Positions 1 through 43,968 of a DNA stretch of 43,968 nt are shown here, piece after piece. Origin of the DNA: Cytophagaceae bacterium (GTDB lineage Bacteria; Bacteroidota; Bacteroidia; Cytophagales; Spirosomataceae); the NCBI GenBank assembly GCA_947450865.1, contig CANFWR010000005.1:1-43968 (forward strand). The letters are read 5' to 3'. The translations under genes and the position numbers were made by a program. Numbering within the stretch: the first letter of the stretch is position 1; each line of letters opens with the position of its first letter. The notes under the pieces were generated by a model. The model was not told the origin of the DNA, did no database searches, and saw nothing but the letters and a program-made list of their open reading frames with translations.

Positions 1-1
1 A

Positions 2-211
2 GCTGACGATCGGTTTATGAATGGCCCTCGCGCCCTCGGTATCCAACCAGGTCTGAACCTAGAAGTGAATCTATTCAAATATGTGAAAGTGTTCGGCGGC
101 GCAAATTACCGCTTCGCTTTTGGGGAAGAGAAAACACACGGAATGTCAAGGGCTGCTGGTACGATTGGAGTGAAGGTGGGGGTTTTTGATTATCGCCGCG
201 TTAAAAGATAG
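2..211 (+). CDS. C-terminal fragment of a probable outer-membrane beta-barrel protein (5' truncated by window edge)
   Basis: The frame is open from base 2, so the gene begins upstream of the window; only about 69 codons are visible. The fragment alternates hydrophobic and polar residues (GLNLEVNLF, VKVFGGANYRFAFG, AAGTIGVKVGVFDY), which is the pattern of the last transmembrane beta-strands of a Bacteroidota outer-membrane or surface protein. It ends in a basic tail (RRVKR), not the classic terminal aromatic residue. The methionine at base 17 is internal, not a start. It converges on the nuo operon and probably shares the terminator at 320-354. The family cannot be named from this piece. Confidence 0.6.
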   Translation, partial: ADDRFMNGPRALGIQPGLNLEVNLFKYVKVFGGANYRFAFGEEKTHGMSRAAGTIGVKVGVFDYRRVKR

Positions 212-246
212 TAGATTAGAGAGTATAGAGTAGAGATTTAAAGCAT

Positions 247-392
247 AGAGCATAAAGAATAAAGCATAGAGTTGGAATCCGCTCCGCGGATACATTTACG
301 AAATGCGCTACTAAAATCATTAAAAAAGGGGATCAGATTGATCCCCTTTTTTAATACAAACTTTATGCTTTGTGCTCTATTCTTTATGCTTT
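247..392. repeat. Degenerate inverted repeat (AGAGCATAAAGAATA-type) enclosing two hairpins
   Basis: The 25 bases at 247-271 (core GCATAAAGAATA, with the iterated words AAAGCATAGAG and ATAGAG from about 212) are repeated in inverted orientation at 368-392, about 20 of 25 positions matching. Between them lie a small GC hairpin (ATCCGC at 277-282, GCGGAT at 286-291) and the terminator at 320-354. The short wandering units resemble in style the repeat arrays around the four-helix-bundle gene at 10907-11548, but no gene lies inside. The 212-456 gap holds no other recognisable feature. Confidence 0.6.
320..354. terminator. Bidirectional intrinsic terminator between the outer-membrane gene and nuoJ
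   Basis: A perfect 16-bp stem (GGGGATCA core at 328-335, TGATCCCC at 339-346, extended by A and T runs on both sides) has a 3-base loop, GAT. The A-tract and T-tract make it functional in both directions, as expected between convergent genes. Confidence 0.85.
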
Positions 393-409
393 CAAGAAGA
401 GAGCGAAAC

Positions 410-462
410 TTTTAAACATTTTTGAAAATTATTGCGCAGCACAATTTTTAAAATGTTTAAAA
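410..462. repeat. AT-rich stem-loop overlapping the end of nuoJ
   Basis: TTTTAAACATTTT at 410-422 is the exact inverted complement of AAAATGTTTAAAA at 450-462, and the stem continues inward with one or two mismatches, giving roughly 20 bp around a loop containing TTGCGCAGCACAA. The right arm covers the nuoJ stop codon (457-459). It could stabilise the nuo mRNA 3' end or help termination. The word AAACATT(C/T)TTGAAA recurs at 16571-16584. Confidence 0.5.
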
Positions 463-972
463 ATTACGCTCCCCTGCTTCGCGTTTACCTAACAACACCG
501 CACCCACCATCGCCACAAAGAACAAGATAGACACTAGCTCAAAAGGTAATAAGTATTCAGAATACAAGACCTTACCTAGGTTTTCGACCATACCCGTTTG
601 GGAAACAAAACCTTGCACCTGAGGAGTTTGGAAGTTATTTTGACGCACTAAAGCAATTAAAACCACTAAAAGTGAACCAGCGACTACTGAGCCTGCTAGC
701 TTCGTTAAATTCGATTTTGATTCGGGTTGGTTCTTGCGCAGATCAAACATCATGATCACGAAAAGGAATAGAACCATGATGGCCCCAGCGTAAACGATGA
801 TATTTACCGCCATCAAGAACTGTGCATTTAACAGGACGTAATGACCTGAAATGCAGAAAAAAGTGAACACTAAGTATAAAACTGAGTGAATGGGGTTCTT
901 CGCTAAAACGACCATTAGGGCGCTTAGTAAAGTTAAACCTGAAAGAAAATACCAAATATTAGAAATCTCCAT
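457..972 (-). CDS. nuoJ: NADH-quinone oxidoreductase subunit J
   Basis: This is the membrane subunit of respiratory complex I equivalent to ND6. The 171 residues hold about five hydrophobic segments. The conserved stretch NPIHSVLYLVFTF (about 26-38) and the glycine-rich, kinked helix containing VNIIVYAGAIMVLFLFVIMM (about 56-75) are typical of the family. It starts 6 bases after the nuoI stop. In most Bacteroidota nuoK follows directly; here the operon instead runs into a terminator region, so J is the last subunit in this cluster. The protein is full length with a normal end. Confidence 0.93.
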   Translation of the reverse strand: MEISNIWYFLSGLTLLSALMVVLAKNPIHSVLYLVFTFFCISGHYVLLNAQFLMAVNIIVYAGAIMVLFLFVIMMFDLRKNQPESKSNLTKLAGSVVAGSLLVVLIALVRQNNFQTPQVQGFVSQTGMVENLGKVLYSEYLLPFELVSILFFVAMVGAVLLGKREAGERNF

Positions 973-978
973 AAGAAT

Positions 979-1497
979 TTATTTCCAGCCCTCACGCAAG
1001 TAGCGTTGGTCCATTTTTTCAACTAATTTATCTTTCCCGTAAATCACCTCATCGCGGCTATTGAACACAGGAACCATTTGATCGTGGCGTAAGAAGATCG
1101 CCTCCTTAGGGCAAGCCTCCTCGCAAAGACCACAGAAAATGCAACGAAGCATGTTGATCTCGTATACTTTGGCATACTTCTCTTCGCGGTACAATTTCTC
1201 TTCGCCCTTCTTGCGCTCTTCAGCGACCATGGAAATGGCCTCCGCTGGACAAGCCACGGCACAAAGACCACAAGCCGTGCAACGTTCTGCACCCTGCTCA
1301 TCCTTCTTCAAGATGTGGTGACCGCGGTAAATAGGTCCTAAATAACGCGTTTGCTCTGGGTAACGAATCGTCACCGGTTTAGAGAAAAAGTGCTTTAACG
1401 TCGTCGCCATACCCCCTACGATCGCAGGAAGATACATACGTTCCGCTAAAGTCATTTCGCCTTGCTCGACTACCTTCGTTCGGTTACTTAATTTCAT
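979..1497 (-). CDS. nuoI: NADH-quinone oxidoreductase subunit I (8Fe ferredoxin-like)
   Basis: This peripheral-arm subunit carries clusters N6a and N6b and passes electrons towards N2 and quinone. Two complete motifs are visible: CTACGLCAVACP (about 74-85) and CIFCGLCEEACP (about 118-129), each CxxCxxCxxxCP. Length is 172 residues. The N-terminus is soluble with a short hydrophobic, membrane-associating stretch (LPAIVGGMATTLKHFF). It sits 4 bases downstream of nuoH in the standard order H-I-J. Confidence 0.96.
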   Translation of the reverse strand: MKLSNRTKVVEQGEMTLAERMYLPAIVGGMATTLKHFFSKPVTIRYPEQTRYLGPIYRGHHILKKDEQGAERCTACGLCAVACPAEAISMVAEERKKGEEKLYREEKYAKVYEINMLRCIFCGLCEEACPKEAIFLRHDQMVPVFNSRDEVIYGKDKLVEKMDQRYLREGWK

Positions 1498-1501
1498 ATT
1501 G

Positions 1502-2626
1502 CTATGCTAATTTTTTCTTCACAAATAATTGATCGTACACCACGATTCCCGCGATGAAAACGACCACTCCACCGATTCCAATTAGAATCTGTTGGTCTAA
1601 TAATACGCCTAATCCAGTTACTACCACATTAAACATCGCTAAAGGAATTAAGCCTGACCAGCCTAAGCCCATTAATTGATCGTAGCGGAAACGGGGTAAA
1701 GTCCAGCGCACCCACATAAAGATGAATACGAAGGCCAAAGCCTTTCCAATCAAGGCACCTGCTCCAATCAACGTCGCTGCCGTAGCACCTAATTGAGCCG
1801 TCACAAAATCGATACCAGGGTAATCATATCCGCCAAAATAAAGCGTCGCCATTACCGCTCCCGAAATAAACATATTGATGTATTCCGCGAACAAATAGAA
1901 GCCTAACTTCATCGAAGAGTATTCCGTGTGGTATCCACCGATTAATTCAGTCTCACACTCTGGTAAGTCAAAAGGCGTACGGTTACACTCCGCAAAGGCA
2001 CAAATCAAGAAGATGATAAAACCCATCGGTTGGTACAAGATGTTCCAGTGACCGTTTTGTTGAGCCTCCACAATTGCCTTGGTTGAAAGAGAACCTGTCA
2101 TCATCAAAATCGCGATGATCGAAAGACCCATTGCTAATTCGTAAGAGATGTTTTGGGACGCAGCACGAATCGCGCCTAACAAAGAATACTTGTTATTAGA
2201 TGCCCAGCCACCGATTAAGATGCCATAAACACCTAAAGAAACGATTCCAAACACCCATAAAATACCGATGTTCACATCGATGCCTTGCAAATCAAATGTT
2301 ACATCACCGATGGTGATTGTATCTCCAAAAGGAACCACCGCCGAGGTCATCAAAGCCGTCAACATCGACAAACAAGGGCCCATAATGAATAACCATTTGT
2401 TTGAGTTAGCTGGAATGAAATCCTCTTTCATAAACATCTTCACCGCATCCGCTAAAGGCTGCAAAATCCCAAAAGGACCCGCACGATCCGGACCAATACG
2501 GTCTTGCATAAAGGCCGCGATCTTACGCTCGAAATACGTTGAATAAGCTGCAACCCCTAAAGTGATCAAGAAGATGACCCCGATGAAGGAAGCTTTGGCA
2601 ATAAAAACTGAATCAAATAAGTTCAT
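1502..2626 (-). CDS. nuoH: NADH-quinone oxidoreductase subunit H
   Basis: This membrane subunit, equivalent to ND1, forms the quinone-entry chamber at the junction of the two arms. The 374 residues contain about eight or nine hydrophobic helices. Family signatures are visible: the AAFMQDRIGPDRAGPFG region (about 37-53) and the acidic loop RTPFDLPECETELIGGYHTE (about 216-235), which lines the entrance to the proton route. The start abuts the nuoG stop with no gap, indicating translational coupling. Confidence 0.96.
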   Translation of the reverse strand: MNLFDSVFIAKASFIGVIFLITLGVAAYSTYFERKIAAFMQDRIGPDRAGPFGILQPLADAVKMFMKEDFIPANSNKWLFIMGPCLSMLTALMTSAVVPFGDTITIGDVTFDLQGIDVNIGILWVFGIVSLGVYGILIGGWASNNKYSLLGAIRAASQNISYELAMGLSIIAILMMTGSLSTKAIVEAQQNGHWNILYQPMGFIIFLICAFAECNRTPFDLPECETELIGGYHTEYSSMKLGFYLFAEYINMFISGAVMATLYFGGYDYPGIDFVTAQLGATAATLIGAGALIGKALAFVFIFMWVRWTLPRFRYDQLMGLGWSGLIPLAMFNVVVTGLGVLLDQQILIGIGGVVVFIAGIVVYDQLFVKKKLA

Positions 2627-3658
2627 CTATTTCTTTTTAGATTTAGGTAAAGCAGGTTGAATGCCTAAAAAACTACGGTCACGATCGTCATTGATTTGCT
2701 TGTAATCACGTGCCGCTTGTAATACTGGGAACGCAGGCTTAATCAAATTCGCACCATATTTATTCGCTGAGATCACCGAATGACGAGACACGTTCGTCGG
2801 TCCTTCAATCACCCAATCAGACGTCTTTTTCTTGTCAAAACGACAGCCATTACAAATGAAATCCGTTACTTCGCCCCACATGTTCTTACGACCTGTTACA
2901 CGAATTACTTCATCTCCTTTGTACCAGATTGTTGCCTTTCCAGAACATTTCTCACACTCGCAATGTGCATCTACAGGCTTCGAGAACCAAACACGGCTCT
3001 TGAAACGGTAGGTTTTATCTGTCAATGCACCCACCGGACACACATCGATCACGTTACCAGAGAAGTCGTTATCAATCGCTTTCTCAATGTAGGTACTGAT
3101 TTCCGCATGATCTCCGCGGTGCATCACCCCGTGAACACGACCATCCGTGATTTGATCCGCTGTATACACACAACGGTAGCACAAGATGCAACGGTTCATG
3201 TTCAGCTGAATGTTTGGACCTAAATCCGTCGGCTCGAAGGTATTACGCTCTTCTACCGTACGCGTCGATGAAACACCGTGCTCGAACGAGAAGTCTTGCA
3301 AGTGACATTCACCCGCTTGGTCACACACTGGGCAATCCAATGGGTGATTTAATAACAAGAATTCCACGATGCCCTTGCGTGTTTCTAACACATCTTCGTT
3401 CACCGTATTTTCCACGATCATCCCGTCTTGAACGGCTGTAATGCAGGCTGGAACTAATTTAGGCATTGGACGAGGATCTTTTTCAGAACCCGCCGTCACC
3501 TTCACTAAACAAGCACGGCATTTTCCACCTGAACCTTTCAAAGGCTCATAATAGCACATAGCTGGCGGAGCGACCTCAGGCCCGATCATGCGAGCTGCCT
3601 GCATGATGGTGGTTCCTGGTTCTACCTCAAGGGTGATATTATCTATCGTAACTTTCAT
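2627..3658 (-). CDS. nuoG: NADH-quinone oxidoreductase subunit G, short form (iron-sulfur domains only)
   Basis: The product has 343 residues from the methionine in MKVTIDNITLEVE. A 33-base upstream extension would overlap nuoF and precede the ferredoxin fold, so it is rejected. In order: a [2Fe-2S] domain (C-x-n-CxxC, then C in KLVPAC), a His-ligated cluster motif (HPLDCPVCDQAGEC), a CxxCxxC motif (RCILCYRC) with a later Cys in DVCPVGAL, and a further CxCxxC plus CNGC pair near residues 230-275. The large molybdopterin-like domain of proteobacterial NuoG (about 900 residues) is absent. Short NuoG is, to my knowledge, usual in Bacteroidota, so I read it as a lineage feature and not a broken gene. 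Confidence 0.92.
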   Translation of the reverse strand: MKVTIDNITLEVEPGTTIMQAARMIGPEVAPPAMCYYEPLKGSGGKCRACLVKVTAGSEKDPRPMPKLVPACITAVQDGMIVENTVNEDVLETRKGIVEFLLLNHPLDCPVCDQAGECHLQDFSFEHGVSSTRTVEERNTFEPTDLGPNIQLNMNRCILCYRCVYTADQITDGRVHGVMHRGDHAEISTYIEKAIDNDFSGNVIDVCPVGALTDKTYRFKSRVWFSKPVDAHCECEKCSGKATIWYKGDEVIRVTGRKNMWGEVTDFICNGCRFDKKKTSDWVIEGPTNVSRHSVISANKYGANLIKPAFPVLQAARDYKQINDDRDRSFLGIQPALPKSKKK

Positions 3659-3678
3659 ATTCGTTAATTTCTGCCAAA

Positions 3679-5019
3679 TTATTTTGTCCAACTAGCCCCC
3701 TTGCGCATAAATACCGCGCCTGGTTTTGTCGCTAATTCTGGGTGTTCAATATGCCACTCGAACTCATCGCGGAAATGGCGAATCGCCGCAGCCACTGGCC
3801 AAGACGCCGCATCCCCTAATGGACAAATCGTATTTCCTTCAATTTTCTTCGCTACATCGACTAACAAATCGATGTCCTCTTTGCGGCCTTGACCGTGCTC
3901 GATGCGGTTTAATACCTTGTCCATCCAACCCGTTCCTTCGCGGCATGGAGAACATTGTCCACATGATTCGTGGTGGTAGAATTTCGCAAATGTCAACGTA
4001 TTGTGAACAATACAAGCTGTCTCATCCATGACCACAAAACCTCCTGAACCTAACATCGTACCGGATATAAAACCTCCATCCGATAAAGATTCATAAGTCA
4101 TCAAACGCTTCTCTCCTGCCGCAGTCGTTAAGATTAACTCAGCTGGCAAGATAGGCACAGACGAACCACCGGCTACGACTGCTTTTAATTTATGTCCATC
4201 GCGAATACCGCCGCACCATTCATCGGAATAGATGAAGTCTTCGACCGTAATCCCCAATGGGATCTCGTAAACACCTGGTTTTTTGATGTGACCAGACGCG
4301 GAGATTAATTTTGTACCTGTACTACGTCCTACACCTATAGCCGCATAAGCATCGCCACCGTTATTCACGATCCACGAAGTAGCTGCGATAGATTCCACGT
4401 TATTCACTACCGTAGGACATTGCCATAAACCTTTCACCGCTGGGAAAGGTGGCTTATTACGAGGATTACCTCTTTTACCTTCTAAAGATTCTAATAAAGC
4501 GGTTTCTTCTCCGCAGATATAAGCTCCACCACCAGGCTGAACAAATAGATCTAGATCGTAACCTGAACCCAATATATTCTTTCCTAATAATCCTTTATCG
4601 TAAGCCTCTTGAATCGCTTTTTCTAAAATATTGATCACATACATCAATTCACCACGCACATAGATGTACGAGGTGTTTGCGCCTAGGGCAAACGAAGAAA
4701 CAATCATTCCTTCGATTAAGGTATGCGGTGATTTCCACATCAAATAGTGATCCTTGAACGTACCAGGCTCTGATTCGTCCGCATTACACACTAAATAACG
4801 AGGTACACCCTCTGGTTTAGCTAAGAATGACCACTTCATACCTACCGGGAAACCTGCGCCTCCACGGCCACGAAGACCTGACTTTTTCACTTCTTCAGTG
4901 ACTTCGTCAGGAGTCATTTTTTTAATCGCTTTTTTGACCGCTGAATACCCACCATGCTTCATGAACACGTCTATGGTGTCGATGTTAGGTACGTCTATAT
5001 GTTCGGTTAATATCTTCAT
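3679..5019 (-). CDS. nuoF: NADH-quinone oxidoreductase subunit F (NADH/FMN-binding)
   Basis: This subunit oxidises NADH through FMN and holds cluster N3. Visible are the FMN-binding RGRGGAGFPVGMKW (about 50-63), the NADH-binding GGGAYICGEETALLESLEG (about 163-181) and the N3 ligands SCGQCSPCREG with CPLGDAASW further on. It is 446 residues, a normal family length. It starts 8 bases after the nuoE stop and is followed by nuoG after 20 bases. Confidence 0.97.
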   Translation of the reverse strand: MKILTEHIDVPNIDTIDVFMKHGGYSAVKKAIKKMTPDEVTEEVKKSGLRGRGGAGFPVGMKWSFLAKPEGVPRYLVCNADESEPGTFKDHYLMWKSPHTLIEGMIVSSFALGANTSYIYVRGELMYVINILEKAIQEAYDKGLLGKNILGSGYDLDLFVQPGGGAYICGEETALLESLEGKRGNPRNKPPFPAVKGLWQCPTVVNNVESIAATSWIVNNGGDAYAAIGVGRSTGTKLISASGHIKKPGVYEIPLGITVEDFIYSDEWCGGIRDGHKLKAVVAGGSSVPILPAELILTTAAGEKRLMTYESLSDGGFISGTMLGSGGFVVMDETACIVHNTLTFAKFYHHESCGQCSPCREGTGWMDKVLNRIEHGQGRKEDIDLLVDVAKKIEGNTICPLGDAASWPVAAAIRHFRDEFEWHIEHPELATKPGAVFMRKGASWTK

Positions 5020-5027
5020 CCTAGGCC

Positions 5028-5513
5028 TTATTTGCTCAATTCATCAATAATTTCATCCACCTTTTCGTTCGTTAGGTGCATGTAGTATTTTTCACGGATT
5101 TGGAATACAGGACCCCATCCGCAAGCGGCTAAACACTCCACTTCTTTGATGGTAAACTTGCCATCTTTCGTCGTTTCGCCTGTTATAATATTCAAACGTT
5201 TCTTCAAGTGATCGTATACTTCTACGCCACCCATTAAGCAACAAGGACCCGTCCGGCAATACTCTATCACATGCTCTCCTACCGGCTCCAAGTGGAACAT
5301 CGTGTAGAAAGATGCTACCTCGTATACTTCGATCGGACTGATGTCCATTAGGGTCGCTACATAATCCATCACCTCTGGCGAGCACCACTTCCACTCCGCT
5401 TGCGCTAAGTGAAGGATGGGTAAAATAGCCGACTTCTGCTTCCCTTCTGGGTAGCGGGCGATAATCTTTTTCACTAATTCCAGCGTTTCTGCTGGGAAAA
5501 CAATCTTGCTCAT
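5028..5513 (-). CDS. nuoE: NADH-quinone oxidoreductase subunit E (thioredoxin-like [2Fe-2S])
   Basis: This 161-residue protein carries cluster N1a of the NADH dehydrogenase module. The ligands are the CxxxxC of CRTGPC (about 95-100) and the CxxxC of CLAAC (about 136-140) in the expected thioredoxin-like fold. The N-terminal helical domain (LPILHLAQAEWKW) is intact. The gene lies 3 bases downstream of nuoD and forms a module with nuoF and nuoG. Confidence 0.95.
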   Translation of the reverse strand: MSKIVFPAETLELVKKIIARYPEGKQKSAILPILHLAQAEWKWCSPEVMDYVATLMDISPIEVYEVASFYTMFHLEPVGEHVIEYCRTGPCCLMGGVEVYDHLKKRLNIITGETTKDGKFTIKEVECLAACGWGPVFQIREKYYMHLTNEKVDEIIDELSK

Positions 5514-5516
5514 GTC

Positions 5517-6752
5517 TTAAGTATCTAACTCTCCTGCAATAACGTTCATCGATGACATCGTTACGATCGCATCTGAAAGGGTGGTTCCCTTGATCATCTC
5601 TGGGAAAGCCTGGTAATATATAAATCCGGGACGACGGAATTTCAAACGGTAAGGAGTACGACCTCCGTCAGAAACCAAGTGGAAACCTAATTCCCCGTTT
5701 CCGCCTTCTACTGAATGGTAAACCTCTCCTACAGGTGCATCGATCTCTCCCATCACAATTTTGAAGTGGTAGATCAAGGCCTCCATGTTATGGTAAACGT
5801 CCTGCTTATCTGGTAAATAATAATGCGGCGCATCTGCGTGGTATGGCCCTTCAGGAAGGTTGTCCATTGCTTGTTGAATGATGCGCAAACTTTGCCACAT
5901 CTCCTCTTCCCGCACTAAGAAACGATCATACGTATCTCCTTTTGTACCTACTGGCACATCGAATTCGAAATCTTCGTATGAAGAATACGGGTTCATGGCG
6001 CGTACATCGTAATCCACACCCGCCGCACGCAAGTTAGGACCTGTAAATCCGTAGTTCAAAGCGCGCTCGGCCGAAATCCCACCCACGTTTTGGGTACGAT
6101 CCATGAAGATACGGTTACGCATCACCAAGCCTTCGAATTCTTTTAAAGCTGCTGGAAGTTCTTTTAATAATTTTTGGATTTTCTCGATCGCTACAGGCGT
6201 GAAATCACGCTCCATACCTCCGAAACGACCCATATTCGTCGTCAGACGTGCACCGCACATCTCTTCATAAATCTCATAGATGAACTCTCTCCATTGGTAT
6301 ACATACAAGAAACCCGTTAAGGCTCCGGTATCTACCGCTAGGATGGAATTACAAACAATGTGATCCGTTAGACGCGCAAGTTCCATCATGATTACACGCA
6401 TGTATTGCGCACGCTTGGGAACTTCGATACCTAACAATTTCTCCACCGTCATGTGCCAGCCCATATTATTAATAGGAGCTGAACAATAGTTCATGCGGTC
6501 TGTTAAAGTCGTGATTTGATAGAAAGGACGACGTTCTGCGATTTTCTCAAAGGCCCGGTGGATATAACCTACCGTTTGCTCCGCGTCTACGATGGTTTCT
6601 CCGTCCATCGTTAAGATGTTTTGGAAGATACCGTGTGTCGCCGGGTGCGTAGGACCTAAGTTTAACGTAGATAATTCATTCACATAAGGTCCCCCTTTTT
6701 GTGTTTTATCTAATCCTACATTAGGGCTGTTTACTAAAGCTATTTCAGACAT
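5517..6752 (-). CDS. nuoD: NADH-quinone oxidoreductase subunit D (49 kDa type)
   Basis: This 411-residue peripheral subunit lines the quinone pocket next to NuoB. The signature LGPTHPATHG (about 32-41) provides the quinone-contact His. The family motifs MNYCSAPINN, RIFMDRTQNVG and the C-terminal GELGFHLVSDGG and FRRPGF are all present. It is a separate gene from nuoC, not a CD fusion; 9 bases separate them. Confidence 0.96.
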   Translation of the reverse strand: MSEIALVNSPNVGLDKTQKGGPYVNELSTLNLGPTHPATHGIFQNILTMDGETIVDAEQTVGYIHRAFEKIAERRPFYQITTLTDRMNYCSAPINNMGWHMTVEKLLGIEVPKRAQYMRVIMMELARLTDHIVCNSILAVDTGALTGFLYVYQWREFIYEIYEEMCGARLTTNMGRFGGMERDFTPVAIEKIQKLLKELPAALKEFEGLVMRNRIFMDRTQNVGGISAERALNYGFTGPNLRAAGVDYDVRAMNPYSSYEDFEFDVPVGTKGDTYDRFLVREEEMWQSLRIIQQAMDNLPEGPYHADAPHYYLPDKQDVYHNMEALIYHFKIVMGEIDAPVGEVYHSVEGGNGELGFHLVSDGGRTPYRLKFRRPGFIYYQAFPEMIKGTTLSDAIVTMSSMNVIAGELDT

Positions 6753-6761
6753 GTCTATTTA

Positions 6762-7262
6762 TTATCGTCCAAACAATTCATCAATCTTATCGTGACGCGT
6801 CGCATCCTCTAACGGATATTCTTTACGCATCGGGTGGTAATCCATCTCGTCCATATTCAGGATACGGGTTAAGTTAGGGTGACCTTCGAAGATGATACCA
6901 TAAAAATCAAACGCCTCGCGCTCCATCCAGTTTGCCGTAGCAAAAAGGCCAGTTATTGTAGGGAAAGTAGGCGCTTCGATAGGCGCATAGGCCTTAATCC
7001 AAAGACGCACGTTATTTTCCAAAGAATGTAAGTGGTAAATCACTCCCAATTCTTGCCCTTTCGCGTCTGGAAAATGAATCCCCGCTAAATCAGTCAAAAA
7101 TTGAAACTTAAATACCGGGTGTGCATATAAGAAGTGGATCATCGGAACGATATTTTCTACCGCGGTAGTCACCTGCAAAATGCCATGTGACTCCCCTACT
7201 CCATAAACTCCTTCTTCGCCAAACTGCGCTTGAAGCGCCTCGATTATCTTTTCGTTCATCAT
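6762..7262 (-). CDS. nuoC: NADH-quinone oxidoreductase subunit C (30 kDa type)
   Basis: This 166-residue subunit ends with the family signature (WMEREAFDFYGIIFEGHPNLTRIL, quoted only in part here as EREAFDFYGI, about 113-122, and the MRKEYPLED end near 145-153). The start ATG at 7262 overlaps the nuoB stop as TAATG. A second ATG lies one codon later and cannot be excluded. It is a structural partner of NuoD in the connecting module. Confidence 0.93.
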   Translation of the reverse strand: MMNEKIIEALQAQFGEEGVYGVGESHGILQVTTAVENIVPMIHFLYAHPVFKFQFLTDLAGIHFPDAKGQELGVIYHLHSLENNVRLWIKAYAPIEAPTFPTITGLFATANWMEREAFDFYGIIFEGHPNLTRILNMDEMDYHPMRKEYPLEDATRHDKIDELFGR

Positions 7263-7810
7263 TATTCGATTCCGTATGAAGCTAATAAAGCCTTGTATTC
7301 TGGTTCATTTCTTCTGCGCGTTGTCTCCTTTTTCGCTAATTCTTGGATCTGCATAAAGCCATCCAAAATTTGCTCTGGACGCGGCGGGCAACCTGGCACA
7401 TATACGTCTACTGGGATGATACGGTCAATTCCTTGCAGAACAGAATACGTATCAAAAATACCTCCAGAACACGCACAAGCACCTACCGATAAAACCCAAC
7501 GTGGCTCAGCCATTTGGAGATATACCTGTTTTACAACCGGCGCCATCTTCTTAGAGATGGTTCCCATCACCATCAAAACGTCCGCTTGACGTGCAGAGAA
7601 ACTTAAACGTTCCGCACCAAAACGACCGATATCATAATGAGATGCCATCGTAGACATAAACTCAATACCACAGCAAGATGTTGCAAAGGGTAAAGGCCAA
7701 AGTGAATTAGCTCTCGCTAAACCCACTAAACTATCTAAAGACGTAGCAAAAAAACCAGCTCCCTCTACTCCAGCGGGCGCCTCTACGATATTAACTGAAG
7801 AATCACTCAT
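7262..7810 (-). CDS. nuoB: NADH-quinone oxidoreductase subunit B (cluster N2)
   Basis: NuoB holds the terminal cluster N2 next to quinone. The tandem-cysteine motif ATSCCGIEF, the Cys in GACACSGG and [12 protein letters not shown] give the N2 ligands. I start it at 7810 (MSDSSVNIV, 182 residues), which makes a TAATG overlap with the nuoA stop. An in-frame ATG four codons earlier would lie inside nuoA and is less likely. The N-terminal ~20 residues are not conserved-looking. Confidence 0.95.
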
Positions 7811-8178
7811 TATTTCTCCCACTTTAAAATTCCTTTTTTCAATACGTATAAGAAGCCTACTAAAAGCAAGCCCATGAAAACTAACATTTCATAGAAACCG
7901 TTCCAAGACAATTGTTTGAAGTTAACCGCCCAAGGATACATAAAGACGATTTCTATATCAAATAGCACAAATAGAATGGCTACTAAAAAATACTTAACAG
8001 AGATAGGGGTACGCGCATCACCGATCGATTCAATCCCGCATTCGAAAGTATCATCTTTCTCTTTAGAATGTCTTTTAGGACCTAATGCGTGGGTGGCTAA
8101 CATCGTAGCGACGATAAATGCCAATGCAGCTGCTAGCTGAACAAAAATAGGAAGGAAATCCTGAGGTTGATAGTTCAT
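7810..8178 (-). CDS. nuoA: NADH-quinone oxidoreductase subunit A
   Basis: This 122-residue membrane subunit, equivalent to ND3, has three hydrophobic helices (about 9-30, 62-82 and 95-114). The first loop carries the FECGIES motif (Cys at about 47) seen in the ND3 quinone-site loop, and the second helix reads [13 protein letters not shown]. It is the first gene of nuoA-J and is transcribed away from guaB. No strong promoter box was found; TAGATTTT about 45 bases upstream is one mismatch from the consensus. Confidence 0.95.
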
Positions 8179-8238
8179 TACGAAGGCTTAAAAATTCAAG
8201 CCGCAATTTACAGCTAAAAATCTAAATCTGGGAGAAAA

Positions 8239-8283
8239 TTTCAGAAAAGGATTGAATTATTTCAGAAATTTCGTGTAATTTTG
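8239..8283 (+). promoter_or_regulatory. guaB promoter with a paired direct repeat
   Basis: A -7 box TAATTTTG lies at 8276-8283 with TTG at 8252-8254, 21 bp upstream, matching the Bacteroidota sigma-ABfr type. The word TTTCAGAAA occurs at 8239-8247 and again at 8260-8268, exactly 21 bp apart (about two helical turns), straddling the -33 region. That spacing is what a dimeric regulator would use, but no regulator is known here. Confidence 0.6.
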
Positions 8284-8331
8284 TCCTGCAAATAAGGGCA
8301 CTCATTCAACACCCGGTACAAATTATTTGCT

Positions 8332-9801
8332 ATGCTTGATTCCACTAAATTTCTTTTCGAAGCCTTAACGTACGATGACGTACTTTTGCTTCCTGCTTAT
8401 TCCGAGGTTTTACCCCGCGAAGTAAGTACTTCCTCTCGCCTTACGCGCAACATTTGGTTGAATATTCCGATTGTTTCCGCTGCGATGGACACTGTTACGG
8501 AAGCCGATTTAGCGATCGCTTTAGCACAAGAAGGTGGCATCGGGATCATCCACAAGAACATGACGATTGCACAGCAAGCCGCTCAAGTTCGCAAGGTAAA
8601 GCGTTCTGAATCAGGGATGATCATCGATCCAGTGACCTTGAAAGACAACTCAACTTTAGGCGATGCACAACGAATCATGAAGGAATTCAAAATCGGCGGC
8701 ATTCCGGTGATCGATAACGACGGAAAATTAGTGGGTATTTTGACGAACCGTGATTTACGTTTCCAAAAACAAACCGCTCGTCCAGTTAGAGAGATCATGA
8801 CGAAGGACAATTTGATTACGGCCAAAGAAGGAATCAGCATGGAAGAGGCCGAAAGCATTTTGCAAGAATACAAAATCGAAAAATTACCAATCATTGACAA
8901 GAACGGCAAATTGATTGGTTTGATTACCTATAAAGATATTTTAAAGCGCAAGTCACACCCGTTGGCATCGAAAGATCCCCTAGGTCGTCTTCGCGTAGGA
9001 GCAGCGGTAGGTGTTACCCCAGATTTATTAGACCGCGTTCAAGCTTTAGTGCAAGTAGGCGTCGACGTTATCAGTATTGATACTGCTCACGGTCACTCGA
9101 AAGGCGTAATTGATGCCTTGAAATCGGTGAAGAAAGCATTCCCTACGTTGGACGTTATCGTCGGTAACATTGCCACAGGCGATGCGGCCGTTGCGTTAGC
9201 GGAAGCGGGAGCGGATGCCGTGAAAGTGGGCGTAGGCCCAGGTAGTATTTGCACGACGCGTATCATCGCTGGTGTGGGTATGCCACAATTGACGGCGGTG
9301 TATGAAGCTGCCAAAGCTTTACAAAAATACGATGTCCCAGTCATTGCTGACGGAGGTATCCGTTATTCAGGGGATGTGGCCAAAGCCATCGCAGGCGGCG
9401 CTAGCACCGTAATGATCGGTTCACTTCTAGCTGGAACAGACGAAGCTCCAGGTGAGATGATCATTTTGGAAGGACGTAAATTCAAATCATACCGCGGAAT
9501 GGGCTCTTTAGAGGCTATGGAAGACGGATCGAAAGACCGCTACTTCCAAGACGCAGAAGACGATATTAAAAAACTAGTTCCAGAAGGAATCGTAGGGCGT
9601 GTACCTTTCAAAGGTTCAGTGACAGAGATTTTATACCAAATGGTAGGCGGACTAAAAGCCGGCATGGGCTACTGCGGAGCTTCTTCTATCGAAGCCATGC
9701 AACAAGCCAAGTTCGTGAAAATCACCTCAGCAGGTGTGAAAGAAAGTCACCCACACGATGTGAGCATCTCGAAAGAAGCGCCTAACTATTCGGCGAAATA
9801 A
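8332..9801 (+). CDS. guaB: IMP dehydrogenase
   Basis: This enzyme oxidises IMP to XMP with NAD+, the committed step of GMP synthesis. The 489 residues form a TIM barrel interrupted by a pair of CBS domains (about 95-205; [16 protein letters not shown] and [16 protein letters not shown]). The catalytic loop [10 protein letters not shown] is present with its Cys, followed by DGGIRYSGD and [13 protein letters not shown]. The leader is about 45 bases. It converges with hemE, sharing the terminator at 9819-9850. Confidence 0.97.
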
Positions 9802-9818
9802 GATTTTAGCTTTTACGC

Positions 9819-9850
9819 AAAAAAGCCTCGTTCATCGCGAGGCTTTTTTT
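9819..9850. terminator. Bidirectional terminator shared by guaB and hemE
   Basis: The stem GCCTCG (9825-9830) pairs with CGAGGC (9838-9843), extended by AAAAAA on the left and a T8 run on the right. The hemE stop codon begins inside the T-run at 9850-9852. Confidence 0.85.
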
Positions 9851-10881
9851 TATGCTTTATAATTTTGGATCGTATCCACGAAACATTGCACCTTATCTGG
9901 ATCAATGTCTGGATAAACTCCATGACCAAGATTAGCAATGTAACGCTGCGTCCCAAATTGATCAATCATCTTCTTGGTCTCCGCTTCCACCGTCTTAAAG
10001 TCGCCATATAAAGCACAAGGATCTAAATTCCCTTGCAAGGTTTTGTTAGGCCCCACTAATCGACGGGATTCAGCTATATCCATATTCCAATCTAAGCCAA
10101 TCGTCGCACAATTTAATGCCGCCATTTCCTCGCGAGCAAAGAATGCCCCTTTGGCAAAAAGCGTCACCGGAACCTCTGTCACGGCATCACAAATTTGTTT
10201 TAGATAAGGAGTTGAAAACACCGAATACTGAGCTGGCGACAAAATCCCCGCCCACGAATCAAAGATTTGGACCAAATTCGCCCCTGCCGCTACCTGCGCT
10301 TTCAAATACGAAATCGTAGAATCCGTAATCTTTTGCAACAAAGCATGAGCCAGTTCAGGCTCGGCATATAACATCTTTTTGGCCTGAGAAAAAGTCTTAG
10401 ACCCTTTTCCCTCCACCATATAACAGAAAATCGTGAACGGCGCACCGGCAAAACCAATCAAAGGTACCTTGCCAGCCAACTCCTTCTTCACGATCTTAAT
10501 CGCATCTAATACATACTTCAAATCCTGTTCCGGATTTGCATCCCGAATCTTCGCCAAATCCGCTTTCGACCGAATCACCTCCGGAAAAACTGGACCCTTC
10601 TGCTCCTCCATCACATAGGGCAAACCCATCGCCTCCGGCACCACTAAAATATCCGAAAAGATAATCGCCGCATCCACCCCAAAACGCGTCACCGGCTGAA
10701 TCGTCACCTCCGCCGCCATCTCTGGATGCGTCGCTAGACCAATAAAAGAACCCGCTTTCGCCCTTACAGCTCTATATTCTGGTAAAATCCTCCCCGCCTG
10801 ACGCATCACCCAAACCGGGATTCGCTCCACAGGTAAACCCTGCGCGGCACGAAGAAGTAGATCGTTTTGTAGTTTTTCCAT
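9850..10881 (-). CDS. hemE: Uroporphyrinogen decarboxylase
   Basis: HemE converts uroporphyrinogen III to coproporphyrinogen III in heme synthesis. From the start chosen here ([15 protein letters not shown]) it is 343 residues, the usual length. Signatures are [14 protein letters not shown] (about 21-34, the substrate-binding Arg motif), the [11 protein letters not shown] loop, GFAGAPFT and the LGHGVYP end. The frame stays open another 33 codons upstream, but those encode tandem PFGLF units made by the 15-bp repeat array and lie across the promoter, so they are not part of the protein. Confidence 0.95.
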
Positions 10882-10889
10882 ATCTAACA

Positions 10890-10897
10890 CAAAGTTA
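10890..10897 (-). promoter_or_regulatory. hemE promoter -7 box
   Basis: On the minus strand this reads TAACTTTG, an exact TAnnTTTG match. Only 8 bases separate it from the ATG at 10881, so transcripts should start within a few bases of the start codon (very short leader or leaderless). It is embedded in the terminal copy of the inverted-repeat island. Confidence 0.65.
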
Positions 10898-10906
10898 AGG
10901 GAAAAT

Positions 10907-11010
10907 AGTCCGAAGGGAAAGAGTCCGAAGGGAAAAAGTCCAAAAGGGATTAGTCCGAAGGAAGAGAGTCCGGAGGACATGAGTCCGGAGGGAAAGAGTC
11001 CGGAGTCCGA
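10907..11010. repeat. Left array: tandem 15-bp repeat, consensus AGTCCGAAGGGAAAG
   Basis: AGTCC words start at 10907, 10922, 10937, 10952, 10967, 10982 and 10997, an exact 15-bp period, followed by one more 7 bp later at 11004. Units vary (CGAAGGG, CAAAAGGG, CGGAGGA). Being a multiple of three, the array reads through in frame upstream of hemE as PFGLF repeats. It is the inverted counterpart of the array at 11447-11548. Confidence 0.9.
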
Positions 11011-11016
11011 AGGGAA

Positions 11017-11385
11017 TTAGAGATACTTTACTTCGTTTCGGTTCAGCGACCGAGATAGACCATTTAACATTTTTGAAATTTCAATTAGCTGATTATTGCA
11101 GTCATTAAAATCTTCTATTGAAATATAGTTCAATTTAAAGCCTAAATAATTCATTGATCGCACTTCACTTGCTGAACCTAACGCAATAAATAAAAATCTT
11201 TTAAACTCTTTGTCTGAACTTCGATCAAACCCCTCTGCAATATTATTGGCTATAGAAACTGAGGCTCTTTGAATTTGATTTTTAAATCCCCAATCTAGAT
11301 TTACAGCAAATAGCTTGTAGATAGTTAATGATATTTCAATTGATTTTTGCCAAACTAGTAAATCTTCAAATCTAGTAACTCTCAT
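11017..11385 (-). CDS. Four-helix-bundle protein, S23/IVP family (23S rRNA intervening-sequence type)
   Basis: This is a 122-residue protein from the ATG at 11385; a TTG 15 bases earlier is a weaker option. The pattern is that of the S23 family: the N-terminal FEDLLVWQKSIEI (about 5-17), NQIQRASVSIANNIAEGFDR (about 36-55) and FLFIALGSASEVRSMN helices. Members are encoded inside rRNA intervening sequences or as stand-alone genes; the related Avd protein serves diversity-generating retroelements. The cellular role is unknown. I counted 91 G/C in the 300 bases 11041-11340 (30%), against 59 of 120 (49%) in hemE at 10501-10620, which suggests transfer. It lies inside inverted repeat arrays. Confidence 0.88.
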   Translation of the reverse strand: MRVTRFEDLLVWQKSIEISLTIYKLFAVNLDWGFKNQIQRASVSIANNIAEGFDRSSDKEFKRFLFIALGSASEVRSMNYLGFKLNYISIEDFNDCNNQLIEISKMLNGLSRSLNRNEVKYL

Positions 11386-11446
11386 AAGTTTATCTCTCAA
11401 ACGATCTTTATGATTTCTATTGTATCAATAATCTGATAATTGCCTG

Positions 11447-11548
11447 CGGACTACCTCCCTACGGACTCCGGACTATTTCCCTTCGGACTTCGGACTAATC
11501 TCCTCCGAACTCCCTACCTTCGGACTTCGGACTATTTCCCTTCGGACT
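11447..11548. repeat. Right array: 15-bp and 7-bp repeats, consensus CGGACTTCGGACTATTTCCC
   Basis: CGGACT (once CGAACT) starts at 11447, 11462, 11469, 11484, 11491, 11506, 11521, 11528 and 11543: steps of 15, 7, 15, 7, 15, 15, 7 and 15. The unit is therefore a 22-bp composite (7 plus 15) with some 7-bp parts missing. It is inverted relative to the left array (CGGACT against AGTCCG). Confidence 0.9.
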
Positions 11549-11556
11549 ATTTTCCT

Positions 11557-11564
11557 TACCTTTG
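11557..11564 (+). promoter_or_regulatory. engB promoter -7 box
   Basis: TACCTTTG, an exact TAnnTTTG match, 21 bases before the ATG at 11586. It is part of the terminal inverted repeat of the island and is nearly identical in its surroundings to the hemE promoter at the other end. Confidence 0.65.
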
Positions 11565-11585
11565 TCCTTCATCATCACCCGCCCT

Positions 11586-12200
11586 ATGGCTCAGATTAAC
11601 GCTAAATTCGTTACCAGTAACACCGACTTTAAGAATTGTCCTCCAGCAAGATTTCCTGAATTTGCCTTTATTGGCCGTTCGAATGTGGGAAAATCGTCTC
11701 TGATTAATTCGTTAACCTTTCATAAAGGTTTAGCGAAAACATCGCAGACGCCTGGAAAAACACAGTTGATTAATCACTTTATCATTGATGAGAAGTGGTA
11801 TTTAGTGGATTTACCCGGTTATGGTTTTGCCAAAGTCAGCAAGGAAAAACGCAAGGAGTTCGAGAAAATGATCTTTGATTATTTGATCCATCGGGAGAAT
11901 TTGACTTGCTTATTTGTTCTATTAGATATCCGTTTAAAGCCTCAGGCGGTGGATATTGAGTTCATGAGCCGGATGGTGGAGGATGAAATACCGTTTTACA
12001 TCGTGTTTACTAAAGCAGATAAGTTGTCCCAAAAGCAGGTAAATGAAAGTGTTGAGGTGTATAAAAACTTCCTTTTAGAAATGTGGGATGAATTACCTCC
12101 TTTATTTATTACCTCGGCTGAGAAGCATGTGGGGCGCGAGGAAATTTTGAAGTCCATCGATGAATTAATTCAAACATCCCCTTATAGAATAGGGAAATAG
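11586..12200 (+). CDS. engB: Ribosome biogenesis GTP-binding protein YihA/YsxC (EngB)
   Basis: This small GTPase assists large-subunit assembly. The 204 residues contain G1 GRSNVGKS (about 30-37), the G2-region threonines in KTSQTPGKTQ, G3 DLPGYG (about 82-87) and G4 FTKADK. The start is the ATG of MAQINAKF; a TTG 24 bases upstream falls inside the promoter box and is rejected. The next gene's promoter begins 3 bases after its stop. Confidence 0.95.
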   Translation: MAQINAKFVTSNTDFKNCPPARFPEFAFIGRSNVGKSSLINSLTFHKGLAKTSQTPGKTQLINHFIIDEKWYLVDLPGYGFAKVSKEKRKEFEKMIFDYLIHRENLTCLFVLLDIRLKPQAVDIEFMSRMVEDEIPFYIVFTKADKLSQKQVNESVEVYKNFLLEMWDELPPLFITSAEKHVGREEILKSIDELIQTSPYRIGK

Positions 12201-12203
12201 TAC

Positions 12204-12211
12204 TAATTTTG
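12204..12211 (+). promoter_or_regulatory. Promoter -7 box for the DUF5606 gene
   Basis: TAATTTTG, an exact match, between the engB stop and the ATG at 12234, leaving a leader of about 15 to 18 bases. Confidence 0.55.
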
Positions 12212-12233
12212 CCCCCATAACAAGCGAAAAAAC

Positions 12234-12728
12234 ATGGATTTATTGAATGAAGTTGCCCATATCTCGGGAAAAAGTGGATTGTACAAAGTGTTAAAACCTA
12301 CGCGCACAGGTGTGATTGTAGAGACTTTGGACGCTGCAAAACAAAAATCAGTTGTAGGTGGCCAAACACGTATTTCCGTGTTAAAAGACATCTCGTTGTA
12401 TTTAGATGATCACCAAGATAGCACTTTACCATTAGCTGATTTGTTCTTACAAATCCACGCTAAATTCAATGGAGTTTTACCTATCGAAGCAAAAAAAGCG
12501 AGTGATGCTGAATTATTTGGCACCCTAGCTACCGTAGTTCCTAACTACGATACAGACCGCGTATTCGCGTCAGACATCAAAAAAATCTTGAGTTGGTATT
12601 TGATTTTGGTAGCCAATACCCCAGAATTATTCCCAGCTACTGCGAAAGCAGAGAAAGCTCCTAAGGCAGAAAAGGCAACAGCTGAAAAAGCAGAGAAAAA
12701 ACCAGCTGCGAAGAAAGCCGCAAAATAA
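12234..12728 (+). CDS. DUF5606-type protein with a lysine/alanine-rich tail
   Basis: This 164-residue protein matches my recollection of the Bacteroidota-restricted DUF5606 family (N-terminal MDLLNEVAHISGKSGLYKVL, then a small beta-rich domain to about residue 65, then a helical part to about 137). From about 138 onward it becomes a low-complexity tail of AEKAPKAEKA-like units ending KKPAAKKAAK, reminiscent of histone H1-like tails. The tail suggests nucleic-acid binding but this is inference. No enzyme motif is visible. It has its own promoter and precedes a GNAT gene by 5 bases. Confidence 0.75.
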   Translation: MDLLNEVAHISGKSGLYKVLKPTRTGVIVETLDAAKQKSVVGGQTRISVLKDISLYLDDHQDSTLPLADLFLQIHAKFNGVLPIEAKKASDAELFGTLATVVPNYDTDRVFASDIKKILSWYLILVANTPELFPATAKAEKAPKAEKATAEKAEKKPAAKKAAK

Positions 12729-12733
12729 CCCAC

Positions 12734-13210
12734 ATGGATATTCGGCCCATTGAATCCAGAGACAATGAAGCACTGGCGAAGGTAATTCGTGCGGCATTGG
12801 CGGAATTTGGGGCGAATAAACCGGGAACCGTTTATTTTGATCCCACTACGGATGCCCTATTTGAATTGTTCCGCACTCCCGGCTCGTATTATTACGTAGC
12901 CACCCTAGACGAAAAAGTCGTAGGCGGTTGTGGAATCTTTCCCACGGAAAATTTACCCCAAGGAACCTGCGAACTTGTTAAGCTCTATGTGGCGAAAGAA
13001 GCAAGAGGAACCGGTTTAGGGAAACAATTGATGGAGAAATCCATGAGTTGGGCAAAAGAAAACAGTTACACCCAGGTGTACCTTGAATCGATGCCGGAAT
13101 TAAAAAAGGCAGTTTCCATCTATGAAAAGGTGGGATTCCAGCCATTAGATCATCCTTTGGGAAATAGTGGACACGATGGATGTGACATCTGGATGCTTAA
13201 AGCTTTATAA
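12734..13210 (+). CDS. GNAT-family N-acetyltransferase
   Basis: The 158 residues fit a single GNAT fold. The acetyl-CoA motif A is seen as ELVKLYVAKEARGTGLGKQLM (central RGTGLG at about 95-100), followed by the helix AKENSYTQVYLES and motif B IYEKVGFQPL. The substrate is not predictable. It follows the DUF5606 gene after 5 bases and ends at the terminator at 13214-13247. Confidence 0.88.
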   Translation: MDIRPIESRDNEALAKVIRAALAEFGANKPGTVYFDPTTDALFELFRTPGSYYYVATLDEKVVGGCGIFPTENLPQGTCELVKLYVAKEARGTGLGKQLMEKSMSWAKENSYTQVYLESMPELKKAVSIYEKVGFQPLDHPLGNSGHDGCDIWMLKAL

Positions 13211-13213
13211 AAC

Positions 13214-13247
13214 AAAAAAGCCCTCAATCAGATTGAGGGCTTTTTTT
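13214..13247. terminator. Bidirectional terminator between the GNAT and cytochrome c genes
   Basis: A 15-bp stem (AAAAAAGCCCTCAAT at 13214-13228 and its complement at 13232-13246) with a 3-base loop and a T7 run. It lies between convergent stops at 13210 and 13263. Confidence 0.85.
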
Positions 13248-13262
13248 ATACTGTTAGATCAA

Positions 13263-13589
13263 TTATTTCAACGAATTGATATACTTCGCTAATTTCACTG
13301 CATCTTCTTTAGGCACGTTAGTCATAGGCGCCATTGGAGGGTAACCTGGCCAGTTAGACGGCTGTGGCTTTGCAATTAAAGCAACAATTTTATCTACTGA
13401 ATATTTTTTCTTAGCCACATCTTTATAGGCTGGTCCTACTAAACGTGCATCTGGCTTGTGACAAGCGAAGCAAGTATATTTAGTCATTAGAGGCTTGATG
13501 TCTGCTGGAAAATCTTCTGCTTTTGCTTGAAAGCCAAAAGCCATTGTTCCGAATACGAAGGTTAAAATAAACTTAGTTACGTTTTTCAT
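13263..13589 (-). CDS. Small periplasmic c-type cytochrome
   Basis: This 108-residue protein has a Sec signal peptide (MKNVTKFILTFVFGTMAFGF, cleavage after about AKA, residue 24) and one heme-binding motif CFACH (about 40-44). A Met in the PPMAPM stretch is the likely distal ligand, and LAKYINSLK is a normal C-terminal helix. It resembles cytochrome c551/c552 types that shuttle electrons in the periplasm. It stands alone, without an oxidase gene nearby. A candidate promoter (TTAATTTG at 13615-13622 on the minus strand, TTG 21 bp upstream) is one base off consensus. Confidence 0.9.
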   Translation of the reverse strand: MKNVTKFILTFVFGTMAFGFQAKAEDFPADIKPLMTKYTCFACHKPDARLVGPAYKDVAKKKYSVDKIVALIAKPQPSNWPGYPPMAPMTNVPKEDAVKLAKYINSLK

Positions 13590-13647
13590 AAGAGGTATTT
13601 GATTATTAATTCTACAAATTAAGGGATTAAAGCGTTATTATCCCAAT

Positions 13648-14472
13648 TTATTTTGCTTGAATTGCATCTACTGCATTTCGTACGCTGCCGTGTTTTTCTA
13701 AAAGTTCCGCTGCCACCTCATCACTCACTCCCGTTGCTTCCCGAACCATGCGAATGGCACGCAAGACTAACTTATGATTACTTAACTGCATATCCACCAT
13801 TTTGTTCCCTCTCACGCGACCTAATTGGATCATAACGGCAGTGGACAACATATTTAAAACGAGTTTTTGGGCAGTTCCCGATTTCATTCGAGTACTTCCT
13901 GTGACATACTCAGGACCCACCACCACTTCGATAGGGTATTTCGCTTCAGCAGCTACGGCACTCCCAGCATTGCAAACTATGCAACCGGTTAGGATTCCCC
14001 GTGCGTTTGCATCGCGTAAACCACCTATCACATAAGGCGTTCTTCCAGAAGCCGCGATACCGACTACCGTATCAAGTTTGTCGATACCATAAGCTTCCAT
14101 ATCTAGCCAAGCTTGTTTTTCGTCATCCTCCGCATTCTCTACCGCCTTTCGAATGGCAGAATCGCCACCAGCAATCAATCCGATAACCCAGTCGTGTGGT
14201 ACGCCATAGGTGGGTGGGCATTCAGATGCATCGACTACACCTAAGCGACCGGAAGTTCCGGCACCGATGTAAAACAGACGACCGCCTTGCTTCATTCGCT
14301 TGACGATTTCGTGCACTAAAGCTTCAATCGCAGGAATGACTTTTTCGACTGCCAAAGGAACCGTTTTATCCTCTGCGTTAATTTGACGCAAGATCGTATC
14401 TACCGTTTGTTGCTCCAGATTGTCATACGTAGAGCTAGATTCCGTTGCTAAAGCACTTAAATTTTCGGCCAT
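13648..14472 (-). CDS. murQ: N-acetylmuramic acid 6-phosphate etherase
   Basis: MurQ cleaves the lactyl ether of MurNAc-6-phosphate to GlcNAc-6-phosphate and lactate in cell-wall recycling. The 274 residues hold a SIS sugar-isomerase domain with GAGTSGRLGVVDASECPPT (quoted in part: GAGTSGRLGV, about 70-79), GIAASGRTPYVIGGL and TGSTRMKSGTAQKL, all family hallmarks. Slightly shorter than E. coli MurQ. It follows the M20 peptidase with one base between stop and start, in an operon led by plsY. Confidence 0.94.
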   Translation of the reverse strand: MAENLSALATESSSTYDNLEQQTVDTILRQINAEDKTVPLAVEKVIPAIEALVHEIVKRMKQGGRLFYIGAGTSGRLGVVDASECPPTYGVPHDWVIGLIAGGDSAIRKAVENAEDDEKQAWLDMEAYGIDKLDTVVGIAASGRTPYVIGGLRDANARGILTGCIVCNAGSAVAAEAKYPIEVVVGPEYVTGSTRMKSGTAQKLVLNMLSTAVMIQLGRVRGNKMVDMQLSNHKLVLRAIRMVREATGVSDEVAAELLEKHGSVRNAVDAIQAK

Positions 14473-14473
14473 A

Positions 14474-15844
14474 TTATTTCGATAATGCTGCGAAGTTGGT
14501 AAAGAAATGAGGAATCGTCTCTATCCCTTTGTAAAAATTAAATAGGCCATAATGCTCATTAGGCGAGTGAATATCATCTGAATCTAGGCCAAAACCCATC
14601 AAAATCGACTTAATCCCTAATTCTTTCTCAAACAAAGCAACGATAGGAATACTTCCGCCACCACGTGTGGGCACCGGTTCTTTTCCAAAAGTCGTGGTCA
14701 TCGCCTCTGAAGCCGCCTGGAAAGCGATACTATCTGTAGGCATCAAATAACCCTCACCACCGTGGTGCGCTGTCACCTTCACCTTCACCCCTTTAGGCGC
14801 TATCGCTTTAAAGTGTTCCGTAAACAAACGAGTAATTTCTGCTGAAGATTGATTAGGCACAAGGCGCATCGAGATTTTGGCAAATGCCTTAGATGGCAAT
14901 ACCGTTTTCGCACCCTCGCCTGTATATCCTCCCCAAATTCCATTCACGTCTAATGTAGGACGAATCGAGGCACGTTCTAATGTAGTGAATCCTTTTTCGC
15001 CATATACCGTATCGATACCTAGATCCTTTTCATACGCCTCTAAATTGAAAGGTGTCTTCGCCATCGCTGCTCTGTCAACCGCGCTTACTTCCATCACTCC
15101 ATCATAAAAACCTCGAATCGTGATGTGATTGAATTCATCGTGCATCGAAGAAATCATTTGGCATAAAATATTAATCGGATTCGCTACCGCACCGCCATAC
15201 ACACCGGAGTGCAAATCACGGTTAGGCCCCTGCACTTCCACTTCCATATAACTCAAACCGCGTAAACCCACGTCGATGGACGGAATATCATTTGCAATAA
15301 TGGACGTATCAGAAATCAAGATGACATCCGCCTGTAATAAGTCTTTATTCGCAGCCACGAAATTGCCCAGATTATCTGACCCAATTTCCTCTTCTCCTTC
15401 AATCATGAATTTCACGTTGCAGACTAAATTACCCGAAGCCAACATGGATTCAAATGCCTTTAGGTGCATAAATACCTGTCCTTTATCATCACAAGCACCA
15501 CGTGCGTAAATGACTTCATCTTTAATGACAGGTTCAAAAGGAGGATTATCCCAAAGGTCTAACGGATCCGCCGGCTGCACATCATAATGACCATACACTA
15601 ACACAGTAGGCGCAGAGGGATCCACCATTTTCTCCCCGTAGACAATCGGGTAACCCGGTGTTTCTTCTAATCGAACGTGGTCTGCACCAGCAGCTCGCAA
15701 ATTGTTAGCTACCCATTCCGCCGCCTTGCGTACATCACCTGCATAAGCAGGATCAGCCGAAATGGATGGAATACGTAATAAGTCCAAAAGCTCCGCCAAA
15801 AACCGATCCTTGTGAGCGGCAATAAATTCGTGTGTTGATTGCAT
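14474..15844 (-). CDS. M20-family metallopeptidase (dipeptidase)
   Basis: This 456-residue di-zinc peptidase is of the M20 carnosinase/CPG2-like type. Metal ligands: YGHYDVQPADP (His and Asp near 84-86), ARGACDDKGQ, the catalytic glutamates in EGEEEIGS and the late His in DDIHSPNE. The inserted dimerisation domain (about 185-335) is intact. No signal peptide, so it is cytoplasmic. Sitting directly upstream of murQ it could trim wall-derived or general dipeptides, but the substrate is not visible. Confidence 0.9.
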   Translation of the reverse strand: MQSTHEFIAAHKDRFLAELLDLLRIPSISADPAYAGDVRKAAEWVANNLRAAGADHVRLEETPGYPIVYGEKMVDPSAPTVLVYGHYDVQPADPLDLWDNPPFEPVIKDEVIYARGACDDKGQVFMHLKAFESMLASGNLVCNVKFMIEGEEEIGSDNLGNFVAANKDLLQADVILISDTSIIANDIPSIDVGLRGLSYMEVEVQGPNRDLHSGVYGGAVANPINILCQMISSMHDEFNHITIRGFYDGVMEVSAVDRAAMAKTPFNLEAYEKDLGIDTVYGEKGFTTLERASIRPTLDVNGIWGGYTGEGAKTVLPSKAFAKISMRLVPNQSSAEITRLFTEHFKAIAPKGVKVKVTAHHGGEGYLMPTDSIAFQAASEAMTTTFGKEPVPTRGGGSIPIVALFEKELGIKSILMGFGLDSDDIHSPNEHYGLFNFYKGIETIPHFFTNFAALSK

Positions 15845-15864
15845 AATAAATGAAGATAGAAAGG

Positions 15865-16509
15865 CTATAAACGTCCTTTTAGAGGAATAAGATACATCCG
15901 ATTTTCCGTACCTGAAATGATTCGACCGATATTTTTACGGTGCGTAAAAATCACTAAAAAGGAAATGATAAATCCGAAATAAATCAAAATAGGTAATTCT
16001 TTCCCAAACACCCCAAATTGAAGCAATAAAGGAAAGACTAAAGAGGTTACCATCGAACCTAATGAAACATAATGCGAAATCGCAAAAACGAGCAAAAAGA
16101 CCAGACTACTAACTAATGCGGCCTGAGGATGAAGAGCAATCACCATCCCTAATGTGGTTGCCACTCCTTTCCCTCCTTTAAAATCACAGAAAACAGGTAG
16201 TAAATGACCAATGATGGCTAAGAAACCAAATAGTATCTTCAAGCTAACACACGATTCCCAATCCACTAATCCAAAAGAATAAAGTACAGTGGCTAAACTA
16301 GCCGCGGCAAAGCCTTTTAAAGCATCGACGAATAAAACGATGGACCCCGCCTTTTTACCTAATACGCGAAACGTATTGGTGGCCCCTGCATTACCACTTC
16401 CATGCTGGCGAATATCGATACCGTGGTAGCGATCTCCATACCAAATCGCTGTCGGGATAGATCCCAACAGGTAGCTTAGTAATGAAAGGCCCACAAGTAT
16501 GAATAGCAT
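15865..16509 (-). CDS. plsY: Glycerol-3-phosphate acyltransferase PlsY
   Basis: PlsY transfers the acyl group from acyl-phosphate (made by PlsX, encoded at 27046) to glycerol-3-phosphate. The 214 residues form about five membrane helices. Motif 1 is GSGNAGATNTFRVLG (about 37-51), motif 2 FKGGKGVATTLG (about 110-121), and the THRKNIGRI loop near the end is motif 3. First gene of the plsY-M20-murQ run; TATATTTA at 16529-16536 on the minus strand is a near-consensus promoter box. Confidence 0.95.
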   Translation of the reverse strand: MLFILVGLSLLSYLLGSIPTAIWYGDRYHGIDIRQHGSGNAGATNTFRVLGKKAGSIVLFVDALKGFAAASLATVLYSFGLVDWESCVSLKILFGFLAIIGHLLPVFCDFKGGKGVATTLGMVIALHPQAALVSSLVFLLVFAISHYVSLGSMVTSLVFPLLLQFGVFGKELPILIYFGFIISFLVIFTHRKNIGRIISGTENRMYLIPLKGRL

Positions 16510-16570
16510 AATAGAATGGTTGTAACCTTGTAAATATAGGGCGACGAGTTTATGAAATCAAATTCATCAA

Positions 16571-16589
16571 AAACATTCTTGAAATGTTT
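16571..16589. repeat. Small hairpin in the gap between plsY and the DUF5686 gene
   Basis: AAACATT (16571-16577) pairs with AATGTTT (16583-16589) around a 5-base loop. It follows the DUF5686 stop on the minus strand and has AT-rich flanks, but lacks a strong T-run, so it is at best a weak terminator. Confidence 0.35.
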
Positions 16590-16611
16590 AAACTTTCGTC
16601 TTTGTAATGTT

Positions 16612-19131
16612 CTAAAATGAGAAATTAACCGAAGCCATCAACCTAAATCGTTGCGGATTTCCGTGATCTAAATAGGTCAAGCGATGGAAGGCTTGCACGC
16701 GCAAAATTTTGAAAATATTATCAATACCATAACCGACTTCGGCAAAAGGCTTGTTCGGATCTAAGGAATCAAAGGAGTATTGATCTAAGAACTTTGAGCG
16801 CAATGGACTATTCACATCCTTCATAATTTCGTGGTTTGCCGTACGTTGACTACCCATCAAAATATTTCCTGAAGCAATAAAGCGCCATTTCAATTTCTTG
16901 ATCAGTGGGATTCGGTTGAATAATAAACCTTCAAAATTGTGATTGTATTGAATCGAGGCATATTGATCACTCACGAATTCAAAATAATTCATGGTAGAAT
17001 AGGCAGAACGGACAAAGAAGAACGTCTCATTTCCTAAGTGAGGGAACAATAACGGCGCTGGTAAATTAGATGGCGTATATCCCGCCGTAAAGGTATAATC
17101 TGAACGACCTAAAGTCCCTAAGCGGAAGGTTTGGTAAGCCTTCAGCGTGACGCGATCATAGGTAAAATCACCCCCTAAAAAGCCCTTAAATCCGTGTTGG
17201 TATTTAAGCGTAATAACTGGAATACGTTTCGTGGCTAACGTAATTCGCTCGTTGCCATTCATAATGAAGGTCTCGTTTTTAGCAAAACGTAACTCTACGG
17301 TAGCGAAGGTCTCTTGATAATAATCTTGTACCGATGATGCACGTCCTAGCTCAGGATTTAACCGGTATTGAAAACGGAATAACGGATCAAATGAACGGGT
17401 ATTCAAAGAGGTAGTGACCGTTAAACCTTTGTAGAATTCTGAAGAGAAAAAGGCTTCGGATTCACGTCTGAAGAAGGCTCCTGAAAAGGCCCCCCACCGG
17501 GTAAAGGAATAAAACAATTTATTGTCTCCGATGAGTTCAGGCGTTAAGCCCACCCGCTCAATATCATAGGAATGGCGCAAACCAGCGACGGTCCATTTCT
17601 TTTTAGAGAATAAATAATTCACCTCCGCGGAATATTTAGGGATTAAATCTTTCGTCCCAAAACCAACATTTCCTCTTAAAATCCAGTGTTTGTCAAAGTT
17701 TGCATTCGTTCTAAAACCTATACGTAGGCGTGCGCCTTCAATTTTATTCACAGCAAAACTGGAGACATAAGGACCCACTTCAATGTCATTGAATTTCTTG
17801 TATCCGCTCAGAATAATCTCTGCAATTTCGACATAGGTTCGGACGATAGGCAGATTTTGAACGGAATCAATCAAGGCTGAGGCCATGATATCTTGCGTAC
17901 TTAAAGGTTCGTGACGTGCATATTTCCAAAACTCGGGATTGGGCTGCATCGCATCTTCGGCGACCTCTGAAGTTAAATCATAGAATCCTACTTCATGTGG
18001 TTTATTCACTACGAAATCCTTATTCGAGATATACATCTTCAATAGCATCCCGGCGCTCCCTTTCGTGATTTCTTCAAGGTCTATCAGGAATCGAGTACGC
18101 GCTGGTAACCAAGCACCTGAACTGGTTTGCTCTAATTCCTGCGAGATTTTGATCTTATCGATAAAATTCAAATTAGCCCCTTTATCTACAGCCGCATCGA
18201 TTTGAACAAGGGCAAAAGACGTGGTATCAATCCACATTTGACCTCTAAAAACAAGGTCCATCGGGTTTTTAGGGTCAAAATCCATTTGGTAGCAAACATG
18301 GCCATCCACATTCACCGTATCCCCTAAAAAGTAAGAATAACTTCCTTTCCAGTTATCTCCGATTGGACTCGCAAAATCCTTTCCAAAGAAGCCGACATAG
18401 TTTTGGTAGAAATTATAATTTGCTACCAAATTTCCACCTACTAATTGTGAAATCAAGGAACCATCCTTTACACCCACACCCTTAATGTTGGTCTTTAAAA
18501 TGGTTTCTTTCTTACGTTGCGGGCTTTCCAAATAGTAAAACTTACCCACGGACTCCGAGATATAAGTTGGTATAACAAGTTTCCCATCCTCTCCGGCTAT
18601 TTTCTCAAACTTCTTGATCGCCTGAGCGATGTCTTTCATCACCTTTTTCTCCTTGAACTTCTCAGATATATTGTCCACGTCGAGTTCCATCTTCGCATAG
18701 GAATCATATTCATAGGCAGAAAGCTTTGATCGATCATTCTTTTCGCGGTTGCGAATTACTCCTCGTAGGATTTTAAATGCCGGATTTTCACCTGAATACA
18801 CAATGACCTCTGCCATTTCGCGGCCAGTGGGATCTAGCTGAAAGTCAACTTCCTGTAATTTAGAACCACGTGTTATTTTCTTTACACGCTTTTTATAGCC
18901 TACAAAGGAAGCAAAAAGACTATCCGCTGAATATTTTGAATTTAACGTAAACTCCCCTTGAAAGTTCGTCGTCGCTCCTTGACTTACGCCTACAAGGCCT
19001 ACAGAAGCAAACGGAATAGGATCTCCATTCTTAGCATCAGTCACTCGCCCTTTGATCACAAATTGACCACTAGACTGAAAAACCGTAAAGTATAAGAAAA
19101 ATGCCAGCAATATGCTGAATTTCAATTTCAT
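16612..19131 (-). CDS. DUF5686 / carboxypeptidase-like regulatory domain outer-membrane protein
   Basis: The 839-residue product has a signal peptide (MKLKFSILLAFFLYFTVFQS) and then a carboxypeptidase-regulatory-like beta-sandwich (about 25-110: FVIKGRVTDAKNGDPIPFAS, GATTNFQGEFTLNS). A long DUF5686-like region follows (about 120-839) rich in amphipathic strands, ending RFRLMASVNFSF with the terminal Phe of outer-membrane barrels. It resembles the SusC/TonB-receptor N-terminal arrangement but has no TonB box or plug that I can see. I start it at 19131; the frame extends 23 codons further, into rdgB and across its own promoter. Function unknown. Confidence 0.85.
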   Translation of the reverse strand: MKLKFSILLAFFLYFTVFQSSGQFVIKGRVTDAKNGDPIPFASVGLVGVSQGATTNFQGEFTLNSKYSADSLFASFVGYKKRVKKITRGSKLQEVDFQLDPTGREMAEVIVYSGENPAFKILRGVIRNREKNDRSKLSAYEYDSYAKMELDVDNISEKFKEKKVMKDIAQAIKKFEKIAGEDGKLVIPTYISESVGKFYYLESPQRKKETILKTNIKGVGVKDGSLISQLVGGNLVANYNFYQNYVGFFGKDFASPIGDNWKGSYSYFLGDTVNVDGHVCYQMDFDPKNPMDLVFRGQMWIDTTSFALVQIDAAVDKGANLNFIDKIKISQELEQTSSGAWLPARTRFLIDLEEITKGSAGMLLKMYISNKDFVVNKPHEVGFYDLTSEVAEDAMQPNPEFWKYARHEPLSTQDIMASALIDSVQNLPIVRTYVEIAEIILSGYKKFNDIEVGPYVSSFAVNKIEGARLRIGFRTNANFDKHWILRGNVGFGTKDLIPKYSAEVNYLFSKKKWTVAGLRHSYDIERVGLTPELIGDNKLFYSFTRWGAFSGAFFRRESEAFFSSEFYKGLTVTTSLNTRSFDPLFRFQYRLNPELGRASSVQDYYQETFATVELRFAKNETFIMNGNERITLATKRIPVITLKYQHGFKGFLGGDFTYDRVTLKAYQTFRLGTLGRSDYTFTAGYTPSNLPAPLLFPHLGNETFFFVRSAYSTMNYFEFVSDQYASIQYNHNFEGLLFNRIPLIKKLKWRFIASGNILMGSQRTANHEIMKDVNSPLRSKFLDQYSFDSLDPNKPFAEVGYGIDNIFKILRVQAFHRLTYLDHGNPQRFRLMASVNFSF

Positions 19132-19157
19132 GGAGGGGCATTTAATTGCAAACGCTA

Positions 19158-19165
19158 CAAAAATA
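19158..19165 (-). promoter_or_regulatory. Promoter -7 box for the DUF5686 gene
   Basis: Minus strand TATTTTTG, an exact match, 26 bases before the ATG at 19131 and just past the rdgB stop (19187). It supports the shorter start and separate transcription from the rdgB operon. Confidence 0.6.
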
Positions 19166-19186
19166 AGAAGGGAAATGAATAATCCA

Positions 19187-19786
19187 CTATACGTCGGCAC
19201 ATTTCTGTGTTTCGTCTAAGAAGTTTTTGAATTTCTCCAAAGCACGCGCCCTATGGGCGATTTTATTCTTTTCTGCCAAGGTCATTTCGGCAAATGTACG
19301 AGTCTCCATTTCTGGTTGAAAAATAGGATCATAACCAAAACCTTTCGTACCCCTTGGCGCCTCCACGATGGCGCCTTTTATCTCCCCTTCGAAAGAATGG
19401 TAAGAACCCTCGGAATAATAAGTCAAAACGGTAACAAAGCGCGCGTTGCGATTCGTAATCCCAGCTAAATTACCTAGGAGCAATTGAAGATTCGCTTGAT
19501 CATTTTTAGGCTCTCCTGCATAACGGGCAGAATAAACGCCTGGAGCTCCATTTAGAACTTCCACTTCGAGTCCTGAATCATCTGCTAAACAAGAAACTTG
19601 GAATTTTTCCGCGATGTAGCGGGCTTTTTGTAAGGAGTTCTCGGTTAAGGTAGATCCCGTTTCAGGAATCTCCTCTGTAAGAGCTAAAGTATTTAAATCA
19701 CGGACGTTAAAATGATCTTGCAACAAGGCACTAAGTTCTTCCACTTTATGCTTGTTTTGAGTCGCTAGATAAAGAATGGGACGCAT
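19187..19786 (-). CDS. rdgB: XTP/dITP pyrophosphatase (RdgB/HAM1)
   Basis: This 199-residue house-cleaning enzyme hydrolyses dITP, XTP and similar non-canonical nucleotides to monophosphates. Signatures are ATQNKHKVEELSALL (about 8-22), the ADDSGLEVEVLNGAPGVYSARYAGE block (in part: DDSGLEV, about 69-75) and GFGYDPIFQPE with the SHRARA-like AHRARALEKF end. Its ATG overlaps the stop of the upstream FKBP gene as TAATG, so it is co-transcribed. Confidence 0.95.
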   Translation of the reverse strand: MRPILYLATQNKHKVEELSALLQDHFNVRDLNTLALTEEIPETGSTLTENSLQKARYIAEKFQVSCLADDSGLEVEVLNGAPGVYSARYAGEPKNDQANLQLLLGNLAGITNRNARFVTVLTYYSEGSYHSFEGEIKGAIVEAPRGTKGFGYDPIFQPEMETRTFAEMTLAEKNKIAHRARALEKFKNFLDETQKCADV

Positions 19787-20664
19787 TACTGAGCAGAAAC
19801 TACCTCTATTTCAAAGTATAATGGCGAATAACCTGGAATGGATGTATTTCCTGTCGTACCATAAGCAATCGTATAGGGTAAAATAACTTTCGCCTTTTCT
19901 CCTACTTTCAACTTTAAAACGGTTTCCTCGAATCCGGGGATTAATTGTCCAGCACCCACGTTAAAGTTTAACGCACCTGACCCAAATTTAGAATCATAAA
20001 TAACTTTATTGCTTGCATCAGTTTGAATATAACCATAACCCAAACGACCCAGGTAATTCACATTAACCGCTTGCCCTTTTGTCACAGCTGCGGCAGTTGG
20101 CTTTTCAACTATTTTTTGGAAGACTAAACCAGAACTAGTAATCTCAGGATTAGAAAAACCATAAATTGTTTGCATTGAACTGATTTGTGCTGCTTGGTTT
20201 TTAACCGATAAAACCTCAATTTCTGCCTTAATAACAGAATAGGCAGGAACACTACCAAAAGCGTTACCTCCAAAAGCAAGTGATGACGGCAACAAAAAAG
20301 TACCCTTGTCTCCCGCCTTCATATAAGAAACAGGAAGTGTAAACATGCTTTGCGATACCCCATAAATGATTGACTTCGATTGACTAGCTGCTTTAGAAGT
20401 AGAATCAACGAATGTACCATCTAATAAAGTCAATTTATAATGTAAAGTAACTAGGTCAGTTACTGCGGGCGCAACTGTATAACCAGACGGAACGATATTA
20501 TAATACATTCCATCCGTCGTTTTTTGATACGTTAAATTGCGCTGTTTTAGGTAATTTTGGATATCCTGGTCATTCAGAGAAACCTGTTTTTCCACAGGAT
20601 TATCCACTGAACAACTTGTTAAACTAATTGCTATGGCAAAAAACAAAACAAAATACTTCCACAT
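19786..20664 (-). CDS. FKBP-type peptidyl-prolyl isomerase lipoprotein, copy 3
   Basis: This 292-residue protein has a lipobox (ISLTSC, Cys at about 18), so it should be an anchored periplasmic-side lipoprotein. It has two FKBP-like halves: a degenerate one (about 65-155; DLVTLHYKLTLLDGTFVDST) and a complete one (about 195-292; VNVNYLGRLG, PGFEETVLKLKVGEKAKVILP, IPGYSPLYFEIEV). Close in layout to the preceding gene, suggesting duplication. Such tandem lipoprotein FKBPs assist folding of exported proteins; the clients are unknown. Confidence 0.88.
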   Translation of the reverse strand: MWKYFVLFFAIAISLTSCSVDNPVEKQVSLNDQDIQNYLKQRNLTYQKTTDGMYYNIVPSGYTVAPAVTDLVTLHYKLTLLDGTFVDSTSKAASQSKSIIYGVSQSMFTLPVSYMKAGDKGTFLLPSSLAFGGNAFGSVPAYSVIKAEIEVLSVKNQAAQISSMQTIYGFSNPEITSSGLVFQKIVEKPTAAAVTKGQAVNVNYLGRLGYGYIQTDASNKVIYDSKFGSGALNFNVGAGQLIPGFEETVLKLKVGEKAKVILPYTIAYGTTGNTSIPGYSPLYFEIEVVSAQ

Positions 20665-20666
20665 AA

Positions 20667-21512
20667 TTATTCAATTTTAGCAACGTAGATTTCAAAACAT
20701 AAGGGCGTGTACCCCGGTATACTTGAATTTCCATTAGAACCATAACCTAGAGCTGAAGGGAAAACAATTACTGCTTTCTCACCTAATCTCATTTTCTCAA
20801 CACCCATTTGAAAACCAGGAACAGTCTGAGTGCCACCCACGGTAACGCTCAAACTATCAGTTCTAGCCATATTACCATCAAAGGCTTTTGAGCTTAGAAA
20901 GCGGCCAATATATTTAATTTTAACAATTTTCCCTTGAACGGGTAAATCGCCTGTTCCCGCTTGTAAACGAATATAACGAAGGCCGTTATCTTGCGTTTCA
21001 GTGACAGAATAGGCATTGCGTGCAATATACTCGCGGATCATGTCATCTTGTGTACGAACTACATATGATTTCACTTTTACCTTCATAGGTACATAGGCTG
21101 GCAAATCAGGAAAAGATTGTGACGTACCTGGCAAAACTAAGGTAGCCTGCTCGCCTTCCCTAAGTGCAGACATCAATGACGCAAAAACAGGGTAACTAAA
21201 CCCGTAACGAAAAAAATAAGGAGAATTAGTCGCCCGATTTGTACTATCCAACACCTTCCCTGAAACCAGGTTAGAAAACTCATAGTGCACAAAAAGCGAA
21301 TCGCCCTTAGACGCTAATTCCCCTGATGGATTCGATTTAGTCACAAAATAATAGCCTCCATTTGACAAAGCAATTGGACTTTGACTTTGGCTAGCAAAAT
21401 AGGCTAAAATCTGTGTTTGATTTTCCTTCTTTTTCACATCGTCCTCTAAGGCAATATCAGACAAACAAGAAAACGTAAAAAAGGCAATAAATAGGAATCC
21501 GAAAACTTTCAT
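20667..21512 (-). CDS. FKBP-type peptidyl-prolyl isomerase lipoprotein, copy 2
   Basis: The 281 residues begin with a signal peptide and lipobox (FFTFSC, Cys at about 16). A weak FKBP-like half (about 70-155) precedes a full FKBP domain (about 185-281; KIKYIGRFLSSKAFDG, PGFQMGVEKMRLGEKAVIVFP, SSIPGYTPLCFEIYV). The ending NSSIPGYTPL parallels NTSIPGYSPL of copy 3. Two bases separate it from copy 3 and four from copy 1. The polar linker is asparagine- and serine-rich. Confidence 0.87.
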   Translation of the reverse strand: MKVFGFLFIAFFTFSCLSDIALEDDVKKKENQTQILAYFASQSQSPIALSNGGYYFVTKSNPSGELASKGDSLFVHYEFSNLVSGKVLDSTNRATNSPYFFRYGFSYPVFASLMSALREGEQATLVLPGTSQSFPDLPAYVPMKVKVKSYVVRTQDDMIREYIARNAYSVTETQDNGLRYIRLQAGTGDLPVQGKIVKIKYIGRFLSSKAFDGNMARTDSLSVTVGGTQTVPGFQMGVEKMRLGEKAVIVFPSALGYGSNGNSSIPGYTPLCFEIYVAKIE

Positions 21513-21516
21513 TCAA

Positions 21517-22356
21517 TTATTTCTTAGACAATACTTCTAATTCAAATACTAAAATAGCATTTGCAGGGATACGTGGAGCTGCACCTTGAGCACCATAGCC
21601 TAACGCTGATGGGATCACAAAAGTACCTTTTCCTCCTTTTTTCAACAACATTAATGCTTCGTTGAATCCTGGAACTAATTGACCTACTGGAGGCATCGCA
21701 ACACCTGCACCTTTGTCAAATTCTTTTCCATCCAAGAAAGTACCGATATAGTTTACTTCCCAGGACTCGCCCATTTTAGGACCTTCACCCACGCCTGGAT
21801 TAGAAATAGAGGCGTATAATCCGGTAGATGTTTTTGTGAATTGCTTACCTGAGTTAGCAACATAAGCTTCGATTAATTTAGCGTCTTTGCCTGTTTGCTC
21901 AGCCGATAATTTAGCCATGTCTTTTTCAAAATCAGCACGAGATTGAGATTTCTTGATTTTAACAATGAAACGGATATCAGTTCCACGCTTCAAGAATGGA
22001 GGAACAGGTTGGTTTGCGTCTTTAAATAAGCTATCCACTGGAACAAAAATAGTAGCGCTATCACCAACTGATAATAAACGTAAACCGTTCTCAAATGAAC
22101 CCTTGAAAGCACCTGCAGTCGCAGCAGGTGGTACTAAATCTTGTAAAGGCTTGCCTTCTTTACGAGAATCTTTGATCGTAGAATCGGCATCGTTTTTGAT
22201 CACCAAATCAAACGTAATGATATCACCCTCTTTTAATTTAGCGGCGCTATCATCATGTTCGTGTTTTTGGATTTTAACCCCGTCTACTACTTCGACATTG
22301 TTACACGAAGCTAGTGCCATTGCCGCTACTAAAATTACTGCTAGTTGTTTACGCAT
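21517..22356 (-). CDS. FKBP-type peptidyl-prolyl isomerase lipoprotein, copy 1 (GldI-like position)
   Basis: The 279 residues carry a lipobox (MALASC, Cys at about 18). An N-terminal half with FKBP-like strands but a long SFENGLRLLSVGDSATIFVP segment (about 85-105) is followed by a canonical FKBP domain (about 190-279; VNYIGTFLDGKEFD, LVPGFNEALMLLKKGGKGTFVIP, IPANAILVFELEV). It lies 10 bases downstream of nrnA. I recall the gliding protein GldI as an FKBP lipoprotein beside a DHH gene in Flavobacterium, so this copy is the best GldI candidate, but no gliding genes are in the window. Confidence 0.88.
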   Translation of the reverse strand: MRKQLAVILVAAMALASCNNVEVVDGVKIQKHEHDDSAAKLKEGDIITFDLVIKNDADSTIKDSRKEGKPLQDLVPPAATAGAFKGSFENGLRLLSVGDSATIFVPVDSLFKDANQPVPPFLKRGTDIRFIVKIKKSQSRADFEKDMAKLSAEQTGKDAKLIEAYVANSGKQFTKTSTGLYASISNPGVGEGPKMGESWEVNYIGTFLDGKEFDKGAGVAMPPVGQLVPGFNEALMLLKKGGKGTFVIPSALGYGAQGAAPRIPANAILVFELEVLSKK

Positions 22357-22366
22357 GATTTTGATT

Positions 22367-23395
22367 TTATGAATTTTTAACTCGATTTATTTCAGAAAGA
22401 TACAAAGGTAACACTTCCATTAGTTTTTTCTTCGCCTCTTCTAAACTTCCCCCTGAAAAACGTCCACCGGAGGCATTTTTATGGCCGCCGCCTTCAAAGT
22501 ATTTCGAAGCAAATTCATTCACAGCAAAAGGTTCGATAGATCTAAAAGAGAGCTTTACGCCGTCTGGACGCTCAATCATCAATATTGACCACACACAACC
22601 GGTAATTTGCAAACCATAATTTACGATGCCTTCTGTGTCACCCGCTTGAGAATTAAATTTTGTTAAATCCTCCGCCGTAATCCACATGAAAGCGAGGTGA
22701 AACTCGGGTAGGTAGTCCATTCTTTGGCCTAAAACATGGCCAATAAACTTCAAACGATCCATACTAGACGAGTCGAATACCTTGCGATGAACCTCATTGG
22801 TATTCACTCCTAATTCGATTAAAGCAGCCACCACAGTGTGCACGTGAGCCGTGGTATTAGGATGGCGAAAAGAGCCTGTATCCGTCATGATACCCGAATA
22901 TAAGCAAGAACCTATCGCTGGATCCAGCAGATTTTCATCGCCCCATTCTAGAATTAAATCATAAATTAATTCACAGGTAGACGCCGCTATGGTTCGATGG
23001 TAATAATAATCGCCAAAGTCTTCCGGATCCAAGTGGTGATCAATCACCACCTTTTTAGCCCTCGACTTACGCACCAAGGGTGCCATATTGTGCAGTCTTT
23101 GAATGCCAGAGAAATCCAAACAGAAAATAAAATCAGCTTCCTCCACTAGCGCATCGATTTGCACTTTGTGAATAAGCTCGTCATATGCTAAAATATCAGC
23201 CGCACCGGGCATCCATTTCAAGTTAGCTGATACCGCAGAAGGTACCGCCACCGTTGCATGAATGCCTTTTTTCGCTAAATATCCTTGAAAAGCAAGCGTC
23301 GAACCAATTGCATCCGAATCCGGATTGTAATGGGCAGTGATCACAGCTTTTGTGCCGGGAATTAGTTGGGCTTTTAACTCAGAAATGGAGGTCAT
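22367..23395 (-). CDS. nrnA: DHH-family phosphoesterase, NrnA-like (nanoRNase / pAp phosphatase)
   Basis: This 342-residue enzyme degrades very short oligoribonucleotides and may dephosphorylate pAp. The DHH motifs are YNPDSDAIGS (about 22-31), the Asp in FCLDFSG, IDHHLDPEDF (about 117-126) and, in the DHHA1 domain, GGGHKNASGGRFSGG (about 301-315). First gene of nrnA-FKBP-FKBP-FKBP-rdgB, transcribed divergently from ndk. Confidence 0.92.
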   Translation of the reverse strand: MTSISELKAQLIPGTKAVITAHYNPDSDAIGSTLAFQGYLAKKGIHATVAVPSAVSANLKWMPGAADILAYDELIHKVQIDALVEEADFIFCLDFSGIQRLHNMAPLVRKSRAKKVVIDHHLDPEDFGDYYYHRTIAASTCELIYDLILEWGDENLLDPAIGSCLYSGIMTDTGSFRHPNTTAHVHTVVAALIELGVNTNEVHRKVFDSSSMDRLKFIGHVLGQRMDYLPEFHLAFMWITAEDLTKFNSQAGDTEGIVNYGLQITGCVWSILMIERPDGVKLSFRSIEPFAVNEFASKYFEGGGHKNASGGRFSGGSLEEAKKKLMEVLPLYLSEINRVKNS

Positions 23396-23418
23396 AAATT
23401 GGTATTGCCGGAAATAAA

Positions 23419-23450
23419 TTTGGGCGAACGCAAAGTTAGAGATAAATTTG
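23419..23450 (+). promoter_or_regulatory. ndk promoter (-33 TTTG, -7 TAAATTTG)
   Basis: TTTG at 23419-23422, 20 bp spacer, TAAATTTG at 23443-23450: a full consensus match. Transcription should begin near 23455-23458, just before the ATG at 23466. This rules out the in-frame TTG at 23448, which is part of the -7 box. Confidence 0.75.
23431..23438 (-). promoter_or_regulatory. nrnA promoter -7 box
   Basis: Minus strand TAACTTTG, an exact match, 35 bases before the nrnA ATG at 23395. Only four bases separate it from the ndk -7 box on the other strand. Confidence 0.6.
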
Positions 23451-23465
23451 TTGAAAATTATACCA

Positions 23466-23876
23466 ATGTCAACAAATAGAACTTTTACGATGATTAAGCC
23501 GGATGCGGTCGCAGACGGTCATACAGGTCCCATCATTCAACAAATTGAAAAAGCTGGTTACAAAATTGTAGCTATCACGAAATTAAAAATGAGCCCGGAG
23601 CAAGCTGGTCAATTTTATGCCATCCACAGTGAGCGTCCTTTTTTTCAAAGCCTTTGCGACTACATGTCGAAGAGCGAGATTATCCCGATGATTTTGGAGA
23701 AAGAAAATGCGGTAGCTGATTTCCGCACTTTCATTGGTTCGACTAATCCAGCTGAAGCAGCAGAAGGAACTATACGTAAGCAATTTGCCAAATCCTTAGA
23801 GGCAAACGCCATTCACGGATCAGATTCTGACGAAAATGCGGCCATCGAAGGCGCATTCTTCTTCCCAGGAGTTTAA
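23466..23876 (+). CDS. ndk: Nucleoside-diphosphate kinase
   Basis: Ndk transfers the gamma phosphate of ATP to NDPs through a phospho-histidine. The 136 residues include FTMIKPDAV (about 7-15, phosphate-binding Lys), the [24 protein letters not shown] core (in part: [10 protein letters not shown], about 83-92) and the active-site NAIHGSDS (His near 113). Slightly short but complete. It ends with no spacer against the stop of the convergent glycosyltransferase. Confidence 0.96.
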
Positions 23877-25490
23877 TTAGCGATGCTTGTAGAAGAGGAA
23901 TCCATTCTCTTCTTTCATAAAGATCAAGTTCGGGTGGTATTTGAACTTATCCTCGGCATCCGCTTTCATGATGAAATAAGCCGGTCTATCTAGCTTTTTT
24001 GCAGCTAACAATTCATCGCCCGCGGGACTTCCTGCGGGCTTTTGAAAATACAAGAGGTGCGCGTAGGACTTGAATCCGACGGGTTCGATGTAGACTTTTT
24101 GGCCCACCTTCGCAATGTAAAAATCAATCACCGTTGCCTGTGTATATCCCTCTATTTTAGGCACAACTATGGCCATGTAGGCCATAATCGTCACAAGTGA
24201 CGCTGCCATTAACGTATGTAGTTTCTTCGAGAACAAGTAATAAATCACGACAGCTGCAAACGCTACACCGATCAAAAACTCCCAACCCGCCCAATATACC
24301 GGCGCCTGCAAATTACCTTGCACGAATACGTCTTTGATGTAAGGAGCGATTAGGCCCGCGTTTTGGCCAATGAATGGAACCGCCGTTAACACCGTGGCTA
24401 ATAATAAACCCACAAAGCCGATCGCCGTGTTGTATTTCCAATTAAAGCGAAATCCACCTGCCTGCCATTCCTGCAACACCACCGCAGAGAAATAAGTCAA
24501 CGGAATCCAGCACATAGACGAATAGTGCACAATTTTCGTCTTCACGATACTGAATAGGATCAATACCACCCAGAATAGCACTTTCATCCAGTTCGAAAAG
24601 TCCAATTCCTCCCGCTTCCAACGAAACAACCGTGCTCCCGCCCAAATCGACACCGGAAAACATCCGATCAACAAGACCACAAAGTGGTAATAAAAAGGTT
24701 GTCCATGGCCGGCATCCCCCGTAGTCATCAATCGTACTTGGTAGGTAAAAAAGTCTTCAATGATCTGCCACCCGAATTTATAGGCAATCAAACCATACCA
24801 AGCCACAAAGAAAAATACGGAGATCAATCCCGCTATTACGGCGCCAGTGAACAATCGGCCATTCACTTTAGAACGGTACAATATCCCCACGAACAAAAGG
24901 GTTAATGCCCAGAGGAGCAAAGCCGCTGGACCTTTGGTTAATAAGGCTAAACCAATCGAAATACCCGCAAATATGACATTTTTAAAACGAGTCGAATCCT
25001 GAAAGAACTCCGAAAAGAAATAAACGCCTAGAAATATCAACAAGTTGAATAGCGGATCGATAATCCCGGAACTCGCGTATACATGCGGTGTGATCGCGAC
25101 CAGATAAGAAAAGGCCCACAGGTTACCAAAATTCGCACCCCAAGTCTTCTTCCCTATCGCATACAGTGACCAAAGCGTGGCAATCCCAATGATCGCATTA
25201 GGAAAACGCGCGGCAAATTCCATCGAAATGTCTGATTGACCCGAGAACGAATCAAAAGCCATAAAACTCAGCGCCTGCAGCCAAAGGAACAATGGTGGCT
25301 TCTCCCAGAAGGGTTGAAAGTTGATTTGGACGCTTAAAAAATCCCCCGACACGATCATCTCCCTCGCCGATTCCGCAAAATTCACCTCATCCCAATCGAA
25401 CAAATGCGTCGACCCCAAAAAAGGAATGTAGACCGCCGCTCCCACGAGCGCCCAGAAAAGGTAAGGTTTATTTTGAAGGGCTCTTAGCAT
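23877..25490 (-). CDS. ArnT/PMT-like membrane glycosyltransferase
   Basis: This 537-residue, roughly 11-13 helix protein belongs to the GT-C lipid-linked sugar transferases. The first periplasmic loop has LFDWDEVNFAESAREMIVSG (DWDE at about 32-35, the catalytic acidic pair) and FWEKPPLFLWLQ, both hallmarks of the ArnT/PMT fold. The C-terminal ~100 residues are a soluble domain. The donor and acceptor (lipid A or a surface glycan) are unknown. It overlaps the end of the upstream PAP2 gene by 23 bases, so the pair is translationally coupled. Confidence 0.87.
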   Translation of the reverse strand: MLRALQNKPYLFWALVGAAVYIPFLGSTHLFDWDEVNFAESAREMIVSGDFLSVQINFQPFWEKPPLFLWLQALSFMAFDSFSGQSDISMEFAARFPNAIIGIATLWSLYAIGKKTWGANFGNLWAFSYLVAITPHVYASSGIIDPLFNLLIFLGVYFFSEFFQDSTRFKNVIFAGISIGLALLTKGPAALLLWALTLLFVGILYRSKVNGRLFTGAVIAGLISVFFFVAWYGLIAYKFGWQIIEDFFTYQVRLMTTGDAGHGQPFYYHFVVLLIGCFPVSIWAGARLFRWKREELDFSNWMKVLFWVVLILFSIVKTKIVHYSSMCWIPLTYFSAVVLQEWQAGGFRFNWKYNTAIGFVGLLLATVLTAVPFIGQNAGLIAPYIKDVFVQGNLQAPVYWAGWEFLIGVAFAAVVIYYLFSKKLHTLMAASLVTIMAYMAIVVPKIEGYTQATVIDFYIAKVGQKVYIEPVGFKSYAHLLYFQKPAGSPAGDELLAAKKLDRPAYFIMKADAEDKFKYHPNLIFMKEENGFLFYKHR

Positions 25491-26085
25491 ATAGGATCGA
25501 ATAGAATAAGGCCGAAGAGCCTACTCCGATGGCCGCTCCCACGAGGGTATCCACCGGAAAATGTTGAAATAAATAGACTCTAGAATAGGCAACGCCTACG
25601 GCAATTAACCCCGCTAGCGCTCCCCAAAACCAGCGACGCAATAGCACCGCCACCCAAAAGAACATAAAAAAGGCCGCCCCCGTGTGTCCGGACGGCATAG
25701 AATTAAATTCACTGATTAACAGTCCTGGAATGATGTGCCATTTAACGCCTGAACTAGCAAAATAGGCTAATGGCCGCAAGCTGTCAGTAAATACAAAATG
25801 CTTTAACCCCTGAATTAACCCAGTAGACAAAGCATACGAATACACATAGGATAAGGCATAAGCTCTCTTAAAACGCAGCAAATAAAGTAATAGCAAAATA
25901 GGTAGAACGACTTCGGCGATGGATGTTAGGGCTTGAAAGGCCAGGTCTGCTAGAGGAGAATTATTTCCGTTGATCCATTGAAGCTGATCGAGACGTTCGT
26001 AGGCGCTGACAAAAAGCCAACCTACTACTTCGTAAAAAATAAAGATCCCTAAAAATGCTTTTACAGCTGGACTCCAATGCTTCAT
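25468..26085 (-). CDS. PAP2-family membrane phosphatase
   Basis: This 205-residue protein has about six hydrophobic helices and the three PAP2 motifs: a KHFVFTDSLRP-like first motif (about 111-121, with a wider spacing than the strict KxxxxxxRP), PSGHTGAAF (about 151-159) and SRVYLFQHFPVD (about 188-199). It would remove phosphate from isoprenyl or lipid phosphates. Paired with the ArnT-like transferase it could modify lipid A or recycle undecaprenyl diphosphate. The minus-strand box TAATTTCG (26090-26097) ends 4 bases before its ATG. Confidence 0.88.
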   Translation of the reverse strand: MKHWSPAVKAFLGIFIFYEVVGWLFVSAYERLDQLQWINGNNSPLADLAFQALTSIAEVVLPILLLLYLLRFKRAYALSYVYSYALSTGLIQGLKHFVFTDSLRPLAYFASSGVKWHIIPGLLISEFNSMPSGHTGAAFFMFFWVAVLLRRWFWGALAGLIAVGVAYSRVYLFQHFPVDTLVGAAIGVGSSALFYSILYAKSPSK

Positions 26086-26118
26086 GCCTCGAAATTACGA
26101 ATTTGTTCAGCGCAACTA

Positions 26119-26148
26119 TTGCTGTTTTCGAATATTTTCGTAATTTCG
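26119..26148 (+). promoter_or_regulatory. Promoter of the DUF177-rpmF unit
   Basis: TTG at 26119-26121, 19 bp spacer, TAATTTCG at 26141-26148, one base from the TAnnTTTG consensus. A similar TAATTTCG box on the minus strand at 26090-26097 faces PAP2, so the 88-base gap holds two back-to-back promoters. Confidence 0.5.
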
Positions 26149-26173
26149 CATTCTTTTTTACCCAAGAGTGAAA

Positions 26174-26713
26174 ATGAACGTCCTAGAAGCATACCAGATA
26201 CCGATACTTTCTTTAGAGGATAAAGTATACCAGTATTCCTTCACTGGAAACGACGAATTTTTCGCTGCTTTCGAGCAGGAATGGGTCCAAAAAGGCGAAT
26301 TTAACGCAAAAGCGACGTTAGATAAATCGGCCACTATGATTCAGGTAAGACTGACTATTGATGGCCATTTGAAATTAATTTGCGATCGATCAAATGAGGA
26401 ATTTGAATTCCCCATCCACCTTGATGAGAAGATTATCTACAAATATTCGGATCACAATGAAGATATGGGAGATAATTTATTCTTACTAGATAGAAAGTCG
26501 CCTAAATTAGATTTATCGCAAGATTTATTTGATTTCATTGCCTTGCAGGTGCCTATGAAGAAATTGCACCCTCGGTTTGTGAAACCTTTAGAAGAGCATG
26601 TAGATGGCGAGTTGATTTACACAACAGACCCAGAAGACGAAAATAAAGCCGATCAGGAGCCAGAAATGGATCCGAGATGGGCAGCATTGAAAAAATTAAC
26701 AGACAATAATTAA
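26174..26713 (+). CDS. DUF177 / YceD-family protein
   Basis: This 179-residue protein has the YceD layout: a beta-rich first part (about 1-120) and the conserved segment around DLFDFIALQVPMKKLHPRF (in part: FDFIALQVPM, about 115-124), then an acidic linker and DPRWAALKKLTDN end. YceD genes almost always precede rpmF and are linked to 23S rRNA or ribosome assembly. I start at the ATG; a GTG six bases earlier is also in frame. It is 14 bases from rpmF. Confidence 0.88.
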   Translation: MNVLEAYQIPILSLEDKVYQYSFTGNDEFFAAFEQEWVQKGEFNAKATLDKSATMIQVRLTIDGHLKLICDRSNEEFEFPIHLDEKIIYKYSDHNEDMGDNLFLLDRKSPKLDLSQDLFDFIALQVPMKKLHPRFVKPLEEHVDGELIYTTDPEDENKADQEPEMDPRWAALKKLTDNN

Positions 26714-26727
26714 TAAATAACAATACA

Positions 26728-26919
26728 ATGGCACATCCTAAAAGAAAAATCTCTACTACTCGTCGTGATACAAGAAGAGCGCATGATTTCGGGACTCCTA
26801 AGCATTTAGGAGTAGATCCTCAAACAGGCGAAACTCACCTTTACCACCGTGCTCACGTACATGAAGGTAACTTGTTCTACAAAGGAAAAATGATCGTAGA
26901 AGGATTCACGGTTAAGTAA
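26728..26919 (+). CDS. rpmF: 50S ribosomal protein bL32
   Basis: The 63 residues start MAHPKRKISTTRRDTRRAHD, the standard bL32 N-terminus. There is no CxxC pair, so it is the zinc-free paralog type. It completes the DUF177-rpmF pair that precedes plsX. Confidence 0.95.
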   Translation: MAHPKRKISTTRRDTRRAHDFGTPKHLGVDPQTGETHLYHRAHVHEGNLFYKGKMIVEGFTVK

Positions 26920-26949
26920 TTCCCTGATAGACTGCAGCTTTTCTCTGTT

Positions 26950-26972
26950 TTTTCAGTAAAACTGAAAAAATC
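26950..26972. terminator. AT-rich hairpin between rpmF and plsX
   Basis: A perfect 10-bp inverted repeat TTTTTTCAGT (26950-26959) and ACTGAAAAAA (26963-26972) with loop AAA. Composition is weak, so it may attenuate rather than stop transcription. Confidence 0.45.
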
Positions 26973-27007
26973 CCGTTAAAATGCTATTTTTTGACTAAAT
27001 TTAATGC

Positions 27008-27015
27008 TATTTTTG
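27008..27015 (+). promoter_or_regulatory. plsX promoter -7 box
   Basis: TATTTTTG, an exact match. The word AATGCTATTTTT(T)G occurs twice, at 26980-26993 and 27003-27015, so the box looks duplicated in tandem. The upstream copy has one extra T. The ATG is at 27046. Confidence 0.5.
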
Positions 27016-27045
27016 CCAAAAGCTTTAGTAATTAAACATAATTAA

Positions 27046-27990
27046 ATGAAAATAGCCGTTGATGTGATGGGTGGGGATTATGCTCCAGAAGCTGTATTAG
27101 AAGGAATACTTTTAGCGTTACCAAGTCTTTCAAACGACGACACCATATTAGCCGTAGGTCCTCAGGACACCATCGAGCAATTATTAGCGAAACACGGGTA
27201 TGCAGGCAAGCAAATTGTCATCATTCCTGCGGATCAAGTAATTGAAATGGGTGAGCATCCAACCAAGGCACTATCTCAAAAACCCAATTCCAGTATCGGA
27301 GTTGGGTTTCATCTTTTAAAAGAAGGCAAAGCAGACGTCTTTGCATCTGCAGGAAATACCGGCGCTATGATGGTCGGATCTTTATTTTCTGTGAAAACCA
27401 TCGAAGGAATTTCTCGCCCAGCGATTGCCGGTTTCGTTCCACAAGAGGACGGCACCTATGCTTTGATGCTGGATATTGGCGCGAATGCGGATTGCAAGCC
27501 AGAGATGCTAGATCAATTTGCGGTCTTAGGCTCTGTGTATTTTGAGGCTACTACAGGAAAGAAAGCGCCACGCGTAGGTTTGATGAACATTGGTGAGGAA
27601 GAGCAAAAAGGAAACATCCTTTCACTAGCGACACATGCCCTTTTAAAAGAAAACAAGAAGATCAACTTCATTGGCAACATCGAAGGAAAAGACTTCTTTA
27701 AAAACAAAGCAGACGTCATTGTGACGGACGGATTTACGGGAAACATTATTTTGAAGATGGGGGAATCTATCTACAAGATTATGAAAGACCAAGGGATTAC
27801 AAATGACTTTGTCGAGAATACGAATTACGAAAAATACGGCGGTAGCCCGATCATCGGGATTAATGGAAATGTGATAATTGCACACGGGGCGTCGAGTCCT
27901 TTGGCAATTAAAAACATGATTAAATTATGTAGATCCGTCGTAGAATCAGATGTTTGCGGAAAGATTAAGGCCGCCATCGAGAACCAATAA
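27046..27990 (+). CDS. plsX: Phosphate acyltransferase PlsX
   Basis: PlsX makes acyl-phosphate from acyl-ACP for PlsY (encoded here at 15865-16509). The 314 residues show the family features: [13 protein letters not shown] at the start, [13 protein letters not shown] (about 102-114) and the [15 protein letters not shown] motif (in part: [10 protein letters not shown], about 229-238). It is followed by fabH after 5 bases, the classic plsX-fabH pair. Confidence 0.95.
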
Positions 27991-27995
27991 TCATT

Positions 27996-28997
27996 ATGAG
28001 CCAAAAAATAAGTGCAGCCATCACCGGAGTCGCAGGATATGTACCGGATTATGTGCTGACGAATCAAGAACTAGAAAAAATCATTGATACAAACGACGAG
28101 TGGATTACCTCTCGGACCGGCATCAAAGAAAGACGTATTTTGAAGGGCGAAGGCCTGGGAACGTCTTTTATGGGGGCCAAAGCCGTGGAGGATCTCTTGA
28201 AGAAAACCAATACCAAGCCAGAAGAAGTAGATATGGTCATCTGTGCGACGGTAACTCCAGATTACTTTTTCCCTTCCGCTTCGAACTTGATCTGCAAGGC
28301 AGTAGGCATCCGTGAAACGGCTTCCTTTGACTTAGCAGCGGCTTGTTCTGGTTTCTTAAATGCCTTAGGTGCAGGTACTGCCTTCATCGAATCAGGTCGT
28401 TACAAGAAAATCGTGGTTGTGGGAGCTGATAAAATGTCTTCGATTGTGGATTATACGGATCGTACGACGTGCATTCTTTTTGGGGATGGTGCGGCAGCGG
28501 TGATGCTAGAACCAAATTTTGAAGGTTTAGGGGTACAAGACTTTATCTTGAAATCAGATGGAGAAGGATGTGAATCCTTAATGCAAAAAGGGGGCGGTAG
28601 CGCCTACCCTCCTACGGTAGAATCAGTAGAGGCAAAATGGCATTATATTCGCCAAGAAGGACAATCTGTATTTAAATTTGCGGTGACGCGTATGGCAGAT
28701 GTTTCGGCAGAAATTATGGAACGCAATCACTTAACGGGTGACGATATTAAATACTTAGTTCCGCACCAAGCGAACAAACGTATTATTGATGCGACGGCAA
28801 GCCGCATGGGTGTGAGTGATGATAAGGTGATGTTGAACATCCAGAAATATGGAAATACGACGGCGGCGACGATTCCGCTTTGTCTTTGGGATTACGAAAA
28901 CAAACTAAAAAAAGGAGATAATCTGATCTTAGCAGCCTTCGGTGGAGGATTTACATGGGGATCAGCTTACGTTAAATGGGCATACGACCCTAAATAA
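27996..28997 (+). CDS. fabH: 3-oxoacyl-ACP synthase III
   Basis: FabH condenses acetyl-CoA with malonyl-ACP to start fatty-acid chains. The 333 residues contain the catalytic triad: Cys117 in AAACSGF, His257 in VPHQANKR and Asn287 in GNTTAA. The N-terminal SRTGIKERR and the C-terminal [12 protein letters not shown] are conserved. Six bases precede efp. Confidence 0.96.
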
Positions 28998-29003
28998 TTA
29001 GAA

Positions 29004-29567
29004 ATGGCAACTACAGCAGACATTAAAAATGGGATGGTGATTAAATACAATGACGACTTATACTCGATCATTGAATTCCTTCACGTAAAACCAGGAAAAG
29101 GCCCGGCTTTCGTTCGGACTAAATTACGTTCTTTGACCTCTGGAAAAGTAATCGATAATACGTTTAACTCAGGCGTGGCGATCTACCCAGTTCGTGTGGA
29201 GCGCAGAAAATTCCAATTCATCTTTAAAGATGAATTTGGCTACAACTTCATGGACCAAGAGTCATTCGAGCAAATTCTGTTAAACGAGAATTTGTGCGTG
29301 ATGGCAGATTTGATGAAAGAAGGCCAAGAGGTGGAGATTTTGATCAACACCGAAAACGATGCTGCTTTATCTTGTGAATTGCCTCCATTCGTAGAATTGA
29401 AGGTAACGTATACAGAGCCAGGCGTTCGTGGCGATACGGCTAATTCCCCTAAGAAACCAGCAACGGTTGAAACGGGGGCGACAATTACCGTGCCTATTTT
29501 CATCGAACAAGATGAAGTAATAAAAGTAGATACAAGAACCTATTCATACGCTGAGCGTGTAAAATAA
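29004..29567 (+). CDS. efp: Elongation factor P
   Basis: EF-P relieves ribosome stalling at polyproline. The 187 residues fold as three beta domains; the tip loop reads HVKPGKGPAF (about 28-37), with the lysine at the position often modified in other bacteria. No modification gene is in the window. The C-terminal VIKVDTRTYSYAERV is typical. Co-transcribed with fabH. Confidence 0.95.
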   Translation: MATTADIKNGMVIKYNDDLYSIIEFLHVKPGKGPAFVRTKLRSLTSGKVIDNTFNSGVAIYPVRVERRKFQFIFKDEFGYNFMDQESFEQILLNENLCVMADLMKEGQEVEILINTENDAALSCELPPFVELKVTYTEPGVRGDTANSPKKPATVETGATITVPIFIEQDEVIKVDTRTYSYAERVK

Positions 29568-29572
29568 TTAGC

Positions 29573-29580
29573 TACCTTTG
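29573..29580 (+). promoter_or_regulatory. accB promoter -7 box
   Basis: TACCTTTG, an exact match, six bases after the efp stop and 23 bases before the accB ATG at 29604. It would allow accBC to be expressed apart from the upstream genes. Confidence 0.55.
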
Positions 29581-29603
29581 TAGCGCTTAATTAACAAAAA
29601 AGA

Positions 29604-30068
29604 ATGGATACTAAAGAAATTCAGCGATTACTAGATTACATCGCAAAATCTCCGCTAGCTGAGGTTAGCATCGAAACAGAAGGATTAAAGGTTTCTGTTA
29701 AGAAATTTGGAGAAGCAGCACCAGTCGTAAGTGTAGTAGCGGCAGCGCCAGCAGCAGCTCCAGTAGCGGCAGCTCCGGCAGCGGCAGCACCAGCGGCGCC
29801 AGCAGCTCCGGCTCCCGTAGCAGATAATTTATACACGGTTAAATCACCTATGATCGGTACATTCTACCGTGCAGCTGGTCCAGATAAAGATAATTTCGTA
29901 GAAGTAGGATCAGAAATCGCTCCAGGCAAGACCTTGTGTGTGATCGAAGCCATGAAATTATTTAACGAAATCGATTCAGAGATCTCTGGAAAGATCGTTA
30001 AAATCTTAGTTGATAATGCAAGTCCAGTAGAATTTGATCAACCTTTATTCGTGGTTGAAAAAGCGTAA
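29604..30068 (+). CDS. accB: Biotin carboxyl carrier protein of acetyl-CoA carboxylase
   Basis: The 154 residues split into an N-terminal AccC-contact part (1-40), an alanine/proline hinge (about 44-73) that produces the GC-rich, repetitive DNA at 29730-29815, and a biotinyl domain (about 76-154). The biotin is attached to Lys118 in IEAMKLF. The hinge is a normal feature of this family and not an inserted repeat. Confidence 0.96.
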   Translation: MDTKEIQRLLDYIAKSPLAEVSIETEGLKVSVKKFGEAAPVVSVVAAAPAAAPVAAAPAAAAPAAPAAPAPVADNLYTVKSPMIGTFYRAAGPDKDNFVEVGSEIAPGKTLCVIEAMKLFNEIDSEISGKIVKILVDNASPVEFDQPLFVVEKA

Positions 30069-30071
30069 TCT

Positions 30072-31415
30072 ATGTTTAAAAAGATATTAATAGCGAATCG
30101 CGGGGAAATTGCCTTGCGTATTATTCGGACTTGTAAGGAGATGGGCATCAAAACGGTGGCTGTTTTCTCTACCGCCGACCGCGACAGTTTACACGTTCGC
30201 TTTGCGGATGAGGCCGTTTGTATCGGACCTCCGCCCAGCAGACAATCCTATTTAAGTATTCCGGCAATTATTTCGGCTGCAGAAGTGACTGGAGCAGATG
30301 CGATTCACCCGGGTTACGGTTTCCTTTCTGAGAATGCAGAATTCTCGCGTATTTGTTCAGAACATGGGATTAAGTTCATCGGTGCTTCGGCAGACATGAT
30401 TAATTCGATGGGGGACAAAGCGACAGCGAAAGACACGATGAAAAAGGCAGGAGTTCCGGTTATACCTGGTTCTGACGGCTTAATTGACACCGTGGAAGAA
30501 GCAAAAGAATTAGCGAAAGCCATTAAATACCCGGTAATCATCAAAGCTACGGCTGGTGGTGGTGGCCGCGGGATGCGTATCATTCGTGAGGAGTCAGAAT
30601 TTGACAAATTATGGGAAGATGCGAAGATGGAATCAGCGGCGGCTTTTGGAAACGATGCGATGTACATGGAGAAATATGTAGAGGAGCCTCGTCATATTGA
30701 AATCCAAATCGTGGGAGATAAATTTGGCAAAGCATGTCACTTGTCAGAACGCGATTGCTCGATTCAACGTCGTCACCAAAAATTATGTGAAGAAACTCCT
30801 TCCCCTGCCCTTTCTGACGAATTACGTAAGAAAATGGGGGATGCTGCGATTGCAGGTGCTACGGCCATCGGGTACGAAGGCGCTGGAACCATTGAGTTCT
30901 TAGTGGATAAAAACGGAGATTTCTACTTCATGGAGATGAATACCCGTATCCAGGTAGAGCATCCGATTACAGAAGAAGTAACCGATTTTGATTTAATTAA
31001 GGAGCAAATTAAGGTAGCCGCAGGCATTCCGATTTCGGGCCAAAACTACTTCCCTAAGTTATTCGCTCTTGAATGCCGTATTAACGCAGAGGATCCAGCG
31101 AATGGTTTCCGTCCATCACCAGGTAAGATCACAAATCTTCACCTTCCAGGTGGCCACGGCGTCCGTATTGACTCACACGTCTATTCTGGCTACACAATCC
31201 CACCTAATTACGATTCGATGATTGCGAAAGTGATCGTTTCAGGCCAAAGCCGCGAAGAAGTATTACTTCGCATGAAGCGTGCCTTGCAAGAATTCGTGAT
31301 TGAGGGTATCAAAACCACGATTCCTTTCCATATTAAGTTAATGGATGATCCGACTTTCAAATCTGGTCAATTCACAACGGCTTTCATGGAAAGTTTCGAT
31401 TTGAGTGACTTATAA
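30072..31415 (+). CDS. accC: Biotin carboxylase
   Basis: AccC carboxylates the biotin on AccB using ATP and bicarbonate. The 447 residues have the ATP-grasp fold: the [10 protein letters not shown] start, the glycine-rich [11 protein letters not shown] (about 163-173), [14 protein letters not shown], and the [17 protein letters not shown] region (about 283-299). Three bases downstream of accB. The terminator at 31435-31463 ends the transcript. Confidence 0.97.
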
Positions 31416-31434
31416 TATTCAGATTTTAAAAGAT

Positions 31435-31463
31435 AAGGGAGGCTCGAAAGGTCTCCCTTTTTT
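31435..31463 (+). terminator. Terminator after accC
   Basis: AAGGGAG (31435-31441) pairs with CTCCCTT (31453-31459) around an 11-base loop, followed by a T-run. It separates the fatty-acid block from rplM. Confidence 0.75.
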
Positions 31464-31490
31464 TGTTCTAAAACATTTTCAATTAGACAC

Positions 31491-31521
31491 TTGCATATCA
31501 AATCAAGATTTTATAAATTTG
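31491..31521 (+). promoter_or_regulatory. rplM promoter (TTG, 20-bp spacer, TAAATTTG)
   Basis: TTG at 31491-31493 and TAAATTTG at 31514-31521, 20 bp between. It is a clear consensus promoter giving a leader of about 110 bases before the GTG at 31638. Confidence 0.7.
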
Positions 31522-31547
31522 CACTCCCATTTTTCGATTGAATGCCC

Positions 31548-31620
31548 GTTTGAAAGATAAAATAGGTCATAATCAATTCCTTTAGACAAATTCCGTGGTC
31601 TAGGTGGAAACGATTCAAAC
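31548..31620 (+). promoter_or_regulatory. Structured leader upstream of rplM (candidate ribosomal-protein autoregulatory element)
   Basis: A closing stem GTTTGAA (31548-31554) / TTCAAAC (31614-31620) encloses a hairpin made of CCT-TT-AGAC (31579-31587, two-base bulge) and GTCTAGG (31598-31604). The distance and nesting resemble ribosomal-protein leader RNAs, but no family is identified here. Confidence 0.5.
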
Positions 31621-31637
31621 AGTTAAATTATAAACAA

Positions 31638-32081
31638 GTGGATACTTTAAGTTACAAAACCATCTCCGCAAACAAAGCTACTGTACAGAAAGCTTGGTTT
31701 GTTGTAGATGCTGAAAATCAAGTTTTGGGACGTGTTTGTTCTGAAATTGCGAAAATCATTCGTGGAAAGCACAAGCCTTCTTACACTCCACACGTTGATT
31801 GTGGCGATCAAGTTATCGTTATCAACGCGGACAAAATTCGCTTAACTGGTAAGAAAATGACAGACAAGGTGTATATCCGTCACACGGGTTACCCAGGTGG
31901 TCAACGTTTCGCAACTCCACGTGAGGTTTTAATTAAGAACCCAAGAGGTGTTGTAGAATCAGCGGTGAAAGGTATGTTACCTAAAAATCGTTTAGGTCGT
32001 GTTTTATTCAACAACCTATTCGTTTATGCAGGATCAGAACATCCTCACGCAGCTCAACAACCAAAAGAAATTAAGTTTTAA
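31638..32081 (+). CDS. rplM: 50S ribosomal protein uL13
   Basis: The 147 residues include the uL13 features [20 protein letters not shown] and HTGYPGGQ (about 83-90). The start is GTG ([10 protein letters not shown]), a common start for this gene in Bacteroidota. It pairs with rpsI, which follows after 14 bases, in the usual L13-S9 order. Confidence 0.96.
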
Positions 32082-32095
32082 CGGACACTAAGAAA

Positions 32096-32485
32096 ATGGC
32101 AGAAATAACAAGTAAAATCGGTAGAAGAAAGACGGCAGTAGCTCGTATTTCGATGACACCAGGTAAAGGCCAGATTAAAATCAACGGCCGTGTATTAGCT
32201 GATTACTTCCCATCTGAAATTCTTCAGATTGTTGTTAATCAACCTTTCGCTTTAACGAACACAGTAGGTTCATTTGATGTAACGGCTAACGTAGATGGCG
32301 GTGGTATCAAAGGGCAAGCTGAAGCGCTTCGTATGGCGATTTCACGTGCACTTCAAACGCAAGATGCAGAATTACGTTCTCCTTTGAAAAAAGAAGGCTT
32401 CTTAACTCGTGACCCACGTATGGTGGAGCGTAAGAAACCAGGACGTGCGAAAGCTCGTAAGAGATTCCAGTTCTCTAAGCGTTAA
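32096..32485 (+). CDS. rpsI: 30S ribosomal protein uS9
   Basis: The 129 residues carry [18 protein letters not shown] (about 9-26) and the basic C-terminal tail [16 protein letters not shown], whose last residues reach the P-site tRNA. Standard length and ending. Confidence 0.96.
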
Positions 32486-32494
32486 GATTTGTTC

Positions 32495-32540
32495 GTGGAA
32501 AAGGCTTGTCTGTTGCCGATGCCTTTTCCACCTTTTTATT
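32495..32540 (+). terminator. Strong hairpin between rpsI and rpsB
   Basis: GTGGAAAAGGC (32495-32505) and GCCTTTTCCAC (32521-32531) form an 11-bp perfect stem with a 15-base loop, followed by CTTTTTATT. It could end rplM-rpsI transcripts, or act as a leader/attenuator for rpsB. No clear promoter sits between the hairpin and the rpsB ATG; TAAGATTTG at 32483-32491 is one base longer than consensus. Confidence 0.6.
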
Positions 32541-32563
32541 ATTCACATTTTTAAACAACCAAA

Positions 32564-33373
32564 ATGGCACAATTAAGCTACAACGACTTGCTTGACGCAG
32601 GCGTTCACTTCGGTCACTTGACTCGTAAGTGGGATCCTAAAATGGCTCCATACATCTTTATGGAGAAAAATGGTATCCACATCATTGATCTAAATAAAAC
32701 TATCTCTTCTTTAGAAGAAGCTTCAGCAGCTCTTCGTTCGATTGTACGTTCTGGCCGTAAGGTAATGTTCGTTGCAACTAAGAAACAAGCACAAGAAATT
32801 GTGACTACAGAAGCAGATAAATTAAAAATGCCATACGTAACTGACCGTTGGTTAGGTGGTATGTTGACTAACTTCGCGACAGTACGTAAGTCTATCAAGA
32901 AGATGTCTAGCATTGATAAAATGTTAAAAGACGAAGTTATCGTGAAGACAATCGCTAAGCGTGAGCGTTTAATGTTAACTCGTGAAGAAGAAAAATTAAA
33001 GCGTGTTTTAGGTGGTATCACTGACTTAACTCGTCTTCCAGCGGCCTTGTTCGTAGTAGACGTTAAGCGTGAGCACATTGCGGTTTCTGAAGCTAAGAAA
33101 TTAGGTATCCCAGTTTTCGCTATGTGTGATACGAACTCTAACCCAGATTTAGTTGACTATCCTATCCCAGCTAATGATGATGCGTACAAGTCTATCTCTA
33201 TCATCATCACAGCTATTTCTAAAGCGATCGAAGAAGGTTTAGCAGAAAGAAAGCAAGATAAGGATGATGCTCGTGAGGCGGAAGAAGTAGAAGCGAAAAA
33301 AGCAGCGGACGACGATTCACAAGAGGCAGCTAAGGTAGCGGCTAAATACGAAAAAGAAGCAGAACAAGAATAA
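32564..33373 (+). CDS. rpsB: 30S ribosomal protein uS2
   Basis: The 269 residues open with [20 protein letters not shown] and contain the [10 protein letters not shown] signature (about 96-105). The last ~40 residues are a charged extension ([20 protein letters not shown]) beyond the usual S2 fold. It is followed by tsf after 11 bases in the conserved rpsB-tsf pair. Confidence 0.96.
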
Positions 33374-33384
33374 ATATTCATAAC

Positions 33385-34218
33385 ATGTCAATTACAGCAG
33401 CAGACGTTAATAAGTTACGCCAAATGACAGGCGCAGGAATGATGGATTGCAAGAAAGCTTTGACTGAAGCCAATGGTGACTTCGAAGCAGCAGTAGATAT
33501 CCTTCGTAAAGCAGGTCAAAAAGTAGCAGCGAAACGTGCGGACAATGAAACAAATGAAGGTGTCGTTTTAGTGGCTCTTAATGCGGATCATTCAAATGGT
33601 AAATTAATTGCTTTAGCTTGTGAAACTGAACCAGTTTCTAAAGTGGCAGACTTCAATAACTTAGCAAAAACAATCATTGACAAAGCAGCAGCGTCTCACG
33701 CTCCTTCAGCGCATGATTTATTAGCTGAGCCGTTAGCAGATGGACGTTCGGTAGAAGGTCACATCATCGACTTAACTGGTAAAATTGGAGAGAAAATCAC
33801 GTTAGCAGCCTACGAAAACGTAACAGCTGAGAAAGTGGTTTCTTATATTCACTCTAACAACAAAATCGGTGTTTTAGTAGCATTCGAAAACGTTCAAGGA
33901 GTAGATGTATCAGAAGTAGGAAAAGATATCGCGATGCAAATCACGGCTATGAAACCTGTCGCTTTAGACAAGGATGGCGTAGATGCTGAAACGATTGAAA
34001 GAGAAATCGAAATCGGAAAAGATCAAGCACGTCAAGAAGGTAAGCCTGAGGCGATGTTAGAGAAAATTGCGGTAGGTAAATTAGAGAAGTTCTACAAAGA
34101 ATCTACTTTATTGAACCAACAATTCGTAAAAGACTCATCGATCACGATTCGTCAACTATTAGAGCAAACGCAAAAAGGTTTAACGATTTCTTCGTTCAAA
34201 CGTATTGCTTTGGTTTAA
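33385..34218 (+). CDS. tsf: Elongation factor Ts
   Basis: EF-Ts recycles EF-Tu-GDP. The 277 residues have an N-terminal UBA-like domain with LRQMTGAGMMDCKKALTEA (in part: TGAGMMDCKKAL, about 15-26), the TDF-loop equivalent in EPVSKVADF and the two core subdomains. It is complete at normal length. A terminator follows at 34238-34270. Confidence 0.96.
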   Translation: MSITAADVNKLRQMTGAGMMDCKKALTEANGDFEAAVDILRKAGQKVAAKRADNETNEGVVLVALNADHSNGKLIALACETEPVSKVADFNNLAKTIIDKAAASHAPSAHDLLAEPLADGRSVEGHIIDLTGKIGEKITLAAYENVTAEKVVSYIHSNNKIGVLVAFENVQGVDVSEVGKDIAMQITAMKPVALDKDGVDAETIEREIEIGKDQARQEGKPEAMLEKIAVGKLEKFYKESTLLNQQFVKDSSITIRQLLEQTQKGLTISSFKRIALV

Positions 34219-34237
34219 TTCCACTCGAATGCATAGG

Positions 34238-34270
34238 AAAGACCCACCCGAAACGGTGGGTCTTTTTTTT
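34238..34270 (+). terminator. Terminator after tsf
   Basis: AAAGACCCACC (34238-34248) pairs with GGTGGGTCTTT (34255-34265), loop CGAAAC, then a T-run. It separates rpsB-tsf from the murD cluster. Confidence 0.85.
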
Positions 34271-34331
34271 GTCATTAAAATTAGTGCCTGATGCTCATTT
34301 TGAGTTGATAGAATGCGGGACATTTTCTAAC

Positions 34332-34362
34332 TTGTAACTCAATTCAATTTCGGATAATTTCA
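34332..34362 (+). promoter_or_regulatory. Candidate murD promoter
   Basis: TTG at 34332-34334, 20 bp spacer, TAATTTCA at 34355-34362 (the last two bases differ from consensus). The ATG at 34371 is only 8 bases downstream, so the leader would be minimal. Confidence 0.5.
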
Positions 34363-34370
34363 AGTCAAGC

Positions 34371-35696
34371 ATGGCGTTAATCAGCATCTTAGGTGGAGGA
34401 GAAAGTGGCGTAGGAGCCGCACTATTGGCTAAATCAAAAGGTTTTGCCGTGTTTTTATCTGATGCCGGTGTATTAAAAGAAAACTACCAACAAACCTTAC
34501 GTGAAAACGAGATTGAATTTGAGACGGGAGGCCATAGTATTGAGCGTATATTAGGCTCTACTGAGATCATCATTAGCCCAGGAATTCCAGAAAAAACTGA
34601 CATCGTAAAAGCCATCAAGGCCAAAGGAATTTCCCTGGTATCCGAAATTGAATTTGCCGCTCGTTATACGAAAGCGAAAATCGTGGCCATTACGGGATCG
34701 AATGGAAAAACGACTACTACCCTACTGACGTATCATTTCTTGAAATCAGCGGGTCTTAAAGTGGGCTTGGCGGGGAATATAGGCCAAAGCTTTGCTAAGC
34801 AGGTCATGGAAGATCAACATGACATCTATGTCTTGGAGATTTCCAGTTTTCAATTAGACCGTTGCTTTCAGTTCAAACCCGATGTGGCCGTATTATTGAA
34901 CATTACGCCAGATCACCTGGATCGCTACGAATACAAATTTGAGAATTACATCGCATCTAAGTTTCGCATTTTCCAAAATGCGGATGCTTCAACGAGCTGT
35001 GTCTTTTGGGCAGATGATGAAGTGGTAAAGGCTAACTTAACTAAAATCGCATCCAGCGCCCATTTAAAAACGGTTAGTTTCAACACAAAAGCAGCTGCGC
35101 ACATTACGTCTGACTCCATAGAATTCGATGGGGCAACGCTAACTTTAGCAGACGCGCCACTCAAGGGCCCGCATAATGCCATCAATTTGGCAGTCGCTTT
35201 GTTAGCAGCACACGAGGCAGGGGTATCATTCGAGCAAATGCTGAAGTCCTTACCCTTCTTTGAAAATGCCCCTCATCGCTTAGAACCTTGTGGTGCATGG
35301 AATGGAGTGGAATTTATAAATGATTCGAAAGCGACGAATGTCGATGCTGTATATTACGCCTTAAACAGTTACAAGCAACCCCTCATCCTACTGATGGGCG
35401 GAGTGGATAAAGGGAATGAATACGAAGTTTTAGATCCCTTAGTGAAGGAAAAAGTGAAGGGATTGATTTGCCTAGGGACTGATAATTCAAAACTAGAACA
35501 ACATTTCGGACAACTGATACCTCAGCTTTTCGCGACGGATTCTTTAGAGGATGCGGTGAAAAAGGCGAAAGAGTGGGCAATTCCGGGGGATGTCGTTTTA
35601 CTTTCACCCGCTTGTGCCAGCTTTGATTTATTTAAGAATTACGAAGATCGAGGAGATCAATTTAAAGCAACTGTTAAACGTTTGATCCATGGATAG
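34371..35696 (+). CDS. murD: UDP-N-acetylmuramoylalanine--D-glutamate ligase
   Basis: MurD adds D-glutamate to UDP-MurNAc-L-Ala. The 441 residues include the ATP P-loop GSNGKTTTT (about 109-117), the LNITPDHLDRY motif (about 177-187) and HRLEP with INDSKATN in the C-terminal ligase domain (ending at the MGGVDKG loop). It overlaps ftsW by 8 bases, indicating coupling. Confidence 0.97.
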   Translation: MALISILGGGESGVGAALLAKSKGFAVFLSDAGVLKENYQQTLRENEIEFETGGHSIERILGSTEIIISPGIPEKTDIVKAIKAKGISLVSEIEFAARYTKAKIVAITGSNGKTTTTLLTYHFLKSAGLKVGLAGNIGQSFAKQVMEDQHDIYVLEISSFQLDRCFQFKPDVAVLLNITPDHLDRYEYKFENYIASKFRIFQNADASTSCVFWADDEVVKANLTKIASSAHLKTVSFNTKAAAHITSDSIEFDGATLTLADAPLKGPHNAINLAVALLAAHEAGVSFEQMLKSLPFFENAPHRLEPCGAWNGVEFINDSKATNVDAVYYALNSYKQPLILLMGGVDKGNEYEVLDPLVKEKVKGLICLGTDNSKLEQHFGQLIPQLFATDSLEDAVKKAKEWAIPGDVVLLSPACASFDLFKNYEDRGDQFKATVKRLIHG

Positions 35697-36864
35697 TAAA
35701 ATCAGAAGCTTCTTTCAAGAACACCTGAAAGGGGATTACAAGATTTGGTTGATCGTGTTTATTTTAAACGCGTTCGGATTATTGATTCAGTTCTCTGCGA
35801 AAGCAAAGCTGACGATGGATGGGCCATTTGAGCCACTTTCAAGCTTTATCAAAACCTTAGTTATTTTAGGTATTTCGTTTTATTTGATGTCCTATTTTTC
35901 CAAATCCAATTACAGCCGCGTGGCTAAATTTAGTGATTTGGCCCTGTTTTTATCCTGGGGATTAGTGATGGTGGCCTATGTTTTTGGGGCAACTAAAGGG
36001 GGTGCGAACCGCTGGGTACAATTAGGCCCTATCTCCTTTATGCCTTCGGATATGGTAAAATTATGCCTCATTACGAGTTTAGCAAAGGATTTCTCCTCTA
36101 AACAGGCTGATCCTGAGTCCTATAACACGGTGATGTTTATTCGGATGTTATTCAAGATCGGAATCTCTTGTTTCTTAATTATGTTATCGAACTTCTCTAC
36201 GAGTGTCTTGATCTTTTTGACGAGTATTATCTTGATGTTTTTTGGTCGAGTTCCAGCGAAACAGATTTTTATGATTGTAACGGCCGTTGCCGTCTTAGCC
36301 GTGAGCGTAGTGTCATTAGGGATTGGCCAAAGAGCTCAAACGGTTAAAACACGTATCGAGAATTATGTTCAACGGATTGGCAAAAATGAAACGAAAGTAA
36401 ACAAGGCGAAAAATGAGGATTACCAAATTACGCGAAGCCTCTATGCCATCGCCACTGGAGCCATTCACCCAAAAGGACCAGGAAAAAGTCAACAACGGTA
36501 TATCCTTTCTCAAGCGGAATCCGATTTCGTTTATGCAATCATTATTGAAGAATATGGTCTGGTAGGTGGACTAGCCATACCGCTTCTATTTCTCATTTTC
36601 ATGTACCGTGGGGCAAAAGCGATACAGTACAGTACGAAACCTTTTGGTGGATTATTATCAGCCGGTTTAACTTTCTCCATCGTCTTCCAGGCTTTCATTA
36701 ATATGCTTGTGGCAGTGGATGCAGGTCCAGTTACTGGGCAACCCATGCCTATGATATCTGCCGGTGGTACTTCATTAATTTTTACCGCCATAAGTATTGG
36801 ATTAATTCTAGCGGTCAGCAGAGATAAATTCCCTGATCAAACCGTTCAACCTACCGTAGCCTAA
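35689..36864 (+). CDS. ftsW: Peptidoglycan glycosyltransferase FtsW (SEDS family)
   Basis: FtsW polymerises septal glycan with its partner PBP. The 391 residues form about ten membrane helices; KGGANRWVQLGPISFMPSDMVK (in part: GANRWVQLG, about 105-113) and the late SEDS motif TGQPMPMISAGGTSL (about 348-362) are present. The partner PBP (ftsI) is not in the window. It overlaps murG by one base. Confidence 0.95.
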   Translation: MDSKIRSFFQEHLKGDYKIWLIVFILNAFGLLIQFSAKAKLTMDGPFEPLSSFIKTLVILGISFYLMSYFSKSNYSRVAKFSDLALFLSWGLVMVAYVFGATKGGANRWVQLGPISFMPSDMVKLCLITSLAKDFSSKQADPESYNTVMFIRMLFKIGISCFLIMLSNFSTSVLIFLTSIILMFFGRVPAKQIFMIVTAVAVLAVSVVSLGIGQRAQTVKTRIENYVQRIGKNETKVNKAKNEDYQITRSLYAIATGAIHPKGPGKSQQRYILSQAESDFVYAIIIEEYGLVGGLAIPLLFLIFMYRGAKAIQYSTKPFGGLLSAGLTFSIVFQAFINMLVAVDAGPVTGQPMPMISAGGTSLIFTAISIGLILAVSRDKFPDQTVQPTVA

Positions 36865-37946
36865 TGTCGATTAAACGCGTTATTATTTCTGGAGGAGGAA
36901 CGGGTGGACATATTTATCCGGCTATTTCCATTGCGAATGCCATGAAGGAAATCGATCCTGCTTTGGAATTTTTATTTGTAGGGGCTGAAGGCAAAATGGA
37001 AATGGAGAAAGTCCCTAAAGCGGGCTTTGAAATCATTGGACTTCCCATAGTGGGCATTCAAAGAACCCAGGTTTGGAAGAATGTATTTTTTCCGTTCAAA
37101 TTGATCAAGAGTCTTTGGCAATCTGTTCAAATTATCCAAAACTTTAAGCCCGATGTGGCGGTAGGTGTAGGTGGCTATGCATCAGGGCCGCTTTTATTAG
37201 CGGCGCGATTCTTAGGCATTCCCTATTATATTCAAGAACAAAATTCCTTCGCTGGAATTACGAATAAAGCCTTGGCCGCTAAGGCGGAGCATATTTTTGT
37301 GGCGTATCCTGGAATGGAAAAGTTCTTCCCCGCTGAAAAAATCACGCTGAGTGGCAATCCTGTCAGGAAAGACTTAATCGATGCGGCGGGCAAGAAAGCA
37401 AAGGCCGCAGCAAATTTCCATTTAGACCCCGCTTTAAAAACGATTTTGATCATTGGTGGAAGCCAAGGGGCACGCAGCATTAACCAGGGAATCCTAGCCG
37501 GATTAGATCGATTAACAGAAGCGGGTGTGCAGGTGATTTGGCAGACTGGCATTGCTTTTGAAGCTACGGCTAAGCAAGCGGCGGCTGGAAATTCGAGCAC
37601 CTATGTTTCTGCCTTCATTTATGAAATGGATTTAGCGTATGCCATGGCAGATTTAGTGATTTCAAGAGCCGGTGCCTCATCCGTTTCCGAAATTTGCTTG
37701 ATCGGTAAAGCAAGTATTTTAGTCCCACTTCCAAGCGCCGCAGAAGATCACCAAACAGAGAATGCGAAAAGCTTGGTTTCCCAAAACGCCGCCATTCTTG
37801 TTCGTGACTCAGACGTGAAAGAAAAATTAATCACAGAAGCATTAGCCGCGCTACAAACTGATTTAAGTACCCTCGAAAAAAATAGCCTTCGTTTAGCAAA
37901 GCCAAACGCAGCTCATGAAATAGCCCAATCCATTTTAAGCCGATGA
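36864..37946 (+). CDS. murG: UDP-GlcNAc transferase MurG (lipid II synthesis)
   Basis: MurG adds GlcNAc to lipid I on the inner membrane face. The 360 residues have the first glycine-rich loop SGGGTGGHIYPA (about 9-20), the second GGSQGARSIN (about 199-208) and the nucleotide-binding RAGASSVSE (about 269-277). It overlaps murC by 4 bases (ATGA). Confidence 0.97.
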   Translation: MSIKRVIISGGGTGGHIYPAISIANAMKEIDPALEFLFVGAEGKMEMEKVPKAGFEIIGLPIVGIQRTQVWKNVFFPFKLIKSLWQSVQIIQNFKPDVAVGVGGYASGPLLLAARFLGIPYYIQEQNSFAGITNKALAAKAEHIFVAYPGMEKFFPAEKITLSGNPVRKDLIDAAGKKAKAAANFHLDPALKTILIIGGSQGARSINQGILAGLDRLTEAGVQVIWQTGIAFEATAKQAAAGNSSTYVSAFIYEMDLAYAMADLVISRAGASSVSEICLIGKASILVPLPSAAEDHQTENAKSLVSQNAAILVRDSDVKEKLITEALAALQTDLSTLEKNSLRLAKPNAAHEIAQSILSR

Positions 37947-39319
37947 AAAAAGAATTAAGCCTGAGCGATTTGAAACAAGTCTATTTTTTAGGAATAGGTG
38001 GCATCGGCATGTCGGCCATCGCGCGCTGGTTCTTGCATAACGGCTTTCCGGTGGCGGGTTACGATAAAACAGAGAGTCCGTTGACAAAGAAATTAGCGGA
38101 GGAGGGAATGGTGATTCACTATGAGGATTCCATCGACTTAATTCCTGCGGCTTGCCTTTCAGACGTGGAACACAGCTTATTCATCTATACGCCAGCTATC
38201 CCGAAAGATCACATAGAAATGAACTATTTGCTTTCAAAAGGGATTCGACTTTATAAGCGTTCGGAAATTTTGGGCTGGATTACCCAACAAATCCCTACCC
38301 TAGCCGTGGCGGGAACCCATGGAAAAACGACAACTTCATCGCTTTTAACCCATCTACTCATCAGTGCTAAGAAGAATGTGACCGCCTTTTTAGGAGGTAT
38401 AACCGTAAATTACGGCACTAATTTCATCCCAAACCATTCGAAAGAAAACATCGTTTGTGTGGTGGAAGCAGATGAATATGATCGTTCTTTCTTAACCCTA
38501 CACCCACAAGCTGCGGTAGTGACCTCCACTGACGCAGATCACTTAGATATTTATGGCGATGGGGATTCTGTATTAGAGAGTTTTCAATTGTTTGTGAACC
38601 AAATCAAAGCCGGCGGTTTCTTCATCCAGAAAAATGGATTGAGTCTACAATCTGTCTTGGGTGGTTCGACTTTTGGAATTGATTCCGGAGATTTCAAGGC
38701 ACATAACATTCGAATCGAAGATCACCGAATGATTTTTGACATGAGCTTTCCAGGTGGCGAAGTACTTGACATACCGATGCGCATTCCTGGATTCCACAAC
38801 ATCGAAAATGCGCTAGCGGCAGCTGCTTTAGCGATGCAGGTAGGTGTGACCGGTGAAGAGATCAAAATAGGAATTGCTTCGTTCTTAGGTGTTAAACGCC
38901 GTTTCGAATACCACGTGGAATCGGATGAGCACGTGATGATCGATGATTATGCACACCACCCCACTGAAATTGCGGCTTGCCTAAACTCGGTGAAAGCACT
39001 TTACCCAGGCGAGAAAATTACGGCCGTTTTCCAGCCACATTTATTCTCTAGAACAAGGGACTTTATTGATGATTTTGCCAAAAGCCTTGCCATCGCCGAC
39101 GAACTCTATTTATTAGACATTTATCCAGCACGCGAATTGCCTATGGAAGGTGTCACCTCAGATTGGTTATTAAGCAAGATCGATTTAAAAAACAAACAGG
39201 TCATCTCGAAAGCGGACCTATTACAAGTGATTGACGAGAAAAAACCGAAACTTTTAGTGACGATGGGGGCAGGAGATATCGATCTTCTTTTGAATGATTT
39301 AAAATTGAGCTTATCTTAG
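37943..39319 (+). CDS. murC: UDP-N-acetylmuramate--L-alanine ligase
   Basis: MurC adds the first L-alanine. The 458 residues have the Rossmann GIGGIGMSAIA (about 15-25), the P-loop AGTHGKTTT (about 123-131), the YDDYAHHPTEI-type IDDYAHHPTE (about 331-340) and FQPHLFSRTR. Full length with normal end. Confidence 0.97.
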   Translation: MKKELSLSDLKQVYFLGIGGIGMSAIARWFLHNGFPVAGYDKTESPLTKKLAEEGMVIHYEDSIDLIPAACLSDVEHSLFIYTPAIPKDHIEMNYLLSKGIRLYKRSEILGWITQQIPTLAVAGTHGKTTTSSLLTHLLISAKKNVTAFLGGITVNYGTNFIPNHSKENIVCVVEADEYDRSFLTLHPQAAVVTSTDADHLDIYGDGDSVLESFQLFVNQIKAGGFFIQKNGLSLQSVLGGSTFGIDSGDFKAHNIRIEDHRMIFDMSFPGGEVLDIPMRIPGFHNIENALAAAALAMQVGVTGEEIKIGIASFLGVKRRFEYHVESDEHVMIDDYAHHPTEIAACLNSVKALYPGEKITAVFQPHLFSRTRDFIDDFAKSLAIADELYLLDIYPARELPMEGVTSDWLLSKIDLKNKQVISKADLLQVIDEKKPKLLVTMGAGDIDLLLNDLKLSLS

Positions 39320-39333
39320 TATAATTTTTCAAA

Positions 39334-40107
39334 ATGAAGGCAAACGCGACGTTAATCAAGCAAGTAATCGGGATGGTGATTTTATTCACGCTCATCCTAG
39401 CTGCTGTCGTTTTTGCGGAGATTAGCTTTAACGAGGTTGTTTGCAAAGGAGTGGAAGTGAGTCTTGATTCAGAGAATGAAAAGGCCCTGTTGAGCAAGAA
39501 AGACATCAAGCTAATGGTTTCTGAGCAAGGCACTGATTACTTCTTAGACAAACCCATCACACAAATCTCCTTACGTCAAATCGAAGAACGCGTAAAGCGT
39601 ATTCCTTTAGTAAAATCCTGCGAGGCGCACCATGATTTCAGCGGCGTCATTTCTGTATCTGTGAAAGAATACAAACCGATTGCCCGTATCGTACGTTCCA
39701 CGATAGGTACGTCGCCCTTTCCGGATCAGTATATTTCGGAAGATGGTAAGTTCATCGGAACGAGTCCTTTATTTACTCCGCGGATTATTGTCACGGGCGG
39801 ACCCTATTTTGACGGTAAAAGAGACCTGCAAGATAGAAGAGGAAGGACCTTGATTCCCTTCTTTCAATTCATTGAAAATAATGAATTCTGGAAGGCACAA
39901 ATCTCCCAAATCATTGTTGCTAAAGACGGAGGAATCGTGTTAATTCCGACACTAGGAACTACCCGGATTGACTTTGGCCTACCGATGAATATTGAAAACA
40001 AATTCAAGAAATTGTTCATATTCTATCAAAAAGTTATCCCCAATAAAGGCTGGAACAAGTACAGCTGGGTGCAGCTGAAATATAAGAATCAGGTTATTTG
40101 CGAATAA
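39334..40107 (+). CDS. ftsQ: Cell-division protein FtsQ
   Basis: FtsQ is a bitopic divisome scaffold. The 257 residues have one membrane helix (about 10-30), a POTRA-like domain (about 35-105; the PITQISLRQIEERVKRIPLVKSCE segment, in part IEERVKRIPLV) and the FtsQ beta domain (about 105-245). Sequence conservation is low, as is usual; the assignment rests on topology plus position between murC and ftsA. Confidence 0.88.
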   Translation: MKANATLIKQVIGMVILFTLILAAVVFAEISFNEVVCKGVEVSLDSENEKALLSKKDIKLMVSEQGTDYFLDKPITQISLRQIEERVKRIPLVKSCEAHHDFSGVISVSVKEYKPIARIVRSTIGTSPFPDQYISEDGKFIGTSPLFTPRIIVTGGPYFDGKRDLQDRRGRTLIPFFQFIENNEFWKAQISQIIVAKDGGIVLIPTLGTTRIDFGLPMNIENKFKKLFIFYQKVIPNKGWNKYSWVQLKYKNQVICE

Positions 40108-40128
40108 TGGCCAAATGTTTTAATTTAA
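40097..40128 (+). promoter_or_regulatory. Candidate ftsA promoter inside the end of ftsQ
   Basis: TTTG at 40097-40100, 20 bp spacer, TAATTTAA at 40121-40128 (last two bases off consensus). The ftsA ATG is at 40153. The 45-base gap between ftsQ and ftsA, unlike the overlaps upstream, fits extra transcription of ftsA. Confidence 0.4.
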
Positions 40129-40152
40129 TATCCGTTCTACAAAAAAACTATA

Positions 40153-41499
40153 ATGCGTAACGACTTAATTATCGGTTTAGATATTGGTAGCTCTCACGTG
40201 AGAGCAATTGCAGGCAAGCAAAACGACCGAGGCAGATTAGAGATTTTAGCGACAGGCTCATCCGTTAATACAAATAATGTTTTAAACGGAGAGATTGTCA
40301 ATATTAATAAAACGACCGCTGCCATTTCAGAGGCGATGAACCAAATTTCTCACGTCTTGGACGGCAAGAATTCGGAGCATTTCTTCGCATCGAACTTGTC
40401 AGGATCGCATATTAAAGTACAGCCATTTACCCTTTCTAAATTACGTAAAAACGAAAGAGAGGCCGTTTCTAACAATGAGGTGATGAGCCTTTTTGAGGAA
40501 GCGAAACGCACATTCGCAGATAAAAACCCTTGCGTTTTACATACGTTACCTATCGGTTTCAAAGTAGGTAATTTACCAGAAACCTTGGACCCTATCGGCC
40601 AAATCGGTCAAAAAATCCAAGCAGATTTCGTCTTCATTTCGGCGAATCCAAGCAAGAACGATTTGTTAACGCAGTGTTTGAAATCAGCGGAGACGAAGCA
40701 CTTGAAGAAAGGAAACGTTTATTTTAGTTCTTTAGCCACAGCAAGTTCTGTCTTGAATAAAGAAGAAAAGCAAGAAGGAGTAGTGCTAGTAGACCTAGGC
40801 AGCGGAACAACTGAGATTAGCATCTTCCAAAACAACCGTTTAAAGCACGCCACGGTATTAAATTGGGGCGGAGATTTACTAACGGATGATATTCAATCTG
40901 GATTAGAAATATCCCGTGATCACGCGGAGACGTTGAAGGTGCGTTTTGGATCAGCGATTCAAAAAGATATTCCGGTAAGCGAAGTCGTAATGATCCCAGG
41001 GATCGCAGGACGTAAGGCTACGCCGGTTTCTGTGAAGAACTTAGCGATTATCATCGAAGAGCGTTTGAAAGAATTAGCGGCGATTGTCGTGGCTGAAATT
41101 TCGAAACACACAGTTAGTAAGCAATTAAAAGCAGGTTTAGTATTAACCGGTGGTGGGGCACAACTTCCGTATATTGATGAGTTGTTCCAAAAATTCACCG
41201 GCTTAGACGCCCGCATCGGAGATCCGAATGCCACTTCAGCTAATCCAGCCATTGCCACGGAGATAAAAGATCCATCGTATGCCACTGTTATTGGTTTAGT
41301 GCAGGTATATTATGATCAGCAAGAAACGGCTGATGCAGATGAGGCTGCTATGGCGAGTGCTCCAGTAAAAGAAATGGCGAAAGAATCAGGCTATACAGAA
41401 ACGAAGCCATCGAAACCTGCGCCGCGCATAGGCGACTTATTTCGCAAAATGGTGGATGTTGTGATGGGCGACGACGAAGGTGGCGACGCCTCGTATTAA
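40153..41499 (+). CDS. ftsA: Cell-division protein FtsA
   Basis: FtsA tethers FtsZ to the membrane. The 448 residues keep the actin-like phosphate loops: IGLDIGSSHVRAIAGK (about 6-21), VDLGSGTTEIS (about 212-222) and LTGGGAQLP (about 332-340). The end holds a candidate amphipathic targeting helix (PRIGDLFRKMVDVVMGDD) after a variable linker. ftsZ, its usual downstream partner, does not follow: the stop is one base from the convergent gmhA stop. Confidence 0.95.
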   Translation: MRNDLIIGLDIGSSHVRAIAGKQNDRGRLEILATGSSVNTNNVLNGEIVNINKTTAAISEAMNQISHVLDGKNSEHFFASNLSGSHIKVQPFTLSKLRKNEREAVSNNEVMSLFEEAKRTFADKNPCVLHTLPIGFKVGNLPETLDPIGQIGQKIQADFVFISANPSKNDLLTQCLKSAETKHLKKGNVYFSSLATASSVLNKEEKQEGVVLVDLGSGTTEISIFQNNRLKHATVLNWGGDLLTDDIQSGLEISRDHAETLKVRFGSAIQKDIPVSEVVMIPGIAGRKATPVSVKNLAIIIEERLKELAAIVVAEISKHTVSKQLKAGLVLTGGGAQLPYIDELFQKFTGLDARIGDPNATSANPAIATEIKDPSYATVIGLVQVYYDQQETADADEAAMASAPVKEMAKESGYTETKPSKPAPRIGDLFRKMVDVVMGDDEGGDASY

Positions 41500-41500
41500 G

Positions 41501-42073
41501 CTAGAATAATTTCGATTCGATTAATTGAATCAATATGTGGATCACTTTGATGTGGATTTCTTGAATGCGATCTGCGTAACCAAAGTGGTCCACTCTTATT
41601 TCGTGGCAACCATAAGCCGCTAATTGACCGCCATCTTTACCAGTCAAGAGAATCACTTCCATTCCTTTTGCTTGAGCGGCCTTCACTGCCTCTAAAATAT
41701 TTGCTGAGTTTCCAGAAGTAGAAATACCTACCAGTACATCGCCTTTATTTCCTAAGCCCTCGATGAATCGAGAAAAGATGTAATTATACCCAAAGTCATT
41801 GCTCACACAAGAAATGTGTGACGGATCCGAAATCGCCATCGCCGCTAAAGCAGGGCGATTCTCCCGGTAACGACCTGATAATTCCTCTGCAAAATGCATG
41901 GCATCACAATGACTTCCACCATTGCCACAGGATAAAATTTTATTACCCTTTTTCAAGGCATTCACTAAAACATCTGCCGCTTTTTCGATCGATTCGATCT
42001 TGGCCGGATTTGCTAAAAAGTCAGCTAATACCTGCTGAGATTCTTGAAGAGATTGAGTAATAAGCTTATTCAT
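41501..42073 (-). CDS. gmhA: Phosphoheptose isomerase-like SIS protein (GmhA)
   Basis: GmhA isomerises sedoheptulose-7-phosphate to D-glycero-D-manno-heptose-7-phosphate for LPS core heptose. From [10 protein letters not shown] the protein is 190 residues, the E. coli length. Signatures are [24 protein letters not shown] (in part: [17 protein letters not shown], about 47-63), [11 protein letters not shown] (about 114-124) and the metal-site [11 protein letters not shown] end. The frame remains open 40 codons upstream, overlapping the TPM gene and the promoter, and is rejected. Confidence 0.92.
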
Positions 42074-42077
42074 AGGA

Positions 42078-42085
42078 CAAAGATA
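42078..42085 (-). promoter_or_regulatory. gmhA promoter -7 box
   Basis: Minus strand TATCTTTG, an exact match, with only 4 bases before the ATG at 42073. The transcript would start at or next to the start codon (leaderless). It fixes the short start. Confidence 0.55.
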
Positions 42086-42086
42086 A

Positions 42087-42833
42087 TTAAAAATCGCCTC
42101 CGGCACCGCCTCCGCCGAAGTCCCCTCCGCCAAAGCCGCCGAAATCAAATCCTCCGCCACCACCGCCAGAGCCTCCTCGGCCGTAATCTCCACCGCCTAA
42201 AAAGATAGGTGGGAAGAACATGCCGCCTCCTCTAGATCCGGGACCTCCTCCACCCCCGCGGTTGCGGATGGCTTTGATGATCGAGATAATGACTAAAATA
42301 AGGAAGATGATGATAAATGGAGGAATACCTTGTGGTTCTTCACCGCTATCCTCATTCTTGAACTCACCGCTGGCGCGTTGCATCATTTCGGTGGTCGCCT
42401 GATCTAAACCTTGGTAATAGGCACCTCCTTTAAAAGTTGGTTTTAGAATGCGGTTGATAATGCGTTTGCAAATGGCGTCCGGCAAGACATCTTCGATGCC
42501 GCGACCCGTGACGATACGTAATTTGCGATCCTGCATTGCTGCGAGGATGACGACGCCGTTGTTTTTGCCTTTTTGGCCTACACCCCATGTTTTACCAATA
42601 TCTATGGCGTAATCGTAAGGATCGCGTCCGTTCGTGGAATTAACGAGAACAATGGCGAACTGAGTGGAAGTCGAATCCGCATAACCCCGCATCTTCTGCT
42701 CGAGCGCATTCTCCTCTTCTGGATTCAACAAACCTGCCTCATCGAGAATATAGCCAGCAGGTTTAGCTGGAATACCCTCTTGCGCATAAACAGTAGAAAA
42801 GGAAAGAAATAGTAATAATAAAAGCTTGCGCAT
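42087..42833 (-). CDS. TPM-domain protein with glycine-rich tail (YgcG-like)
   Basis: The 248 residues have a signal peptide ([15 protein letters not shown]), a TPM domain (about 25-155; [50 protein letters not shown]), one membrane helix (about 170-188) and a tail of almost pure Gly with Phe and Asp (about 192-248). TPM proteins are known as membrane-anchored, often photosystem- or envelope-repair-related; here the role is unknown. It belongs to the lemA-TPM-TPM set. Confidence 0.88.
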
Positions 42834-42842
42834 AGAAACTAG

Positions 42843-43265
42843 TTAGATGCCAAAAGAAATTTCATTCGACAATTCATTGACATCCCCCTTTTCATAAGGG
42901 AAAAACCCGGCTAATACCTCACCTGTACGCTTAACTCCATGAGCTAAACCCGCGCCAAACTCATTCTTCGCTAGATAAGCACGCATTTCATCGCGAATGG
43001 TTTCCCAAAACTCCGCCGGCACTTTCGCATCGATTCCTTTGTCCCCGATAATACTAAACTTACGGTCTTTGATGGCCAGATACACCAAAACCCCATTCTG
43101 CAAATCCGTCTTCTGCATACCCAATTGAAAGAACAGCTCCTTCGCCCGATCAATCGGGTGGCCGGCGCAATGGCTTTCAACATGTACACGAATCTCTCCA
43201 GACGTCTGTAATTCAGCGTCTTGAATGGCTTGCAAAATTAGGTTTTGGTGTTCTTCTGACAACAT
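42843..43265 (-). CDS. Second TPM-domain protein, soluble
   Basis: A compact 140-residue TPM domain (SGEIRVHVES, LQNGVLVYLAIKDRKFSIIGDKGID, in part NGVLVYLAIKDRKFSIIGD about 58-76) without signal peptide or membrane helix. It lies between lemA (2 bases upstream) and the YgcG-like gene (9 bases downstream), matching the LemA-TPM-TPM order often seen in Bacteroidota. Confidence 0.87.
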   Translation of the reverse strand: MLSEEHQNLILQAIQDAELQTSGEIRVHVESHCAGHPIDRAKELFFQLGMQKTDLQNGVLVYLAIKDRKFSIIGDKGIDAKVPAEFWETIRDEMRAYLAKNEFGAGLAHGVKRTGEVLAGFFPYEKGDVNELSNEISFGI

Positions 43266-43267
43266 CC

Positions 43268-43861
43268 TTATTTCTTTTCGTCAAAATTCACTTCCGGCGC
43301 TTTATCCGATCCGGCTTCCGCTTGGAAGAATCCTTTCTCTGCAAATCCGGAGAAAGAAGCGATTAAGTTGTTAGGAAAAGTGACGATTAACGTATTGTAA
43401 CCTTGAACAGCCGTGTTGAAATTATCACGTTCTTCTTTGATACGGTTTTCTGTTCCCTCTAACTGAGCTTGCAATTCAGAGAAGTTTTCCGTCGCCTTTA
43501 ACTGTGGGTAGTTTTCAGCCACCACCATTAAACGTGATAAAGCACCGCCTAAAGAAGACTGAGCCGCTTGGTATTTTTGTAAATTCTCCGGACTTAAATC
43601 CTTCGAATCTAATTTCATTTGTGTTGCACTAGCACGCGCTTCGATTACCGCCGTTAATGTCGATTTCTCGAAATTCGCTACGCCTTGAACCGTCTTCACT
43701 AGGTTTGGAATTAAATCCGCACGACGTTGGTAAGCACTCTGAACGTTTGCCCATTTCGCTTTTACGTCCTGATCCGATGTAGCCATGCTATTACGTGAAC
43801 CTACACCCCAAAAAATCACGAGAGCAATGACTCCCAAAACAATCCATACTGTCTTATTCAT
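43268..43861 (-). CDS. lemA: LemA-family protein
   Basis: The 197 residues begin with a membrane helix (VWIVLGVIALVIFWGVG, about 5-21), after which the rest is a long helical bundle; NVQSAYQRRADLIPNLVKTVQG (in part: YQRRADLIPNLV, about 48-59) is the family signature. The N-terminus is likely anchored with the bundle in the periplasm. First gene of the three-gene unit, with its own promoter. Confidence 0.93.
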   Translation of the reverse strand: MNKTVWIVLGVIALVIFWGVGSRNSMATSDQDVKAKWANVQSAYQRRADLIPNLVKTVQGVANFEKSTLTAVIEARASATQMKLDSKDLSPENLQKYQAAQSSLGGALSRLMVVAENYPQLKATENFSELQAQLEGTENRIKEERDNFNTAVQGYNTLIVTFPNNLIASFSGFAEKGFFQAEAGSDKAPEVNFDEKK

Positions 43862-43892
43862 CTTGTTAAATTTTAATTGGTTTTAACTGAAA

Positions 43893-43900
43893 CAAAAATA
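43893..43900 (-). promoter_or_regulatory. lemA promoter -7 box
   Basis: Minus strand TATTTTTG, an exact match, 31 bases before the ATG at 43861. The surrounding 43862-43911 is AT-rich and otherwise empty. Confidence 0.55.
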
Positions 43901-43911
43901 CTATTTAAATT

Positions 43912-43968
43912 TTAAAGACCTGATTTCTGTGCCACAATCATCCGGTCATTCCCCTTGAAGTCCTGCAG
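43912..43968 (-). CDS. C-terminal fragment of an unidentified gene (truncated by window edge)
   Basis: On the minus strand the frame is open from the window end to a TAA at 43914-43912, giving 18 residues ending NDRMIVAQKSGL. The ending resembles the last beta-strand of some methyltransferases, but this is only an impression. The lemA promoter starts 11 bases after the stop, consistent with a gene boundary. Too short for a family call. Confidence 0.4.
   Translation of the reverse strand: MQDFKGNDRMIVAQKSGL

Follow-up and report, generated by a model that had tools for sequence, protein, structure and literature searches.

An S23 gene between inverted heptamer arrays at the hemE-engB site of a Cytophagaceae bacterium, a probable mobile cassette

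Results

A large hairpin between hemE and engB with an S23 gene in its loop

The window, a stretch of 43,968 nucleotides of contig CANFWR010000005.1 from a Cytophagaceae bacterium, carries an S23-type gene, i.e. a gene for a 23S rRNA-intervening-sequence protein of the four-helix-bundle type, on the minus strand between hemE and engB. The gene for uroporphyrinogen decarboxylase, hemE, lies at 9850-10881 on the minus strand (PF01208, 5.9e-137) and the engB-like GTPase gene, for which we keep the name engB given in the initial annotation, at 11586-12200 on the plus strand (PF01926, 4.8e-19). Both match their profiles as intact genes, in agreement with the initial annotation, which had described the neighbours as undamaged. 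The S23 open reading frame spans 11017-11400 on the minus strand, with a likely ATG start at 11385 resulting in a protein of 122 amino acids (11017-11385; PF05635, 9.5e-33). On the hemE side it is bordered by the left arm (10900-11014, plus strand, ends approximate), consisting of about eight copies of a AGTCCGAAGGGAAAG-like unit with a period of 15 (7+8) and with the AG-rich strand directed inward. On the engB side follow a loop representing the 5' leader of the S23 gene (11386-11446, minus strand) and the right arm (11447-11557, minus strand, ends approximate), an inverted array of the left-arm unit that reads CGGACT on the plus strand and shows periods of 15, 22 and 37. The arms are complementary to 78% over 54 nt and to 97% over 31 nt, which together with the profile match confirms the earlier description of an S23-type gene with inverted arrays on both sides. 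Written as RNA, the minus strand of the 677-nt unit is predicted to fold into one hairpin of -243.3 kcal/mol, compared to -159.2 +/- 6.0 kcal/mol for 20 shuffled versions (z -14.1).

Two divergent promoter boxes recognised by eye delimit the space that the unit occupies, one of hemE (10890-10897, minus strand; CAAAGTTA on the plus and TAACTTTG on the minus strand) and one of engB (11557-11564, plus strand; TACCTTTG), both being -7-like with respect to the consensus TAnnTTTG. A similar box adjoins most hemE-engB gaps of relatives, be they filled or unfilled, as judged by eye. The window S23 gene has a G+C content of 30%, from which the initial annotation had argued for a compositionally foreign unit. 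This argument does not hold: in 209 of 214 loci the S23 gene has a lower G+C content than its flanks, with which it correlates at r 0.85, so low G+C is no mark of recent foreign origin.

The S23 protein and its fold

The window protein scores 113 bits against PF05635 at a curated cut-off of 33.8, and its AF2 monomer model (pLDDT 94.4) shows four helices. A Foldseek search with this model returned the family members and PDB relatives 2gsc (TMq 0.85) and 2rld, followed by Avd 4dwl (TMq 0.74, 8% identity, E 0.026), making Avd (4dwl, 8ub7) the nearest fold outside the S23 family. This match would fit a retroelement in which S23 serves as an Avd-like helper while a reverse transcriptase copies the unit, but RVT_1 was not found in 33 of the 38 genus genomes, those designated G000 (the genome of the window) and G001 included, and we regard such a retroelement as very improbable. 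Copying driven by a reverse transcriptase was rejected as a candidate, as RVT_1 (PF00078) has no match in G000, and so was mobilisation by a Y1 transposase, PF01797 having no match in G000 (90.9% complete) or G001 (99%); PF01797 matches in 12 of the 38 genus genomes.

S23 proteins are basic (median pI 8.96, n=183) and their genes were found in 157 of 198 Bacteroidota genomes drawn, with up to 16 copies. Annotated as 'four helix bundle protein', they are thus very common in Bacteroidota, yet they have been discussed mainly for rRNA. A relative from Xanthomonas has been reported to form a homopentamer ring, and the accessible part of the same source describes S23 proteins as having no known function (PMC4990558).

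Inverted arrays around S23 genes elsewhere

We scored arms by local alignment of the two 300-bp flanks of a gene, the one following the gene being taken as its reverse complement, and applied a threshold of at least 16. This was reached by all 58 usable loci of the genus (all 60 S23 matches, 2 of which were dropped for short flanks), by 31 of 44 family loci (the best-scoring 30 and 14 hand-picked lower in the list) and by 16 of 30 phylum loci (the best-scoring 30), but by 9 of 296 control ORFs, which came from 11 genus and family genomes and not from the phylum or named genomes. The genus loci are not independent, since all 60 lie at only 12 sites. When flanks were swapped between genomes, 4.9% reached the threshold. 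As so few control ORFs attain a score found at every usable genus locus, chance is excluded; chance and simple low-complexity flanks were ruled out by the control ORFs, the swapped flanks and the within-genome swaps described below.

A further named set comprises at least 80 loci from one scan selected by one peptide motif, 4 of 80 being dropped for short flanks. Among the matches listed, arms were found in 48 of 76 loci, i.e. in 22 of 34 Bacteroidota-type loci and in 26 of 42 others, the latter comprising, as grouped by record title, Pseudomonadota-type (8/15), Verrucomicrobia-type (4/5), CPR (3/5), Clostridia (2/4) and remaining loci (9/13). The threshold was missed by 13 of 44 family, 14 of 30 phylum and, among the matches listed, 28 of 76 named loci, several of which show weak arrays by eye. 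The expectation of the initial annotation that S23 genes elsewhere are flanked by inverted short-period arrays therefore holds for all 58 usable genus loci, while outside the genus not every locus lies above the threshold. The association of S23 genes with such arrays is real and widespread.

All five plasmid loci fetched, out of 24 plasmid records, possess clear arms with scores of 17-42.5, and no phage record matched at E 1e-5 in a search for phage carriage. Self-comparison of the 80 named loci revealed no rRNA-like flank among the 40 rows listed, so the comparison with rRNA drawn below rests on one paper. Several single loci deserve mention. Armed cassettes on cyanobacterial plasmids (L385, L387, L386) are enclosed by cas6 and cas4, by cas10 and a Cmr3-family gene, and by two ribonucleotide reductase genes. 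An Azospirillum lipoferum plasmid (L388, 1501-1848) carries an S23 ORF with clear arms where the PLSDB table, which is incomplete, has no gene. At site 3 of the genus (L117-L119, L121, L123) the arms are composite, TTAGTC units taking turns with small GC-rich hairpins such as CGCTGCTTCGCAGC. Nested hairpins beside S23 genes (L003 1250-1420 and 1840-1980; L135, L140) seem by eye to have an inner stretch in common (GTATTTGAAAT..., CATCAAAATGG...), which may be another small element located within the loops. In both strains of Flavobacterium columnare, a four-helix-bundle gene lies between the genes for guanylate kinase and nicotinate-nucleotide adenylyltransferase, according to the accessible part of the source (PMC5524665).

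A period-7 unit with AG directed inward

Both flanks pass a strict period-7 test at 69 of 161 S23 loci and at 2 of 296 controls. In 54 of these 69 loci the left unit and the reverse-complemented right unit agree in at least 5 of 7 places (null 15.5%), and the 5' consensus of the unit contains AG in 56 and CT in 13 of the 69. Measured by AG pairs 7 or 8 apart, with the genus represented by one locus per site and the family by one per genome, the AG-inward polarity is found on both sides at 99 of 161 loci and the opposite polarity at 7 of 161, the remainder being mixed; the corresponding numbers for controls are 45 and 25 of 296. Compared to the controls, the S23 loci show an excess of AG-AG spacings of 7, 14 and 21. 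AG and the period are what the loci have in common, the other letters of the unit varying widely. Within genomes G195 and G320 a gene's own arms match in 15 of 26 cases and swapped arms in 12 of 320, a count including two end loci of G320 that have identical arms and scores and perhaps are one place counted twice; S23 copies within one genome thus differ in their unit.

The hemE-engB site in relatives

EngB was searched in 38 genus genomes and 30 loci were read. The hemE-engB gap contains an S23 cassette in 16 of them (in one, L038, hemE lies off the contig), an ORF-less hairpin of TAGGTA repeats in 4 (L045, L049, L054, L055), a short gap of 105-120 bp in 8 and other fillings in 2 (L056, L058). 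Fourteen of the 30 loci are therefore devoid of the unit, providing the comparison of presence and absence among relatives to which the initial annotation had attached weight. At L056 the gap of 805 bp harbours a different long element lacking S23 and inverted-repeated by eye. The ORF-less AGGTA hairpins might be deletion products of the S23 cassette with AGGTA unit; in a comparison of the two, the 80 matches listed all concern L045 and apparently reflect similarity of the arms, the loops being different by eye.

Two further contigs raise the number of known S23 loci at hemE-engB to 18, which we sorted by unit and protein cluster into three types: type A with unit AGTCCG and S23 cluster 2, type B with unit TAGTCGC and the pooled S23 clusters 5 and 9, and type C with a CAGTA-like unit, including variants such as CAGTTGTC, and S23 cluster 1. 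Since type B pools two clusters, its link between unit and protein holds partly by definition. The closest relatives of the window carry B and C proteins only 56-58% identical to the window S23, with HemE being 98-99.6% and EngB 97-99% identical. On a tree of hemE and engB with 28 rows, leaving out L038 (no hemE on the contig) and L041 (short hemE), types A, B and C require 5, 4 and 3 changes, of which 4, 3 and 2 are forced by well-supported branches. Each type occurs in both S23-carrying clades, and the sister pair G026/G009 (support 100/100) carries B and A. Compared to 500 label shuffles, 181 (A), 97 (B) and 500 (C) were as low, none of the types being clearly clustered; all labels taken jointly do show clustering, requiring 12 changes compared to a mean of 16.1 in shuffles, of which 1 of 200 was as low, and this arises mainly from presence or absence. 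Two contigs of one genome bin (G009, C88 and C121) each contain a hemE-engB locus, with S23 types A and C, which suggests a bin of mixed strains.

Nucleotide identity within types between the host clades amounts to 69.4-80.4%, and single comparisons between types gave 64.8% (A-B), 71.3% (A-C) and 73.1% (B-C), the last being no lower than some within-type pairs, so that B and C are not sharply apart in DNA. The flanks diverge between the clades about as much as S23 does within a type, supporting that the cassette types are old and have been exchanged between backgrounds. Ordinary homologous recombination, its breakpoints lying close to the arms, could account for this exchange.

Loop inversion and joint travel of gene and arms

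Four of the nine sites with more than one locus (sites 0, 1, 2 and 5) include S23 genes pointing either way with respect to their neighbours. The flip occurs within one S23 cluster at sites 0 and 5, the flipped loci at sites 1 and 2 belonging to other clusters. Comparison of L042 and L044 at hemE-engB shows by eye the S23 gene and its leader inverted as a block with the polarity of the arms kept.

Among the 42 pairs of S23 genes with at least 68% identity at differently numbered sites, 17 have no flank homology, and the claim of joint travel is limited to these as the different-site class also holds orthologous loci of different genera. Like arms (score of at least 20) were found in 14 of the 17, compared to 3.5% of random pairs; after removing three pairs with very high scores, each maybe one site cut by a contig end, the count is 11 of 14 pairs, from six of seven lineages in our own grouping. 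Related S23 genes at unrelated sites hence mostly share their unit, showing that the arms travel with the gene. As a counter-case, site 4 combines one S23 cluster with two units, AAAGCAT or TAGAG.

These observations bear on a host regulatory device, in which an S23 ring would bind NAG repeats in its own leader in a TRAP-like manner, the arms being an attenuator and movement incidental recombination. The AG arm does lie in the S23 5' leader at most loci and the protein is basic, as such a device would have it. An S23 match is absent, though, in 10 of the 38 genus genomes (some of them incomplete) and in 41 of the 198 phylum genomes, and exchange of types and flipping are unlike a fixed regulator, making this device improbable.

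Dispersed arrays in the same genomes

The genome of the window (G000; 2.38 Mb, 177 contigs) possesses three S23 genes, the other two being located by eye between inverted heptamer arrays of AAAGTTC (L002) and AAAGCAT (L003). AGTCCGNAGGG has 25 matches in this genome, 18 of them away from hemE-engB, and the pattern read backwards has none. At 210-393 of the window, a terminator-like GGGGATCAGATTGATCCCC stem is enclosed by an ORF-less inverted heptamer hairpin composed of TAGAGTA and AAAGCAT units, AAAGCAT being also the unit of S23 locus L003 in the same genome.

Away from hemE-engB, the B unit (TAGTCGNTAGTCG) is present 70, 38, 27 and 20 times in cluster-5 and 26 and 9 times in cluster-9 genomes carrying a B cassette, in contrast to 0, 1, 2, 0, 3 and 0 times in six close relatives whose cassettes are of type A or C, one of these relatives (G028) being placed by S23 and an EngB fragment only. 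In the rest of the genus it occurs 5-12 times in six genomes and 0-1 times in 20. A one-sided Mann-Whitney test on the first 18 genomes, using totals with the local copies counted in, gave p 0.0004. A split of this kind is not seen for unit A, of which carriers have 18-62 copies elsewhere and non-carriers of the two clades 8-43, and the AGGTA unit is abundant across a whole clade including G007 and G027. Arrays persist where S23 was not detected, with 34 matches in G007 (98% complete), 49 in G027 (98%) and 92 in G006 (81%).

In sampled 20-kb stretches we counted gaps with ORF-less heptamer hairpins, finding 1 of 200 in S23-free genomes, none of which is from the genus, 2 of 170 in genomes having a single copy, 13 of 158 in those with 3-6 copies, which include four genus genomes, and 8 of 223 in those with 8-15 copies. 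The 24 hairpins found compare to 3 in 751 shuffled gaps. The lone hairpin of S23-free G135 looks non-heptameric, and the sampled gaps of S23-rich G233 and G254 contain no ORF-less hairpin. A link in trans between S23 and the dispersed arrays is thus suggestive, not general.

Discussion

The dispersed arrays allow for two further readings. In the first, the sites are hot spots of the host, in which heptamer hairpins originate at intergenic positions and expand through replication slippage and template switching, and S23 genes are passengers of the loops, the protein taking no part in the arrays. ORF-less hairpins at hemE-engB and elsewhere, arrays retained by S23-free relatives and a unit A not bound to type A carriers all agree with such host hot spots, as do the heptamer arrays published for Beggiatoaceae, Cyanobacteria and five Bacteroidetes, for which S23 goes unmentioned in the accessible part of the source (PMC4679880). 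Passengers would, however, not be expected to keep the A and C units with their S23 cluster in both host clades or to be accompanied by their arms to unrelated sites. The abundance of the B unit elsewhere (20-70 in four cluster-5 genomes vs 0-3 in six close relatives), the frequency of gap hairpins (1/200 in S23-free genomes outside the genus vs 21/381 in those with at least 3 copies) and an AG polarity of 99 to 7 argue against it as well, and we consider host hot spots rather unlikely.

The second is a version of our favoured explanation resembling REP/RAYT, according to which S23 acts in trans on all hairpins of its unit, as non-autonomous dependants, in addition to its own cassette. B-unit cassettes and genome-wide B arrays co-occur, the ORF-less AGGTA hairpins at hemE-engB of G025 and G034 share the unit of the only S23 gene found in those genomes (site 5), and hairpin 210-393 shares the AAAGCAT unit with L003. 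Unit A and AGGTA, on the other hand, reach their counts without needing a resident cognate S23, and to our knowledge no nuclease activity of S23 is known, and we consider action in trans on all such hairpins less likely than not.

Taken together, we interpret the unit as probably being a mobile cassette, in which inverted tandem arrays of a unit of about 7 nt (here 7 and 7+8) with AG directed inward form the arms of a large hairpin and an S23 gene occupies its loop. This interpretation, made at the level of sequence comparison, is based on the polymorphism of the site, the exchange of types between very similar flanks, the inversion, the joint travel of gene and arms and the recurrence in many phyla. 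The mobile unit proposed by the initial annotation is thereby upheld in part, as cassettes are exchanged at a fixed site, loops are inverted and arms accompany the gene, and deprived of its argument from foreign G+C; its non-autonomy, its movement through the repeats and the binding of the repeats by the protein are putative. Our best reading is that of a heptamer-armed S23 cassette, the genome-wide counterpart of the S23-coding 23S rRNA intervening sequence.

As a mechanism, we propose that the basic S23 protein may bind the AG-heptamer arm of its own cassette, either as mRNA 5' leader or as single-stranded DNA at the fork, and that arm-bound S23 would assist host enzymes in copying or exchanging strands between arrays that share a unit. 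Out-of-register pairing of the hairpin and template switching could lengthen and correct both arms together, which would explain why the arms stay matched. TRAP binds NAG triplets, and by analogy an S23 ring might read regularly spaced NAG motifs.

More tentatively, S23 might be the core of a class of mobile elements found across bacteria, in which a ring protein recognises its own heptamer code, each lineage having a private heptamer spread as inverted arrays, with gene-less arrays as dependants and the 23S rRNA intervening sequence as the case that landed in rRNA; we regard this as possible but not probable. Should the protein turn out to recognise the repeat of its own cassette, the S23 unit could be the type of such a new class. 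In our search of the mostly open-access literature we found no description of S23 genes enclosed by inverted arrays; heptamers beside an S23 gene are mentioned, as far as accessible, in the Coxiella paper alone (PMC4990558). The matched, locus-specific repeat unit provides a concrete handle on the role of S23, and the arms link S23 proteins to scattered intergenic heptamer repeats.

Comparison with known systems

In REP/RAYT systems (TnpA-REP), one gene stands between inverted palindromic repeats, further copies of which are scattered over the genome. The flanking repeat of the window unit is likewise dispersed in G000; unlike REP/RAYT, no Y1 (HUH) transposase match was found in this genome and the S23 unit is a 7-nt tandem array that differs between cassettes of one genome. 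With Avd of diversity-generating retroelements, S23 shares the four-helix fold (4dwl, 8ub7 by Foldseek), whereas identity is 7-10% and the genome of the window has no RVT_1 match. Similar to MITEs and insertion sequences, the S23 cassette has inverted ends, is intergenic and is polymorphic, but its ends vary among copies, the three cassettes of G000 having three units by eye, and in contrast to insertion sequences the unit contains no transposase. TAACTGA heptamers, intergenic repeats of Cyanobacteria, Beggiatoaceae and some Bacteroidetes, resemble the S23 arms in being intergenic tandem heptamers and differ in that the accessible part of the source describes them as direct repeats (PMC4679880); 'S23' and 'four helix' have no occurrence in the main text of that paper.

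The closest parallel in design is the 23S rRNA intervening sequence of Coxiella burnetii, a horizontally acquired selfish element according to the accessible part of its source. It combines an S23 ORF with a terminal stem of 28 bp, a strong RNA hairpin and, just before the S23 start, two to three tandem GACAGAT heptamers (containing AG), the number of which varies between strains (PMC4990558). The window unit is intergenic, between hemE and engB, unlike an intervening sequence of 23S rRNA, and compared to Coxiella the S23 cassettes have longer, locus-specific arrays on both sides and are present several times per genome. Both place the S23 ORF in the loop of a stem with complementary ends and tandem heptamers before the S23 start, a likeness known from one paper, as far as accessible, with the window showing period 15 (7+8) with 7-nt steps and its relatives period 7 (PMC4990558). 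From these features, the Coxiella intervening sequence looks like the same design in rRNA.
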